DNA of 64,000 nucleotides from assembly GCF_010975035.1 (NCBI RefSeq), contig NZ_JAAIUV010000003.1:124001-188000 (forward strand), in the 5' to 3' direction. Positions 1 to 64,000 of the stretch are shown here, piece by piece (the first letter of the stretch is position 1; each line of letters starts with the position of its first letter). The translations under genes and the position numbers were made by a program. The notes under the pieces are model-generated. The model saw only the letters and a list, made by a program, of their open reading frames with translations, was not told where the DNA came from and did not search any database. The DNA comes from Neobacillus thermocopriae (GTDB taxonomy: Bacteria; Bacillota; Bacilli; Bacillales; Cytobacillaceae).

Positions 1-1
1 G

Positions 2-1408
2 CAGGATTTAGCGCAATCTTTTAGTAAACGGGATTCAGATCATCTGTTGGAACTAGAAACACAAATTGCTAGGATGTTGGAGAAAGTTCGGAAAAGAGAA
101 ATTCAATTAATTAAAGAGGCGTTTATTGTTGGGACAACTCTGGCAAAGGCGGCAAGTGACAGTGCGGTTTATGAACGGGAATATGATGTCGTCATTGTTG
201 ATGAAGCAAGTATGGCCTATGTGCCACAAACCGCTTTTGCTGCTTCTTTAGGGAAGCGGGTCATTATTTGCGGGGATTTTAAACAACTGCCACCGATAGC
301 GGCTAGTAGGGATCCACTTGTAACCAAATGGTTGAAAGAGGATGTATTTCATCAAGCAGGGGTAGTAGAAGGGATGAATGAAGGAATACTTCACCCCCAT
401 CTTTTTTTATTAAAAGAACAGCGGAGAATGCATCCTGATATTTCTGCTTTTACGAATCAATATGTCTATCACTCATTGGTAGGGAATCATGAAAGTGTGT
501 TTCATAGCAGAAACCGAATTGTAAGACGGGCCCCTTTCAAAGAGCAGGCATCCATGCTAGTGGATACGAGTTTCACGGGGCGGCATTGTATGAGTGATCG
601 AACAACAAATTCAAGGTTCAATCTATGGCAGTTGTTGTTGTCTTTTCAATTAATTCATGAAGCTTTTATAGGAGGCACGAAATCGATTGGATATGTCACC
701 CCATACCGGGTTCAGGCCAATTTGATGGAGCAGCTTTTAGAGGAGATCTATCAGGAAGAATGCACCCAGGCGGATATCATTGCAGCCACTGTCCATCGTT
801 TCCAGGGAAGTGAACGGGATATGATGATCTTTGATACCGTCGATAGTGCCCCACAAGACCGGGCCGGCATGCTGTTAACCGGCAAGGACAGTGAACGCCT
901 TATTAATGTTGCGATAACGAGAACAAAAGGAAAGTTTCTTCATGTTAGTAACATCCATTTTATAAAAAATCATGTTTTTCAAGGTAAGACATTGAGGCAA
1001 CTTGTTGAATATCAAATCCAGCACCAACAAACGGTTACCACGAAAGAGATTGGCACTTGGATCCGTAACCAGCACCCGAAACTAAGATGGATGCACGCTT
1101 TGAAGTTAGAAGCTGTTTTTCGAGACATAAAAGCGGCTAAATTCTCGGTGATCCTCTCCTTGCCAGAGGGAATGGAGTTATCAAAACCATGGCAGGAGCA
1201 GCTACGAAACAGAGGAGAACGAGTGGAATTTAGGCTGATTTCCGATCGAGAACAAGAGGAGGGCTATCCTTTTCCATTTGTCATGATTGACGAGAAAGTG
1301 TTATGGCTGGGACTACCGTATGAAGGTGCCAAAGATATACGGCCCCCTTATGTAGCGGCAAGACTATGTTCTGAAAAGATATGTGAGTATTTATTGAAAC
1401 AAATGTAA
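2..1408 (+). CDS. Superfamily 1 DNA/RNA helicase, DNA2/NAM7-like (5' end outside window)
   Basis: The reading frame is open to the left edge, so the N-terminus including the Walker A motif lies outside; 468 residues are visible. In order they show a Walker B/motif II (VIVDEAS), motif III-like GDFKQLPP, the QRRMHP motif, VTPYRVQ, motif V HRFQGSERD and motif VI NVAITRTKGKF. This set is typical of the UvrD/DNA2/NAM7 group of ATP-driven nucleic-acid translocases. A C-terminal segment of about 150 residues after motif VI is not recognised; its spacing suggests a PLD-like or regulatory tail, but no catalytic motif is clear. The gene ends 37 bases before the beta-galactosidase start. Helicase class is sure; the cellular task (repair, RNA or defence) cannot be told from this part. 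Confidence 0.85.
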   Translation, partial: QDLAQSFSKRDSDHLLELETQIARMLEKVRKREIQLIKEAFIVGTTLAKAASDSAVYEREYDVVIVDEASMAYVPQTAFAASLGKRVIICGDFKQLPPIAASRDPLVTKWLKEDVFHQAGVVEGMNEGILHPHLFLLKEQRRMHPDISAFTNQYVYHSLVGNHESVFHSRNRIVRRAPFKEQASMLVDTSFTGRHCMSDRTTNSRFNLWQLLLSFQLIHEAFIGGTKSIGYVTPYRVQANLMEQLLEEIYQEECTQADIIAATVHRFQGSERDMMIFDTVDSAPQDRAGMLLTGKDSERLINVAITRTKGKFLHVSNIHFIKNHVFQGKTLRQLVEYQIQHQQTVTTKEIGTWIRNQHPKLRWMHALKLEAVFRDIKAAKFSVILSLPEGMELSKPWQEQLRNRGERVEFRLISDREQEEGYPFPFVMIDEKVLWLGLPYEGAKDIRPPYVAARLCSEKICEYLLKQM

Positions 1409-1433
1409 GTGTCGGGTGGATTTAAAAAAATAG

Positions 1434-4478
<3,045 letters not shown>

Positions 4479-4600
4479 TCGGTGATGATTCGTTTGTGGC
4501 ATTCTTCGACAACACGCTAAAAGTCTTTTGGATTGGGAGGAAAGAGGAGACGGTGATAAAATCATCAGCTTTATAAAATTTTTAGTAAACATTGCAATGG

Positions 4601-4630
4601 AAAAAGCCAGGAGAATCTCCTGGCTTTTAA
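4601..4630. terminator. Bidirectional intrinsic terminator between lacZ and the L,D-transpeptidase
   Basis: A 10-bp perfect stem (AGCCAGGAGA / TCTCCTGGCT, one-base loop region) is flanked by A-rich sequence on the left and T-rich sequence on the right, so it can end transcription from both converging genes. It overlaps the last codon of the minus-strand gene. Confidence 0.85.
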
Positions 4631-6081
4631 TATACAACTACTGGCTCGTAAGTTTCTAAATTATCAAATACGGTTTTCATGACTTTTGGAGGGATATTGA
4701 CGCAACCACCTGAACCTGCATTTAAATAGGCAGTAGGTGACCAGTTTGTTCTCCAGCTGGCGTCGTGGAACCCTTGACCACTGTTTGTAAATGGAACCCA
4801 ATAATCAACATGAACGGCATACTCTCCACCGCCTACCCGGCTACCATTAAGGATGTCATCTTTTTTCTTGTAGAGAATATACCACACACCTTTGTCCGTA
4901 TCTTCCCCTGTGCTGTGTGTGCCGGTTACGACATGTGTGGTGAAGACCATTTTGCCATTTTTATATATCCACAAGCGTTGATCTTTAATGGATACTTCGG
5001 CATAGGTATCACCGATTCCGTTATTGGTTAATGTTTCGTAGCCATAGCCTTCGCCTTTCCACCCATGACCTTTAATATTAGCTGCTGAGATGTCAGTTTC
5101 TCCTTTTGCAAAAGCTTCTGCAATCAAAGCTGTTTCTTTTTTCGCATCGAGTGCCCAACCATATCCTTTCCCTTGTACCGTGATCACGGCACCTGAATGG
5201 GTCTTGAATGTAAAAGGTTTATTCAAGGTAGATTGTGCAGCATTAATTTCATCGACCTTTTGGTTAATTAATGTTTCCTCGATGGTAATAGTATTTTCTT
5301 TTGAAACGGACGCTTTTTTTATTAATTCATTAGCTTTTAATGTATACACTTTATTTTGCACTTTATAATTCACAGTTCGCCCAAGGAGTTCTTGTAGCAT
5401 TTTTTCTTGTTTTTTGACGATTTCACTATCAGCAGTGATCGGTTGAAGAAGAAGTGGTTTTAGCTTAATTTCGCTCGTATAACCATGCTTGTCGTACTCT
5501 TTTAATAGACCAGCTACATCATACTGCTCTCCACCAACACTTTCTGTAATAACGATTTTTCCATCCTCTAATCGAGCCTGGGCGTCTATGGGAGCCTTTA
5601 ATCCGCCATTTAATGATATAAGCTTTTCCTCTAATTGTTTTTTCAGTGTCACAGTTCGATATTCATCTTGACTGTTTGGCTTTAAGAAAAGGTTCTTTTC
5701 TTTGGAGGATGGAAAAAAGGACCATTGGCTTTTTAATAATTTTTCGACTGCAGGGAGGTCTTTTGTCGTAAATGCCATTTTCGTGTCATTTCCATCTAGG
5801 ATTTGTTGATCACCAATATAGATTGTATTTTTTAGTTCGGAAGATGTTAATTTATGCAATGCTTCTTCCGCTGTCATACCGCCGACATGTACCCCATTTA
5901 TCTTTACCTGGGCATTAAAGTGGCTTGTTTGATAATAACTTAGTGCCCCTAGAAGGATCCCTATAACAATGACGCTACTTGCTGTGATAAACTTCCAATT
6001 TTTAAACCATTTTGTCGAATGTGTATGTTGTCTAGTTTGTTGCCCCATTGATTCTTGTAAAGCAGCATTTTCCAATTTCAT
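4627..6081 (-). CDS. Membrane-anchored L,D-transpeptidase (PG-binding type 4 domain plus YkuD domain)
   Basis: Cell-wall enzyme that forms or exchanges peptide cross-links in peptidoglycan. The 484-residue protein has a short cytoplasmic N-terminus, one membrane segment at about residues 28-48, then a long extracytoplasmic part with a repeated domain like PG_binding_4, and a C-terminal YkuD catalytic domain. The catalytic motif reads SGGCVNIP with the cysteine near residue 460, preceded by the family's conserved histidine (GFHDASWR). The layout resembles enterococcal Ldtfm. The annotated ATG is almost touching a GGGGG tract; a TTG two codons later (6075) has better spacing and may be the true start. 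It stands alone, convergent with lacZ. Confidence 0.88.
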   Translation of the reverse strand: MKLENAALQESMGQQTRQHTHSTKWFKNWKFITASSVIVIGILLGALSYYQTSHFNAQVKINGVHVGGMTAEEALHKLTSSELKNTIYIGDQQILDGNDTKMAFTTKDLPAVEKLLKSQWSFFPSSKEKNLFLKPNSQDEYRTVTLKKQLEEKLISLNGGLKAPIDAQARLEDGKIVITESVGGEQYDVAGLLKEYDKHGYTSEIKLKPLLLQPITADSEIVKKQEKMLQELLGRTVNYKVQNKVYTLKANELIKKASVSKENTITIEETLINQKVDEINAAQSTLNKPFTFKTHSGAVITVQGKGYGWALDAKKETALIAEAFAKGETDISAANIKGHGWKGEGYGYETLTNNGIGDTYAEVSIKDQRLWIYKNGKMVFTTHVVTGTHSTGEDTDKGVWYILYKKKDDILNGSRVGGGEYAVHVDYWVPFTNSGQGFHDASWRTNWSPTAYLNAGSGGCVNIPPKVMKTVFDNLETYEPVVVY

Positions 6082-6678
6082 TCCCCCTGTTTTTTGTATT
6101 TTAATAAGAATGTTTGTAAAAATATGGATTGTATCAAAGATTTCAATAGTTTTTCGAAAATATTACTTCTGTTATTCTAGCAGAAATCTTTGTAAAAAGT
6201 GTGTCGTTTTTTGTGGAATTTAAGATTAATTTTATTGAGTAGCACAAAATGTTGATAGAACACACTAAGACAAGACCTTTCTATGATGATATTTTGATAG
6301 TAAAGACGCCTTGAGTAGTGAAAATGTTTCACTTCCTCCGAAAAAATTTTGAAATATTTAAGGTGATTATTTACATATTGGGAAAATTGTGTCGTTTGGT
6401 TTTTGCAAATATTGGATGATTATGAAAAAGTATTCTAGAAAAGTGGATGTGAAAATGAGTGTTCTTTCATTGGAAAAGCACGAATATAAATGAGGTAGTA
6501 ATCTTTGTGTAAATATTCATAAATTTCAAAATAGATATTTACTAAATAATGAATGAATTGTACTATATTAATAACTTGTCAAATTCTTTAATATTCCAAA
6601 TTTGGTCAATACTTCGTATATTTCAACAAGTTGGGAAAACTCTTACATAGTAAACACATCGTAAGGAGGAGGTTTGGG
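6082..6678. other. AT-rich intergenic region without a gene
   Basis: About 600 bases with stops in all frames. It holds the divergent promoters of the L,D-transpeptidase and glnQ. Visible elements are a perfect inverted repeat AGTGAAA-ATG-TTTCACT at 6317-6333 of unknown meaning, a near-match to a TnrA/GlnR site at 6577-6593 and a possible -10 element TATATT at 6617-6622. Confidence 0.6.
6577..6593. promoter_or_regulatory. Candidate TnrA/GlnR nitrogen-control site upstream of glnQ
   Basis: The 17-mer TGTCAAATTCTTTAATA matches the consensus TGTNA-N7-TNACA at all but one fixed position. Its centre lies about 45 bases before the transcription start implied by a TATATT at 6617-6622, a position compatible with activation, and the -35 region is poor. 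TnrA control of glnQHMP is known in Bacillus subtilis; applying it here is inference. Confidence 0.4.
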
Positions 6679-7407
6679 ATGATTCGGTTTAAGTCCGTAA
6701 ATAAGTATTATGGTGACTTTCATGTACTTAAAGATATTAATCTTGTCATTAATAAAGGAGAAGTAGTTGTTGTCATTGGCCCTTCCGGATCGGGAAAAAG
6801 CACCATGCTTCGCTGTATTAATCGTTTGGAAACGATCAGTGACGGAGAACTGACGGTTAACGGTGTGAAAGTCAATGACAAAAACACCAATATAAATGAG
6901 TTAAGACGAAATATCGGCATGGTTTTTCAGCATTTTAACTTGTATCCACATAAAACGGTCCTCGAAAACATTACCCTTGCTCCAACCATGGTGCTGAAAC
7001 AGTCAAAAGAAGAAGCGGAAAAAATAGCCATGTATTATTTGGAAAAAGTAGGGATTCCAGATAAAGCGAATTCCTATCCATCCCAGCTATCCGGTGGACA
7101 GCAACAGCGGGTGGCCATTGCTAGGGGACTTGCCATGAAGCCAGAAATCATGTTGTTTGATGAGCCTACTTCAGCACTAGATCCAGAGATGATTGGCGAA
7201 GTGCTGGATGTTATGAAAGCTTTGGCAAAAGAAGGAATGACGATGGTTGTCGTGACCCATGAAATGGGATTTGCGAAAGAAGTGGCCGACCGAATTATTT
7301 TTATGGACCAAGGGAGAATTCTGGAAGAGGGAAAACCGGCTGATTTTTACGCGAATCCAAAAGAAGAAAGAGCTCGCGTATTTCTTAGCCGTATTTTAAA
7401 TCATTAA
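6679..7407 (+). CDS. glnQ: Glutamine/polar amino acid ABC transporter, ATP-binding protein
   Basis: Cytoplasmic ATPase that powers uptake of glutamine or a related polar amino acid. The 242-residue protein has Walker A (GPSGSGKST) near residues 34-42, Q-loop ([12 protein letters not shown]), signature LSGGQQQR, Walker [10 protein letters not shown] and the switch histidine in VTHEMGF, all typical of the PAAT/GlnQ family. The ATG at 6679 follows an excellent AAGGAGGAGG; an upstream TTG at 6631 is not needed. First gene of a four-gene operon Q-H-M-P, the same order as in Bacillus subtilis. Substrate specificity rests on that synteny. Confidence 0.92.
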
Positions 7408-7429
7408 ACATTTTAAGGGGGAAAATTTT

Positions 7430-8245
7430 ATGTTGAAGAGTAAAGCAAGCAAACTTGCCGGAATTCTTTTATTATCCGCATCCATGTTACTTGCAGCATG
7501 TGGAAAAAGCGATGATAAAACGTCAAGTACTTCAAAAAATGCTTTAGAACAAATAAAAGAAAGAGACAAAATGGTTGTCGGTGTCAAATATGATACCCGT
7601 TTATTTGGACTGAAGAACCCGAATACTGGCGAAGTAGAAGGGTTTGATATTGATATTTCTAGAGAATTAGCAAAAGAAATTCTTGGAGACGAGAATAAGG
7701 TGGAGTTTAAAGAAGTGACATCCAAAACCCGTATTCCAATGTTAAATAACGGGGATATTGATATGATTGTTGCAACGATGACGATTTCAGAAGAACGGAA
7801 AAAAGAAGTAGATTTTTCGGATGTGTACTTTCATGCTGGTCAGTCCCTTCTTGTCAAAAAGGGAAGCCCTATTAAAGGACTGGAAGATTTGAAAAAAGGG
7901 ACAAAGGTTCTTGCGGTGAAAGGGTCAACCTCTGCTTTAAACATTCGTGAGAAAGCCCCAGAGGCCACCGTTTTAGAATTTGAAAACTATACAGAAGCGT
8001 TTACGGCATTAAAATCCGGACAAGGCGATGCCTTAACAACGGATGATGCGATCCTTTATGGAATGGCTGACCAGGATCCAAACTATACATTGGTTGGCGG
8101 AACGTTTACAGAAGAGCCATATGGAATAGCTGTTAAAAAAGGAAATAAAGAATTAGTTGATGCAATTAATAAAGCGTTAAAGAACATGAGAGACAGCGGA
8201 AAGTATGACGAAATCAAAAATAAATGGATTAAAACCAACGAATAA
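7430..8245 (+). CDS. glnH: Glutamine-type ABC transporter substrate-binding lipoprotein
   Basis: Extracytoplasmic receptor of the transporter. The 271-residue precursor has a lipoprotein signal peptide with lipobox LAAC (Cys24) and a SBP_bac_3 fold: motifs VGVKYDTRLFG, GFDIDISRELA, MIVATMTISEERK and a DALTTDD segment typical of glutamine/glutamate binders. A hypothetical gene symbol glnH follows from operon order. It lies 22 bases after glnQ with ribosome binding site AAGGGGG. A 70-base gap with an inverted repeat (GATGGG...CCCATC near 8258-8281) separates it from the permease genes and may help keep the receptor more abundant than the permeases. Confidence 0.92.
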   Translation: MLKSKASKLAGILLLSASMLLAACGKSDDKTSSTSKNALEQIKERDKMVVGVKYDTRLFGLKNPNTGEVEGFDIDISRELAKEILGDENKVEFKEVTSKTRIPMLNNGDIDMIVATMTISEERKKEVDFSDVYFHAGQSLLVKKGSPIKGLEDLKKGTKVLAVKGSTSALNIREKAPEATVLEFENYTEAFTALKSGQGDALTTDDAILYGMADQDPNYTLVGGTFTEEPYGIAVKKGNKELVDAINKALKNMRDSGKYDEIKNKWIKTNE

Positions 8246-8317
8246 CCGTGATATCAGGATGGGTGCAAGTCTTGCCCATCCTAATACTTCTTAAGAAAAA
8301 GGGGGGAGATATCTATT

Positions 8318-8971
8318 ATGATAGATTTTTCGATTTTGATCGATCATTTCGATACTTATTTAGAAGGATTTAAAAATACGATATTAGCTAGTATTATTGG
8401 CTTGATCGGAAGCTTTATTATTGGTGTGATCATTGCTGTGATGAGAATTGCCCCGATTAAACCTTTCAATTGGATTGGCACCGCATATGTGGAATTTATT
8501 AGAAATATTCCTCTTCTCATTATTGCCTTCTTCTTTTATGTCGGTCTTCCTGCAGTAGGTATTCAGTTAAACGGATTTGTTGCAGGGACGATTGCCCTTG
8601 CCATTTATACCGCTTCTTTTATTGCAGAAGCGATTCGAGCTGGAATACTTTCGGTTCCAAAAGGGCAGATGGAGGCGGCAAGATCATCAGGACTCACCTA
8701 TTTGCAGGCCATGAAGGCCGTTATTTTGCCACAAGCAATAAAAATCGTTATTCCGCCGATTGGCAACCAATTTATTAATCTTGTAAAAAATTCATCGATA
8801 TTAGGAATTATAGCGGGACTAGATTTAATGTACTTTGGGGACATCGTTTCCTCCCATACATTTGTTACGTTTGATGTGTATATTTTCGTTGGGTTGTTTT
8901 ATCTTGTATTGACCATCCCACTAAGCTATGGCGTTCGTTATTTGGAAAGACGCCTTGCTAGAAGTTATTAA
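8318..8971 (+). CDS. glnM: Glutamine ABC transporter permease
   Basis: Integral membrane subunit, 217 residues, with about five hydrophobic segments and the HisM-type permease family's EAA loop (AARSSGLTYLQAMKAVILPQA region, about residues 127-147) that docks with GlnQ. It pairs with the next permease to form the heterodimeric channel. Ribosome binding site AAGGGGGGAG. Spacing to the next gene is 12 bases, showing a single transcript. Confidence 0.9.
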   Translation: MIDFSILIDHFDTYLEGFKNTILASIIGLIGSFIIGVIIAVMRIAPIKPFNWIGTAYVEFIRNIPLLIIAFFFYVGLPAVGIQLNGFVAGTIALAIYTASFIAEAIRAGILSVPKGQMEAARSSGLTYLQAMKAVILPQAIKIVIPPIGNQFINLVKNSSILGIIAGLDLMYFGDIVSSHTFVTFDVYIFVGLFYLVLTIPLSYGVRYLERRLARSY

Positions 8972-8983
8972 GGAGGGGGATTT

Positions 8984-9634
8984 ATGGATTTTGCAGGAGC
9001 TCTTTCAGCTGATCATCTAAAATTCCTCGCCGATGGTTTTTGGGTGACATTATCTATTGCTTTTATTTCTATACTATTAAGTTTTATTATTGGCATTCTG
9101 TTAGGGACATTGCGGTATGCTCAAATTCCAGTCGTTTCGAGGGTTGTGGCAATTTATGTTGAAACGATTCGGAATATGCCATTGTTACTCATCATATTCT
9201 TTACTTTTTTCGCGCTCCCGGAAGTGGGGATCAAGCTAACCGTGACTCAAGCCGCAATTACGGCCTTAACGGTGTTTGAATCCGCAATGTTGGCGGAGAT
9301 TGTTCGTGGTGGATTGAATTCCATTGATAAAGGGCAGATTGAAGCCGCACGTTCATCCGGATTAACTTATATTCAAACTCTATGGCATATTGTCATGCCT
9401 CAGGCCCTTCGGAGAATGGTTCCTCCAATTGTAAGCCAATTTATTTCCTTATTAAAAGATACCTCTTTATGTGTCATTATCGCTTTACCGGAATTTATGC
9501 ACAATGCTCAAATTATCTATGCTCAAAACGTCAACTATATTATTCCAATCTTTATACTTGTTGCCTTCATGTATTTTATTGTGAACTATGCTCTGTCACT
9601 CGTGGCTAGAAGATTGGAAAGTAGACAAGCATGA
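8984..9634 (+). CDS. glnP: Glutamine ABC transporter permease
   Basis: Second membrane subunit, 216 residues, similar in plan to the preceding permease, with the EAA loop in EAARSSGLTYIQTLWHIVMP and several membrane segments. Closely follows the other permease with ribosome binding site AAGGAGGGG. As last gene of the operon it is followed by an intrinsic terminator at about 9705-9747. Confidence 0.9.
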   Translation: MDFAGALSADHLKFLADGFWVTLSIAFISILLSFIIGILLGTLRYAQIPVVSRVVAIYVETIRNMPLLLIIFFTFFALPEVGIKLTVTQAAITALTVFESAMLAEIVRGGLNSIDKGQIEAARSSGLTYIQTLWHIVMPQALRRMVPPIVSQFISLLKDTSLCVIIALPEFMHNAQIIYAQNVNYIIPIFILVAFMYFIVNYALSLVARRLESRQA

Positions 9635-9704
9635 GGATTGAATGGATGGAAAAGCTAATAGTCCATGGATATCGGGGTTCGTATTCATCATTCAGAGGTA
9701 AACG

Positions 9705-9747
9705 AAAAGGGTGTTCCTAAAAGGATAATTTGGGGACACCCTCTTTA
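9705..9747 (+). terminator. Intrinsic terminator after the gln operon
   Basis: Stem GGGTGTTCC pairs with GGGGACACCC with one mismatch around a 14-base loop, followed by TCTTTAT. Position fits the end of glnQHMP. Confidence 0.65.
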
Positions 9748-9934
9748 TATGAAATAAAATTGGCCCGCATTTAATGTAAATACGAGGAAGAAAAAGAATT
9801 TCGGATTCTCTTAGAAGAAGAATTATTTGGATATATTTTCCTTGTAACGAAGTAGGAGCTCTTTCCGTTTTATATAGAGAGTAGGAAAATTAGCCGTTCA
9901 TGTTCCGAAAAGAAATACGAAAGGGGATTATCTA

Positions 9935-10549
9935 TTGAAAAGAATAGCAAAGATTTATTTCATTCCTTGTCTATTGGCTTTACTTGTAGGTTGTTCGAAT
10001 GATCAAGAAACAGAAGCACCTAATACTTCGCCAAAGCAACCCCCAACGATAAATGAACCAACCAATCCAACTAATCCATCCAACCCACCGTCCAATTCCC
10101 AACCAAATAACAACAACCCTAAACATACAACCTTAATACAGGAAATTGTCTCCTTGGCAAAAGTTGGTACAGTCAAAAATTGTAGTTTTCCAGCAAGTAC
10201 AACGGTGATTGATGAAGTCAAGTTATATTGGGGTGAGCCTGATCAAGAAGATTTTGTTGCAGGGAATAGATATTTCACGTTTTCTAGCCATGGAATTGTT
10301 TTTGGTGTGAATAAGGGAGAACAAATTTTTGATGTGCGCTCTTATTCTAAAGAAATTCAACAAATCACGTTTGATGAGGTTGAGAAAGTACTGGGTAAAC
10401 CAAACAACGTTCGTTCCAATAGTGGGGACAAGATTTGGGTATATAATGTGAATGAGAAATTTCAATTAAAATTTGTTGGTTCAAAATCGACAATCGACCA
10501 TATTTCCGTCTTTTATCCTGCTGGTGCCAAAAATCAAATGGCAGGTTAA
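9935..10549 (+). CDS. YjgB-like (DUF4309) lipoprotein
   Basis: Predicted secreted lipoprotein of 204 residues. The signal peptide ends in lipobox LVGC (Cys20), followed by a low-complexity Pro/Asn/Thr linker (about residues 30-60) and a folded C-terminal domain with paired motifs VKLYWGEPD, YFTFSSHGIVFGV, FDEVEKVLGKPN and KLQLKFVG-like strands, as in Bacillus YjgB/DUF4309 proteins. It starts with TTG after AAGGGGAT. Function of the family is not established. Single gene between the gln and thi operons. Confidence 0.75.
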   Translation: MKRIAKIYFIPCLLALLVGCSNDQETEAPNTSPKQPPTINEPTNPTNPSNPPSNSQPNNNNPKHTTLIQEIVSLAKVGTVKNCSFPASTTVIDEVKLYWGEPDQEDFVAGNRYFTFSSHGIVFGVNKGEQIFDVRSYSKEIQQITFDEVEKVLGKPNNVRSNSGDKIWVYNVNEKFQLKFVGSKSTIDHISVFYPAGAKNQMAG

Positions 10550-10577
10550 TGATAGGCCATCAAAATGTGAAAATAAG

Positions 10578-10646
10578 TCATGCCTGTCACCGCCGAATGT
10601 CTATTCGTTCACAATGACATCTTACGTCGAGCGACAGGCACATTTT
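10578..10646. repeat. Imperfect inverted repeat with TGCCTGTC/GACAGGCA ends
   Basis: The element begins TGCCTGTCACC and ends with GACAGGCACA, with a second smaller inverted repeat (ATGTC...GACAT) inside. The same TGCCTGTCAC string occurs again at 14695-14704. It lies between the converging yjgB-like and thiF genes, so it may also act as a weak terminator. It could be a dispersed Bacillaceae repeat of the REP type, which a genome-wide count would settle. Confidence 0.45.
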
Positions 10647-10663
10647 CTTTTCATGTTAGCTTA

Positions 10664-11683
10664 TCACCCTAAATATCGATGATAGAGCGATTTCGCTTCC
10701 GATACATCCTTCGTTCCATGAATCAATACTCTTCCATCTTTAAAAACAACCATTCGGTATGGATCAACCTGAAAAGACAATAAGAAAGGGTTTCGCTGTA
10801 CGACTCGTCCTTGTTGGATCAATATCGTTTCTAAAGCTTCCAAATCACGGTCAGCAGTTTGAGGAGGACGGATTTGTACGGTATTCCTCCCACATAGGAC
10901 AGCCGTTTTGGTTTGATTTTCAAACGATAAGAATGGGTAGGAACGAGTGGCTCCACAAGAAGGACAATCTTCTTTTTTCAAAGAATCGACGTTAACCGCA
11001 CTAAATTGATTTTTCCAAAGATCAAAGGAAACGAGTTTGCCACGTAATGAATCTAGGTCGCCAACTAAAATTTTCAATGCTTCACTTATTTGATAAGATA
11101 CAACCATGCTTACAGCTGGGGAAATAATGCCAGCTGTATCACAAGTTAACCCCCCAAGTGGAACGGTTTCTAATAAACAGGCGAGACAAGGTGTTTTTTC
11201 AGGGATGAATGTGTAGGATATTCCGTAACTTCCTACACAGGCTCCGTAAATCCAAGGAACACCATATTTTTGTGACACATCGTTGATGATCATTCTTGTT
11301 TCAAAATTATCGGTAGCATCGATGATCAAATCGAACTTACTAGCCCAGGCTTCAAGCTCTTGAACGGAAGCATCTGCAACCATAGCCTCAATTTCCACAG
11401 AGGAGTTAATGGCATGTAAACGATTTTTCGCCGCAATGGCTTTTGGTAGCCGGTTTTTAGCGTCTTCCTCGGAATACAATTGCTGCCGCTGGAGATTGGA
11501 CCATTCTACATAATCGCGATCAACAATCGTTAATCTGCCGATTCCGGCACGGACGAGAGCCTCGGCACTTCCTGATCCAAGAGCGCCGGCTCCAATGATA
11601 AGCACATGACTGGATGAGATCTTTTTTTGTCCATTTTTTCCGATGGGTGAAAATAATTCTTGGCGAGAGTAACGGCTAATCAA
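10664..11683 (-). CDS. thiF: Thiazole biosynthesis adenylyltransferase ThiF (MoeB/E1 family)
   Basis: Activates the C-terminus of ThiS by adenylation so that sulfur can be added for thiazole synthesis. The 339-residue protein has the E1 nucleotide-binding motif [17 protein letters not shown] (residues about 32-48), the acidic NLQRQ segment, DATDNFETR, and two CxxC pairs (CLAC and CPSC) expected to bind zinc. The C-terminal extension of about 80 residues beyond the MoeB core is common in Bacillus ThiF. Its start overlaps the end of thiG by four bases (11680-11683), showing coupling. Last gene of the thi operon. Confidence 0.92.
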
Positions 11684-12447
11684 CCGGTAATCATTCCTTC
11701 TTTTGGACTGCTGGCTGTTGCATAACGTTTTTTCTTCATTCTGCCTGCTTCAAATCCTAAACGACCCGCTTCAATGGCTAATTTCATTGCTTTTGCCATT
11801 TTTACAGGATCCTTTGCAGCAGCAACAGCGGTATTTAATAACACACCGTCGGCCCCTAGTTCCATGGCCAGTGCGGCATCGGCAGGGGAGCCGATTCCTG
11901 CATCGACAATTACCGGAACCTCAGCCTGCTCAATAATAAAGCTTAAGTTGACTGGGTTGATGATTCCTTGACCTGATCCAATTGGAGAAGCTCCCGGCAT
12001 GATGGCGTGGCAGCCGAGTTCTTGAAGTTTCCTGGCTAACACGACATCGTCGGACGTATATGGGAGGACAATAAATCCTTCCTTCACTAATTCTTCTGTG
12101 GCTTTTAGGGTTTCGACTGGATCTGGAAGTAATGTCTTATCACAGCCGATTACTTCGACTTTAATCATATCGCACAAACCGGATGCTTTAGCGAGTTTGG
12201 CGATACGCACGGCTTCTTCAGCTGTTTTTGCTCCCGCTGTATTTGGTAGCAGCGTATATTTTGAGGGTTCAAGCAGTTCTAGAAAATTCGGCTGACTTGG
12301 TTCAAAAATATTCATTCGTCTGACGGCAAAGGTTAAGATTTCTGCTTCAGAGATTTCAACGGCATTTTTTTGGATTTCATAGTTTGGATATTTTCCTGTT
12401 CCAAGTAATAATCGGGATTGAAAAGAATATGGACCAATTTTTAACAT
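11680..12447 (-). CDS. thiG: Thiazole synthase ThiG
   Basis: Condenses dehydroglycine, 1-deoxy-D-xylulose 5-phosphate and the ThiS thiocarboxylate to thiazole phosphate. The 255-residue TIM-barrel protein carries the Schiff-base lysine in DMIKVEVIG (Lys96), the phosphate-binding [14 protein letters not shown] segment and [12 protein letters not shown]. Length and motifs are normal for the family. It sits one base after thiS and overlaps thiF, matching the tight coupling expected of partners in one complex. Confidence 0.95.
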
Positions 12448-12448
12448 A

Positions 12449-12652
12449 TCAACCGCCTCCTACAAAATGAACTATTTCAATTCGATCATTATCTGCTAAT
12501 CTCGTATTCTCGTGTTCTAAACGAGAAAGTATTTTCCCGTTTACTTCTACGACGACGATTTTCTCATGGATGTTATAATGTTTGAGTACATCGGAAACAA
12601 ACGTAATATGTTCCGGTAATTGTACAGATTCACCATTTAATGTAACTTTCAT
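12449..12652 (-). CDS. thiS: Sulfur carrier protein ThiS
   Basis: Small ubiquitin-like protein (67 residues) that carries sulfur as a C-terminal thiocarboxylate. It ends in VGGG; the terminal Gly-Gly is the modified site. Acidic surface residues and the strand pattern [14 protein letters not shown] fit the family. Ribosome binding site GGAGG is directly upstream, overlapping the thiO stop region. Confidence 0.93.
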
Positions 12653-12661
12653 TTTTACCTC

Positions 12662-13771
12662 CTACATTACGGATGGTTGATGTCGATCGAGGCGAAAGGC
12701 TGAAAGCTCAGTCGTATTGCCTTCCAACAAATCGGCTACAAGTTTACCAGTTATCGGACTTAATAAGATTCCGTTGCGGAAATGTCCGGTTGCCACAAAA
12801 ATTCCCTTATATTCAGGGTGCTCACCAATGTATGGTTTTCCATCATTGGTTTGCGGCCGGATACCGCACCACACCCGTTCCCAAGTGGCATCTCTAATTT
12901 CTGGTACGAGCTTCACCGCTCTTTCGATTAATGAGGCTATTCCCCCAGGTGTGACGGCCTTATCAAAAGAATTTTCAATCATCGTCGCTCCAATATATAT
13001 TTCTCCATTTCGCTTTGGAACGAGATAACAGCGCTTATCTGAAAAAATAGTCGTGTTAATGATTGGTTTATTCACTTTCACAGAAAAACACTCGCCTTTT
13101 ACTGGAAACACAGGAAGGTCCTTTATCAGTCGGTTAGCCCAGGCTCCTACTGCAATGACAACTTGGTCACAATGAATGATCCCATTTGAAGTATTTAAGC
13201 CTTTCACTTTGCCTTGATCATAGAGGAAGGAGAGGACCTCTGTATTTTCGCGTATCTCTGCTCCAAAATGGAGGGCAGCTTTCGCAAAGGCTTGCGTTAA
13301 TTTTTCCGGATGTACATGCCCATCATTTGGGAGGTACATGCCTCCAGCTATAGTAGGGGATAACGCTGGTTCCAGTTCCCTAATTTCATGGGAATCGAGC
13401 CATCGAATTTCATGGTCCCACTTCCTTTGAAAGAGGACTTGTTGTTGAACTTCATGTGCGATATCTTCGGTTTCGGCAATTTTCAGCATTCCTTTTTGGA
13501 CGAACTCAATATCAATGCCGGAGTATTCCAATAATTCTTGTGAAAGAGAGGCAAACATCTTTTGGCTTTTTAATGCTAGTTGGAAAAGCGGGCCATCTTG
13601 TTCGATCTCCGCTTGGGCTGCCAGCATTCCGGCTGCGGCACGGGATGATTCAGCGGCTATTTGTTGCTTTTCAAGTAGAATAACTTTTCGTCCTTTTTTG
13701 GCCAGTTCGAAGGCAATGGAGGTCCCATTCACTCCTCCTCCGATAATGGCTGTGTCAAATGATTTTTTCAT
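12662..13771 (-). CDS. thiO: Glycine oxidase ThiO
   Basis: FAD enzyme that oxidises glycine to the imine used by ThiG. The protein starts with the dinucleotide-binding motif IIGGGVNGTSIAFELA and shows the family's C-terminal GHFRNGILLSP motif. The start chosen is the third in-frame ATG (13771), because GGAG lies 9 bases before it; this gives 369 residues, the usual length, while the ATG at 13786 would add five residues without a good binding site. Placement between tenI and thiS follows the Bacillus order. Confidence 0.93.
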   Translation of the reverse strand: MKKSFDTAIIGGGVNGTSIAFELAKKGRKVILLEKQQIAAESSRAAAGMLAAQAEIEQDGPLFQLALKSQKMFASLSQELLEYSGIDIEFVQKGMLKIAETEDIAHEVQQQVLFQRKWDHEIRWLDSHEIRELEPALSPTIAGGMYLPNDGHVHPEKLTQAFAKAALHFGAEIRENTEVLSFLYDQGKVKGLNTSNGIIHCDQVVIAVGAWANRLIKDLPVFPVKGECFSVKVNKPIINTTIFSDKRCYLVPKRNGEIYIGATMIENSFDKAVTPGGIASLIERAVKLVPEIRDATWERVWCGIRPQTNDGKPYIGEHPEYKGIFVATGHFRNGILLSPITGKLVADLLEGNTTELSAFRLDRHQPSVM

Positions 13772-13846
13772 CAATTCCATCTCCATTTTTTCACTAATAA
13801 GAAAGGATTAATTGATACACACCAAGAACTTTCTGATTTATCCATT

Positions 13847-14443
13847 TTACGATTGTTTATGTAAGGCCATTGTATACGCTTTTACGGCATCGAGCGGGTT
13901 GCATGAATCGAAAACTCCTGACATTACCGCAATTCCATCTGCCCCAGCTTGAAGTACTTGCGGAGTGTTTTCTGGTGTGATCCCACCGATGGCAATAACC
14001 GGGATGTTGAGTTGAGACAACTTGGTTAATTCCTCCAGTCCTTTCGGAGGCAGGCCAGGCTTTGATTTGGATGGAAAAACATGGCCGTATAGCAGGAAAT
14101 CTGCCCCCTCTTGATGGGCTTCTTCATAGGAATGGATGGAGGTCCCTACTTTTAGTAGAGGAAAAGCTTTTTTTACATGAACGGCATCTAAACTGTGCCC
14201 AGCTAATTGAACACCGGCCGTTCCTGCTGTAACGGCGACATCCACGCGGTCATTAATGATTATTTTGGAAAGTGGAATGTCTTTTGCTAACTGTTCAACA
14301 GCTTGAAAAAGCTCTTTCGCTGTCTTTTGTTTCTCCCTTAAGTGAATCATGGTGACATAGGGATGTATATCCATTAAAATTTCGTGTAATTGTTCAATTG
14401 GCATTTTGCCATTGGAAATAATATGTAATTCCTTGATGACCAT
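13847..14443 (-). CDS. tenI: Thiazole tautomerase TenI
   Basis: ThiE-like TIM barrel of 198 residues. Motifs IHLREK, NDRVDVA, HS at about residue 115, YGHVFPSKSKPGL, IPVIAIGGI and GADGIAVMSG fit the ThiE/TenI fold; position as first gene of a tenI-thiO-S-G-F operon and the HVF segment favour TenI, which aromatises the ThiG product, over thiamine-phosphate synthase ThiE. TenA, usually upstream in Bacillus subtilis, is absent. The Gs of the ribosome binding site (GGGGGG) nearly touch the ATG, so initiation may be inefficient. Expression is governed by the upstream TPP riboswitch. Confidence 0.85.
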   Translation of the reverse strand: MVIKELHIISNGKMPIEQLHEILMDIHPYVTMIHLREKQKTAKELFQAVEQLAKDIPLSKIIINDRVDVAVTAGTAGVQLAGHSLDAVHVKKAFPLLKVGTSIHSYEEAHQEGADFLLYGHVFPSKSKPGLPPKGLEELTKLSQLNIPVIAIGGITPENTPQVLQAGADGIAVMSGVFDSCNPLDAVKAYTMALHKQS

Positions 14444-14473
14444 CCCCCCATTTTCAAATAGTTACCGCTAGAG

Positions 14474-14514
14474 GGAAAATAAAAAGCCACTTTCTTATGT
14501 AAGAAAGTGGCTGT
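14474..14514 (-). terminator. Riboswitch-controlled intrinsic terminator of the thi operon
   Basis: On the minus strand a 12-bp perfect stem AGCCACTTTCTT / AAGAAAGTGGCT with a 4-base loop is followed by TTTTTATTTT. It lies between the TPP aptamer and tenI. The 5' arm (CCACUUUC) can instead pair with GGAAGUGG of the aptamer's 3' edge, giving an antiterminator when no TPP is bound. Confidence 0.88.
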
Positions 14515-14530
14515 GAATAATGCATACAAT

Positions 14531-14636
14531 GCTCCCATTCTCCACTTCCCTACGCTGGTATTAACCAGATCAGGTTCATAGAGTCCCGAAGTAACACTTC
14601 GATCTCAGCCTTTTATAAAGGCACCTCTAGCGGATT
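14531..14636 (-). ncRNA. TPP riboswitch (THI element) controlling tenI-thiO-thiS-thiG-thiF
   Basis: The minus strand carries the conserved THI-box parts in order: 5' edge CCGCUAGAGGUGCC, CUGAGA, then ACCUGAUCUGG, UAAUACCAGCGUAGGGAA and the closing GUGG. The P1 stem is CCGCU with AGUGG. Such aptamers bind thiamine pyrophosphate and shut off thiamine genes; here the following terminator makes control transcriptional. Confidence 0.95.
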
Positions 14637-14639
14637 TAT

Positions 14640-15134
14640 TTACCTATTTATTTGTCATAATTCCTACGCTATCCATCGTAACACATTGAATAATGCCTGT
14701 CACTTGTTTCCTTGTTTTTTCTTCCTATTTATCTATTTTACAATGTTTGAATGGTGGTTTATCTCTAATTTTAAACCGCCGCCGTTTGCGTCTTTTGTTT
14801 CTTAGGTATTCTTACCGATTACTATCGTGGGCATTTTGAAAAGCATCGTATGAAATAATATTTTTATTAGCTATATCAAAGGCAATATAATTCAGTTTGA
14901 CATTATAAATTATATTCTTTAAAAAATTCGATTCCTTTTTTGTAAGTGATACATGGTAGTCTTTCTCTGCCACTGTATCCGTGAACCATTTCCGTTATAA
15001 CATTATATTTTTCTGTAAAATCAATTGGTGTTATTATAATTTTTAAAGTTATTTCATTTTAATGGAAAATATGTTAAATTATGTTAGTGTTTTTATATAC
15101 TAATAGAAAGGAAGAATGTACTAGGAAAAAGAAA
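14640..15134. other. AT-rich gap before the bacteriocin-like gene
   Basis: Almost 500 bases without an intact gene. A TGCCTGTCAC copy lies at 14695-14704. On the minus strand from about 15059 to 14903 some 50 codons stay open, with coding-like composition but no plausible start and no recognised family; it may be a relic. The right end holds the promoter of the bacteriocin-like gene; TATACT near 15095-15100 could be its -10 element. Confidence 0.4.
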
Positions 15135-15452
15135 ATGAAACAGTTTATTATCTCGGCGTTGGTAGTTGGCACAATTGGATTAGGTGGAAATACAGTGTTT
15201 GGGGCAACTTTCTGAGATTCAACTAGTGGAGCCTCTTCTGAAGAATCTTTCCAAATTAAATATAATGGTGCCGCCTGGAATTACAGTAAGTCAAAATATC
15301 AATATACTTCGTTTAAATATACACGAGATGGTAGAACTTTACTGAGTAAAACAGCCTATAACGGCAAAGTTACAGGTTCTGTTTGGGACGATTTAAGATG
15401 GGGAGACAAGTATACTACGTATTTTTCTTGGAAGCGTGGACCACTTAAATAA
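15135..15452 (+). pseudogene. Lactococcin-972-like bacteriocin precursor interrupted by TGA
   Basis: The frame from ATG 15135 to TAA 15450 would encode 105 codons with a signal peptide (basic start, hydrophobic core, FGA cleavage site near residue 24), but codon 27 (15213-15215) is TGA. The rest stays open and reads like a small secreted, aromatic-rich, cysteine-free peptide (GAAWNYSKSKY, TAYNGKVTGSVW, YTTYFSWKRG). Its aromatic C-terminus, secretion signal and the bacteriocin-type ABC operon behind it recall lactococcin 972, a cell-wall-targeting peptide. The likeness is weak at residue level, so the family call is inference. The stop could be a real inactivating mutation, a sequencing error or read through. 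Ribosome binding site is poor (AGGAAAAAGAAA). Confidence 0.5.
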
Positions 15453-15545
15453 TTTTTCCGGGTTTGATTTTTTTAAATATTCGCTTAACAAAATTTAATG
15501 AAATATCTATGAGATTTAATTATTAATGAATTATAGGAAATCGTT

Positions 15546-15583
15546 GGGGCCTGATAGGTGTTTTTCTACAGGTCCCGATTTTA
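15546..15583 (+). terminator. Attenuator-like terminator between the peptide gene and its ABC operon
   Basis: GGGGCCTG pairs with CAGGTCCC (one G-U) around a 15-base loop, followed by GATTTTAATT. Placed 95 bases after the peptide gene, it would give more peptide mRNA than transporter mRNA if read-through is partial. Confidence 0.6.
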
Positions 15584-15734
15584 ATTAGATATAATGTTAT
15601 CGACTTTTAAATCTTATAAAGTACCGCATTACTTTAATTATGAATAATAACTAATTGTTTTTACAGCTACGTAGTAGGTATTATTAAAAGGTGATACTAT
15701 TAAATTTATAGATGCCATCTTTAAGGAGTAGTTT

Positions 15735-16175
15735 ATGAAATATTCTTTATTTAGATTTTTCGACGTTTTTGAGGCGGTTGCTATCTATCTAATCTGTTTT
15801 GCTTCAAACTTACTATGTATTTATGTACAAACGTTGAATTTAGAAGGTTCTTCTATTTTAAAGTCTTTTTTGGAAAGTATTACAGATTATCAACTTATTA
15901 TAAATATTTTTCTTACATTTATTATAATAGTATTTCACTATCAATTTTTAAATCGTAGGAAAACAGAAATATTCTGCCGAATACTTGTAGGAGATACGAT
16001 GGTAAATATTATAATCCGATATATCTTGAATAGTATAGCTATTTTAGTGTTTAGTTTTTTACTCTCACTTTCATTGAACTTCTATTTAGGGCTGAATGTA
16101 ACCAGCAATCTTTACTTAGTTCTTATTTTTATTATATATATACTATTTAGTGCGTGTCAGGTGAAAAAAGAATGA
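15735..16175 (+). CDS. Four-helix membrane protein of bacteriocin-type operon
   Basis: Uncharacterised 146-residue protein, very rich in Ile, Leu and Phe, with about four membrane segments (residues about 12-32, 55-72, 90-110, 120-140) and a small positive loop (NRRKTE). No family recognised by eye; in position it matches the integral membrane or immunity component that goes with lactococcin-972-type clusters. Ribosome binding site AAGGAG is 9 bases upstream. Its stop overlaps the next ATG (ATGA at 16172-16175), so translation is coupled. Codon use and AT content differ from the neighbouring thi genes, suggesting transfer. Confidence 0.65.
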   Translation: MKYSLFRFFDVFEAVAIYLICFASNLLCIYVQTLNLEGSSILKSFLESITDYQLIINIFLTFIIIVFHYQFLNRRKTEIFCRILVGDTMVNIIIRYILNSIAILVFSFLLSLSLNFYLGLNVTSNLYLVLIFIIYILFSACQVKKE

Positions 16176-17392
16176 AAATTTTACATTTTTTTATAACTAG
16201 AATATTTTTAAAAAGATGGACACTTGTTTTGGGTATGATAATATTACTTTTTTTAGCTAATTATCTTTCTTTTACTGCTGCTCGTTCAATTATTTCAACT
16301 TTTCAAGGTTATCAAGAAATAGAAACTCTGAATCAAGAAGGAACTTTTATTGCTAATCTAGACCCAAATAGTGAAGCTGATTTTGATAGAATTGAAATAG
16401 ATGATACAAAAAAAGTATATGAATATTTAAACAAAAATTATACTTATGCTATGCAAGTCGATGGTTTTGTCACTTCATTATATAATAAATATAAGATGGA
16501 AGTTTCTTTCAATTATATCAATGAAGAGGCTTATAAGATAAATCAATTTAGATTATCTCAAGGAAACCACTTAAACTTCAACTATAAATTTAATAAAGAA
16601 GAAATACCTGTTTTAGTAGGTGCAGGTCTGGCCACAACATATCCTGTAGGGTCATATATTGAGATTACAGATCCTGTCACCCAACAATTAGTCAATTTAA
16701 AAGTTCAAGGGGTCTTGGAGAAGAATACTCATCGTTCTAATTTTTATGCTCCTAATTCAAAAAATTATTTCAATTTTTCAATTTTCCTACCTATTAACGA
16801 AGAATTTATTCAAAGTGCAGGTCTTGACCTCCTCGTTAATGGTTTGATGGACATGGTGCTTCTTGATTCGACAAAAGAGAAAGCAACGAATTTAAGTGAA
16901 CTTATCCAGGAAAATCTAGGTTTAAAATTTAACTTTTTTAATCAACAAGAAAATTTTAATTACTTTGAAGATTCTTATTTTGATTCATTAAAAATCATCT
17001 GTATTATCACCTTTATTTTGCTACTAATCATTGTTTGTCTAGCTATCTGGAATACTTTGGTAAGCATTCGTTTAATGATAAAAGATTTTACAATCAATTT
17101 ATTAGTCGGATTAAGTTATTCAAAACTAAGAGCAATTTTTTATAGTTATTTTGGAATATTGTTTTCTATTAATCTAGTCATACTATTTGTGATAACCGCT
17201 TTCAATAGATACGGCTTTTGGTTAAAAAAAGACTCAATATTTGCTACTTACGGAATGTTTGGCTTAATAAGTATGGATTGGATTGCTCTACTTATTGTTC
17301 TTTTTATAGATTTGATTATTGGGTTTACGATTGTTGAACTTACGATAAAAAAAATTAAAAGTATTCCGATTTCCGTGGGGGTGTTAAAATGA
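16172..17392 (+). CDS. MacB/FtsX-like ABC transporter permease, bacteriocin-type
   Basis: Membrane protein of 406 residues. One hydrophobic helix near residues 15-35 is followed by an extracellular region of about 240 residues with few hydrophobic stretches, then three further helices (about 275-295, 320-340, 365-390). That is the layout of MacB/FtsX-type permeases, which drive export or release of substrates from the outer membrane face. The C-terminal PISVGVLK resembles the usual FtsX ending. The ATG at 16172, in the ATGA overlap with the previous gene and preceded by AGGTGA, is preferred to the GTG at 16154. It overlaps the ATPase gene by ATGA at 17389-17392. Confidence 0.75.
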   Translation: MKILHFFITRIFLKRWTLVLGMIILLFLANYLSFTAARSIISTFQGYQEIETLNQEGTFIANLDPNSEADFDRIEIDDTKKVYEYLNKNYTYAMQVDGFVTSLYNKYKMEVSFNYINEEAYKINQFRLSQGNHLNFNYKFNKEEIPVLVGAGLATTYPVGSYIEITDPVTQQLVNLKVQGVLEKNTHRSNFYAPNSKNYFNFSIFLPINEEFIQSAGLDLLVNGLMDMVLLDSTKEKATNLSELIQENLGLKFNFFNQQENFNYFEDSYFDSLKIICIITFILLLIIVCLAIWNTLVSIRLMIKDFTINLLVGLSYSKLRAIFYSYFGILFSINLVILFVITAFNRYGFWLKKDSIFATYGMFGLISMDWIALLIVLFIDLIIGFTIVELTIKKIKSIPISVGVLK

Positions 17393-18051
17393 ATAGTATA
17401 ATTAAACTAGAGATCCAGAAAAAAACATTCAAGAAGAAAGGTTTTTCTATCTTAAATGATTTTAAATTGGAAGTTGAACCTGGGGAAAGACTTTGTATTA
17501 TAGGGGAATCTGGAGTTGGAAAAACTTCTTTGCTTAATATTATTGGTCTACTTGATACACAATATCAAGGGAGCTATAAGCTTTTTGGTTCATCTGTTAA
17601 GGATTTATCACGAAATAAACTAGCTGAGTGGCGTAATCAAAAAATTGGTTTTGTTCTTCAGGAGTCCGCACTAATTAATTCTTTGACCATAGAGGATAAT
17701 ATTAAATTGCCGCTTATGTATGCTAACATTGAAAAAGACCTAACTGTCCAAGATCACTTTAAACGAATTGTTAATAAAATTGGGATTGAGCCCATTTTGA
17801 AAAAAAAACCACTTGATTGTTCTGGTGGCCAACGATCTAGAGCTGCTTTTGCTAGGGCTGTCATTATGAATCCCCAAATAATCTTATCAGATGAACCAAC
17901 TGCGTCTTTAGACTTAGAAAATAAAGAAAAAATTATCAATCTACTTTTTGATATGAATAAAGAATTTAATACTACTGTTATTACAGTGACTCATGATTTA
18001 GATGTAGCCAATCGTCATGAACGAATCATTACTCTCGAAAGGAATGAATAA
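17389..18051 (+). CDS. ABC transporter ATPase, lactococcin-972/MacB type
   Basis: Cytoplasmic ATPase of 220 residues that would energise the preceding permease. Walker A reads GESGVGKTS, Q-loop FVLQESALI, Walker B IILSDEPTASLD and switch histidine VTHDLD. The signature loop is CSGGQRSR in place of the usual LSGGQQQR, a small deviation. It belongs to the LolD/MacB/bacteriocin-export group by these motifs and by length. Start overlaps the permease stop (ATGA) and its own end runs into the small next gene, so all four genes form one tight operon. Confidence 0.85.
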   Translation: MNSIIKLEIQKKTFKKKGFSILNDFKLEVEPGERLCIIGESGVGKTSLLNIIGLLDTQYQGSYKLFGSSVKDLSRNKLAEWRNQKIGFVLQESALINSLTIEDNIKLPLMYANIEKDLTVQDHFKRIVNKIGIEPILKKKPLDCSGGQRSRAAFARAVIMNPQIILSDEPTASLDLENKEKIINLLFDMNKEFNTTVITVTHDLDVANRHERIITLERNE

Positions 18052-18052
18052 A

Positions 18053-18208
18053 ATGGGATTCTATACAATGATCATGTCATTCATACTTGGAATATTCTTC
18101 ACCATTTTTGGTGTTTCTCGTAGAAAACGGAATTTTTTATACAAGTTTTTCATAGTGCTAGGAATCATTCTCATTCTTTTTGCTGTTTATCTAGCAAGGC
18201 CTCATTAA
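18053..18208 (+). CDS. Small two-helix membrane protein at end of bacteriocin-type operon
   Basis: A 51-residue protein with two hydrophobic segments separated by a basic turn (SRRKRNF). The ATG at 18053 has AAGGA 9 bases upstream, inside the end of the ATPase gene; an ATG at 18044 is possible. Size, topology and position last in the operon suggest an immunity-type protein, but that is inference only. No similarity recognised. Confidence 0.5.
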   Translation: MGFYTMIMSFILGIFFTIFGVSRRKRNFLYKFFIVLGIILILFAVYLARPH

Positions 18209-18328
18209 GAATCATAGTTATATATAGGAGTTATATTTCTAATTAAGCCCCTGGCTGGAAACCCATGATACATAGTTATTTTTGCAAAAAAAATCACTGC
18301 GTGTAAATGGACACTCCATTTTGACTTC

Positions 18329-18866
18329 GTGATATTTTCTTGGCTCCGATTTGAAGTCTTCTCCTTTAATAAACCTAAAAGTATACCGAATCATCATAAT
18401 TCTGGGGAACTAGTGTCTGATTACTTGTATCCTGCTAAAAAGGGCTATCAGCTATCTACATGGTATAAAACTATGGGTAATCAGGATCTAACAAATTTCA
18501 TTTGTATCTGAAGAAGAGTTAGATATTATTGCTAAAGAATTAGGAGTGGAAACGGTTCTGCCAGAATGGTTAGGGGCCAATCTTCTCATCAAAGGATTCC
18601 CAGAGTTTACGAAACTCACAATGGGCTCACGTCTTCTTTTTCCAAGCGGAGCAGGTTTAATATGTATGGGAGAAAATCAGCCATGTACTTTACCAGGAGA
18701 TGAGATTCAAAAACATTATGTGGAGCATGAGACGCTGTCCACTCGTTTTGTCCGTGCAGGTTATAAAAGGCGCGGGATCGTTTGTGCGGTGGAAAGGCCT
18801 GGGGAAATTCATGAAAATGATGAAGTACAAATTTTGATAAATGATTTTGCCCATCCGATGCAATAG
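18329..18866 (+). pseudogene. Degenerate MOSC-domain protein gene
   Basis: The 3' part (from about 18490 to 18866) encodes a good C-terminal MOSC segment: SEEELDIIAKELG, PEWLGANLLIKG, a GSRLLFPSGA strand, the CTLPG loop and RRGIVCAVERPG. MOSC domains handle sulfur or nitrogen groups near molybdenum cofactor. The upstream part lies in another frame (DYLYP...WYKTMGNQDLTN corresponds to the region before the SEEEL motif in relatives), with a stop at the junction near 18485-18510, and the N-terminus is not recognisable. Frameshift plus loss of the 5' end suggests a dead gene, adjacent to the accessory patch. Confidence 0.6.
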
Positions 18867-19000
18867 TGGATGATGGGAAGAGGAAGAGGATGTAAACGGA
18901 TAAGCTTTCCTATTAGTAGATAGATGAATACATAATAGGGAATGGCAATATCTCTTAAAATATTCCTTTTCTTTTCTAATCATGTTAGAAAAATGACTAA

Positions 19001-19040
19001 ACGGCCTTCTCCCTATCAATCATAGAGCTAAGGCCGCTTA
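19001..19040 (-). terminator. Terminator of the LysM-3D protein gene
   Basis: On the minus strand AAGCGGCCTT pairs with AAGGCCGTTT across a 20-base loop, followed by TAGTCATTTTTC. Located 30 bases past the gene's stop. Confidence 0.6.
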
Positions 19041-19070
19041 GACCATTTTTGTTAAATTCTATTTTTTACC

Positions 19071-19871
19071 TTAATTTAAAATCGTTACTTCTACTTGTTT
19101 TCTTCCAAATTTGATCGCTTCTTCTTTGGAAGGAATAAAGACATCAATTTTATTTCCTTTGATAGCTCCACCAGTATCCCCGGCGATGGCTTCCCCATAA
19201 CCTTCTACATACACTTTGCTACCAAGTGGAATCACCGATGGGTCAACGGAAATGACTTTTAGATCTGGGTTTGCTCGTAGGTCAATGCCAGTGGCTGTAA
19301 TACCAGAGCATCCCTCGCATGATGCCGTATAGGCTGTAGCTTCCATTATAAGTTTCTTTTTACCTTCCGTTGTTGTTGAAGGAGCAGCTGCTGCAGGTTC
19401 ACTTTTTGTTGTTGCCTGATTTGTTGAAGGAGTCGCCGTTGCAGTTGGAGCATTCTTCGTTTCTTGCACTAATGGCGTTACGGTTTTTTCATTCTTAACT
19501 GTATTCGTTGTTTTTGCTCCTTCAAAGATAATAAGGTTTAAACCAGGATGAATGAGATCCGAAGATAATTCGTTCCATTCTTTTAATTGCGCAACGGTTA
19601 CATCATGTTCTTGGGCTATGTCCCATAACGTATCACCTTTTTTCACCGTATAGTGTTTTTCAGGTGCAATGGTGAGGACGTCACCAGGATGAATAAGGTC
19701 AGTTGTAAGATGATTCAACATTTGAATATTTTCAACAGTCGTATTATTTGTACGTGAAAGATCCCATAACGTATCACCTTTTTTTACCGTGATCGTTGCT
19801 GCTTGAACATTAGCACTTACAGTGACCGAGAGTACAGCACCTGCTATTATTGACATTGTTTTCTTTAGCAT
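19071..19871 (-). CDS. Secreted LysM and 3D-domain cell-wall protein (YocH-like)
   Basis: Probable secreted peptidoglycan-lytic enzyme of 266 residues. After a signal peptide (cleavage near VQA) come two LysM repeats, each with VKKGDTLWD, which bind glycan, then a Thr/Ala/Pro-rich linker and a C-terminal 3D domain with ATAYTASCEGC, ATGIDLR, VIPLGSKVYVEG and GDTGGAIKGNKIDVF containing the three conserved aspartates. This plan is that of Bacillus YocH and related resuscitation-type muralytic factors. The start at 19871 has GGAGGG seven bases upstream; the ATG at 19886 lies within that binding site region. Confidence 0.9.
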   Translation of the reverse strand: MLKKTMSIIAGAVLSVTVSANVQAATITVKKGDTLWDLSRTNNTTVENIQMLNHLTTDLIHPGDVLTIAPEKHYTVKKGDTLWDIAQEHDVTVAQLKEWNELSSDLIHPGLNLIIFEGAKTTNTVKNEKTVTPLVQETKNAPTATATPSTNQATTKSEPAAAAPSTTTEGKKKLIMEATAYTASCEGCSGITATGIDLRANPDLKVISVDPSVIPLGSKVYVEGYGEAIAGDTGGAIKGNKIDVFIPSKEEAIKFGRKQVEVTILN

Positions 19872-20187
19872 TGTTTTACCCTCCATGTTCTTTGGTTGCT
19901 AATTGTTAATTATCGTATCATAGAATTTTCACAGAAAAAGAACAGGCAGGTAATATTTTGGTTACGTCTATGGCATTTATATTGCAATAATATTTCTATA
20001 ACGGTTAAAACTATTGGAAGGATAGTGGAAATGAGAGGAGGTTAAATAGGTAGTAAATATAAAAATATTTAAAAAAGCAGTAATGAAATAAGAAAAGTCT
20101 CTTCTTTTTACGACAAAAAAAGGTTAGTATTATGATTATAGATAAATGAATTTTATGAATAATTGTTCAGAGAAAGGAATATGGAAT
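19872..20187. other. Divergent intergenic region
   Basis: About 315 bases between the divergent LysM-3D and DUF1646 genes. AT-rich; promoters for both genes must lie here, but no clear operator or riboswitch was seen. Confidence 0.5.
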
Positions 20188-21198
20188 ATGATTGGCTTAA
20201 TTATCATACTATTATTGGTCTTATTGCTGCCTTTCCTAGTAAAAAAAGTAGAACACAATTTGGAAATTTTTTTGTTTGTTATGGGAATTGCGGCAGCGAC
20301 TATCAGTGGAATGATGGATTTTCATCTGATCGAGAAAGCACTAATTGACCCTATACATATTACATTGGCTGTATTTATAGCTGGATTGATTTGTAAGTGG
20401 TTTCAAAAACAAATTGAAAAATCGATTCTATGGGGCAGTAAAAAACTGACACCAAGACTCTTTTTCGCCTTAACTGTTATATTACTTGGGTTAATTTCTA
20501 GTATCATTACGGCCATTATTGCAGCGATTGTTCTTGTCATTATCGTCAATGTTCTTCCACTTGATCGAAAATCAGAAGTTCGATTCACAGTGTTAGCATG
20601 TTTTTCTATTGGTCTTGGAGCGGCATTAACCCCAATTGGGGAACCATTAGCAACCATTGCTATAAGTAAGTTAAATGAAGACTTTACATTTCTCCTTCAA
20701 CTGATTGGGAAAGATGTAGTGCCTGCTGTCTTCGTATTTGGACTCTTATCCTTTTTCTTGGTGAAACCACATGAAGAACAAGGTGGGTTAAAGTCGGAAA
20801 ATACAGGAGAGAGCTATAAAGAGATATTGGTTCGTTCGCTGAAAATTTATTTATTCGTAATGGGGCTTACTTTTCTTGGACATGGGTTTGAGCCATTTAT
20901 CAATGAGTATGTCATTGGTCTTTCTCCAAGTTTATTGTATTGGATTAATATGATATCCGCCGTATTGGATAATGCGACGCTTGTGGCTGCAGAAGTTAGC
21001 CCGGCAATGGATATTGAAACCATTCGAGCGGTATTGCTTGGTTTAATTATTAGTGGTGGGATGCTCATACCTGGTAACATTCCAAATATTATTTCAGCAG
21101 GAAAGTTAAACATTACGAGCAAAGAGTGGGCTGCCTTTGGTGTTCCAATCGGATTGGTTTTCATGGCAGTATACTTTATCCTATTGACTGTCTTTTAG
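20188..21198 (+). CDS. DUF1646 family membrane transporter (putative cation transporter)
   Basis: Polytopic membrane protein of 336 residues with about nine or ten helices. Sequence features such as EPLATIAISKLN, AVLDNATLVAAEVSP and SGGMLIPGNIPNIISAGK fit the DUF1646 family, a group in the ion-transporter superfamily linked with sodium export by its frequent control by sodium-sensing RNA. The ATG at 20188 has AGAAAGGA at 9 bases; the frame's earlier ATG at 20146 is less likely. Next to it in the same direction is a CPA2-type antiporter, which supports a role in sodium or pH balance. Substrate is inference. Confidence 0.78.
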   Translation: MIGLIIILLLVLLLPFLVKKVEHNLEIFLFVMGIAAATISGMMDFHLIEKALIDPIHITLAVFIAGLICKWFQKQIEKSILWGSKKLTPRLFFALTVILLGLISSIITAIIAAIVLVIIVNVLPLDRKSEVRFTVLACFSIGLGAALTPIGEPLATIAISKLNEDFTFLLQLIGKDVVPAVFVFGLLSFFLVKPHEEQGGLKSENTGESYKEILVRSLKIYLFVMGLTFLGHGFEPFINEYVIGLSPSLLYWINMISAVLDNATLVAAEVSPAMDIETIRAVLLGLIISGGMLIPGNIPNIISAGKLNITSKEWAAFGVPIGLVFMAVYFILLTVF

Positions 21199-21297
21199 TT
21201 AATTTGGTTGTGTGTACTTAATAAGGGACCATCGGTAGTTCCATTTATTATGTGATGCATCTTTACAATGGTATTGATTAATGGAATTTTCTGTTGG

Positions 21298-21326
21298 TTT
21301 CATTTTTAATTGGTTTATGGTATAAT
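21298..21326 (+). promoter_or_regulatory. Extended -10 promoter of the antiporter gene
   Basis: TGGTATAAT at 21318-21326 is a perfect extended -10 element; a weak -35 (TTTCAT at 21298-21303) lies 17 bases upstream. It would start RNA near 21333, just before the structured leader. Confidence 0.6.
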
Positions 21327-21332
21327 AAATGT

Positions 21333-21412
21333 ACAAAAGAATAGCTAAGAGTTACGGAGGAGTCTGTCACCAAGGGGATTTTTATGTCCTTTGGTAACAG
21401 GCTCTTTTTTTG
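21333..21412 (+). ncRNA. Structured leader with terminator, candidate Na+ riboswitch (DUF1646 motif class)
   Basis: The leader starts with an unpaired purine-rich block (AGCTAAGAGTTACGGAGG, 21343-21360) and continues into a long hairpin (about 17 bp, 21360-21404, ACCAAGGGGA opposite TCCTTTGGT) followed by seven Ts: an intrinsic terminator. GAGUUAC upstream (21349-21355) is complementary to GUAAC (21394-21398) in the 3' arm, so an alternative fold is possible. Na+-I riboswitches, formerly called the DUF1646 motif, are known upstream of DUF1646 and Na+/H+ antiporter genes, the two families found here. I could not match the consensus base by base, so the class is a hypothesis; the terminator itself is firm. 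Confidence 0.5.
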
Positions 21413-21447
21413 TTGGAAATTTTTATGAATATGGAGGGATGGAATCT

Positions 21448-22626
21448 ATGATTATTCTTCATTTGGTACTCATTATCATCGCAGCCAAACTGGCAGGAAG
21501 CTTAAGTGTGAAATGGGGCCAACCTTCTGTACTAGGAGAAATTATTGCAGGGATTTTATTAGGTCCATCTGTGTTTGGATTCATTGGTCCATCAGATACC
21601 CTATCCGCATTTAGTACGATAGGTGTTATCTTGTTAATGTTTATCGCAGGCCTAGAAACGGATCTTGATGAATTAAAACGCGCTGGAAAATCATCGGCCT
21701 TTGTTGGATTTGGTGGTATTCTTGTTCCATTATTCTTAGGATATGCCGCAGGAGGAATAATGGGTTTAACCAACTTACAATCATGGTTTTTAGGTGTGAT
21801 GCTTTCTGCCACGAGTGTAAGCATTTCTGTACAGGCTCTTAAAGAAATGAATCAGTTGAAAACTCCGGAAGGAACGACGATATTAGGTGCTGCCGTTCTT
21901 GACGATGTGGTGGTCATGATCATTTTAGCTTTCTTAATGAGCATTGCTGGCGGTGGGGACGTATCCTTATCCACTTTAGTCATGAAGAAAGTATTGTTCT
22001 TTGTCATTGCTATTTTCTTAGCATGGAAAGTGGTTCCTTGGGTGATGAAGAAATTAACCAAATTCCCAGTTAGTGAAATGGTCGTTTCCTCAGCTTTAAT
22101 CATTTGCTTTATTTTTTCAGTCGCAGCGGAATACACAGGTGTGGCTAATATTATTGGAGCTTATATAGCTGGGATTGCGATTAGCTTAACAAAATTTAAG
22201 CATGAAGTGTTTGAAAAAGTGGAAACAATTAGCTATTCGATTTTCGTACCCGTATTCTTTGCCTTCATTGGAATTTCGGCAAAGTTTTCGGGGATTATGG
22301 ATCATTTAGGTTTAATTATTGCACTTAGTATTTTAGCGATTTTAACTAAATTTATTGGTGCAGGACTTGGTGCCAAACTTTCTGGTTTTGGATGGAATAG
22401 TTCAATGGGAATTGGTTCGGCCATGGTTTCTCGTGGGGAAGTAGCCTTAATTGTTGCGGCCATGGGTTCATCAGCAAATTTAATTCCTCAAGATTTATTC
22501 GCTACAGCTGTAGTAGTAGTGATCGTGACAACCCTTGTTACTCCTCCAATGTTGAAATGGTTTTTTCAATCCAAGAGCAACAAAACAATGGTTTTATCTC
22601 CAAATGAGAGATCAGGCCAGTTCTAA
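21448..22626 (+). CDS. Cation:proton antiporter, CPA2 (KefB-like) family
   Basis: Membrane antiporter of 392 residues with about 12 helices. Landmarks are the N-terminal VLGEIIAGILLGPS, the LMFIAGLETDLDELK segment, and the ILGAAVLDDVVVMI ion-binding pair of aspartates (about residues 145-165). It lacks the C-terminal TrkA-N regulatory domain of KefB/KefC, so it is a short NapA/KefB type, probably exchanging Na+ or K+ for protons. Start ATG 21448 has GGAGGG at nine bases; upstream in-frame codons overlap the terminator hairpin and are unlikely. Expression appears to depend on read-through of the leader terminator. Confidence 0.88.
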   Translation: MIILHLVLIIIAAKLAGSLSVKWGQPSVLGEIIAGILLGPSVFGFIGPSDTLSAFSTIGVILLMFIAGLETDLDELKRAGKSSAFVGFGGILVPLFLGYAAGGIMGLTNLQSWFLGVMLSATSVSISVQALKEMNQLKTPEGTTILGAAVLDDVVVMIILAFLMSIAGGGDVSLSTLVMKKVLFFVIAIFLAWKVVPWVMKKLTKFPVSEMVVSSALIICFIFSVAAEYTGVANIIGAYIAGIAISLTKFKHEVFEKVETISYSIFVPVFFAFIGISAKFSGIMDHLGLIIALSILAILTKFIGAGLGAKLSGFGWNSSMGIGSAMVSRGEVALIVAAMGSSANLIPQDLFATAVVVVIVTTLVTPPMLKWFFQSKSNKTMVLSPNERSGQF

Positions 22627-22693
22627 ATGATAAAAAAATGAGCTTGCCCTATTTTCAAGGTGCTTGGCATTTGCCTAGAGAGGAAAAGGGCAT

Positions 22694-22732
22694 AAGAGAG
22701 AAGTGGTTCAATCTGCTTCTCTCTTTTTTTAT
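22694..22732 (+). terminator. Terminator after the antiporter gene
   Basis: AGAGAGAAG pairs with CTTCTCTCT around a 12-base loop, followed by a run of seven Ts. Downstream, 22779-22835 is a T-rich low-complexity tract. Confidence 0.8.
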
Positions 22733-22961
22733 TGCTCTTAGGATGATGATTCACTAGATAGGAATGACGATTACATTTGGATGTATTTCTTTTGTTGTTG
22801 TTTTTCTTTTTATTTTTCTTTTTTATTTTATTTTTGCCCACGTATCGTGCTACGATTCGCGCTAGATGATGAACGAATTTTGTTCAAAAATTTGTCACAA
22901 CTTCCCCTGACCTTGAGCCTTCTTTTTCCCTATATAGAGGTTGAAAGGATGGTGCAATGGG

Positions 22962-23735
22962 ATGAATTTGAAATCTGGCAATATGGAACAGCTTAAAGCT
23001 TTTTCTCAGTTTGAAAGTCTGAAGGAATTTAATGCCCATTTTGAGAAGTGGCTTGTGAATCACAAAAGAGATTTCACCAAAGGAGAATGGGTTGGGTTAA
23101 AATGTTTGGCCCGTTTTGCAACCAAGGTCCCAGGTGTGGCGAATACAAAAATTGAAACAATCTTAAAGACGATCCATGAAGAATACAATGAAAATGGCAT
23201 TTCCCGCTCTACATTTAAACGAATGACGCAAAAAGCAATCCAACTTGGCGTCCTTACGGTTCTTAAAACCGAACGTGAAAATGGCTCCCAATCAAGTAAT
23301 CTATATATTTTTAATCGTTATCCCATCGATGAATCCTCCAAAGAGAAACTATTGAATGAAATAGAAACTATGTCTCTTTCTGTGAAACATAACCAACACG
23401 ATAAAGATGAAGGGGATTCTACTGACCATCATAAAAATCAATTCATTTGTATTCCAAATCCGAAAAAGAAAACGAGGGAATTACATCCTACATATGTCAG
23501 TGATCGTGTGTTGTCACAGCCTTTAAAACGTAAAACCATTGGATATATTCGGAAAATGACCACTGTCTGCTTTAAACATAAAATGGAAGAACTAGAAAGA
23601 ACCTTGGATATCATGATCCAATGTTGGAAACAACGAATTAGAAAAGTCAAACTTTCATCGACTGACAAAAATCCAATTTCTAATTTCTTTGACCTCGCCT
23701 CTAAAAAGATGCGGAAACTGTTTTTGAAAGAATAG
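22962..23735 (+). CDS. Winged-helix DNA-binding-like protein of unknown function
   Basis: Not firmly recognised. The 257-residue protein is soluble and basic. Residues about 40-105 look like a winged helix of the replication-initiator/DnaD-like kind: KGEWVGLKCLARFATK, then a recognition-helix-like SRSTFKRMTQKAIQLGVLTVLKT and a wing followed by SSNLYIFNRYP, a pattern seen in Bacillaceae helix-turn-helix proteins annotated only as hypothetical. The C-terminal part is rich in Lys/Arg helices. ATG 22962 has AAAGGATGG about ten bases upstream. It stands alone. A DNA-binding role is likely; its target is unknown. Confidence 0.6.
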   Translation: MNLKSGNMEQLKAFSQFESLKEFNAHFEKWLVNHKRDFTKGEWVGLKCLARFATKVPGVANTKIETILKTIHEEYNENGISRSTFKRMTQKAIQLGVLTVLKTERENGSQSSNLYIFNRYPIDESSKEKLLNEIETMSLSVKHNQHDKDEGDSTDHHKNQFICIPNPKKKTRELHPTYVSDRVLSQPLKRKTIGYIRKMTTVCFKHKMEELERTLDIMIQCWKQRIRKVKLSSTDKNPISNFFDLASKKMRKLFLKE

Positions 23736-23805
23736 TGACTTTACAAAGATCCTGGCATCATTCCTATAAACAACTTTAAAATGCCTAACACATTTCTTTA
23801 TAAAC

Positions 23806-23826
23806 AGAACATATGTTTGGTAAAAT
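23806..23826 (+). promoter_or_regulatory. LexA (DinR)-type SOS box overlapping a promoter
   Basis: AGAACATATGTTTG (23806-23819) matches the Bacillus LexA consensus CGAACRNRYGTTYC in the core GAAC-N4-GTTT and is a near-perfect palindrome. It ends two bases before a -10-like TAAAAT (23821-23826), a position where LexA would block RNA polymerase. The gene that follows starts 18 bases later. Confidence 0.6.
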
Positions 23827-23843
23827 ACATAAGAGGTGATCGT

Positions 23844-24065
23844 ATGGCTTACCACATTATGATGACTAGAAAAATAACGGACCTAAAGGGTAGGCTGCAA
23901 ATGGAAGTTCAAGTCATGGACTTTAAGGAAGGACAAATTATCAAGTTTACTTTAGATGAACTTGATAAAGATGAATTACCTGAGGAATTAAAAAAATACG
24001 TAAAGGGACTATTGCCAGATATTGAAGACGGTAGATGGCTTTATAACGGGAATTATTATAAATGA
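23844..24065 (+). CDS. Small soluble protein, possibly SOS-controlled
   Basis: Not recognised. The 73-residue protein has no signal peptide or membrane helix. It reads as a short beta-rich N-terminal part (MTRKITDLKGRLQMEVQVM), an acidic helix (DELDKDELPEELKKYVKG) and a Trp/Tyr-rich end (DGRWLYNGNYYK). ATG 23844 has a good AGAGGTGAT binding site seven bases before; the frame opens earlier (23781), but those codons overlap the promoter. The LexA-type box right upstream suggests induction by DNA damage. Confidence 0.6.
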   Translation: MAYHIMMTRKITDLKGRLQMEVQVMDFKEGQIIKFTLDELDKDELPEELKKYVKGLLPDIEDGRWLYNGNYYK

Positions 24066-24128
24066 CGTAATAGGGCTTATGTTTCTATCCAAAATAAGAA
24101 TAAAAATTCTAATAATTGAGAAATATAA

Positions 24129-24184
24129 TTGAAATGATAGTAGAAGTTGGTTAAAATGAGAGAAAAGGAAAGCGCTTAACTTAT
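24129..24184 (+). promoter_or_regulatory. Promoter and LacI-type operator upstream of first inositol-island oxidoreductase
   Basis: TTGAAA (24129-24134), 17-base spacer, TAAAAT (24152-24157), then the palindromic core GGAAAGCGCTTAAC at 24167-24180. The operator begins nine bases after the -10 element, so a bound repressor would cover the start site. The same arrangement, with a 20-base identical block (24165-24184 and 31431-31450), precedes iolG. Confidence 0.75.
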
Positions 24185-24273
24185 CAAGATTTTTTAATCA
24201 ATATGTTACTTTTGTGTTTGTTTCATGAATTCAACGAAAAACCACAAACGAAAAAATGAGATGGAGGAGGACA

Positions 24274-25266
24274 ATGACTCAAATACGTTGGGGGATTATG
24301 AGTGCAGCCAATATTGCTTTTGACCAGTTAGTACCTGCACTAAGACGTTCAGGGAGAGCGGTTGTATCGGCGGTTGCTTCAAAAAGCAAAGGGAAGGCAG
24401 AGCGTTTTCGAGTGCCGACGATTTATGAAAATTATCAAGAACTGTTAACTGATCCAGATATTGATGCTGTTTACATACCGTTGCCTAATTCTCTACATGC
24501 CGAATGGGCCGTTAAAGCGATGAACCATGGAAAACACGTTCTGCTTGAGAAACCGGCTGCCTTGACAGAAGATGAAATGCTATCGATCAAAAAAGCGGCG
24601 GAGGACAATGGAGTTGTTTTCATGGAAGCGTTTATGTATCAATTTCACCGTCAGCATACACGTGTAAAAGAGCTTCTTCAATCCAACCTTATTGGGCAGT
24701 ATCAACATGCGAAAGCCCATTTTTCCTGGAAACTTGAGAATAACGCGGATATTCGCTTTAATCATGAACTCGGCGGTGGAGCAATGCGTGATGTCGGATG
24801 TTACGGTTTTCATGCGATCACACAATTGATCGGATTTAAACCTATGAAACTATCTATGATTGGTAAAGTACATCCGGACTTTGGCGTCGATACTACCTCC
24901 ACTTGTGTGTTAATCGATGACCAATTACGAACAGCAGAAATCACGGCTTCCATGGAGCTTCCGTTTATTAACCGTTACGAGATTATTGGGTCTAAAGGAA
25001 CAATCCTTGTTGATTCCTCTTTCCGCCCAGATGTTTCTGATGATGGCTTCGGTAAAATTACGGTTAAAGACAACAATGGCAACATCATCTTATTTGAAAG
25101 ATGGAAAGATGATCAATATTTAAACCAGGTAGAACATTTTCATGAATGTATTTTGAATAAAAAAGATCCGATCTACAATGCCAATCATTCTCTAGAAATG
25201 GCCCGCTGTTTAGAGAAAAGCTATCAATCACTGCAAAACCATTCTGTGTTAATCGATGTAAACTAA
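24274..25266 (+). CDS. Gfo/Idh/MocA family NAD(P)-dependent oxidoreductase
   Basis: Oxidoreductase of 330 residues with an N-terminal Rossmann fold (WGIMSAANIAFDQLVPAL replaces the usual GxGxxG), the catalytic-site motif EKPAALTEDE with the conserved Lys, and a C-terminal alpha/beta substrate domain (GGGAMRDVGCYGFHAITQL). It differs clearly from the two IolG-type enzymes in the cluster. Start ATG 24274 follows GGAGGAGG. With the next gene (13-base gap) it forms a two-gene operon under a LacI-type operator, so a role in oxidising or reducing an inositol isomer or a related sugar is likely; the substrate is unknown. Confidence 0.85.
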   Translation: MTQIRWGIMSAANIAFDQLVPALRRSGRAVVSAVASKSKGKAERFRVPTIYENYQELLTDPDIDAVYIPLPNSLHAEWAVKAMNHGKHVLLEKPAALTEDEMLSIKKAAEDNGVVFMEAFMYQFHRQHTRVKELLQSNLIGQYQHAKAHFSWKLENNADIRFNHELGGGAMRDVGCYGFHAITQLIGFKPMKLSMIGKVHPDFGVDTTSTCVLIDDQLRTAEITASMELPFINRYEIIGSKGTILVDSSFRPDVSDDGFGKITVKDNNGNIILFERWKDDQYLNQVEHFHECILNKKDPIYNANHSLEMARCLEKSYQSLQNHSVLIDVN

Positions 25267-25279
25267 AGGAGAGGGAAAC

Positions 25280-26299
25280 ATGACAAAGAAAATTCGTTCT
25301 GCTGTTTTGGGATTAGGGAGACTAGGATATTGGCATGCTGTAAACGTGGCATTAAGAATTCAACATGCAGAGCTTGCAGCCGTGTGTGATATGAATGTGG
25401 AAATGGCTCGCAAAGTGGCAGAGGAATTAGAAGTGCCGTATTATACTTCTAATCCAGATGAAATTTTTCAAGATGAAACCATTCAAGCGGTAATCATTGC
25501 CACTCCGACAAGCTCTCATTTTGAATTATTAAATAAGGCAGTGGCTTCCCAGAAAGCGATCTTTATTGAAAAGCCGTTAACCATCGATTTAAAGGAAGCG
25601 CTTCAAATTAAAGAGCTGGTCGAGAAATCAAATGCCATTTGTCAGGTCGGGTTTATGAGACGATTCGACCCCGCTTATGAGGAGGCGAAAAAGCGGATTG
25701 AAGCTGGTGATATCGGTGAACCTATCTATTATCGTGGCATTTCCCGCGATCCACATGCTCCGCAAGAAATCTTTATTGAGCATAGTGGAGGCATATTTGT
25801 TGATGTTTCCATTCATGATTTTGATATCGCCCGTTATTTAATGGATTCAGAAGTGAAAACTGTTTCAGCCCATGGCAGCATTTTAAAATATCCATTTATG
25901 AAAAAATATCAGGATGTGGACCAATCATTAACATACTTGGAATTTGCATCAGGGGCAGCAGGAGATGTAGAGGCGAGTCGCAATGCCTATTATGGATACG
26001 ATATCCGCGCAGAAGTGATTGGAACAGAGGGTTCCATTTTTATTGGAAATCTACAGCATCATTCGATTCAAATATTGACGAAGAATAAGGTTTCCCACGA
26101 TATTGTGCCGGATTTCCCAACCCGTTTTATTGATGCATACCATTTAGAGCTTATGGACTTCTTCCGCATTGTAGCGGAGAAGAGGATTCCTCGCATCACC
26201 GTAGAGGATGGAGTGAAAGCGCTTGAAATAGCTTTAGCGGCACGTGAATCCTATTTGACAGGGAGAAAAATGAATGTTGGAGCTGTTGGAGTAAAATAA
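25280..26299 (+). CDS. Inositol 2-dehydrogenase-like oxidoreductase (IolG/IolX type)
   Basis: Gfo/Idh/MocA family enzyme of 339 residues. It has the Rossmann motif GLGRLGYWHA, the IATPTSSH segment, IEKPLTID with the catalytic lysine, MRRFDPAY and SGGIFVDVSIHDFDIARY holding the catalytic Asp and His of inositol dehydrogenases. Compared with the iolG of this island it is a diverged paralogue, so it may act on scyllo-inositol (IolX-like) or another isomer. Ribosome binding site AAAGGAGAGGG. Followed by a strong terminator at 26317-26356. Confidence 0.85.
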   Translation: MTKKIRSAVLGLGRLGYWHAVNVALRIQHAELAAVCDMNVEMARKVAEELEVPYYTSNPDEIFQDETIQAVIIATPTSSHFELLNKAVASQKAIFIEKPLTIDLKEALQIKELVEKSNAICQVGFMRRFDPAYEEAKKRIEAGDIGEPIYYRGISRDPHAPQEIFIEHSGGIFVDVSIHDFDIARYLMDSEVKTVSAHGSILKYPFMKKYQDVDQSLTYLEFASGAAGDVEASRNAYYGYDIRAEVIGTEGSIFIGNLQHHSIQILTKNKVSHDIVPDFPTRFIDAYHLELMDFFRIVAEKRIPRITVEDGVKALEIALAARESYLTGRKMNVGAVGVK

Positions 26300-26316
26300 A
26301 ACCGCCTATTAGTTAA

Positions 26317-26356
26317 AAAGGGGCATCCAGAAAGTCATATCTGGATGTCCCTTTTT
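26317..26356 (+). terminator. Terminator after the two-gene oxidoreductase operon
   Basis: AAGGGGCATCCAGA pairs with TCTGGATGTCCCTT (one G-U), nine-base loop, then TTTTTGAT. The stem is strong. Confidence 0.88.
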
Positions 26357-26551
26357 GATCTTGGAGAATTTTCTTTTTTGATACCTTCATTTTAAAGTTC
26401 TCCTCTTAATTTGATTGAACTCTAGCCTCTGTGACGATGATTCCTCTTACTCGATTGCACTCCATTTTAATTTGAAGTCCTTAATAAAAGAGGCTTATGC
26501 TAATTTTACTAGATTAATAATTTAAATTAGTTTAAAAATTTAAAAAACTAA

Positions 26552-26607
26552 TTGAAAAATGTTATTTGACTAGTTATAATCAGAATAAGATTAGGAAAAC
26601 GCTTTCC
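26552..26607 (+). promoter_or_regulatory. Promoter and LacI/cre-type operator of the inositol ABC transporter operon
   Basis: TTGAAA (26552-26557), 17-base spacer, TATAAT (26575-26580), then GGAAAACGCTTTCC at 26594-26607, a near-perfect palindrome of the same half-site (GGAAA) as the other two island operators. It also resembles a CcpA cre site, so catabolite control is an alternative or additional reading. Confidence 0.72.
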
Positions 26608-26657
26608 GAAAATTAATTATTTTAAAAGGCCAAAGATGACGAGAAAGGGGTTTGTTA

Positions 26658-28166
26658 ATGATTGCGCATGCAGAAAACCTCCTAGAAATGAAAGGAATTA
26701 AAAAAAGCTTTCATCAAAACCATGTATTAAAAGGGATTGATTTAGATGTTAAAGCAGGAGAAGTTCATGTTTTGCTCGGTGAAAACGGGGCGGGAAAATC
26801 GACACTAATTAAGATTTTGACCGGCGCTTATCAAAAAGATGCGGGAGAAATTTATTGGGAAGGTCAACTAGCTCAATTACATACCCCCGTTGATGCAATA
26901 AAACTAGGAATTGCTACGATCTATCAGGAATTAAATGTCATTCCCCACCTCAAAGTTTATGAAAATATTTTTCTAGGCAGGGAATTAAAGAAAAAAGGGA
27001 AGATGTCACTGCTTGACCGAAAAGCCATGCTAGAAGAAGCAAAGCGTTGTTTACAAATGCTTGGACAAAGCCCGGATTTGGCTGATCAAAAACTAGGGGA
27101 TCTTGGAATTGGACAGCAACAGCTCGTCGAAATTGCGAAAGCGCTTGCCTTAGAAGCAAAGTTAATTATTATGGATGAGCCGACCTCCAGTTTAAGTGCG
27201 AAAGAGGTAGAGCAACTGTATAACTGTGTTGAGCAGTTGAAGGCAAAAGGAATAGCGATTGTATTCATCTCTCACAGGCTGGAAGAAATTAAAAGATTAG
27301 GAGATCGAATTACGATTCTTCGGGATGGTTTCAAAATTGAGACTTTACCAGTAAAAACGACGGATCCTGACTACTGGATTGAATTGATGGTGGGGCGAAC
27401 ATTGGATGAAAAATTTCCGAAACAAACTTTTCCTCTTGGTAAAGAAGGTTTTCGGGTGGAAAACATAGAAGTTGCCGGTGCTCCTGGTCCGGTAAGTTTT
27501 AGTGTCCGATATGGTGAAATCGTAGGGATCGCGGGACTAGTTGGTGCCGGCCGCACGGAGCTTGCGAGAGCCATTTTTGGTGCCGATCCAAGCCGAAATG
27601 GAAAAATCTTTATTGATGGAAAAGAAGTAAAGATTAAGTCACCACGGGATGCCATTGATGCAGGAATTGCTTTTATCACAGAGGATCGAAAAGGAGAGGG
27701 ACTCTTACTTGACCAAAAGCTAGATTTTAATATTGTTATGGCCAATATGAAGAAGTTCAAGAAAAAATCGAGATTGATTGATTTAAAAGGAATTCGGGAG
27801 GAAGCGCAGCGGTTTATTAAAGAATTAAAGGTACGGCCTGATAACATTGATCTGAATGCCCGCAACTTGAGTGGAGGAAATCAGCAAAAGGTTGTCATTG
27901 CAAAATGGCTTTGCACACATGCAAAAGTATTTATTTTTGATGAACCGACCAGAGGCATTGATGTCGGGGCCAAAGTAGAAGTTTATCGTTTAATGAATCA
28001 GCTGGTTGTAAACGGTGCTATTGTCATCATGATTTCGTCTGAGCTTCCAGAAATCCTAGGTATGTGTGACCGGGTTCTCGTTATGAGTGAAGGAAAAATC
28101 ACTGCTGATTTACCAATTCAAGAAGCGACGCAAGAGCGAATAATGAAAGCGGCTACAGGAGTGTGA
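26658..28166 (+). CDS. Sugar (probably inositol) ABC transporter ATP-binding protein, RbsA/MglA type
   Basis: Duplicated ATPase of 502 residues. The first half has a full Walker A (GENGAGKST), signature-like LGIGQQQLVEIAK and Walker B IIMDEPTSSL; the second half has the degenerate Walker A (GLVGAGRTE), LSGGNQQKVV and IFDEPTRGID, as is usual for ribose/galactose-type transporters. It energises import by the permease and lipoprotein that follow. The ATG 26658 is seven bases after AAAGGGG; a TTG six bases upstream is less likely. It lies between inositol-type oxidoreductases and iol genes, so inositol or an isomer is the expected substrate. Confidence 0.9.
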   Translation: MIAHAENLLEMKGIKKSFHQNHVLKGIDLDVKAGEVHVLLGENGAGKSTLIKILTGAYQKDAGEIYWEGQLAQLHTPVDAIKLGIATIYQELNVIPHLKVYENIFLGRELKKKGKMSLLDRKAMLEEAKRCLQMLGQSPDLADQKLGDLGIGQQQLVEIAKALALEAKLIIMDEPTSSLSAKEVEQLYNCVEQLKAKGIAIVFISHRLEEIKRLGDRITILRDGFKIETLPVKTTDPDYWIELMVGRTLDEKFPKQTFPLGKEGFRVENIEVAGAPGPVSFSVRYGEIVGIAGLVGAGRTELARAIFGADPSRNGKIFIDGKEVKIKSPRDAIDAGIAFITEDRKGEGLLLDQKLDFNIVMANMKKFKKKSRLIDLKGIREEAQRFIKELKVRPDNIDLNARNLSGGNQQKVVIAKWLCTHAKVFIFDEPTRGIDVGAKVEVYRLMNQLVVNGAIVIMISSELPEILGMCDRVLVMSEGKITADLPIQEATQERIMKAATGV

Positions 28167-28170
28167 GAAT

Positions 28171-29166
28171 ATGAGTCAAGTTGTCATCCAAACGGAAAAT
28201 GAGGTTACAAAAAAAAATCGTCCATTGAAAAAATTATTAAGCAAATTTGGGCCACTCATTGGTCTAGTCCTTTTATCATCCGTGCTAACTCTTTTATCTG
28301 ATAAATTTCTAACCGTTAATAACATCATGAACATTGCTCGTCAGTCTACCATTAATGCTTTGTTAGCTATAGGAATGCTTCTTCCTATTTTAACAGCAGG
28401 GATTGACTTGTCTGTTGGTTCCGTCCTAGCTATATCTGTTATGTTCATGGGAATTGTATCGGTCAATTTGGGAATGAGTCCTATTGTTGGGATTTTAGTT
28501 TGTCTGTTGATGGGAGCCGGATTTGGATGGTTAAACGGAATTTTATTAACGAAGTTACGTTTACCACATCCGTTCATCTCCACTCTTGGTACGATGAATA
28601 TCGCTCGCGGGATTGCGCTTATTGTTACAGCCGCTGCACCGATTGCCGGATTTCCATATATGATTCAATTTTTGGGACGGGAATTTGTCGGCCCTATTCC
28701 AGTAAGTTTCCTTCTAGTTATCGTGGTGTATGTGATTTTCCATATTTTCTTAACAAGAACACAAACAGGGCGCTATATTTACGCAATCGGGGGAAATCCA
28801 GAAGCAGCGCGCCTCTCTGGTATTAATGTAGACCGAGTATTAATTATTGTTTATACCATCAGCGGTTTAATGGCAGGTCTTGCTGGTCTTGTCATGGTAG
28901 GGCGCGTGAACTCGGCATTCCCACTTGCTGGACTTTCTTATGAGCTTGATGCGATTGCTGCGGTGATCATTGGTGGCGCAAGTTTCCTTGGTGGTGTCGG
29001 TACGGTCTGGGGAACATTAATTGGGGCTTTGATTATCGCTGTTCTTCGAAATGGTTTAAATCTATTAAATGTTTCAGCCGATTTCCAAATGACGGTCATT
29101 GGTGCTGTCATAATCGCAGCTGTCTATGTTGACGTTCTTCGCCAACGCAAAAGTAAAAAATCTTAA
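28171..29166 (+). CDS. Sugar ABC transporter permease, RbsC type
   Basis: Membrane subunit of 331 residues with about nine or ten helices, including the conserved GIDLSVGSVLA and IGGASFLGGVGTVWGTLIGA segments of the BPD_transp_2 family. The start overlaps closely with the ATPase stop (four-base gap). It forms the homodimeric channel with the preceding ATPase. Confidence 0.9.
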   Translation: MSQVVIQTENEVTKKNRPLKKLLSKFGPLIGLVLLSSVLTLLSDKFLTVNNIMNIARQSTINALLAIGMLLPILTAGIDLSVGSVLAISVMFMGIVSVNLGMSPIVGILVCLLMGAGFGWLNGILLTKLRLPHPFISTLGTMNIARGIALIVTAAAPIAGFPYMIQFLGREFVGPIPVSFLLVIVVYVIFHIFLTRTQTGRYIYAIGGNPEAARLSGINVDRVLIIVYTISGLMAGLAGLVMVGRVNSAFPLAGLSYELDAIAAVIIGGASFLGGVGTVWGTLIGALIIAVLRNGLNLLNVSADFQMTVIGAVIIAAVYVDVLRQRKSKKS

Positions 29167-29182
29167 CACTACGTTTATATAG

Positions 29183-29210
29183 CCTTGAGTACCTAAAAAG
29201 GTACTCAGGG
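29183..29210 (+). other. Intercistronic stem-loop between permease and binding-protein genes
   Basis: CCTTGAGTACC pairs with GGTACTCAGGG around a six-base loop of A-rich sequence. There is no T-run after it, so it is not a typical terminator. Position suggests RNA processing or stabilising that raises expression of the binding protein. Confidence 0.6.
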
Positions 29211-29242
29211 TATGAAATATAGGAATTAATGGGGGTAATCAA

Positions 29243-30196
29243 ATGAAAAAGAAGTGGAAAGTATTTAGTGCAGCAGTGGCTGTCTCCTGTATAGCACTCA
29301 TCGCAGGATGTAGCGGTGATAAAGAAGTTTCCGGTGGTGGTGGGAAGGAAAGTGTTTCCGTTGTCTTGAAAACGTTGTCAAGTCCTTATTGGAAGTATGT
29401 TGAAGCAGGGGCAAAAGCAGCTGGGAAAGAACTTGGAGTGGACGTCAATGTCGTGGGGCCCAATGCTGAATCTGAAGTAATGCAACAAATTAATATGATC
29501 GAAGACCAATTAAGCCAATCACCTGGTGCACTAGTTGTATCTCCATCCCAACCGGATACCGTCGTTCCTGCCTTAGAAGCAGCAAATGTTCCCGTTCTTT
29601 TGATTGATACGGATGCAGATGTGAAAAATAAAATAACCTTTATTGGAACGGAAAACTATGAAGCAGGTCAAGAAGGCGGAAAATTACTTGCATCTATGCT
29701 TCAAAAGGGGGATAAGGTTGCGTTGATTTCTGGAGCGCTTGGAAATACAGCAACTGATGAACGAATTAAAGGAGCGAAGGAAGCCCTTAAAGAAGCCGGA
29801 ATGGAAATTGTCGCAGAACAACCTGCTGATAGTGACAAAACAAAAGCGATTTCCGTCATGGAAAACATCCTTCAGAAACATAGTGATATTAAAGGGGTGT
29901 TTTCCGCTAATGATGATATGGCCCTTGGAGTGTTACGGGCGGTGGAAGCTAAAGGTCTTGATGTAAAAGTAATTGGTACAGATGGAACTAAAGAAGCAGT
30001 AGAATCGATTTTGGCTGGGAAACTTGCTGGTACCATTGCTCAAAGTCCTTATGATATGGGATATGAAGGGGTAAAAAATGCGTTGGAGGCTATAAAAGGA
30101 AAGAAAGTTGAAAAACGAATTAACAGCGGTGTTGACATTATTACGAAAGAAAACGCTAAAGAAAAATTAGAGTTTCTGGAAAGTATTTCAAAATAA
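29243..30196 (+). CDS. Sugar/inositol ABC transporter substrate-binding lipoprotein
   Basis: Extracytoplasmic receptor of 317 residues with lipobox IAGC (Cys23) and a Peripla_BP_4 (ribose-binding) fold: LKTLSSPYWKYVEAGAKAAG, VVSPSQPDTVVPALEAA, IDTDADVKNKITFIGTEN and ANDDMALGVLRAVEAKG. The AIGT-type ligand residues fit a pyranose or cyclitol binder. Ribosome binding site GGGGGT. Ends the ABC operon; a LacI regulator gene starts 76 bases further on. Confidence 0.9.
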   Translation: MKKKWKVFSAAVAVSCIALIAGCSGDKEVSGGGGKESVSVVLKTLSSPYWKYVEAGAKAAGKELGVDVNVVGPNAESEVMQQINMIEDQLSQSPGALVVSPSQPDTVVPALEAANVPVLLIDTDADVKNKITFIGTENYEAGQEGGKLLASMLQKGDKVALISGALGNTATDERIKGAKEALKEAGMEIVAEQPADSDKTKAISVMENILQKHSDIKGVFSANDDMALGVLRAVEAKGLDVKVIGTDGTKEAVESILAGKLAGTIAQSPYDMGYEGVKNALEAIKGKKVEKRINSGVDIITKENAKEKLEFLESISK

Positions 30197-30272
30197 TGAA
30201 TCAATCCATTCATCCCGCTGATTTCCTTCATGATAAAATAGGAGGAAACGACCTATTGAGGAGTTAGAGCAC

Positions 30273-31277
30273 ATGAAACCTACTATTTATGATGTTGCCG
30301 AAAAGGCGGGCGTCTCCATCGCTACTGTGTCCAAAGTAGTGAATAATACAGGTCACATTAGTGAAAAAACAAGAAAAAAAGTAATGAAAATAATGGAGGA
30401 GCTGGAATACCAGCCTAGTAGCCTAGCTGCTGCTTTAACCGGCAAGAAAACCTATACGATTGGGGTGCTTGTGCCTGATATCGCCAACCCGTTTTTTGCC
30501 GAAGTGGCTCGGGCGTTAGAAAATAATGCAAGGGAAACAGGCTATTCCATTATTTTGTGCAGTACAGATTATCAATTGGAAAGGGAGCAGGAGTACCTTG
30601 AGCTTCTTTTAAAAAAACAGGTGGACGGGATTATTATCGCAACGGAACTCAAAGAATTGAAAGCCCTTCAAAAACTCCGCTCGAGAAATATTCCGTTTAT
30701 CCTGTTTTCCATTGACCATCTTTCTTTATCCGCGCACGTTGTGACGACGGACGATTTAAGGGGTGGATATCTTGCTGGTTGTTACTTGTTAGAAAAAGGA
30801 CACCGCAAATTGGCGATGATAACTGAAATGGAAAGACCAAGTGGCCGTCTTCGGCTGGAGGGCTTTAAACAAGCACTTGCTGATCAAAAAATTGAACTAG
30901 ATAGCAATGCGATCATTAATGCCAAATCTAAGATAGAAGACGCGAAATTGGCCGCACAAAAAATTTTGCAAATGAAAGAAAGGCCCACTGCTGTCTTTGC
31001 ATCTACTGATTTGATCGCAGCCGTTTTTATCAATGAAGCGCGGAAGGCGAAGGTATTGGTCCCGAAACATATATCTGTGATTGGTTTTGACAATACGATC
31101 TATGCTGAACTTTCCGACCCAGGCTTAACGACGATTGCACAGCCGATTTCAGATTTGGCCCGCTATGCGATTCAGCAACTACTGGAGGCGATTGAGGAAC
31201 CAAGCATGCCAGGCCGCCGGATCATGCTTACGCCAACACTGGTAGAACGGGAATCTGTAAAAGATTTAACAAGGTAA
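30273..31277 (+). CDS. LacI family transcriptional regulator, probable inositol-island repressor
   Basis: 334-residue DNA-binding protein with the N-terminal LacI helix-turn-helix (TIYDVAEKAGVSIATVSKVV), hinge (SSLAAALTGKKTYTIGV) and a periplasmic-binding-protein-like effector domain. It lies in the middle of the inositol island, behind the ABC transporter genes and in front of iolG, and the palindromic GCGC-centred operators of the island have the form expected for LacI members. It is therefore the best candidate repressor, with inositol or an intermediate as inducer. No DeoR-type IolR is seen here. Ribosome binding site GAGGAG at nine bases. Confidence 0.88.
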   Translation: MKPTIYDVAEKAGVSIATVSKVVNNTGHISEKTRKKVMKIMEELEYQPSSLAAALTGKKTYTIGVLVPDIANPFFAEVARALENNARETGYSIILCSTDYQLEREQEYLELLLKKQVDGIIIATELKELKALQKLRSRNIPFILFSIDHLSLSAHVVTTDDLRGGYLAGCYLLEKGHRKLAMITEMERPSGRLRLEGFKQALADQKIELDSNAIINAKSKIEDAKLAAQKILQMKERPTAVFASTDLIAAVFINEARKAKVLVPKHISVIGFDNTIYAELSDPGLTTIAQPISDLARYAIQQLLEAIEEPSMPGRRIMLTPTLVERESVKDLTR

Positions 31278-31330
31278 TTCAACAATAAAGCTGCCTGAAT
31301 CAATAGGGCGGCTTCCTATTTAAACATTAA

Positions 31331-31344
31331 GTTAAGCGCTTACC
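31331..31344. promoter_or_regulatory. Auxiliary LacI-type operator copy upstream of iolG
   Basis: GTTAAGCGCTTACC is the reverse complement of the main operator core GGAAAGCGCTTAAC except for one base. It lies about 102 bases before the iolG operator, close to a whole number of helical turns. Confidence 0.55.
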
Positions 31345-31395
31345 GAACGGTGTGATTTAGAGAAGTAAGCATATTTATAAAAATTCAAAATTAAC

Positions 31396-31450
31396 TTGAA
31401 AATAAATAAATATTGGCTATAATTAACAGTAAGGAAAGCGCTTAACTTAT
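31396..31450 (+). promoter_or_regulatory. Promoter and operator of iolGCADEJB
   Basis: TTGAAA (31396-31401), 16-base spacer, TATAAT (31418-31423), then GGAAAGCGCTTAAC at 31433-31446. As at 24167 the operator starts nine bases past the -10 element. Confidence 0.75.
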
Positions 31451-31482
31451 TAACTGCGATTTTGATAGGGAGGATTTAGTCG

Positions 31483-32505
31483 ATGACATTGACTGTTGGA
31501 ATCATCGGAGCAGGAAGAATTGGCAAATTACATGTCGATCATTTAAGAGTCATTCCGCAAATCCGAGTAAAAAGTGTATCGGATGTGGAAATTAGACACT
31601 TGAAAGAGTGGGCAAAGGAGAAACAAATTGAAGTATTGACCAATGATTACCATGATTTATTAAAGGATCCAGAAATTAAAGCAGTATTTATTTGTTCCCC
31701 AACCAATACACACGCAACGATCATAAAAGAAGCCGCTTTAGCAGGAAAACATATCTTTTGCGAAAAGCCGGTTAGTTTCTCAGTAGAAGAGACAGAAGAA
31801 GCAATCAAGGTGGTGGAAAAAGCCGGTGTGAAGCTACAAGTAGGATTTAATCGCCGCTTTGATCCAAACTTTCGAAAAATACGAGAACTTGTCCAAGATG
31901 GAACGATTGGAAAGCCTCATATTTTACGTATCACCTCTCGTGATCCAGAACCGCCAAGTATTGAATATGTTCAATCATCCGGCGGGTTGTTCATGGATAT
32001 GACTATTCACGACTTTGACATGGCTCGTTACATAATGGATAGCGAAGTAGTAGAAGTGTTTGCAAATGGCGCTGTACTCGTTGACCAAGCGATAGGCGAA
32101 GCAGGTGATATAGATACTGCCATCGTTACTTTGAAGTTTGCTAACGGAGCCCTTGGTGTCATCGATAATAGTCGCCAAGCTGTATACGGATACGACCAAC
32201 GACTTGAAATATTTGGCGACAAAGGTGCTGCTCAAGCAGATAATAAACGGGCGAATCAAGTGGAAGTTTCCACAGCCGAACATGTTTCAAAAGAGAAACC
32301 ATTGTATTTCTTCCTTGAACGATATACACAAGCTTATATAGATGAGGTAAAAGAATTTGTCGCTGCCATCCTTGAAAATAAGCCAATCGTTTGCAGTGGA
32401 TTTGATGGACTACAGGCGGAACGGATTGCAAGAGCAGCAAAAAAATCACTGGAAACAGGCGTTCCTGTTAAGTTGGAGCAAGTGGGCGAAACCGCCATTG
32501 TGTAA
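31483..32505 (+). CDS. iolG: Myo-inositol 2-dehydrogenase
   Basis: Oxidises myo-inositol to 2-keto-myo-inositol with NAD+, first step of inositol breakdown. The 340-residue protein has GAGRIGKLHVDHL, CSPTNTHA, CEKPVSFSVEE with the catalytic lysine near residue 97, NRRFDPNF and GGLFMDMTIHDFDMARY with the catalytic Asp/His pair. It heads the main iol operon, 33 bases before iolC. Ribosome binding site AGGGAGGA. Confidence 0.92.
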   Translation: MTLTVGIIGAGRIGKLHVDHLRVIPQIRVKSVSDVEIRHLKEWAKEKQIEVLTNDYHDLLKDPEIKAVFICSPTNTHATIIKEAALAGKHIFCEKPVSFSVEETEEAIKVVEKAGVKLQVGFNRRFDPNFRKIRELVQDGTIGKPHILRITSRDPEPPSIEYVQSSGGLFMDMTIHDFDMARYIMDSEVVEVFANGAVLVDQAIGEAGDIDTAIVTLKFANGALGVIDNSRQAVYGYDQRLEIFGDKGAAQADNKRANQVEVSTAEHVSKEKPLYFFLERYTQAYIDEVKEFVAAILENKPIVCSGFDGLQAERIARAAKKSLETGVPVKLEQVGETAIV

Positions 32506-32538
32506 AGGATTTTAATAGGTACGGAAGGAGGAAAGTAG

Positions 32539-33540
32539 ATGAACCCACTACAATTTCATCCAAATCGCCCCTTTGATCTGATTGCTATCGGCCGACTGTG
32601 TATTGACTTAAATGCCAATGAAATTAATCGCCCCATGGAGGAAACACGAACTTTTACCAAATATGTCGGCGGTTCACCTGCTAATATCGCTATTGGCTCT
32701 GCTAGGCTCGGTCAAAAAACAGGATTTATTGGGAAGGTTGCCAATGATCAAATGGGACGTTTTATTACGGACTACTTGGAGAAAAACGGAATTGATACAA
32801 CCGGTGTAAAGATCGATCATACTGGAGCGGTTACCGGTCTTGCTTTTACAGAAATCAAAAGCCCAGAGGATTGCAGCATTTTAATGTATCGCGATAATGT
32901 GGCGGATTTAAAACTCCATCCATCTGATGTGGATGAACAGTATATAAAACAATCCAAAGCCTTGTTAGTTTCTGGAACGGCACTTGCGAAAAGCCCATCG
33001 CGTGAAGCGGTCTTTTTGGCCTTGGAATATGCAGTAAAACATGATGTTACCGTATTTTTCGATTTGGATTACCGGCCATATACATGGACAGATGAAGCAG
33101 AAACAGCTGTTTATTATAATTTGGCTGCTGAAAAATGTGATGTGATTATTGGTACGCGTGAAGAATTTGATATGATGGAGAAATTATTACATGTTAAAGA
33201 GTCCGATGATCATTATACCGCATCCCGCTGGTTTTCTTATCGTGCCAAACTAGTGGTAATTAAACATGGTGGCTCTGGTTCGATCGCTTATACAAAAGAT
33301 GGAGCGGTCCATCGAAGCGGAATCTTCCGGACCCAAGTGTTGAAGACGTTTGGTGCAGGTGATTCTTATGCTTCTGCCTTTATATACGGATTAATGAAAG
33401 GAAAAGAAGTGTCAGAAGCAATGAAATGGGGGAGTGCTTCTGCATCCATTGTCATTTCCCGCCATAGTTGCTCTGACGCGATGCCGACATGGGAAGAACT
33501 AGAGCAATACATGGAAACCGCTGTATATGAACCAGTTTAA
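32539..33540 (+). CDS. iolC: 5-dehydro-2-deoxygluconokinase
   Basis: PfkB-family sugar kinase of 333 residues that phosphorylates 2-deoxy-5-keto-D-gluconate. N-terminal IGRLCIDLN, the PfkB signature GGSPANIAIGSARLG and the catalytic FGAGDSYASAF with the base Asp near residue 280 are clear. Ribosome binding site GGAAGGAGG. Its position between iolG and iolA and the IolC-type KHGGSGSIAY segment support the call over generic ribokinase. Confidence 0.93.
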   Translation: MNPLQFHPNRPFDLIAIGRLCIDLNANEINRPMEETRTFTKYVGGSPANIAIGSARLGQKTGFIGKVANDQMGRFITDYLEKNGIDTTGVKIDHTGAVTGLAFTEIKSPEDCSILMYRDNVADLKLHPSDVDEQYIKQSKALLVSGTALAKSPSREAVFLALEYAVKHDVTVFFDLDYRPYTWTDEAETAVYYNLAAEKCDVIIGTREEFDMMEKLLHVKESDDHYTASRWFSYRAKLVVIKHGGSGSIAYTKDGAVHRSGIFRTQVLKTFGAGDSYASAFIYGLMKGKEVSEAMKWGSASASIVISRHSCSDAMPTWEELEQYMETAVYEPV

Positions 33541-33599
33541 CTAATCATTAATAGATTGAAAGTTTCCTATATAAATTTGATAGAAAGGAAGAATTCTCA

Positions 33600-35063
33600 A
33601 TGACTGTAACTACTGTGAAAAAGTTAAAGAACTATATTGGCGGAGAATGGGTTGAGTCCGTTTCTAAAAAAACAGAAGTAGTTTATAACCCTGCAACAGG
33701 TGAAGAACTTGCGATTGTTCCGCTTTCTACAAAAGAAGAATTGAATCGTGCTGTTCAAGCAGCGAATGAAGCCTTCCAAACATGGTCTCAAGTGCCGGTC
33801 CCAAAACGTGCTCGGATCCTTTTTAAATACCAGCAGCTTCTTGTGGATCATTGGGATGAACTAGCCAAACTCATTACGATCGAAAATGGAAAGAGTTTGT
33901 CCGAAGCCCATGGTGAAGTGCTTCGTGGGATTGAGTGTGTAGAATTTGCTGCGGGAGCACCAACTCTCTTAATGGGGAAACAGCTTCCTGATATTGCTTC
34001 AGGTCTTGAATCTGGGATGTACCGTTATCCTCTTGGAGTAGTGGGGGGCATTTCTCCATTTAACTTCCCGATGATGGTTCCATGCTGGATGTTCCCGCTT
34101 GCGATTGTTTGCGGAAATACTTTCGTGTTAAAGCCATCGGAGCGTACGCCTCTTCTTGCTGCGAAACTCGCTGAGTTATTTGAAGAAGCAGGTCTTCCAA
34201 AAGGAGTATTAAACATTGTTAATGGAGCTCACGACGTTGTAAACGGACTTTTGGAGCACAAACTTGTAAAAGCGATTTCATTCGTTGGATCTCAGCCTGT
34301 GGCTGAATACGTGTATAAAACGGCTTCTGCCAACTTAAAACGGGTTCAAGCTCTTTCTGGGGCTAAAAATCACTCTATCGTATTGGCGGATGCAAATCTA
34401 GAAAATGCAGTCAAGCAAATTACCAGTGCAGCATTTGGTTCCGCGGGAGAACGCTGTATGGCAGCATCCGTGGTCTTAGTAGAAGAGTCGATTGCCGATC
34501 AATTTGTATCTATGCTTAAGCAAGAGGCAGACGCGATCAAAATCGGAAATGGGTTGGATGAAGATGTCTTCTTGGGACCAGTGATTCGTCAAAATCATAA
34601 GGAGCGTACCATTGGCTATATTGAAAAAGGATTAGAAGAAGGGGCGGCACTTGTTCGTGATGGACGCAATGACAAAGCAGTAAACAGCGATGGTTACTTT
34701 GTCGGACCAACCATTTTTGAAAATGTTACGCAAGATATGAAAATTTGGCAAGATGAAATCTTTGCACCGGTATTATCAGTGGTACGTGTGAAAGATTTAA
34801 CTGAGGCGATTGAATTTGCTAATGCATCACGATTTGCTAATGGAGCCTGCATTTATACCGATAGTGCAGCGGCCGTTCGCCAGTTCCGTGAAACCATTGA
34901 TGCCGGTATGCTTGGAGTCAATATTGGCGTTCCAGCTCCAATGGCTTTCTTCCCATTCTCTGGTTATAAAGATTCCTTCTACGGTGATCTTCATGCCAAT
35001 GGGCCAGATGGTGTGGAATTTTATACAAGAAAGAAAATGTTAACGGCACGTTATATGAAGTAG
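33600..35063 (+). CDS. iolA: Methylmalonate-semialdehyde dehydrogenase
   Basis: CoA-acylating aldehyde dehydrogenase of 487 residues; in inositol breakdown it turns malonate semialdehyde into acetyl-CoA. The catalytic cysteine is in [11 protein letters not shown] (about residue 285), with the LKPSERTPL cofactor region and the NFPMMVP motif typical of MMSDH. Followed by a strong stem-loop at 35079-35120 before iolD, so downstream genes may be made at a lower level. Confidence 0.93.
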
Positions 35064-35078
35064 TTGAAATGAGAGAGG

Positions 35079-35120
35079 AAGTGGTGGGACGGAGGTCGGT
35101 CCGTGCCGCTTCCTTTTTTC
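35079..35120 (+). terminator. Intrinsic terminator inside the iol operon (iolA-iolD)
   Basis: GGAAGTGG and GGACGGA pair with TCCGT and CGCTTCC around a short loop, followed by TTTTTT. It sits between iolA and iolD; unless a promoter lies in the 60 bases before iolD, transcription of iolDEJB depends on read-through. Confidence 0.7.
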
Positions 35121-35181
35121 ATTGTTGGCTATGGTTTGATTTTAGAAAAAAGATTCATTGAACGGAAAGGGGATTGTCAGA

Positions 35182-37101
35182 ATGGGTACGATTCGATTAA
35201 CCACTGCACAGGCGGTAGTAAAATTTTTAAATGCTCAATTTGTAGAATTTGATGGGAAACAAGAGCGATTTGTAAAAGGGATTTTTACAATATTTGGCCA
35301 TGGAAACGTGTTGGGCCTTGGTCAGGCATTAGAAGAAGATCCTGGAGAATTAGAAGTGTATCAAGGACGGAATGAACAGGGGATGGCTAATGCCGCGATG
35401 GCGTTTGCTAAGCAAAAGCATCGTAAACAAATTATGGCGGCCACATCATCGGTTGGACCGGGAGCAGCCAATATGGTGACATCTGCGGCCACAGCGACAG
35501 CAAACAATATTCCGATTCTATTACTACCGGGGGATGTGTTTGCTACAAGACAGCCTGATCCAGTTCTTCAACAAATTGAACAAACACATGATTTATCGAT
35601 TTCCACGAACGATGCTTTTCGAGCTGTAAGCAAATATTGGGATCGTGTGAGCCGTCCGGAGCAACTCATGTCGGCTATGTTGAATGCGATGAGAGTGTTA
35701 ACAAATCCTGCTGATACGGGTGCCGTTACCATTGCTTTACCGCAGGATGTCCAAGGAGAGGCATGGGACTTTCCGGAAAGCTTTTTCGCTAGACGAGTCC
35801 ATCGCATTGAGCGTCGTCAGCCATCGGCTGAAAGTGTTAAGGATGCAGTGAAACTGATTCGGTCCAAGAAAAAGCCATTGCTCATATTGGGTGGTGGAGT
35901 CCGTTATTCGGAGGCGGCTGATACCTTTTTACAATTTGCTGAAAAATTTAATATTCCATTTGGTGAAACCCAGGCAGGAAAAAGTGCTGTAGAAAGCCAT
36001 CATCCACTAAACCTTGGCGGAATTGGAGTAACGGGTAACTCGGCTGCCAATTCGATTGCCAAACAAGCGGATTTAATTATTGGTGTAGGAACCCGCTTTA
36101 CGGATTTTACGACAGCCTCCAAACAATTATTTGGAGAAGCAGAAGTATTGACGATTAACATTTCCGAATTTCATGCTTCCAAACTTGATGCCGTAAAGGT
36201 CGTGGCGGATGCGAAGGCTGGCCTTGAAGCTATTCAAGAGGCGCTTGGGGATTATGTTTCAACTTATACGAATGAAATTGCTGTAGCCAAGCAAGAGTGG
36301 GAGAAAGAATTGAATCGACTCTATCACATTCGCTATGGAGATTCTTTTACACCAGAAATTGCCGGACATTTAGATGAAATCCTACCTGAATATAAAGAGG
36401 TATTTGGTTCTGAACTTACTCAAACTAGTGTGATTGGCAAAGTGAATGAACTCATCGATGATCAAGCGATCGTCGTTGGGGCAGCGGGAAGTTTGCCAGG
36501 CGACCTGCAGCGTATGTGGGTATCAAAAAATCGCAACACCTATCATATGGAATACGGTTATTCCTGTATGGGTTATGAGATTGCCGGTGCATTTGGAGCG
36601 AAGCTGGCAGAGCCCGATAAGGAAGTGTATGCAATGGTAGGTGATGGTAGCTTTTTGATGCTTCATTCCGAACTTGTGACAAGTCTACAGGAAGGCCAAA
36701 AAATCAATGTCATTTTGTTTGATAATTCCGGTTTTGGCTGTATCAATAATCTGCAAATGGAAAATGGCATGGGTAGCTTTGGTACGGAATTTCGAAAGCG
36801 TAATCCTGAAACAGGAAAATTGGATGGTTCAGTAATGTCGATTGATTTTGCCAAAGTAGCAGAAGGATATGGTGTGAAAACTTATTCGGTTCGAACAATG
36901 GAAGAGCTGGAAGCGGCAATATTAGATGCGAAAAAACAAACCGTCAGCACTTTAATTGATATTAAAGTCCTTCCAAAAACAATGACCCATGGCTATGATT
37001 CCTGGTGGCATGTGGGTATTGCAGAAGTTTCAAAAAAAGAAAGTATCCAGGCTTCCTATCAACACAAAGAAGCAAATCTTCAAAAAGCTCGTGCCTATTA
37101 G
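35182..37101 (+). CDS. iolD: 3D-(3,5/4)-trihydroxycyclohexane-1,2-dione hydrolase
   Basis: Thiamine-diphosphate enzyme that opens the ring of the diketone intermediate. The 639-residue protein has the ThDP-fold layout: N-terminal domain with the Glu in [14 protein letters not shown], a middle domain with [13 protein letters not shown], and the C-terminal cofactor site [11 protein letters not shown] followed by [10 protein letters not shown]. Start ATG 35182 lies behind GGAAAGGGG; a TTG at 35158 is unlikely. Confidence 0.93.
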
Positions 37102-37163
37102 TAGAGTTGTAGAACAGGTCGGATGGAAAAACAACATAGTCATTTTTGAGGAGGCTGTGGAAC

Positions 37164-38060
37164 ATGTTTGAGGGAAAGAACGTAAAGTTGGGCATTGCAC
37201 CCATCGGTTGGACGAATGATGATATGCCAGAGCTTGGCGGTGAAGTGACATTTGAGCAATGTATTAGTGAAATGGCATTAGCTGGATTTACCGGAAGTGA
37301 AGTGGGAAATAAATATCCGCGTAATACCGAAGTTTTAAAAAAAGCGCTGTCATTACGAGGATTGGAGATTGCTAGTGCTTGGTTTAGTGCTTTTTTAACC
37401 TCCAGGCCATTAGAGGAAAACGTCGAGGCATTTAAGGAGCATCGTGACTTTTTACACGAGATGGGGGCCAAAGTCATTGTTGTGTCTGAGCAAGGAAACA
37501 GTATACAAGGAAAAATGGAGATTCCGTTATTTGAGAAAAAGCCTGTGTTTACAGAGGAAGAATGGCGGCTTTTAGTCGACGGCCTGCATGTGTTGGGAGA
37601 ACTGGCTTCAGAAAAAGGAATGAAGATTGTTTATCACCACCATATGGGTACCGGTGTTCAAACGACGGCAGAAATTGACCGGTTAATGGAGGAAACAGAT
37701 CCAGAAAAAGTATCGCTTCTTTATGATACGGGTCACCTTGTTTTTTCCGGAGAAGATCATTTACATGTGCTAAACAAACATATGGGGCGTATCCATCATG
37801 TTCATTTGAAGGATGTACGAATGGAGGTTGCCCATAAGGTACGTGAAGAAAGTATGAGTTTCCTTCAGGCAGTGAAAAGTGGCGTCTTTACCACGCCTGG
37901 AGACGGCTGCATTGACTTTAAGCCGGTGTTTGAAGCTTTAGATGCGGCTGGTTACGAAGGTTGGTTTGTGGTGGAGGCCGAGCAGGATCCAGCCATTGCC
38001 AACCCATTGGAGTATGCATTTAAAGCTCGTCAATATATTCGTGAAATCAGTGGATTATAA
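37164..38060 (+). CDS. iolE: Inosose dehydratase
   Basis: Metal-dependent TIM-barrel enzyme of 298 residues (xylose isomerase-like/AP endonuclease 2 fold) that removes water from 2-keto-myo-inositol. Motifs [46 protein letters not shown] and VVEAEQDPA hold the metal-binding acidic and histidine residues. ATG 37164 has GAGGAGG nine bases upstream. Follows iolD by 62 bases. Confidence 0.93.
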
Positions 38061-38072
38061 AGGAGCGATACG

Positions 38073-38930
38073 ATGCCATTAGTAAAGATGAAAGAAATTC
38101 TAGACCATGCTGAGAAGAACCAATACGGTGTAGGTGCCTTTAGTGTAGCCAATATGGAAATGGTGCTGGGAGCTGTTCATGCGGCAGAAGAACTGCGCTC
38201 CCCGCTTATTTTACAAATTGCAGAAGTCCGTTTGAAACATTCTCCGTTACATATTATTGGGCCATCGATGGTAGCGGCAGCCAAAGCAGCGAAGGTTCCG
38301 GTTGCTGTCCATTTTGACCATGGGCTAACAGAAGAAAAAATTCGCGAAGCATTAGAAATAGGGTTTTCCTCCATTATGTATGATGGCTCCCATCATTCGC
38401 TTGAAGAAAACATGAAACAAACCATAAAGATGGCGGCGATTGCCCGTGAATATGGTGCCACCGTAGAAGCCGAAATTGGCCAGGTGGCCGGGAGTGAAGA
38501 TGGTTCGGTCGATCTGGAAGGGATGATTACTTCCGTTGAAGAGGCCAAGCAATTTGTTGCTGAAACGGAAGTGAATGCCTTGGCGGTTGCAATTGGTAAT
38601 GCCCATGGACTGTATAAAGGGGAACCGAATTTACGATTTGATCGTTTAGAGGAACTTGACCGCGAAGTGAAGACTCCACTTGTCCTTCATGGCGGTTCTG
38701 GAATTTCAGAAGAAGATTTCCGACGCTGCATTCGCTACGGCATTCGGAAAATTAATGTAGCCACCGCTACTTTTAATAAGGTGATTCAAACGGTGAACGA
38801 GGAAGCGCCATTTAAAGATTATTTTTCCTATCACGAACGAATGATTGAGGCTGCTGCAGAAAATGTCAAACGCCATATACGCATGTTCCAAAGTGAGGGA
38901 CGTGTGGAGGAGGTAAAAAATTATGTATGA
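38073..38930 (+). CDS. iolJ: 6-phospho-5-dehydro-2-deoxy-D-gluconate aldolase
   Basis: Class II fructose-bisphosphate-aldolase-like enzyme of 285 residues; cleaves the phosphorylated keto-deoxygluconate to dihydroxyacetone phosphate and malonate semialdehyde. Zinc ligands are in HFDHG and VLHGGSG, with EAEIGQVAG and NVATAT near the phosphate. Position in the iol operon identifies it as IolJ rather than FbaA. 12 bases after iolE; overlaps iolB by eight bases. Confidence 0.92.
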   Translation: MPLVKMKEILDHAEKNQYGVGAFSVANMEMVLGAVHAAEELRSPLILQIAEVRLKHSPLHIIGPSMVAAAKAAKVPVAVHFDHGLTEEKIREALEIGFSSIMYDGSHHSLEENMKQTIKMAAIAREYGATVEAEIGQVAGSEDGSVDLEGMITSVEEAKQFVAETEVNALAVAIGNAHGLYKGEPNLRFDRLEELDREVKTPLVLHGGSGISEEDFRRCIRYGIRKINVATATFNKVIQTVNEEAPFKDYFSYHERMIEAAAENVKRHIRMFQSEGRVEEVKNYV

Positions 38931-39711
38931 AAAACTTGGTGAATTAAAAGAAGGTTATACAGCGATAACAGATATGGATAACAAGCATCCTGATATGCTT
39001 CAGGATATTGGCATTTACACATTGGCAGAAGGAAAAGAGGAGGTTCTATTCGATGGAGGGAAGGAATCGGCTATCCTATTACTAGAAGGTTCTGTCCGTT
39101 TGGAATGGAACGGTCACATTCAGGAAATCAAACGTAAGAGTGTTTTTGAAGAAGACCCTTGGTGCCTGCATGTTCCAAAGGGAGTAGAAGTAAAGCTGAC
39201 AGCATTGACCAAGAGTGAAGTGCTTGTTCAAAAAACCAATAATGAAAAAGAATTTGAAGCCAAATTGTATACCCCGGAAGATTGCGAAAGCTCGGTTTTG
39301 GGGGAAGGGATTTGGAATGGAACAGCAGAGCGTGTCATTCGCACGATTTTTGATTATAACCATGCACCTTACTCCAATCTTGTCATTGGCGAGGTCATTT
39401 CTTATCCGGGCCGCTGGTCCAGTTACCCACCTCATCATCATGATCAGCCAGAGGTTTATTACTACCGCTTTGATAAGCCACAAGGATTTGGTTGTGCGAT
39501 GGTGGGGGAAGAAGCATACCGCGTCGAGCATAATAGCTATATTACCATTCCTGGCCATTTAGATCACCCACAAGCAACCGCACCTGGATATGCCATGTAC
39601 TTTTGCTGGATGATTCGCCATCTTGATCAAAATCCATGGACAGACCGTATCATGGAGGAAGAACACAAATGGCTGCTTGAGCCTGATGCGAAGATTTGGC
39701 CGGAGAAATAA
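38923..39711 (+). CDS. iolB: 5-deoxy-glucuronate isomerase
   Basis: Cupin-fold isomerase of 262 residues acting between 5-deoxy-D-glucuronate and 2-deoxy-5-keto-D-gluconate. The metal site appears in YPPHHHDQPEVYYY with the three histidines and the Glu, and GYAMYFCWMIRH follows as in relatives. Its start lies within iolJ (ATG 38923) behind GTGGAGGAGG. Last gene of the operon; terminator at 39733-39775. Confidence 0.92.
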   Translation: MYEKLGELKEGYTAITDMDNKHPDMLQDIGIYTLAEGKEEVLFDGGKESAILLLEGSVRLEWNGHIQEIKRKSVFEEDPWCLHVPKGVEVKLTALTKSEVLVQKTNNEKEFEAKLYTPEDCESSVLGEGIWNGTAERVIRTIFDYNHAPYSNLVIGEVISYPGRWSSYPPHHHDQPEVYYYRFDKPQGFGCAMVGEEAYRVEHNSYITIPGHLDHPQATAPGYAMYFCWMIRHLDQNPWTDRIMEEEHKWLLEPDAKIWPEK

Positions 39712-39732
39712 TAGTAGAATAGGAGAAAATTT

Positions 39733-39775
39733 ATCGCCTGCGTGGCTGTTGAATGAGCCGCAGGCGATTTTTTTA
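39733..39775 (+). terminator. Terminator at the end of the iol operon
   Basis: Perfect 10-bp stem ATCGCCTGCG / CGCAGGCGAT, 16-base loop, then TTTTTTTAAT. Confidence 0.93.
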
Positions 39776-39874
39776 ATATTGTAAGATTGCAAGCAATAAA
39801 TATTATGTTCTAGTTGATCTAAGTATTAGCGAGCATTACAATTGATTTATCAATTGGTAATGAATGGTGATTCA

Positions 39875-42772
39875 ATGGGTATTTTTGTTGATGATTTAAA
39901 GGTTTCGTTACATAAAGGATTTATTGACCAAAGGATAAGTAAAACTGGAAATTATAGACCGAAGTTATTAGTGAATAATCCAAGAAATGGAGAAAATGTA
40001 TTAAATACATTACTTGATGAATTAGAAAGCTGTGAATCATTCTTTTTTTCAGTAGCTTTCATTACTGAAAGCGGTCTGGCAACTCTAAAATCTCATTTTC
40101 TTAACCTTAAACGAAAAGGGGTAAAAGGTCGTATATTAACTTCAACCTTCCTAAATTTTAATCAACCAAAAGTATTTAAGGAATTAATGAAAATTGAAAA
40201 TGTTGAAGTTAGGACAACTAATTTAGAAGGGTTTCATTCTAAAGGATATATTTTTAATCAAAGAAACCATTATTCATTAATTGTTGGAAGTTCAAATTTA
40301 ACTGCCCATGCTTTAAAAGTAAATTATGAATGGAACGTTAAATTGACCTCACATGAAAATGGGGAAATTGTTTATCATTTCAAAAATCAATTTGAAGAAG
40401 TTTGGAACGAAGCTCATCCATTAAATGAAGAATGGATAGAATTATACGAAAAGAGGTACACACCTCTTGTACATAGAAAAGCATTAGACCAAGTAGTAGA
40501 ATTACCGTCTCAATATAATATAAATTCTATTGAAGAGGCTCTTAAGATTAAGCCAAATAAAATGCAAGAAGCAGCATTACAAGGAATTCAAGCAATTCGT
40601 GATGCTGGAGCAAAAAAGGGATTAGTCATATCGACAACTGGAACAGGTAAAACATATTTGTCTGCTTTTGATGTAAGACGTTTCCGCCCAAAACGTATGT
40701 TATTTATTGTACATAGGGAACAAATACTGCAAAAGGCAAAAGAAGATTATAAAAAGGTTCTTGGAGGAATTGAATCCGACTTCGGCATACTATCAGGAAC
40801 TAGTAAACAGACAAATGCAAAATATTTGTTTGCTACGATTCAATCTATTTCTAAGGAAGAAACTTTGGCTCAGTTTGATTCAAAAGAATTTGATTATATC
40901 TTAATTGATGAAGTACATAAAGCAGGTGCCCATTCCTATCAGAAGGTAATCGATTATTTTAATCCTGATTTTTTAATGGGTATGACTGCTACACCAGAAC
41001 GGACAGATGATTATAATATTTTTAAGCTTTTTGATTATAACATTGCCTATGAAATTCGGTTGCAGGAAGCTCTTGAGGAAGATATGCTATGTCCTTTTCA
41101 TTATTTTGGTGTAACTGATCTTGAATATAATGGTGAATTAATTGATGAAACAGCCGTATTATCAAAGCTTGTTACCGAGGAACGGGTAAATCATATTCTT
41201 GAAAAAATCCATTACTATGGATTTTCAGGTGAAAAAGTAAAAGGGCTAATGTTTTGTAGTAGGAAAGAGGAGGCAAAAAAATTAGCGAATGCTTTTAATG
41301 AGAAAGGGCTACGAACAGTTGCATTAGTAGGGGATCATTCTCAAGAAGAAAGGGATCGTCGAGTAAAGCAACTTGAAGAAGGACTGTTAGATTATATTAT
41401 TACTGTTGATATTTTCAATGAAGGAATAGATATTCCTAGTGTAAATCAGGTAGTCATGTTAAGACAAACACAATCTAGTATTATCTTTATACAGCAACTC
41501 GGTCGGGGGCTGCGTAAACATCCAACGAAAGAATATGTAACAATTATTGACTTTATTGGTAATTATAAAAATAACTATTTAATTCCAATTGCTTTATCAG
41601 GTGATAAATCTCATAGTAAGGATAAATTACGTCGTTGCATCAAGGACACGAGCTATATTAAGGGAGTTTCAACGATCAATTTTGAGGAAATTGCCAAAAA
41701 GCAAATTTTTAAAGCGATTAACAACAGTAATTTAACAGCATTAAAAGTATTAAAAGAGGCATTTGTAGAGTTGAAAAATCGGATAGGTAGAATACCTTAT
41801 CTATATGATTTTGTAGTAAATCATTCCATTGATCCAGAAGTAATTGTCACTAAGCACACGAATTACTATCAATTTTTATTAAAGCTCCAGGAAGAAGTAC
41901 CATTATTATCGAAGTATGAGAACAGTGTACTGACTATGCTATCTATGGAGATTTTAAACGGCAAAAGGAAACATGAAATTATTTTAATGGACCTTCTTCT
42001 ACAACAAGAAACAGTAAAATTTGATGATTATATAAAACATTTAATTGATAGTAACTGTTTGGTTGACGATAAGACTCTTTCATCAGTTTTAAGAGTTTTT
42101 AGTTTAGAATTTTTTACACAAAGTTATAAAGAAAAGTATGGGAATCAGCCAATCATATTAAATGTGGATGGCATATTTACATTTAATGATGTGGTACGTA
42201 GAAGTTTAAACGATAACCCGTTTTTTAAAATCCTTGTAAAAGATGTTATTAAGAGCGCTAGGGAAAAGTCTATGCACTATAAAACTGAAGTACCATTAAC
42301 TTTATATCAGAAATATTCACGGAAAGATGTATGTAAACTTTTGAATTGGTCTAATGATGAAAGCTCTACTCTTTATGGCTATAAAACCAAACATGGCACA
42401 TGTCCAATCTTTGTGACTTATTACAAAAAAGAAGATGTTGGATCGAGTATAGATTATGCAGATGAATTTTTAAGTCCTGAAGTCCTTAAGTGGGCAACAA
42501 GGAGTAATAGAACATTAGAATCCCAAGAAGTGAAAACAATCATTGAATCAGAAGAAAAAGGTATTGAACTTCATATTTTTGTAAAGAAAGATGATGATGA
42601 AGGAACAGATTTTTATTATTTAGGAAAAGCAACCCCAGATAAAAATTGTATCGAACAGGTAACTATGGAAGATGGTAAGGGGAAAAAGCTACCAGTGGTT
42701 CATATGAATTTGGTAATGGAAAATCCGATTGAAACTAAACTTTACAGCTACATTATTAATGGTACGAATTAA
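39875..42772 (+). CDS. PLD-nuclease / superfamily 2 helicase / DUF3427 fusion protein
   Basis: Cytoplasmic multi-domain protein of 965 residues. The N-terminus (about residues 40-190) is a PLD-like nuclease domain with HSKGYIF; the family's HxK motif is single here. A superfamily 2 helicase follows: Walker A STTGTGKT, motif II LIDEVH, motif III MTATPER, motif VI QQLGRGLRKH. The C-terminal 300 residues correspond to DUF3427 (SxxNR and KxHGTCPIFVTYYKKEDVGSSI region). Such proteins are probably defence or DNA-processing enzymes. The ATG at 39875 has GGTGAT close by; the frame opens at 39842. Codon use is AT-rich compared with the iol genes, and the gene sits convergent to a Nudix gene, suggesting a transferred unit. 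Confidence 0.85.
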   Translation: MGIFVDDLKVSLHKGFIDQRISKTGNYRPKLLVNNPRNGENVLNTLLDELESCESFFFSVAFITESGLATLKSHFLNLKRKGVKGRILTSTFLNFNQPKVFKELMKIENVEVRTTNLEGFHSKGYIFNQRNHYSLIVGSSNLTAHALKVNYEWNVKLTSHENGEIVYHFKNQFEEVWNEAHPLNEEWIELYEKRYTPLVHRKALDQVVELPSQYNINSIEEALKIKPNKMQEAALQGIQAIRDAGAKKGLVISTTGTGKTYLSAFDVRRFRPKRMLFIVHREQILQKAKEDYKKVLGGIESDFGILSGTSKQTNAKYLFATIQSISKEETLAQFDSKEFDYILIDEVHKAGAHSYQKVIDYFNPDFLMGMTATPERTDDYNIFKLFDYNIAYEIRLQEALEEDMLCPFHYFGVTDLEYNGELIDETAVLSKLVTEERVNHILEKIHYYGFSGEKVKGLMFCSRKEEAKKLANAFNEKGLRTVALVGDHSQEERDRRVKQLEEGLLDYIITVDIFNEGIDIPSVNQVVMLRQTQSSIIFIQQLGRGLRKHPTKEYVTIIDFIGNYKNNYLIPIALSGDKSHSKDKLRRCIKDTSYIKGVSTINFEEIAKKQIFKAINNSNLTALKVLKEAFVELKNRIGRIPYLYDFVVNHSIDPEVIVTKHTNYYQFLLKLQEEVPLLSKYENSVLTMLSMEILNGKRKHEIILMDLLLQQETVKFDDYIKHLIDSNCLVDDKTLSSVLRVFSLEFFTQSYKEKYGNQPIILNVDGIFTFNDVVRRSLNDNPFFKILVKDVIKSAREKSMHYKTEVPLTLYQKYSRKDVCKLLNWSNDESSTLYGYKTKHGTCPIFVTYYKKEDVGSSIDYADEFLSPEVLKWATRSNRTLESQEVKTIIESEEKGIELHIFVKKDDDEGTDFYYLGKATPDKNCIEQVTMEDGKGKKLPVVHMNLVMENPIETKLYSYIINGTN

Positions 42773-42779
42773 TAAAGAT

Positions 42780-42810
42780 AAGTCTTCTCATTTTGAGAAG
42801 ACTATTTTTC
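42780..42810. terminator. Bidirectional terminator between helicase and Nudix genes
   Basis: AAGTCTTCTC pairs with GAGAAGACT over a four-base loop; a T-run follows on the right and an A-run on the left, so both converging genes can end here. It overlaps the last codons of the Nudix gene. Confidence 0.75.
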
Positions 42811-43200
42811 TTGAATTAATTGCTCAACTGCTGGAATATCCGCAGGTGCCCACTTGAGAGAATTTAAGTTTTCTCTTTTTAACCAAATTAACTTTGAATG
42901 TTCACTTGGAGTCGGGGTTCCTTCCACTACTCGGCATTTAATTGAAATTAAATTTATAATAAATGTTTCGTATTCATGGGTATTATCATTAAAAACTTCT
43001 TTAAATGTTTCAATTTTACAGTTCAATTCTTCTTTAATTTCTCTTTCTAGAGCGGTGTATATATCCTCATTTGCTTCTACTTTTCCACCTGGAAACTCCC
43101 ACATATTTGGTATAGACATTTCAGGTGATCTAAGAGCACACAGAATTTCTTGTTGATCGTTTTCAATAATGGCTGCTACTACCTTTATGTGTTTTTTCAT
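42802..43200 (-). CDS. Nudix hydrolase, MutT/8-oxo-dGTP type
   Basis: Pyrophosphohydrolase of 132 residues. The Nudix box reads GGKVEANEDIYTALEREIKEEL, preceded by MWEFPGGK as in MutT and ending LKWAPADIPAVEQL, the usual MutT C-terminus. It may clean oxidised nucleotides or hydrolyse a signalling nucleotide. ATG 43200 has GGGAGG five bases upstream, better than the ATG at 43227. It faces the PLD-helicase gene with only 30 bases between, and this pairing could be functional. Confidence 0.88.
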   Translation of the reverse strand: MKKHIKVVAAIIENDQQEILCALRSPEMSIPNMWEFPGGKVEANEDIYTALEREIKEELNCKIETFKEVFNDNTHEYETFIINLISIKCRVVEGTPTPSEHSKLIWLKRENLNSLKWAPADIPAVEQLIQEK

Positions 43201-43548
43201 GACGGCCTCCCTAAAAAAATCTTTCATAATTTATAATATCATTTTTAAAGTGAATAATCCTATTTTCATTTAAAGGGGGCGGTTATTTACTCTTTAATAA
43301 AACTGGGTATACAGAAAACAAAGCATACTAGAAAATTAATGTTAGAAATAATTTGAGGAAGGAATATTAGAGGATTTAAATGCAACTTTATAATGAATCG
43401 ATGAGGTAAATTTAAAATGTATTAAAAGAATCTGTGTTATTTTATAGAGAGTGGTGTATTTTTACAGTAGCAATAATGATGAAAAGGTGAAAGATTAGTA
43501 GCAAGTCATGACTTTCAATAGATGACAAAGGATGAGGGGGTAGCATGG
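43201..43548. other. Divergent intergenic region, no gene seen
   Basis: About 350 AT-rich bases between the Nudix gene and the YdcZ-type gene. TATAATAT near 43232 on the minus side may be a promoter element. No repeat or operator recognised. Confidence 0.4.
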
Positions 43549-43983
43549 ATGAAAATATTATTTCCGATACTAGCATTCATTGGCGGTATTGCGGTGGCGA
43601 TTCAAGGTCAAATTAATGGAGGGCTAGGGAAGAAAGCAGGGGTTTTAGAAGCTGCTTTTATTTCATTTGGGATTGGAACACTAGCATTGTTCTTTACTGT
43701 TATCTTTTTTGGAAAAGGGAATCTATTGGTTGTTACAACAGTTCCAAAATGGCAGTTAATCGGAGGATTGTTAGGGGCTATCTATGTGATCGTTGCGGTT
43801 TTTAGTGTGCCGAAAATTGGTGTTGCCCCTACTTTGGCCGCGGTTATTGCTGGACAAATCATCATGGGTATCATTATTGACCACTTCGGATTATTTGGCG
43901 GAACTCGGATTCCAATGGATATGAAAAAAATAGTGGCAATGGTTCTATTGTTTATTTCCATTTATTTATTTAATCAAAAATGA
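43549..43983 (+). CDS. YdcZ-type (DUF606) small DMT-family membrane transporter
   Basis: Membrane protein of 144 residues with five hydrophobic helices, the first reading FPILAFIGGIAVAIQGQING. This pattern is typical of the YdcZ/DUF606 branch of the drug/metabolite transporter superfamily, in which two half-size proteins often work as a pair; here only one copy is present. The ATG 43549 has GAGGGGG eight bases upstream and the ATG at 43522 lies in that leader. Substrate unknown. Confidence 0.82.
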   Translation: MKILFPILAFIGGIAVAIQGQINGGLGKKAGVLEAAFISFGIGTLALFFTVIFFGKGNLLVVTTVPKWQLIGGLLGAIYVIVAVFSVPKIGVAPTLAAVIAGQIIMGIIIDHFGLFGGTRIPMDMKKIVAMVLLFISIYLFNQK

Positions 43984-44089
43984 TTCGTTACGTTCTCATA
44001 CTTGTTTATTAAAAACTAGAATTTGATAGAATAGGGTATGAAGGAATTGGAAGACCATTCCAGGTTAAAGAGAAGGGCACCAGGTAAAA

Positions 44090-44162
44090 AAGCTGGACAT
44101 TTTTACTCTGAATGATCACAGGCTGATTGTCTGTGATTTTTTAAACTAAAAAATGTCAGCAC
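44090..44162 (+). promoter_or_regulatory. Leader with nested hairpins upstream of the rRNA methyltransferase
   Basis: GCTGGACATTTTT (44092-44104) can pair with AAAAAATGTCAGC (44148-44160), enclosing the terminator hairpin ATCACAG/CTGTGAT (44115-44137, followed by TTTTTT to 44142). The outer and inner stems share the T-run, so the two foldings should compete. This layout resembles attenuators of ribosome-targeting-antibiotic genes; no ligand or leader peptide was identified. Confidence 0.5.
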
Positions 44163-44270
44163 TAGCGGTGAGACCCTTCGTACATGGTCTTGTCGTTTTC
44201 CCTCCATCTGTTCTTGGCAAATGCCGCAGAGCAGAGCTTACGCTTTTTTGAAACGAAAGGAAGAGAAAAT

Positions 44271-45143
44271 ATGTCGAATAAACTGAAAAGTGCAGAAGTG
44301 ATACATAAATATATAAAAGCATTTCGATGTCCTCATTGCGAAAGTCCGTTTGAAGTGGTTGATTTAAAAAGCCTTATGTGTAGAAACAACCATACCTTTG
44401 ATTTGGCGAAACAAGGGTATGTGAATTTGATGTCTCGCCCGACAAAAAGTCATTATCATAAGGAATTGTTTGAAGCAAGGAAGAAAATTATGATGGAAAG
44501 TGATTTATATACACTGCTTCATGAGAATCTGGCGAAGGCGATTAAGGAATATAGCGAACATTCTCATTCTCCATTATTCATTTTTGATGCTGGATGTGGG
44601 GAAGGATCACATTTACAAAAAATTTTAGACCAATGCAGTGAAATTCCGCTTCAAGGGATTGGTTTGGATATTTCTAAAGATGGTATTGTCATGGCTGCAA
44701 AGAATTACAAAGAACCGATATGGCTGGTGGGAGATTTGGCGAAGTCCCCTATTGCTGATCAATCCATTCATGTCATTCTTAATATCTTATCGCCTTCCAA
44801 TTATAAGGAATTTAAGCGGATTTTAGTTTCTAATGGTCTTGTGATCAAAGTAGTTCCAGGTCCTAATTATTTAATTGAACTACGGGAAGCTCTTTTTGGA
44901 GACACGAAAAAGGGGATGGCTAAAAACGAGGAAACGGAAGAACTGTTTAAAAAGCATTTTGATTTAAAGGATGTTATCTCCCTATCTTATACAAAAGAAT
45001 TAACTCCGATTGAGTTTAAAAACTTAGTTCAAATGTCCCCACTTTCTTGGAATCTGACAAAATCAGATATGGATGTGTTGCTGAAGCGGGATTGTTCAGA
45101 GATCACCATTGATTTAAAAATATTAATTGGAAGGAATCATTAG
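44271..45143 (+). CDS. 23S rRNA (guanine-N1)-methyltransferase, RlmA type
   Basis: SAM-dependent enzyme of 290 residues. The N-terminus has a zinc-binding set CPHC...CRNNH (about residues 19-39) as in RlmA, followed by DLAKQGYVNLM, the SAM-motif FDAGCGEGSHLQKIL and LNILSPSNYKEF. Family members methylate G745 or G748 of 23S rRNA; in Gram-positives the RlmA(II) type adds tylosin resistance. ATG 44271 has AAAGGA at nine bases; the upstream extension from ATG 44184 is judged noncoding. It sits behind an attenuator-like leader, so antibiotic-linked induction is conceivable. Strong terminator follows. Confidence 0.87.
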   Translation: MSNKLKSAEVIHKYIKAFRCPHCESPFEVVDLKSLMCRNNHTFDLAKQGYVNLMSRPTKSHYHKELFEARKKIMMESDLYTLLHENLAKAIKEYSEHSHSPLFIFDAGCGEGSHLQKILDQCSEIPLQGIGLDISKDGIVMAAKNYKEPIWLVGDLAKSPIADQSIHVILNILSPSNYKEFKRILVSNGLVIKVVPGPNYLIELREALFGDTKKGMAKNEETEELFKKHFDLKDVISLSYTKELTPIEFKNLVQMSPLSWNLTKSDMDVLLKRDCSEITIDLKILIGRNH

Positions 45144-45153
45144 AGAAAGGAAA

Positions 45154-45187
45154 AGGCGGCTAAGTTTTTTAGCTGCCTATTTTATTT
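45154..45187 (+). terminator. Terminator between converging RlmA-type and hydrolase genes
   Basis: AGGCGGCTAA pairs with TTAGCTGCCT (one G-U), five-base loop, followed by ATTTTATTT. Confidence 0.8.
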
Positions 45188-45248
45188 GGTTTTCTATTTC
45201 CTATCTTGCAAAGCGAATTGCATAAACAAAGTAGTTGCGAGTCAAGAT

Positions 45249-46178
45249 TTATGTGATGGAATGTATCCAATCGGCTATATCTTGAATCACCTGATGATCT
45301 ACTTTCTGTGGCACTTTATATTCTTTTTTTACTTTTAGAATTTCTCCGTATATGGCTGGCATAAATAAGTGGTTCAGATTTGGATAAAGTTTAAAGGTGA
45401 CATTTGGCTTATCAGCCAATAGTTTTTTATATGCATGAAAATCCTTTTCTACTGATGTTTGGACATCTTTCTCTCCATGGAGAATGAGAACGGGTTTCTC
45501 TAAATTTCTCAGATAATCAGGAGCAGGATGTTCTCCCATCTCTTTAAAATAATAGGCTCTAACATATTTGCCAAATAGTTTCGTTGATTTTGCTTCTTCA
45601 TCACTCATTTGATAGATTTGGTCAAATTTAGTAGCTAATTTGGCAACCTGTTTCTTAGCGATTATTTTGAGAAACCAATTTAACGAGTTTAAGACATCCT
45701 CATTTTGGGACAACATAATTTCTTCTATTTTACGCGGGGAACCAGCTGCAATGATGATGCCGGCAAAATGGCCACCTTCTGCATCAATACGTGGAGCCAA
45801 CATCCCTCCCATACTATGACCTAAAACAAAGATCTTACTAGCATCAATCCGTGAATCATTTCGAAGAAAATTTGCTGCTAGAATGGCATCTTCTATCGTT
45901 TCTTCTTTGACTGTCATGTTGGTTTGGTGTTTCAATTCTTTGCCGTATACAAAGGTACGCTTATCATAACGTACTACCGCAATTCCTTTTTCGGAGAGTC
46001 CATCGGCTATATCTTTAAAAAAGTAATTATTTCCGACTTTTGCATCCATATTGGCTGGACCCGAGCCGTGGACCAATACAACTGCAGGAACCGAACCATT
46101 CCTTTCATCTGGAAGGGACAATTTGCCATTAAGTGGATATTTTGTTCCTGCCCCTATGACAATTTTTTCATCGGCCAT
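45249..46178 (-). CDS. Alpha/beta hydrolase (S9/DLH-like)
   Basis: Cytoplasmic hydrolase of 309 residues. The nucleophile elbow is GHSMGG (Ser near residue 121), oxyanion region VLVHGSGPANMD, the acid in LILHGEKDVQT and the histidine in NLNHLFMPAIYG. Resembles the prolyl-oligopeptidase/dienelactone group often called alpha/beta hydrolase YqkD or acyl-esterase-like. Substrate unknown. Start has GGAGG seven bases upstream. No signal peptide. Confidence 0.85.
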   Translation of the reverse strand: MADEKIVIGAGTKYPLNGKLSLPDERNGSVPAVVLVHGSGPANMDAKVGNNYFFKDIADGLSEKGIAVVRYDKRTFVYGKELKHQTNMTVKEETIEDAILAANFLRNDSRIDASKIFVLGHSMGGMLAPRIDAEGGHFAGIIIAAGSPRKIEEIMLSQNEDVLNSLNWFLKIIAKKQVAKLATKFDQIYQMSDEEAKSTKLFGKYVRAYYFKEMGEHPAPDYLRNLEKPVLILHGEKDVQTSVEKDFHAYKKLLADKPNVTFKLYPNLNHLFMPAIYGEILKVKKEYKVPQKVDHQVIQDIADWIHSIT

Positions 46179-46346
46179 TGTGTTTTCCTCCTATCTACCA
46201 CTCATTCTATTATTTTCGTTCCATTAGGTTGATTTCCCTGCCTAAATCATTTTATCGACTATCCATTTGGTTTCCTTGGAGAAAGGAAAAGAGGTAGACA
46301 AACAACTCCCATTTGTCATTCTCTATATGGTGGTATATAGCAAAGA

Positions 46347-46380
46347 AAAAAGTTCCTCCTTACTTGAGGAACTTTTTTAA
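46347..46380 (-). terminator. Bidirectional stem-loop at end of the 68-residue gene
   Basis: AAAAGTTCCTC pairs with GAGGAACTTTT across an eight-base loop, with A-run on the left and T-run on the right. Confidence 0.8.
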
Positions 46381-46386
46381 AACCGA

Positions 46387-46593
46387 TTAACAATTAGCTT
46401 TTATTTCCTTTTCTAACTCTTCAATTTCTAATTGCCATTGATCTCGTGTACTATACAAAATTTCGCATACAAATTTTGAAAAGGAATTTTTATTTTGATT
46501 TAGCTCTTGTTCTAACTCTTTTAAATCTGCTTTTAATTTTTCCACTACTTCTTTTTTTTCGTCGATAGATAGATATTCGTAAATTTTTCTCAT
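46387..46593 (-). CDS. Small coiled-coil protein
   Basis: Unrecognised soluble protein of 68 residues, made of two charged helices with heptad-like Leu/Ile spacing (VVEKLKADLKELEQELNQNK and WQLEIEELEKEIKANC). It has an upstream ribosome binding site GGAGAGGA and its own terminator, so it is likely expressed. It follows the LacI-type gene on the same strand with a 41-base gap and may share its transcript. Confidence 0.55.
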   Translation of the reverse strand: MRKIYEYLSIDEKKEVVEKLKADLKELEQELNQNKNSFSKFVCEILYSTRDQWQLEIEELEKEIKANC

Positions 46594-46634
46594 GACATAA
46601 TCCTCTCCTATCTCCTCGAATAATGGATAAGAAT

Positions 46635-47597
46635 TTACACAGTTTGTCGTTCGATTAATTTAACTTGTATCTCTTCATGAGAATTTTTCTCCTTGTCGAT
46701 GGCCTGAAGGAATAATTTTTTTCCGATTTCAACCAAAGGGATTTCGAGTGTGGTGATGTGCATGATTTTTGCGATTGGCTGGTTATCAAACCCCATAATG
46801 GCTAATTGTTCAGGGATGGAGATTCCTTTTTCCTTACAGCAAGTAATGATACCAGCTGCCACAATATCGCTAGTCACTAACAAGGCAGTAGGTGGATCAT
46901 CCATTTCTGTTAATTGCTGCACCACTTTAACTCCATCCTCAAATTTAAGACATTGATCAAAAATGTAATGGGGGACATAGGGTGCATGGATCTTTTTCAG
47001 AAACTCTTTGTAGGCTTTTTCCCTTTGCTTACTATTGGTTCCTGACTTTCTACCAATGCAATAACCGATCTTTTGATGGCCATTCTTATGTAAATATTCT
47101 AAGGCATTGAAAAAACTTTTATAATGGTCAATAAAGGTGGAAGATACCTTTCGCCCCCTTGAATCTTCACAAAGAACGATGGGGCCGTATTGTACATACT
47201 CTTCGATCACATCCCAACTACAGCTTCTTGAACAGATAATTAAAGCATCAATCTGTTTATGTTGTAACATCTTTAATGCTTCCACTTCTCTGTTCACCTC
47301 ATAATTGGTTTGGAACAGAACTAATTTGTAATTGTTCTTTACCGCTTCATTAGATATTCCTTCCATTAACAAACCAAAGTAAGGATGATTGGTGAAAGGA
47401 ATGACTACCCCTATGAGAAAGGTTTCTCCTTTACTTAAATGAACCGCATTTAAATTTCGTTTGTAGTTGGTTTCCTCTATCGCCCTCCTAACCGCTTCTC
47501 TTTTTTCTTCGCTCACATATGGATGATTATTCAATACACGGGAAACGGTTGTAACAGATACTCCTGCTTTTTTTGCAATATCTTTAATATTTGCCAT
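46635..47597 (-). CDS. LacI family transcriptional regulator
   Basis: DNA-binding repressor of 320 residues with helix-turn-helix ANIKDIAKKAGVSVTTVSRVL, hinge and a Peripla_BP_3 sensor (GPIVLCEDSRG, LVTSDIVAAGII, IMGFDNQPIAKIMHI). The ATG at 47597 has GGAG ten bases before, while the ATG at 47681 would add 28 residues lying over a palindrome. No metabolic operon adjoins, so the regulated pathway is unknown; a sugar pathway is usual. The palindrome TGAAATGCGTTTCA at 47639-47652 may be its own operator. Confidence 0.88.
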   Translation of the reverse strand: MANIKDIAKKAGVSVTTVSRVLNNHPYVSEEKREAVRRAIEETNYKRNLNAVHLSKGETFLIGVVIPFTNHPYFGLLMEGISNEAVKNNYKLVLFQTNYEVNREVEALKMLQHKQIDALIICSRSCSWDVIEEYVQYGPIVLCEDSRGRKVSSTFIDHYKSFFNALEYLHKNGHQKIGYCIGRKSGTNSKQREKAYKEFLKKIHAPYVPHYIFDQCLKFEDGVKVVQQLTEMDDPPTALLVTSDIVAAGIITCCKEKGISIPEQLAIMGFDNQPIAKIMHITTLEIPLVEIGKKLFLQAIDKEKNSHEEIQVKLIERQTV

Positions 47598-47638
47598 CGT
47601 TTGAAACTCCTTACGAAAATGGTTTTTTCTTCTTGATC

Positions 47639-47652
47639 TGAAATGCGTTTCA
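47639..47652. promoter_or_regulatory. LacI-type palindrome upstream of the regulator gene
   Basis: TGAAATGCGTTTCA is a 14-base palindrome with central CG-containing core, lying about 42 bases before the regulator start and 50 bases before the small ORF on the other strand. It could serve autoregulation. Confidence 0.45.
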
Positions 47653-47701
47653 CCATTTACAATCATTTTGACATCATTCACCGTGATAAGGAGTGAAGGA
47701 A

Positions 47702-47821
47702 ATGTTCGTTATGAAAGGTATTTTGTGCTTATTGTTCTTATGCGGCTCTATTCTAATATTAGCATCATTTTCCATTTCCCAGTATCAAAAAAGACATCCC
47801 AACAAAAAAACAAAAGAGTAG
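47702..47821 (+). CDS. Small single-helix membrane peptide
   Basis: A 39-residue frame from ATG 47702 to TAG, preceded by AAGGAGTGAAGGAA. It encodes one hydrophobic helix (MKGILCLLFLCGSILILAS) and a basic tail (YQKRHPNKKTKE). Divergent to the LacI-type regulator and sharing its promoter region. No known relative recognised; may be a membrane-peptide gene or chance ORF. Confidence 0.45.
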   Translation: MFVMKGILCLLFLCGSILILASFSISQYQKRHPNKKTKE

Positions 47822-47905
47822 GGGATAAATTACTATTATTGTAATATTTGGATAATGGTTACTGTATAGAAAATGAGAGGGAAGATGTCATGAAAAGTAG
47901 GGGAT

Positions 47906-48239
47906 ATGATAACATTTGAACGGACTTTTACTGTGTGGGATGTAGAATGATTTACTAAGATTTCAGGAGATAAGGGGATTTATCATAAAACCCTGGAAGA
48001 ACAGGGAAGACTGTTCATCAATGGACTATTAACCTTTACGCTGATTACAAATGTAGACAGGGATCCAAACGTTTTGTCTCGTATAATGGATTTTGAGATA
48101 CCATCATTTGTGAGGTAAAAATTGAAAACTACGAATAGCAGGAAGAAAAAAATCGAACTGCTATCGCTGCCTCCTTTGTATGTAAAAATCAGAACGATAA
48201 AGAGGTCTTAAAAGAGGCTTTGCGGGTGTTATTTTATAA
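47906..48239 (+). pseudogene. MaoC/hotdog-fold dehydratase-like pseudogene
   Basis: Three blocks of a MaoC-like protein can be read: TFERTFTVWDVE, TGA stop, then FTKISGDKGIYHKT and QGRLFINGLLTFTLITN...LSRIMDFE in frame, a deletion near 48100 with a frame change to TIICEVKIENYE, TAG, and QEEKNRTAIAASFVCKNQNDKEVLK, and a last one-base frameshift to GGFAGVIL-stop at 48237. MaoC proteins hydrate enoyl-CoA or related substrates. The decay (two stops, one deletion, one frameshift) shows it is dead. Confidence 0.75.
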
Positions 48240-48316
48240 ATACCATCTATATTGACGTAATAGTAGTAGCGATGGAAAAAACTGGTTTTTAAGGGGAAAA
48301 CGTGCATATACATGCC

Positions 48317-48346
48317 AAAAATAAAGGGAAGACAAAGGCCTTCCCT
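48317..48346 (-). terminator. Terminator of the HTH-J-domain gene
   Basis: On the minus strand GGGAAGG pairs with CTTCCC, followed by TTTATTTTTGG. Twelve bases after the stop. Confidence 0.7.
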
Positions 48347-48358
48347 CAAAATGAATGG

Positions 48359-48853
48359 TTACTTTATATTCTCATAATGTTCATGAAACACTTTAAAAAG
48401 CCTTTCATCTCCACCGCGGTCGGGATGGAGGGCTTTTAACAACTTTTTAAATTCTTTTTTTAGATCGTGGCTGTTTGAGTCTTGGTCCAGTCTCAACAAC
48501 TCACTATAGTTCATAGTGCTAGATCCATTAAGTTCCATCTGTGTGTTTAGGCATTTTTTTAAGGTGCGTACCTTAGATTGTTCAATATGTACACGGGTCT
48601 TTAATAGTTCTATTTGTTCGGTCAGACGGCGATTTTCCTGAAGGGACTCTTCTAATTGGGAAGAAAGGTGAGCGGTATGGGTTTGTATCATAAACGCAAT
48701 AAGGTCTTTAATATGGATTTTGTAGGTGGTGTTCCTTCTTTTGTCCATTTTGGCCTTTATTTTGCCTTCCTTAATCCATGTCATTACCTCTTGATCACTG
48801 GCAGCAATGCCATTCGAAGTTAAATGGGCAGCAGCTTCTTTTACACTCAGCAT
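48359..48853 (-). CDS. Excisionase-like HTH, coiled-coil and J-domain protein
   Basis: Unusual small fusion of 164 residues. The N-terminus (MLSVKEAAAHLTSNGIAASDQEVMTWIKEGKIKA) is a MerR/excisionase-type helix-turn-helix with the Tyr-Lys wing. A middle coiled coil (about residues 70-105, SQLEESLQENRRLTEQIELL) follows, and the C-terminus ends in a J-domain with LKKEFKKLLKALHPDRGGDERLFKVFHEHYENI including the HPD tripeptide needed to stimulate Hsp70. A DNA-binding protein that recruits DnaK is one reading. The ATG at 48853 is preferred (GTG at 48862 is close). A palindrome lies in its promoter. Confidence 0.75.
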   Translation of the reverse strand: MLSVKEAAAHLTSNGIAASDQEVMTWIKEGKIKAKMDKRRNTTYKIHIKDLIAFMIQTHTAHLSSQLEESLQENRRLTEQIELLKTRVHIEQSKVRTLKKCLNTQMELNGSSTMNYSELLRLDQDSNSHDLKKEFKKLLKALHPDRGGDERLFKVFHEHYENIK

Positions 48854-48862
48854 ATTTCTCAC

Positions 48863-49266
48863 TCACTTTTTCCGTAACTAGATTGACATTTAAGGATAGA
48901 ACTATCCTATCATTGAATTTTTTCAGAAAAAGGACAGGATTGTGACATGAAATTAAAGTATATTTACAAGTTCATGAAATAAAGATCCTATTCAACAAGT
49001 CAGCTATCCAATTATCGGTGTTGACTTTTTATGTAATAAAAAAGACGGAATTTGGCTTGGTTTTATTTTAGGACTCCAGTAAAACGGGTTTTTGTAAATA
49101 TCCTAGGGAGAGGGAAAAATAAAAGTAGAATACGTAAAAAACAAAGAAACGTGTAAAAAATGATTTTTTTGATATAATGAGCCAGTCACAGGGAAGGCTT
49201 GATTTATTAATTCCTTTATTCAAATAGGCTTTTACGTATAAAATAGGTTCGGAAAGGTGTGAGAGT
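48863..49266. other. Intergenic region with divergent promoters
   Basis: About 400 bases. Holds the palindrome AGGATAG-AA-CTATCCT at 48893-48908, just upstream of the HTH-J gene. A TTGATATAATGA string near 49170-49181 may be a -10 for yhdT-panF. A minus-strand frame of 88 residues (49068-49334) was judged not coding. Confidence 0.45.
48893..48908. promoter_or_regulatory. Palindromic operator candidate for the HTH-J gene
   Basis: A perfect 7-2-7 inverted repeat (AGGATAG AA CTATCCT) about 40 bases before the HTH-J start. Confidence 0.5.
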
Positions 49267-49539
49267 ATGGAAGATAAACGTTTTAAATATGCACATAGAG
49301 AAGCGAAAATCGGTGTCATCCTTGTCATCATCAATTTTGCTATTTGGTATGGCTTTGCCTATGGATTGGGAGGACAAGATCCAACTACGTATACATACAT
49401 TCTTGGTTTTCCAGCCTGGTTTTTTTATAGCTGTATTGCTGGAACTGTTTTTATGATTGTGCTGATTGCCGTCGTCATAAAATTCTTCTTCACTGAAGTT
49501 TCCCTTGAGGAGGAGGATGACGGATGCATTGGCAAGTAA
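49267..49539 (+). CDS. yhdT: YhdT-family (DUF997) membrane protein
   Basis: Small membrane protein of 90 residues with two helices (VILVIINFAIWYGFAYGLGG and WFFYSCIAGTVFMIVLIAVVI) and an acidic end. In many bacteria yhdT precedes panF, as it does here with a 16-base overlap. Probably a partner of the symporter. RBS GGAAAGGTG; a GTG at 49258 is possible. Confidence 0.85.
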   Translation: MEDKRFKYAHREAKIGVILVIINFAIWYGFAYGLGGQDPTTYTYILGFPAWFFYSCIAGTVFMIVLIAVVIKFFFTEVSLEEEDDGCIGK

Positions 49540-50966
49540 TCATTCCACTGGTCATATTCCTTGTGAGTATATTTTGTATAGGTTTTTGGGCAAATGCACG
49601 TTTGCGACACTCCAATTCATTTCTATCGGATTATTTCCTTGGCGGACGAGAAATGGGTGGCTTCTTGCTTGCGATGACCATGATGGCGACCTATGGAAGT
49701 GCGTCAAGCTTTATTGGTGGTCCGGGTGTGGCCTATCAAACGGGATTAGGTTGGGTCTTACTAGCTATGGCTCAATTGCCGGCAGGATATTTTGTCTTAA
49801 TGATTTTAGGAAAAAAATTTGCGATTATCGCTCGGAAATATGAGGCAATTACCTTAATTGATTTCCTTAAGGCACGTTATCAATCCAATGTAATTGTTCT
49901 ACTTTCTGCATTTGCGATTTTTGTTTTTTTATTCGCTTCCATGACTGCCCAATGGGTTGGTGGTGCCCGATTAATCGAGTCATTAACTGGGGTATCTTAT
50001 CAAGGAGCATTGTTGATTTTTTCAGTAGCGGTGCTAGTTTATGTCATTATTGGCGGATTTGCGGCAGTTGCTTTAACCGATGCCATGCAGGGATCGGTCA
50101 TGATTATTGGGACGGTCATTCTCTTGGTTGCTGTGATCACGGAAGGAGGCGGGGTTTCTGCCATTATGGCGAATCTTGTGGCGGAAAATCCTAATTTCGT
50201 TTCGCCATTCGGGGCAGATGCTAGTCTTTCACCGCTTTATGTATCGACCTTCTGGATCTTAATTGGAATTGGAGTCATTGGTCTTCCGCAAATCGCTGTT
50301 CGGGCGATGAGTTATAAGGAGTCAAAAGGAATGCATCGTGCCATTATTATTGGAACCATTGGTATTGGAACGATTATGTTTGGGATGCACTTAATCGGTG
50401 TATTTGGACGAGCCGTGATTCCAGGAATAGAAGTAGGTGATAAAGTAATGCCTACTTTAACGCTGGAAATTTTACCGCCAGTACTTGCTGGAATCGTTTT
50501 GGCGGCACCAATGGCAGCCATTATGTCGACAGTAAATGCCTTGTTAATCCTTGTAAGTTCAACGCTTGTTAAAGATGTCTATTTAAACTATTTGAAACCT
50601 AAGGCGAATGAGGCGGAAATCAAACGGATGAGTTTTCTTGTGACAACCATTATTGGGATTGCTGTTGTAGGTTTTGCCATTCGTCCACCAGAACTATTAA
50701 TTTGGTTAAATTTATTTGCCTTTGGTGGGCTGGAATCCGCCTTTTTATGGACCGTTGTTTTAGGTCTCTATTGGAATAGGGCAAATAAATATGGAGCATT
50801 GGCATCGATGGTAATCGGACTAGTTTCGTATGTGTATATTTATCAATTTCATGGGAATTTGCTTGGTATGCACACGGTAACAATTCCTGTCATTATTTCT
50901 CTCCTTGTGTTTGTTCTGGTAAGTAAGTGTACAAAGCAAATGGTTCAGCAACCATGGATGTCTTAA
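49524..50966 (+). CDS. panF: Sodium/pantothenate symporter
   Basis: Membrane transporter of 480 residues with about 13 helices, SSS family. Motifs SDYFLGGREMGGF, ATYGSASSFIGGPG and VIGGFAAVALTDAMQGSVM mark the sodium sites. Imports pantothenate with Na+ for coenzyme A synthesis. The start lies inside yhdT behind GAGGAGGA. The paired yhdT supports the PanF assignment over proline or other SSS substrates. Terminator follows. Confidence 0.87.
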   Translation: MHWQVIIPLVIFLVSIFCIGFWANARLRHSNSFLSDYFLGGREMGGFLLAMTMMATYGSASSFIGGPGVAYQTGLGWVLLAMAQLPAGYFVLMILGKKFAIIARKYEAITLIDFLKARYQSNVIVLLSAFAIFVFLFASMTAQWVGGARLIESLTGVSYQGALLIFSVAVLVYVIIGGFAAVALTDAMQGSVMIIGTVILLVAVITEGGGVSAIMANLVAENPNFVSPFGADASLSPLYVSTFWILIGIGVIGLPQIAVRAMSYKESKGMHRAIIIGTIGIGTIMFGMHLIGVFGRAVIPGIEVGDKVMPTLTLEILPPVLAGIVLAAPMAAIMSTVNALLILVSSTLVKDVYLNYLKPKANEAEIKRMSFLVTTIIGIAVVGFAIRPPELLIWLNLFAFGGLESAFLWTVVLGLYWNRANKYGALASMVIGLVSYVYIYQFHGNLLGMHTVTIPVIISLLVFVLVSKCTKQMVQQPWMS

Positions 50967-50984
50967 TGCCAATTAATGTACGGA

Positions 50985-51027
50985 AAAATGAGCACAGCCC
51001 CAAGGATGGGTCTGTGCTCACTTCTTA
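50985..51027. terminator. Terminator between converging panF and CBS genes
   Basis: GAGCACAG pairs with CTGTGCTC around a 14-base part with its own CCCC/GGG pairing. A-run to the left and TTCTTAAATTCTTT to the right allow both directions. Confidence 0.78.
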
Positions 51028-51038
51028 AATTCTTTTGA

Positions 51039-51473
51039 TTACTGCTGAGGAGCAGAAGGAGTGGAAATACTTTGTAAAGCTTGTTCGGCTTCATTTGCAT
51101 AGATATTTTGTACGGCAAGATCGCCTAGAGCCACCATTCCTACGATTTTTCCATTCTCTGTTACTGGTAATCGGCGAATTTGTTGTTGTGCCATCAAATT
51201 GGCCGCCTCATGAACATCCATATCAGGTGTAGCTTGTACAATTTTTTGTGCTGTCATGACTTGAGACACAGGTGTTTGTGCTCCTTCTCCTTGTGCTGTT
51301 GTACGAAGGGTAATATCACGGTCGGTAATCATTCCAACCACTTCTTTATTGTTGTTGACTACTGGGATTGCGCCAATATTATATTGACTCATTAACGCGG
51401 CAGCTTCTTGTACAGTTTGTGTTTCATTAACAGTAACCACATTAGATGTCATGATATCTCTTAATTGTGCCAT
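51039..51473 (-). CDS. CBS-domain protein (YhcV-like)
   Basis: Soluble protein of 144 residues made of two CBS motifs: ReDIMTSNVVTVNE followed by AIPVVNNNKEVVGMITDRDI, and VSQVMTAQKIVQATPD followed by RRLPVTENGKIVGMVALGDL. Tandem CBS pairs bind adenine nucleotides. It has no attached enzymatic domain, and the C-terminus ends with a short Gln/Ala tail. Resembles Bacillus YhcV. Separate gene. Confidence 0.87.
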   Translation of the reverse strand: MAQLRDIMTSNVVTVNETQTVQEAAALMSQYNIGAIPVVNNNKEVVGMITDRDITLRTTAQGEGAQTPVSQVMTAQKIVQATPDMDVHEAANLMAQQQIRRLPVTENGKIVGMVALGDLAVQNIYANEAEQALQSISTPSAPQQ

Positions 51474-51942
51474 GTAATGACCTCCAAAATAAAATTTTCT
51501 TTTATAGGATGGGATCGAGTAGCTATTTTATTAATGGTACATTTTACTAGCCAATGGCTACGCAGCTTTGGTGGAATATAAATGCATGCGTCAGCCAAAT
51601 TTTCCTTCGATATTTGCTTGTATCATGGTTAATCTAGGTGTAAGGTTTGATATTTTTTAGAAACAGTTGTAAAAAAAGCGCGTTTTCTGCAAGTATGTCA
51701 ACCCTAAAAATGTACATAAATCATGGAAATAATGATAGATATTGGGGATTTTGTGGAAAAGGAAACGATTCCAATTAGGCGAATAAAACTTGTCATTCTA
51801 AGCTTTGTTAGATGTATCGTGATAAAAACACGAAAGGATATTCACCCACTTCCAACTCCTTCCTGAAATATGACAAAAATCTCATGGTATGATGAAAGTG
51901 AATTTTGGCAACAGCGATTTTTGACAGGGGAGGATGTTAGAA
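51474..51942. other. Intergenic region upstream of the CAP-domain gene
   Basis: About 470 bases, no gene seen. An extended -10 element TGGTATGAT at 51885-51893 lies 50 bases before the CAP-domain gene; a matching -35 is not clear. No palindrome of note. Confidence 0.45.
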
Positions 51943-52677
51943 ATGGCAAAGAAAAAAGGATTAGTAACTGTTGCAGCGGCGGCAGCGTTATTGATGACAA
52001 GCCCTATCGTTCATAAGGCAGAAGCCGCAACCATCAAAACTGATGTACAAAAACATGTATATGTATACCAAAGCACGAATTGGAATGATATAAATAAAAT
52101 TTTAGAGCAAATCTATTCACAATATGGCATAAAGATTCCAAAGCAGACGGTGACTCAGCAGCAATCACCTAAAATGAACCCAACTGAACAGACACAGAAG
52201 CCTGCACAGCCTAAAACAACTCAGCCTGTTCAGCAACCTGTAAAGGCTGAAAAGCCAGCAACACCACAACAACCAGCATCTAAGCAAACAACGAACAGCT
52301 TAAGCGCCTATGAGCAAAAAGTGGTTGACCTTACCAACCAAGAACGTGCAAAACAAGGTCTTCCTGCTCTTAAGGTGGACGAGCAATTAAGTAAAATGGC
52401 GCGTGAAAAATCACGTGACATGTCCGCAAAAAACTATTTCAGCCATACGAGCCCAACTTATGGTTCACCATTTGATATGATGAAACAATATGGCATTTCT
52501 TATCGTTCTGCTGGTGAAAATATTGCCATGGGACAACGTACACCAGAGGAAGTAGTTAAGGCGTGGATGAATAGTGAAGGCCATCGTAAGAATATTTTAA
52601 ATCCGAACTTCACACATATTGGCGTTGGCCACGTTTCTCAAGGTAACTATTGGACACAAGAGTTTATTGGTAAATAA
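51943..52677 (+). CDS. Secreted CAP-domain protein (YkwD-like)
   Basis: Exported protein of 244 residues. After a signal peptide (LVTVAAAAALLMTSPIVHKAEA, cleavage near residue 30) comes a Gln/Pro/Thr/Lys-rich linker (about 65-120) and a C-terminal SCP/CAP domain of 120 residues with VVDLTNQERAKQGLP, FSHTSPTYGSPF, AGENIAMGQ and WMNSEGHRKNILNPNFTHIGVG. The conserved His/Glu pairs of the CAP cavity are present. Members occur in Bacillus spore and cell surface proteins. ATG 51943 follows AGGGGAGG. Terminator 52699-52730. Confidence 0.9.
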   Translation: MAKKKGLVTVAAAAALLMTSPIVHKAEAATIKTDVQKHVYVYQSTNWNDINKILEQIYSQYGIKIPKQTVTQQQSPKMNPTEQTQKPAQPKTTQPVQQPVKAEKPATPQQPASKQTTNSLSAYEQKVVDLTNQERAKQGLPALKVDEQLSKMAREKSRDMSAKNYFSHTSPTYGSPFDMMKQYGISYRSAGENIAMGQRTPEEVVKAWMNSEGHRKNILNPNFTHIGVGHVSQGNYWTQEFIGK

Positions 52678-52698
52678 AAATTACTTCTCTGATAACTT

Positions 52699-52730
52699 TT
52701 ACGCATGGGGAATCCATGCGTATTTTTTTA
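52699..52730 (+). terminator. Terminator after the CAP-domain gene
   Basis: TACGCATGG pairs perfectly with CCATGCGTA over a five-base loop, followed by TTTTTTTA. Confidence 0.9.
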
Positions 52731-52884
52731 TGTTTAAAGGATGTTACAAGCGCGGATCTTTATGATTTTATGAAAAAAATGACCGAAATTTTATTTTGAA
52801 AGACTTACTTGTTTTATTCTGATTATTTGTTAAAATATACCTGTTAAATTAAGGGAATTTTTCTTTAAAGGAGAGGAATTACAA

Positions 52885-53076
52885 TTGAATATCGGTTTAG
52901 GGCTCGTACTAATACCAATTGCCATTATTTTTATTTCACTAGGGATATTCTCTCGAAAAAAGAAAAATAACATCATTGGTAATGGATTGTTAATAGCAGG
53001 TACCGTCATTTTAATGGGAAGCGTTACTTTACTTACGGGTTTATATGATCCATATGCCAATCACATTCCAAAATGA
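52885..53076 (+). CDS. Small two-helix membrane protein
   Basis: 63-residue protein with two hydrophobic segments (NIGLGLVLIPIAIIFISLG and NGLLIAGTVILMGSVTLL) joined by the basic SRKKKNN. TTG start 52885 lies behind AAAGGAGAGGA. Not recognised; in topology it is like the small membrane protein at 18053 but not alike in sequence. Confidence 0.55.
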   Translation: MNIGLGLVLIPIAIIFISLGIFSRKKKNNIIGNGLLIAGTVILMGSVTLLTGLYDPYANHIPK

Positions 53077-53250
53077 CAATTAGCCATCATCTAAAAAAGA
53101 AACGGTAGTATTATTAGTAATAATGGCATGCACAAGTTCATTCAACTAACGGGGCCATTTAGTTGGAGTGAATCATCGAAATATTTAAACCTTTTTCTAA
53201 TTAATATTTACTAATAATTAAATAAGCATAATCAAAAGGAGGGGAAATCA

Positions 53251-53448
53251 ATGTATGAATACAAGTTTGTAAAAATAGAGTTGAAAAAATTATCTGGTAA
53301 ACCTAAGGAAGACTATCGAGAAGTCATTAAAAATCACGCAAATGAAGGCTGGCGTTTTGTTCAAATTTTTTCTCCTGATTTTGTAACTTCAGGAGTTGCA
53401 GTAGGATCATACTTTGAATTGATATTTGAAAGACCTATAAAACAGTAA
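53251..53448 (+). CDS. DUF4177-family small protein
   Basis: Soluble protein of 65 residues: MYEYKFVKIELK, YREVIKNHANEGWRFVQI and SYFELIFERP. This is the DUF4177 pattern of short proteins with an N-terminal YEYK strand and a WRFV/WELV core. Function unknown. Ribosome binding site AAAAGGAGGGG. Terminator at 53531-53567. Confidence 0.7.
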   Translation: MYEYKFVKIELKKLSGKPKEDYREVIKNHANEGWRFVQIFSPDFVTSGVAVGSYFELIFERPIKQ

Positions 53449-53530
53449 ACAGAAACCATTCGTTATGAAAGTTTGTGAAACATAACATTTAAACTAAAGA
53501 GGGCTTTAATAGAAGAACATTATGCTTAAT

Positions 53531-53567
53531 AAAGACCATCATCCAGTGGATAAGAGGTCTTTTTTTT
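53531..53567 (+). terminator. Terminator after the DUF4177 gene
   Basis: AAGACC pairs with GGTCTT around an 18-base loop, followed by eight Ts. Confidence 0.7.
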
Positions 53568-53649
53568 ATCTCAAATAGAATAGGTATTATCGAAGTTGGA
53601 AAATTTTAAATATCCCCCTTAAAACAAATGTCCATCGCATGTTATAAAA

Positions 53650-53683
53650 GAAATAATGACGCGCGACCATTCACGCGTCATAT
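53650..53683 (-). terminator. Stem-loop downstream of the MFS gene
   Basis: Perfect 8-bp stem ATGACGCG / CGCGTCAT, ten-base loop. On the minus strand TATTTCTTTTAT follows. It is 130 bases past the stop, so its role as the MFS terminator is not certain. The rest of 53570-53810 shows nothing. Confidence 0.5.
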
Positions 53684-53810
53684 TATATGTCATTGATTCG
53701 ATATGCACCTTAAAACGGAACACCTTAGTCATTCACCGATGCTTTTTATTCATGTTCACTTACATACCTAAATGATGCTAAAACCATTTCAAAACCAAAC
53801 TTTTTCGTTT

Positions 53811-55019
53811 TTATCGCCCTTCAATTGTTCGATCCCGGCCAGAGATCATTCCAAATACCATGACGATAATCGTGACCAAGCTGAGGGTGATTAGCGGGAT
53901 GGTCCATGAATGGGTATGGTCAAATAAGTAGCCAATAAATAATGGTCCAACCGCAGCCAAAATATAACCAGTGGATTGAGCCATTCCAGATAAAGCGGCA
54001 GCTTGGTTCGCATTTCTTGTTCGCAGGCCAATATAGCTAAGGGCTAATGGAAAAGTTCCACCTAAACCGATTCCGATGAAAATAATACTTGTAATGAAAA
54101 TAGGGTAAGTGGAGCCAAAAAGTAAACCTATATATCCCATTAACGTGCACACATTCAACATAAAGGCTAGCCAGGTTTGGGAACGAAGCCGTCCGGCCCA
54201 GACAGGAATGAAGAAGCTGGCAGGCAGTCCCACTAATTGGCTGAATGAAAGCATCCATCCGGCTGTTTCCAAACTCATGCCACGGCTATGTAAAATTTCA
54301 GGCAGCCAAGAGATTGTCACATAAAATAAAAATGATTGAAACCCCATGAAAATCGCGATTTGCCATGCCAGTCCTGAACTCCAAACAAATGTTGTACTGA
54401 CAAGGGTCTTTTTTGTATCTTGAGGTTGTTCTTGATTAAATTTTTGTAAGTAAAACCATACGAAAATGGCAATGGCCGCTGGTAATCCCCAAATGACTTG
54501 AGCTCCTTGCCATCCAAGGTCTAGACCTACGGCTAATGGAACACTGATGCCTGAGGCTAATGAAGCTAGTAGGCCCATGGAGGTAGAATAGACACTTGTT
54601 AATAGACCAAATTTTTCCGGGAACTTATCTTTTACAATAGCAGGAAGCAGCACATTTCCAATGGCGATGCCTGTCCCGGCAAGTAGTGTTCCCAGGAATA
54701 GAAAAAACGTCATCGGGATCGACCGAATGCTAATTCCAATTAATAGTGAAAATAGGCCGATTAATAATGTTTTCTCATTGGATAATTGAGCCGCAATTTT
54801 TGGAACAATCGGGGACATGACGGCAAAGGTGATTAACGGAAGGCTCATTAATAAACCGGCACTCCAATGGGCAAGGCCGACATCTTCTTGGATCATCCCA
54901 ATTAGTGGACCCAGTGAGGTAATGGCTGGCCGAAGATTAAAGGCAACCAGAACAATTCCCGTAATGAGAAAAAAGATATATGTAGATTTCGAATGTGAAT
55001 GTGCCTGTTGTAACTCCAC
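53811..55019 (-). CDS. MFS transporter, CynX/NimT family
   Basis: Membrane transporter of 402 residues with 12 helices. N-terminal FNLRPAITSLGPLIGMIQEDVGLAHW and central GFQSFLFYVTISWLPEILHSRG are typical of CynX/NimT-type (cyanate or 2-nitroimidazole) carriers. The GTG at 55019 has GAGAGGAG eight bases upstream; the frame's ATG at 55049 is not supported. Substrate unknown; export of small organics is likely. Confidence 0.87.
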   Translation of the reverse strand: MELQQAHSHSKSTYIFFLITGIVLVAFNLRPAITSLGPLIGMIQEDVGLAHWSAGLLMSLPLITFAVMSPIVPKIAAQLSNEKTLLIGLFSLLIGISIRSIPMTFFLFLGTLLAGTGIAIGNVLLPAIVKDKFPEKFGLLTSVYSTSMGLLASLASGISVPLAVGLDLGWQGAQVIWGLPAAIAIFVWFYLQKFNQEQPQDTKKTLVSTTFVWSSGLAWQIAIFMGFQSFLFYVTISWLPEILHSRGMSLETAGWMLSFSQLVGLPASFFIPVWAGRLRSQTWLAFMLNVCTLMGYIGLLFGSTYPIFITSIIFIGIGLGGTFPLALSYIGLRTRNANQAAALSGMAQSTGYILAAVGPLFIGYLFDHTHSWTIPLITLSLVTIIVMVFGMISGRDRTIEGR

Positions 55020-55059
55020 GGAAAGAACTCCTCTCTTTGTATAAACCACCTAAAGTATA

Positions 55060-55262
55060 TCATATGTCGTTTTCTTATGAATATTAGAGTGACATCACCT
55101 TTTTTCAGGTCGCAGATAGTATCACATAAAGCATTGCACATATCCGCAAATGCTTGACGATTTTACTAGCACTAGTACCAGGGGAGGTCTCTTCTTTTTA
55201 AGCACAAGATATCCATCGCCAATGAAAAGTTCAACTTCAGGTTCTACACCATTTTTGTCCTA
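55060..55262 (-). pseudogene. Possible degenerate coding fragment upstream of MFS gene
   Basis: On the minus strand two overlapping frames read like the remains of one small protein: VEPEVELFIGDGYLVLKKKR and PPLVLVLV in the first, then NRQAFADMCNALCDTICDLK and KGDVTLIFIRKR in the next frame, joined by a one-base shift near 55160. No start or ribosome binding site. Family not recognised. Confidence 0.3.
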
Positions 55263-55301
55263 AATAAACTTCTCTTTTTTCAAAAACCATTTCTTTCAAA
55301 A

Positions 55302-55332
55302 TAAAAATAACTCCCTAAAAGGAGTCATTTTT
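55302..55332. terminator. Terminator of the 191-residue membrane protein gene
   Basis: On the minus strand GACTCC pairs with GGAGTT, followed by ATTTTTATTTT. Confidence 0.7.
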
Positions 55333-55906
55333 ATTTATGCTCGTTATTCATTTTTCGAACCGTCTTTATTATTGTTTTTTTAGGTATATCGGGATATTTT
55401 TGTTTTATTAAGTCAATGCAAGTGACTAAATTTTCTTTTTGCAAAAGATACCTTATTTCATATTCGACAGTTGATGGCAGCTTATTGTCTGTATTGTCAG
55501 CACCCTGGTCAATTTCAGTTTGAAAGTTATGGATTAAAAATACTAATAATGTATGAATGAAAACAATTAATATTTTTATGCCAATAGAAAGATTCACTGT
55601 TTGAAATATAGAATCAAGAAGACTAATCACAATAAAACTACCTAATAAATCAAATATTGCAGAAATAAAGTTGCCATTCATTTTTAAAAAATTAAAATCA
55701 GCCATTACTTTCAACAAACTGTCTATGAAGATATTCAATATTAAATCAGCTATATAAAATACAACAAGAAACAGGATTAAATACATTAACTTAGAATAAG
55801 ATCCATCCATTAAATTAATAATCAATAGATCTATTAAAATGAATGGGAAAAACAAGCTTGCGAAAATAAGAAGAATAGGGAATAAAGAAAATAGTTGTTT
55901 TAACAT
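55331..55906 (-). CDS. Membrane protein of unknown function
   Basis: 191-residue protein with four hydrophobic segments in the first 140 residues and a charged C-terminus of about 50 residues (QTEIDQGADNTDNK, KQKYPDIPKKTIIKTVRKMNNEHK). No family recognised. ATG 55906 has GGAG seven bases upstream; the ATG at 55918 is in that leader. It follows the frameshifted DUF6241 gene on the same strand with a 58-base gap and may be part of one unit. Confidence 0.6.
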   Translation of the reverse strand: MLKQLFSLFPILLIFASLFFPFILIDLLIINLMDGSYSKLMYLILFLVVFYIADLILNIFIDSLLKVMADFNFLKMNGNFISAIFDLLGSFIVISLLDSIFQTVNLSIGIKILIVFIHTLLVFLIHNFQTEIDQGADNTDNKLPSTVEYEIRYLLQKENLVTCIDLIKQKYPDIPKKTIIKTVRKMNNEHK

Positions 55907-55964
55907 GATGTGCTCCATTTTTTAAAAAACTTCAGAGAAAGAATTCAGAGCTTATTTTTAATGA

Positions 55965-56562
55965 CTATTTCCAATCTCGATTATGAATTTCTAATCCTTT
56001 ATCACCGAAGAAATGCTTGATGTATTCCTGTTCTTCTTCTTCCGTTCTCATTTTTATTGCTGTGCTCTCCTCCGGTTTTACCTCTCTAATCAAAGCATAG
56101 TCATTGAGCATATCAGAGAAGTCTCCTTGCTTCCATTTGTCTATAATTTTCACAAATTCTGCTGGGGCATTTAACTTGACTGCTTGGTTGTGTAGGTATT
56201 GAAGGTTAGCTTTTGTCACCTGAATTCTTGCTACGTCAGCAGTTCCTTGAGGAATAAATTTGTGATACTGTTCACCTTTAAACTCAAGCTTTTGTAAAGA
56301 TAAAGTTATCAAGTGGTTTTGGAGATCCTTCACATTATTAATTTCTCCAACGTTTTTGGCAGCTTGTTCCAATTCTTCTTGGAGTAACGCCAACCTTTTC
56401 GATACCTTTTACTACATGCATTCTTGGTGGTTTGAGATTAGGATACTCAGTTTCATTAGATTCTACTTTACTTTTATCACTATTTGATAAAGCAATCAAT
56501 GCTCCTCCTGCTACAATTGCCAAGCTAAGGGCAGCAGCAATAACAACTTTTTTATTCATCAT
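55965..56562 (-). pseudogene. DUF6241-family gene split by a frameshift
   Basis: The first frame (56562 to about 56390) gives a signal-anchor helix (MMNKKVVIAAALSLAIVAGG) and a start of the extracellular part ending in VVKGIEK. The sequence then continues in the next frame as LALLQEELEQAAKNVGEIN down to the stop at 55965, with the DUF6241-like IIDKWKQGDFSDM and EEEEQEYIKHFFG. A single extra base in GAAAAGGTTGG around 56395-56400 explains it. The neighbouring paralogue is intact. Could be pseudogene, sequencing error or frameshifted expression. Confidence 0.65.
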
Positions 56563-56582
56563 GAAAAATCCTCCTATTCCAG

Positions 56583-57116
56583 TTATTTTTGAAAGTTGTT
56601 TTTAATGAATTCAGCTTCTTCTTCAGGACTCATAAGACCATGAGCTTCACCGACGTTTCCACCTTGGTATCTCCATAGGTAGTTATGGTCTTCATCTGCT
56701 TTGGAAAAATCACCATTTTTCCATCTTGTAACAATTTCTAACAAGTCTCCTTTGATTTTAAAAGAGCTATTAGAAACAATATGATAAACAATCTCAATGT
56801 TTTCTGGAGTTATTGGATAAGCCCCCCATTTATCATCAGCTCTAACTTTTTGATGAGTCATTTTGTGCATGACATCAACAACAGTCACCTCAGCAGAATC
56901 TGGTTTAAGACCTAATTCATTTTCTCCACCAATGTAGCCAGTTTGTTCCTCATGTTCTTTCTCTTTTTCTTTCTTCTCTTCTTGAGAAACAGCTTTTTCG
57001 ATCTTCACTTCTTTTTTCTTGAATTCTTTAACATTATCAATAATCTTCATCGTGGCTAGAAAAATAATTGCACAAGCAGCAAGAATGGAAACAGACCAAA
57101 TTACATATTTTTTCAT
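56583..57116 (-). CDS. DUF6241-family membrane-anchored protein
   Basis: 177 residues. An N-terminal helix (residues about 5-25) anchors it, a Lys/Glu-rich linker (KKKEVKIEKAVSQEEKKEKEKE) follows, and the C-terminal DUF6241 domain shows VMHKMTHQKVRADDKWGA, ENIEIV and DFSKADEDHNYLWRYQGG. Function unknown; an extracellular or spore-surface role is a guess. Ribosome binding site GGGGGGG. Tandem with a frameshifted paralogue. Confidence 0.72.
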   Translation of the reverse strand: MKKYVIWSVSILAACAIIFLATMKIIDNVKEFKKKEVKIEKAVSQEEKKEKEKEHEEQTGYIGGENELGLKPDSAEVTVVDVMHKMTHQKVRADDKWGAYPITPENIEIVYHIVSNSSFKIKGDLLEIVTRWKNGDFSKADEDHNYLWRYQGGNVGEAHGLMSPEEEAEFIKNNFQK

Positions 57117-57282
57117 AGAACCCCCCCATTACCATATATTCTTATTTGAGAAAAATTTTATCAAGATGGAATTGTGTCGTAATTTCGCGGACCTGTTTCC
57201 CTAGTATTCTAAGTTATTGACATCATGTCATATTGTTTGTTATTCTTTTTGTAAACGATTTCAATTTAGGGGGATGGGAGAA

Positions 57283-58566
57283 ATGATGTCTGAGTTCTTG
57301 CCAACATTAGAGTTTGCTAAACAGTTAGATGAGAAAGACACTCTATCGCGTTTTCGTGAGGAGTTTTATTTAAAACCAGGAACGATTTATATGGACGGAA
57401 ATTCATTGGGGCTTCTTTCGAAGAGAGCAGAAAAGACACTGCTAGAGACACTGGAAGATTGGAAGCAATATGGAATTGATGGCTGGACACAGGGGAAACA
57501 TCCATGGTTTTATATGTCGGAGGAATTAGGTAAGAAACTGGCGCCATTAGTGGGGGCTTCAGAAGAAGAAGTGATTGTCACTGGCTCCACCACCGTTAAT
57601 CTACATCAGCTTGTCTCCACCTTTTATAAACCGGAAGGAAAACGTACAAAAATATTGGCAGATGAACTTAATTTTCCATCTGACATTTATGCTCTTCAAA
57701 GCCAGTTGAGGCTTCATGGTTTGGATCCGGATACTCACCTCATTCGGGTAAAGAGCCGTGATGGTCGTTATTTAGATGAAGAGGATCTTATTCAAGCTAT
57801 GACCGATGAAGTGGCTCTAGTCGTTCTCCCAACGATTCTTTACCGAAGCGGACAAATTTTAGATATGAAACGATTAACAGAAGCAGCCCACAAAAAAGGG
57901 ATCATAATCGGGTTTGATGCCTGTCATTCGGCTGGATCGATCCCACATTATTTCAGTGAATGGGATGTTGATTTTGCCTTCTGGTGTAATTACAAACATT
58001 TAAATGGCGGACCAGGTGCAGTAGGCGCCTTATTTGTCAACCGAAAACATTTTAATCAATTACCGGGAATGACTGGTTGGTTTGGTTCGAATAAAGAGAA
58101 GCAATTCGATATGGAACATACGTTTACACCTGCAAACTCTGCCGGAGCTTTCCAAATCGGAACTCCACATGTGCTGAGTCTTGCACCCCTGATTGGGTCC
58201 TTAGACATGTTTCATGAAGCAGGAATAGAACGTATCCGTGAAAAATCTTTAAAACTTACTCAATATTTAATGGATTTAATTGAAACAGAATTGGCTGGCA
58301 TGGGATTTCACATCGGCTCACCAAGAGAAGAGGAACGACGAGGTGGACATGTAAGTCTTGAGCATGAGGAAGCTGCCCGTATTTGCAAGTCCCTAAAGGA
58401 AAATGGCGTTATTCCTGATTTCCGGGCACCGAACATTATCCGTCTAGCTCCAGTTGCACTATATACTTCTTACCAAGAAGTTTGGGAAGTTGTCCAAATT
58501 CTAAAAACAATCATGACCGAAAAGCAGTATGAAAAATTTAAGAATGAGCGGGAAGTGGTCGCTTGA
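57283..58566 (+). CDS. kynU: Kynureninase
   Basis: PLP enzyme that cuts kynurenine to anthranilate and alanine. 427 residues. The PLP lysine lies in [14 protein letters not shown], with [22 protein letters not shown] before it and [15 protein letters not shown] after. MDGNSLGLL and [12 protein letters not shown] fix the family. Upstream in-frame ATGs (57274) exist; the ATG at 57283 has GGGGGAT in range. No kynA or kynB is adjacent, so it may work alone or with remote partners. Confidence 0.93.
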
Positions 58567-58576
58567 TATATTGAAG

Positions 58577-58603
58577 ACTCGCCAAATGGGCGAGTTTTTT
58601 GTT
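58577..58603 (+). terminator. Terminator after kynU
   Basis: ACTCGCC pairs with GGCGAGT over four bases, followed by TTTTTTG. Confidence 0.9.
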
Positions 58604-58790
58604 TGTACATAGAAAAATTGGTTAAAGGCAAGTTCTAGCACTGCCTTATGATCTGTCAGAGGCTATCTTAGTTGAGCGCCTACATGGCCATAGCACTTGC
58701 AATTTTTTGAAAGTCTATTCATAAATTTAGAAATGTTTCCTTCCGTCTATAGATATACTAAAGGGTAAAACGTATTGGGGAGGAAGGAAT

Positions 58791-59690
58791 TTGGGAAAGG
58801 TTATTATCGATGAAACGACACAAGAGATGGCGAATTTCTTTCTTGAACATGTTTTTGATAATTTATCGAAAATTATGAATGGGCCTATGCTTTATCATTA
58901 CACTTCGATGGAGGCCTTAAATAATATCCTGGATCGTGAAAAATGCATTTGGGTCACACGTGTCGATTTTATGAATGACTATAAAGAAATATCTTACGTC
59001 AACGAAATTGTCCAAAAAGTAATTGTTGATGTAGAGGATTCAAAAGAAAAGGAGACATTTATTTCCTTATACAAGGACTTTGCTTCTACCGAGGGCTATT
59101 ATAAGGATTTAAATATATTTGCGTTTTCATTAACAGAAAACCCGGATTCACTCGTTTTATGGAATAATTATGGAATGAATGAGGGATGTAATATTGGCAT
59201 CGATGGGAAAAAGTTCTTCGGCCAATCTTTCAATTCTCAGTTTACTTTTGTAGGAAGAGTCATTTACTCAGAAGAAAAACAGAAAGCTATTGTTAAAAAG
59301 GTGATCGAAAAACTTTTACATCTGGCTAGGGATTCCCAATTATCAGAGGAGCGTTTTTCTCAAGCATTGTTATTTACTTTTGGTACATTAGGTTGCTTTA
59401 TTAAACATCCTGCTTTTGCTAGTGAAGAAGAATATCGGTTTATTTACATTCCGAAATCGAATGAATCCATCCACTTCCGTGTATCCAGAGGCGCGTTCAT
59501 CCCTTTTATTAAAGTCCCTGTCTATGAATATGACGAACAATCTGGTGAAAAGCGGTTGTTAATTCGAGAAATAACCATTGGACCACGGACGAAATTAGAC
59601 ATTGTCCGATCTGGTTTAGAATTTTATTTGACTGTGAAAAAGCTAGAAGGCATTGAACTAAGAACATCTAACGCCCCATTAAGATTTTAA
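58791..59690 (+). CDS. DUF2971-family protein
   Basis: Soluble protein of 299 residues with the DUF2971 hallmarks: LYHYTSMEALNNIL, VDFMNDYKEISY, FSLTENPDSLVLWNNYG and CNIGID, followed by a EEEYRFIYIPK segment. Some members sit in defence islands but the function is unknown. TTG start 58791 behind GGGGAGGAAGGAA. It stands alone. Confidence 0.78.
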   Translation: MGKVIIDETTQEMANFFLEHVFDNLSKIMNGPMLYHYTSMEALNNILDREKCIWVTRVDFMNDYKEISYVNEIVQKVIVDVEDSKEKETFISLYKDFASTEGYYKDLNIFAFSLTENPDSLVLWNNYGMNEGCNIGIDGKKFFGQSFNSQFTFVGRVIYSEEKQKAIVKKVIEKLLHLARDSQLSEERFSQALLFTFGTLGCFIKHPAFASEEEYRFIYIPKSNESIHFRVSRGAFIPFIKVPVYEYDEQSGEKRLLIREITIGPRTKLDIVRSGLEFYLTVKKLEGIELRTSNAPLRF

Positions 59691-59869
59691 TTAGAATAAC
59701 CAGAGCTTGAGTCAAGATGGAAGAACTCGAAAGGAAAACGGTCGTTTATGACGATTTCGAGTGAGCTTTTTCTCGTCTTCTCTCCCAATCATTCGATAGC
59801 AAATGGTATGGCTTTCACTAGGAAGATTCGCTTCCGAACAGTATAATCAAGAAATGGGAGATGAGACAA

Positions 59870-61027
59870 ATGAACAAAAAAGACATTGCTAATATTCGAA
59901 AACAATTTAAATTAGACAACCCTAGGATGAATATTCGAGAAATCTTCAATGTATATGTCAAAAAAGAATCAGGTGAAATCTATCACCAAGTCAGCCGGCC
60001 TTTTCAAATGCTGGACCAAGAAACACAAGAACTTTTTCTAGCCAATTTTAAAAAGGTGTTGACCGGGCATCTGGATGCAAAGCTATTTGAGCTGAAATTC
60101 AAACGGGATGTGGATTACAGTACACAAACGATACTCTACGAAGGGATGCAAATGGATTCCGCCGATTGGCAGGATAATATGTTGGAGATCGTGGGAAAAA
60201 TGTTTGCCTATGCCTCCTATGAATTTGACACCGTGGTGACATTTATCCGTGGAGAGTACCGGAAGCCGACCAAAAAGAGGAATCCGGAATCCGAAGAGGG
60301 TGGGGATGATGAGGTGTATGCCAATGAGTTTATCCTATGCAGCCTTAATAAAACCGATCAGCCCAAAAAAGCCCTCATGTTTGATTATATTGAAAAAGAA
60401 TTCAAATCGTATCATGTCGTGGATCCGATTATTAATTTAGATTCACCTATGTGTGGTTTCTTGTTCCCTGCATTTAATGACAATCGTGCGGATGTGAATC
60501 ATATTCTTTATTGTGCCGGGAAAGTGAACCAACCTGATTATACGTTTATTGAAAAAGTTTTGGATTGTGAGGATATCATTACTGCACAGGATGATAAAGA
60601 CTGTTTTGATTTGATTTTAAAAGAAGTAATTGGGGACGAAGTGGATTCGAGGGTCATTTCTAGTGTTTATGAAGAGATTGATCGAGTGGTCCAAGAGAAT
60701 GTGGAAAAGGAAGAAAGTGAAGCCCCAACCCTAGATTATCGCGACATCGAACGGATTTTAACTGTTAGTGGCGTTGAAAATGTGGATGAAGCGAAGGTAG
60801 AGCACGCCTTTAAAAGTGTCGTCTCAGACGAAAAGCATGAATTTAAAGCAAGTAGTTTAGTGCCGAAAACGATAAAAATTGAAACAAAAGTGGCCAATGT
60901 AACCATTGATCCAAAGGATCTGAAACATGTCAAATATATTACATACGAAGGAAAAAGATGCCTACTTCTAGAGGTAGATGAAGAGGTCGTGGTGGAAGGA
61001 TTTAAATTGGAAGAGAAATCACTCTAG
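59870..61027 (+). CDS. DUF4317-family protein
   Basis: 385-residue soluble protein. The N-terminus KKDIANIRKQFKLDNPRMNIREIFNVYVKKESGEIYHQ is the DUF4317 pattern, and a Cys-containing core (DSPMCGFLFPAFNDNRADVNHILYC) follows. Function unknown. ATG 59870 has GGGAGATGA. Strong terminator at 61036-61067 after it. Confidence 0.85.
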   Translation: MNKKDIANIRKQFKLDNPRMNIREIFNVYVKKESGEIYHQVSRPFQMLDQETQELFLANFKKVLTGHLDAKLFELKFKRDVDYSTQTILYEGMQMDSADWQDNMLEIVGKMFAYASYEFDTVVTFIRGEYRKPTKKRNPESEEGGDDEVYANEFILCSLNKTDQPKKALMFDYIEKEFKSYHVVDPIINLDSPMCGFLFPAFNDNRADVNHILYCAGKVNQPDYTFIEKVLDCEDIITAQDDKDCFDLILKEVIGDEVDSRVISSVYEEIDRVVQENVEKEESEAPTLDYRDIERILTVSGVENVDEAKVEHAFKSVVSDEKHEFKASSLVPKTIKIETKVANVTIDPKDLKHVKYITYEGKRCLLLEVDEEVVVEGFKLEEKSL

Positions 61028-61035
61028 TGGGAGAA

Positions 61036-61067
61036 AAAACGGCTCGGAGAAATCCGAGCCGTTTTAT
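61036..61067 (+). terminator. Terminator after the DUF4317 gene
   Basis: AAACGGCTCGG pairs with CCGAGCCGTTT over six bases, followed by TATGTATTTA. Confidence 0.9.
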
Positions 61068-61132
61068 GTATTTATGATCAAAATAGGAACCAAAAAAGGA
61101 TACCTGAATTCTTTTATTGACAACACAATCTA

Positions 61133-61414
61133 TTAAATTCCTAAGAAATTCAAAGATTGTCGCAAACCTTCTAGGGCAAATCCGCTTAAATATCTTAAAG
61201 CCAATAAGGCAATGATTGGCGAAAAATCAATAGGTCCGAGCGGGGGAATAAAACGTCTGAAAAAACCTAAGTAAGGCTCGACTAATTGGTGAACCCATAA
61301 ACCAATTTTTGAGGTTTGAAATTGTGGAAACCACGATCCAAAAATCGCTATTAAAATCAACCAATAGTAAATTTCAAATGCATATGCACCAAGCTGTAAA
61401 ATGGTCGTGCTCAA
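61133..61414 (-). CDS. YggT-family membrane protein
   Basis: 93-residue protein with two helices and the YggT/YlmG signature VEPYLGFFRRFIPPLGPIDFSPI. Members take part in cell division or membrane-complex assembly (often beside sepF or divIVA). The TTG at 61414 behind GGAG is preferred to codons further upstream (61606). Here it is isolated, not in a division cluster. Confidence 0.82.
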   Translation of the reverse strand: MSTTILQLGAYAFEIYYWLILIAIFGSWFPQFQTSKIGLWVHQLVEPYLGFFRRFIPPLGPIDFSPIIALLALRYLSGFALEGLRQSLNFLGI

Positions 61415-61904
61415 TATAAATCTCCTGCCTATTTTTAGTTTTATATATGTAATACGGGTATGTCCAAAGAAAGTTTCACATTTTTTTAGAAAAATTTTTT
61501 TGGACGCCTCCGACTTTGATATAACACAATCTAGGATCCTTGGCCGGCTCATCATCCCTATCATCTGCAAATGCCGAACTTTTATGCGACTGCGATCCGA
61601 AAGCATGATGAGTAGAAAGTGGCTAAAGGGCCCCGATTATGACCGTTGTAAAGGAGGTTAATAAGGCGTCTATTCTAAATTCACTTGTCATTTTGATCGG
61701 GAACAACATTCAGTTAGATTCCTTAAATCCCCCCTTGTGCTTGTTGCCTTGCTTTTAGGGATTACTAGGCTTGCTCTTTATATCAACAGTATGAGTGGAT
61801 AGCTGGAAACAGACAACCCTTTGATTTATCAGGTTTATAATATGGGTAATTTTGGCTATTACATGCCAAAAAATTGGACTGTCATGAAAGGAATTTTCAT
61901 ATAT

Positions 61905-61941
61905 TGAAAAAGCGTTAATCATAAAGATTAACGCTTTTTTG
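61905..61941 (+). terminator. Terminator-like hairpin
   Basis: AAGCGTTAATC pairs with GATTAACGCTT over a five-base loop, T-run after it. Nothing intact lies in front of it, which fits a decayed gene. Confidence 0.7.
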
Positions 61942-62063
61942 GTTTAATTATCAGGGAAGAAAGAATGGTTTTTTAAAACAGGACTATTTTATCAAAAATG
62001 GAAAATATAGTGAAAAACCTTTGATTATTTAATTGAGAACATTTATCATTTGTGTTGAGAAGT

Positions 62064-62083
62064 GATAGTGATAATCATTATCG
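62064..62083 (+). promoter_or_regulatory. Fur box 1 upstream of dhbA
   Basis: GATAGTGATAATCATTATC differs at one base from the 19-base Fur consensus GATAATGATAATCATTATC. Expected to give iron-dependent repression of dhb. Confidence 0.8.
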
Positions 62084-62165
62084 TTTATATAAGCTTTAAG
62101 GCAATTATAAAATTTATTGATTATCTACTTCATGGATAAATAAAGAAATTAAGCCTGATTTTTAT

Positions 62166-62186
62166 TGAGAATGATTATCATTATTC
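62166..62186 (+). promoter_or_regulatory. Fur box 2 upstream of dhbA
   Basis: GAGAATGATTATCATTATT matches the Fur consensus at 16 of 19 positions and has the 7-1-7 core TGAGAATGATTATCA with one mismatch. About 100 bases from Fur box 1 and 85 bases before the dhbA start. Confidence 0.75.
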
Positions 62187-62269
62187 TTCATTAGCCATAT
62201 TTTTAAGGCAGTTGCTGTTATAGGTTTGAACCCTGCCAGTTGCCTTATCTTCAAGAAAGGAAGGAATAT

Positions 62270-63058
62270 ATGCAGTCTACATTATCATCCAAAAAAGTGG
62301 CAATCGTGACTGGTGCTGCTGGAGGAATAGGAGAGGCCGTTGCAAGAGAACTAGCCAAAAGTGGTATGTTCGTTGCCTTAATGGATAAAGAGGAAAATGC
62401 ATTGAAAAATCTTGAAGTTGATCTGAAAAAGGAGGGCTTACAAGCGGCCGCGTATCCTCTGGATATTTGTGATCGGCCAGCTGTGGAAGAGACCGTAAAA
62501 AGAATAGAGGAAAATGACGGTCCTATTGAGGCTTTAATCAACGTAGCAGGAGTTATGCGAATGGGAACCGTTGACCGTCTTAAGGATGAAGATTGGGATG
62601 AAGCGTTCGCCGTTAATTCAACGGGGGTTTTTATTTTATCTCGTGCTGTAAGTAGGCGAATGATTCCTAGAGAAAGGGGTTCAATCGTCACAGTAGGTTC
62701 CAATGCGGCATTTACACCGAGAATATCCCTTTCTGCTTATGCTGCTTCAAAGGCTGCGGCTACGATGTTCACAAAATGTTTGGGGCTTGAGCTTGCCAAA
62801 TACAATATTCGCTGCAATATCGTATCGCCTGGTTCAACGGACACGGAGATGCTGCGAATGCTTTGGAAGGATGATTCTGGAAAAGATGAGTTTATTCGGG
62901 GAGTTCCAGAGTCCTATCGTTTAGGCATACCATTAAAAAAAATAGCTACTCCTCAAGATATTGCCAATACAGTACTTTTTTTAGTTTCAAATCAATCCTC
63001 TCATATTACGATGCAAAACATATGTGTAGATGGAGGAGCGACTTTAGGCATTTCATAG
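62270..63058 (+). CDS. dhbA: 2,3-dihydro-2,3-dihydroxybenzoate dehydrogenase
   Basis: Short-chain dehydrogenase of 262 residues that makes 2,3-dihydroxybenzoate for the siderophore bacillibactin. TGAAGGIGEAVARELA is the NAD motif; SAYAASKAAATM holds the catalytic Tyr/Lys; NVAGVMRMG and the CVDGGATLG end fit EntA/DhbA. ATG 62270 has GAAAGGAAGGAA. The following gene encodes isochorismate synthase and two Fur boxes precede, fixing the pathway. Confidence 0.93.
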   Translation: MQSTLSSKKVAIVTGAAGGIGEAVARELAKSGMFVALMDKEENALKNLEVDLKKEGLQAAAYPLDICDRPAVEETVKRIEENDGPIEALINVAGVMRMGTVDRLKDEDWDEAFAVNSTGVFILSRAVSRRMIPRERGSIVTVGSNAAFTPRISLSAYAASKAAATMFTKCLGLELAKYNIRCNIVSPGSTDTEMLRMLWKDDSGKDEFIRGVPESYRLGIPLKKIATPQDIANTVLFLVSNQSSHITMQNICVDGGATLGIS

Positions 63059-63089
63059 AATAAAAAAGTGTAATCAGGAGGGGCGAAAA

Positions 63090-64000
63090 ATGAATGGTGT
63101 TATAACAATGGCAGAAGAAAAAGACCAGTTGCTTAATGAGTATGAAGAGGAAGACTTTTACCTGTCTTCACCTAGAAGAACCATGTTAGCTAAGGGTGTA
63201 TTTAAGGAACTATTCCATGAAAGGAATGTGGACTACAGCAATTTTTCGGAACATGTTAAGAAAGCATTGGAAGAGGCGAAGGAAGAAGGGATGCTAAAAC
63301 CTGTGGTAGTAGGAGCTATCCCTTTTGATCCAAAGAATGCGCCGCAGCTCATCATTCCTGAGAAGATCCTATATGCTGAATCTCTTCAAGGAAATGATAA
63401 ATTACAAGATTGCAAGGTTTCCGTTCGTACATATGAAAGTCAATTTATACCTGAACGTGAGGAATACATGGAAGGAGTCAATAAAGGGCTCACCTATATT
63501 AAAGAGGGGGAACTGGAAAAGTTTGTTCTGGCCAAAGCATTAAGATGTCAAACAATGGAACCGATAGACAAAAAACAAATTTTGCGGAATTTGGTACAGC
63601 TTAATGCAGGGGGCTATACATTTGCTGTCAATCTATTCAATCGTCAATCTGGTGATTTGAATCCCATCCATAAGCGAACTTTTATTGGAGCAAGTCCGGA
63701 GCTGCTTGTATCAAGGTCCGCAACAGCCGTGCTGGCCAATCCACTTGCTGGATCGAGACCTCGGAGTGAAGATCCTGTTGAAGATAAGCGGAGAGCGGAG
63801 GAGCTATTGGCATCAGAGAAGGATTTACATGAGCATGCCGTGGTGGTTGAAGCAGTAGCCGAAGGACTCAAGGGTCTATGTAAAAACTTGATGGTACCAG
63901 ATAAGCCATCTCTTGTGAAAACAGAAACCATGTGGCATCTCTCCACAGAAATGAAAGGAGAACTAGTAGATAGCCAATTGACATCCCTAGATTTAGCCCT
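63090..64000 (+). CDS. dhbC: Isochorismate synthase DhbC (3' end outside window)
   Basis: Open frame from ATG 63090 (behind CAGGAGGGG) to the right edge, 303 codons visible. Converts chorismate to isochorismate, the first step of the dihydroxybenzoate pathway. Recognised by FVLAKALRCQ, GGYTFAVNLFN, FIGASPELLVSR, AGSRPRSEDPVEDKRRAEEL, SEKDLHEHAVVV and KTETMWHLST of the chorismate-binding family. It lies 31 bases after dhbA and is the second gene of the dhb operon. Confidence 0.93.
   Translation, partial: MNGVITMAEEKDQLLNEYEEEDFYLSSPRRTMLAKGVFKELFHERNVDYSNFSEHVKKALEEAKEEGMLKPVVVGAIPFDPKNAPQLIIPEKILYAESLQGNDKLQDCKVSVRTYESQFIPEREEYMEGVNKGLTYIKEGELEKFVLAKALRCQTMEPIDKKQILRNLVQLNAGGYTFAVNLFNRQSGDLNPIHKRTFIGASPELLVSRSATAVLANPLAGSRPRSEDPVEDKRRAEELLASEKDLHEHAVVVEAVAEGLKGLCKNLMVPDKPSLVKTETMWHLSTEMKGELVDSQLTSLDLA

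Follow-up and report, generated by a model that had tools for sequence, protein, structure and literature searches.

This locus in Neobacillus thermocopriae raises the question of what a bacteriocin-type system becomes when its small secreted peptide is cut short while the transporter genes behind it appear whole. An earlier note on the DNA had described a bacteriocin-like secreted peptide gene broken just after its signal peptide, and alignment with homologues upheld that description. Within the 64,000-nucleotide stretch that we analysed (the window; features lie on the plus strand unless marked otherwise), the frame that the note read at 15135-15452 translates as reported, with a single internal stop before 15450, a TGA at 15213-15215 (codon 27 of that 105-codon frame). 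Its start, however, did not hold: alignment of upstream sequences places the true family start at 15123, four codons upstream of the ATG at 15135 and right behind a ribosome-binding region conserved with relatives (15100-15122), which makes the TGA codon 31 of a full family frame of 109 codons (15123-15449) and roughly the fourth codon of the predicted mature region. Translated from the internal ATG, the signal peptide region (15135-15212) is MKQFIISALVVGTIGLGGNTVFGATF, with the cleavage site placed by the A-x-A/G motif of relatives.

The family to which this frame belongs was defined by 13 homologues, comprising ten chromosomal loci (two each from Terribacillus, Cytobacillus kochii and Exiguobacterium, and one each from Cerasibacillus, Bacillus pumilus, Pseudalkalibacillus and a Ruminococcus MAG) and three plasmids; weak matches from the first search for relatives (L003-L010) were set aside as chance or remote. 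A profile built from intact homologues scored the window frame at 181.6 bits in a six-frame scan (E 8.8e-56), and tblastn aligned it at 50-79% identity to all 13 homologues, the alignment running through the stop; the frame is thus what is left of a true gene and did not arise by chance. Terribacillus halophilus and B. pumilus GM3FR are among the relatives whose peptide gene is intact. Homologue N-termini carry a basic stretch, a hydrophobic core and an A-x-A/G site, followed by about 80 residues, and were judged by eye from the alignment to be Sec-type signal peptides. Modelled intact peptides fold into a compact domain with five strands, for which pLDDT is about 80-94 from residue 41 onward. 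The search with these models found no PDB match at E<=0.001 and no Lcn972 structure in the top 50, returning just weak jelly-roll-like matches, and a PDB sequence search with the peptide came back empty. Searches of Pfam, NCBIfam and PDB matched the peptide to no known family, no family model names the peptide a bacteriocin, and the plasmid records annotate it as 'hypothetical protein'.

Two lesions mark the window copy, which is the sole copy of the peptide gene in the genome. At 15123-15125 the initiation codon has been lost to AGG, where homologues have ATG or TTG; the one exception among them is the second Cytobacillus kochii copy (L029), in which ACG replaces the start (L029:2834-2836) while its sister copy (L018) is intact. 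At the column of the TGA, the 12 codon-aligned homologues and the copy from Ruminococcus share one sense residue, with no in-frame stop in 13 of 13, and the relatives align at the WNYS and YFSW parts, as the earlier note had anticipated. The window frame retains 45 of the 46 family-invariant columns, the stop being the sole exception, and because all other invariant residues are kept the damage appears to be recent. Judged from these alignments, the gene is a young pseudogene whose disabling lesions, the lost start and the in-frame stop, occur together in none of the homologues. Values of pN/pS between the window peptide and its closest relatives ranged from 0.28 to 1.26, compared with a median of 0.34 and a highest value of 1.05 for intact pairs; the top value thus lies just above the highest intact pair, which is no more than suggestive of relaxed selection.

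The cassette continues behind the peptide gene with genes for a 146-aa membrane protein (15735-16175), a 406-aa FtsX/MacB-type ABC permease (16172-17392), a 220-aa ABC ATPase (17389-18051) and, last, a 51-aa small membrane protein (18053-18208), joined by overlapping or near-overlapping starts and stops; both small membrane proteins are conserved in the cassette. The 146-, 406- and 220-aa genes are intact, in agreement with the earlier description of the downstream transporter genes as whole. This five-gene order is common to Bacillaceae relatives and to plasmids of Enterococcus casseliflavus, Macrococcoides canis and Mammaliicoccus sciuri. The permease matched lolCE weakly (E 3.4e-4), and its model, of low confidence at pLDDT 54, consists of one TM helix, a large outer domain and three TM helices, with a separate ATPase. 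Foldseek searches with this model returned MacB, a pneumococcal MacB-like transporter (5xu1), LolCDE, BceAB and YbbAP (E 9e-7 to 1e-4, 11-15% identity), so that, on a low-confidence model, the predicted fold is that of the type VII (MacB/LolC/BceB-like) class. Between the peptide gene and the transporter genes lies a strong, conserved hairpin followed by ATTTT (15543-15579), folding at -21.2 kcal/mol (z -4.1). No Rfam family matched it; hairpins stand at the corresponding place in L011, L060, L061 and L062, those of the plasmid copies differing in sequence. A hairpin commonly separates a toxin gene from the genes that accompany it, and this one is probably a terminator or attenuator that ends or dampens the transcript.

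Loss of the peptide is not confined to the window. Among 24 ATPase-bearing loci, 21 were usable as chromosomal family members; a locus cut by a contig end (L021), one with a broken ATPase and no permease (L032) and an unrelated one (L034) were dropped. The peptide gene was present in 9 of the 21, the start-less C. kochii copy among them, and absent from the other 12. Full-length transporter genes (146-147, 406 and 220-221 aa) were found in all 11 of the peptide-less loci that were measured, and the twelfth (L031) aligns along the transporter genes too. Values of pN/pS for these genes were similar with and without the peptide, at 0.41, 0.39 and 0.22 in peptide-less loci vs 0.38, 0.34 and 0.23 in peptide-bearing ones. 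Three loci preserve peptide remnants: L012 has just the 3' end, L019 just the 5' end, and L015 an inverted piece; together with the window and L029 these make five distinct lesions, indicating at least five independent events. In a tree of the transporter genes, whose backbone is weakly supported, presence and absence of the peptide are scattered. Loci without remnants might never have carried the peptide. At the place of the peptide gene, two loci have an HTH_26 regulator (L014:2285-2979, with a DUF2975 gene, and L017:3055-3300), as if the transporter had been put under new control. In Salibacterium salarium (L032:5001-5767), only the broken ATPase and the 51-aa gene are left of the cassette. 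Our results support the view that loss of the peptide, with the presumed protection genes kept, is a recurrent event among relatives.

By its composition and divergence, the cassette is AT-rich and horizontally spread. Its GC content is 29%, compared with 41% in the left flank and 38% in the right, and its ATPase has a pS of 0.05-0.08 vs Terribacillus and 0.12 vs Cerasibacillus and Pseudalkalibacillus; thiG of the same window, compared with two Terribacillus genomes, gave 0.74-0.78 (the misframed thiG comparisons, L112 and L114, were left out). In an even sample of the order, the permease occurred in 7 of 397 genomes, with a clear peptide frame in 4 of the 7, the window's own included. A phage origin was considered and ruled out by the absence of any match among 50,697 phage records, despite one IMG/VR contig (L055) that contains a relative; the remaining viral matches look like an unrelated long protein. 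The cassette adjoins a thiamine operon (11680-14443, minus strand) with TenI/ThiE-like, glycine oxidase-like, ThiS and ThiG genes, and the TPP riboswitch before it (14530-14638, minus strand). Downstream of the cassette lies a MOSC-domain gene (18329-18866) that is truncated or frameshifted, with an open frame of 124 aa where most congeners have about 190-215 aa; the damage may date from the arrival of the cassette. The genome itself measures 3.2 Mb, compared with 4.6-7.1 Mb in nearly all sampled congeners, and genome reduction is a possible reading of this size.

Taken as a whole, we consider it probable (roughly 0.72) that the window holds a horizontally acquired, bacteriocin-type cassette in which a lost start codon and a nonsense codon have newly turned the peptide gene into a pseudogene, whereas a type VII (MacB/Bce-like) ABC transporter with a presumed protective role and its two small membrane partners remain intact. 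In such a system the intact, beta-rich peptide of about 80 residues would be secreted through the Sec pathway and target nearby Gram-positive bacteria at their envelope. The producer would be protected by the transporter, which would clear the peptide from the outer face of the membrane; this strain, its peptide silenced, would make none and still be resistant. Sec export, antibacterial activity, an immunity role and protection as the reason for retaining the transporter are steps that we infer. The earlier note had suggested a toxin turned off with immunity and export functions kept; the first part recurs, as toxin loss beside presumed protection, in the relatives, whereas export fits poorly with the Sec signal and with the class of the permease. 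MacB/LolC/BceB-like transporters typically handle substrates located at the outer face of the membrane, and the group is often linked to protection or extraction. Because the permease class typically works at that face, and because a peptide with a Sec signal needs no dedicated exporter, protection is the more likely role of the transporter.

The alternative that survives best, although we regard it as unlikely, is that this is not a bacteriocin system at all: the peptide would be a secreted signal, surface or envelope-stress protein, the Lol/MacB-like transporter would serve something else, and loss of the peptide would be unlinked to immunity. The lack of any matching family for the peptide is compatible with this, as are the many genomes in which the transporter stands by itself, in some cases preceded by a DUF2975 gene and/or an HTH_26 regulator. 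The gene order, peptide size, signal peptide and beta-rich fold nevertheless fit a bacteriocin with protection genes, and the ATPase closest to the lactococcin 972 group, the carriage on plasmids and the repeated loss of the peptide alone point the same way.

It is less likely still that the cassette is a true member of the lactococcin 972 family with an export transporter, the membership that had been proposed earlier. The ATPase has its best match in TIGR03608, the family of that group, and the peptides resemble lactococcin 972 in their length and W-rich motifs, in having a signal peptide and, as far as the models go, in a beta fold. Comparison with the family profiles TIGR01653 (NCBIfam) and PF09683 (Pfam) was nevertheless negative, for the window frame at E<=1, for six intact relatives at E<=10, and across the window's own genome (G000) and another genome (G102) that has an intact copy. 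Profile-profile alignment with six Lcn972 members spans only the signal peptide, and the membrane genes, split in two here, gave no match to the family of single large bacteriocin-associated integral membrane proteins. The Sec signal, moreover, leaves an exporter unneeded. From these comparisons the cassette would be said to work like a lactococcin 972 system, with membership unsupported, and 'bacteriocin-like' is the better label.

The lesions themselves bear on the two remaining alternatives, both raised by the earlier note, which had allowed that the TGA might be missequenced or read through; neither idea accommodates a second, independent lesion that removes the start, or a TGA that works as a stop in the operon. 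We think it quite improbable that a sequencing or assembly error conceals a whole gene and an active cassette. The assembly is a draft of 54 contigs, and the remainder of the frame shows full conservation; yet both lesions are substitutions, about 90 bases apart, each of which would need to be a miscall that happens to disable the gene, and the 327-base gene contains no indel, so that a sequencing slip is unlikely. Read-through or recoding of the TGA, with the peptide still made, is the least credible explanation and was rejected, although the frame beyond the TGA is conserved and translation could start at the internal ATG, since no relative has a stop at that column, the homologues' residue there differs from Trp and Cys, the amino acids commonly inserted at TGA, and TGA must be a normal stop here because the 146-aa gene and the permease gene both end in it, inside ATGA overlaps. 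Weak initiation at that internal ATG is conceivable, the AGG change having put AGGA eight bases 5' of it, and the TGA would still halt the product after 26 codons.

Extending the reading of a silenced peptide beside a retained protection transporter to the relatives, we tentatively propose, at slightly under even odds, that the peptides form a bacteriocin family not yet described, beta-structured and moving horizontally among Bacilli and as far as a Ruminococcus genome, with immunity provided by a type VII ABC transporter in split form; hosts would repeatedly drop the toxin but retain its protection genes, in some cases with a new regulator in charge, giving rise to widespread resistant non-producers. 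If the peptide is antibacterial, it would represent an unclassified bacteriocin family. Intact carriers, a freshly silenced strain, carriers of remnants and transporter-only strains form a natural series across many genera, making the question of producers and resistant non-producers testable with one cassette. That the transporter is kept where the peptide is gone favours protection over export, which also bears on the role of lactococcin 972-like ABC transporters.

Several known systems invite comparison. The BceAB, MacB and LolCDE transporters of type VII share with the cassette their permease topology, as reflected in the Foldseek matches, but the cassette adds small membrane proteins and a link to a secreted peptide. 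Like the cassette described here, those of lactococcin 972 and streptococcin B encode a small secreted, aromatic-rich peptide of beta structure (modelled, in the case of the cassette), followed by a membrane protein and an ABC ATPase. They differ in the peptide, which the lactococcin 972 profiles fail to match here; in the ATPase, which scored 194 bits against a TIGR03608 cut-off of 254.85 although that is its best family; in having one large membrane protein where the cassette has two, of 146 and 406 aa; and in lacking the extra 51-aa membrane gene. The Lcn972 genes orf2-orf3 have been treated as putative immunity genes (PMC4055356); even in lactococcin 972-type loci, the partner genes have roles, transporter immunity included, that are still unproven (PMC11796350). 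Staphylococci carry the ABC gene more often than the complete cluster (PMC11161930). A published parallel to the loss described here comes from pneumococcus, in which the scb locus is incomplete in 27.5% of 571 genomes, and some genomes that have lost the peptide keep the partner genes, retaining scbBC without a functional scbA (PMC11796350). The cassette resembles these orphan immunity loci in having kept protection genes after the toxin gene was gone, and differs from them in that the protection is putative, the cassette moves horizontally, and the pattern extends across many genera through several different lesions.
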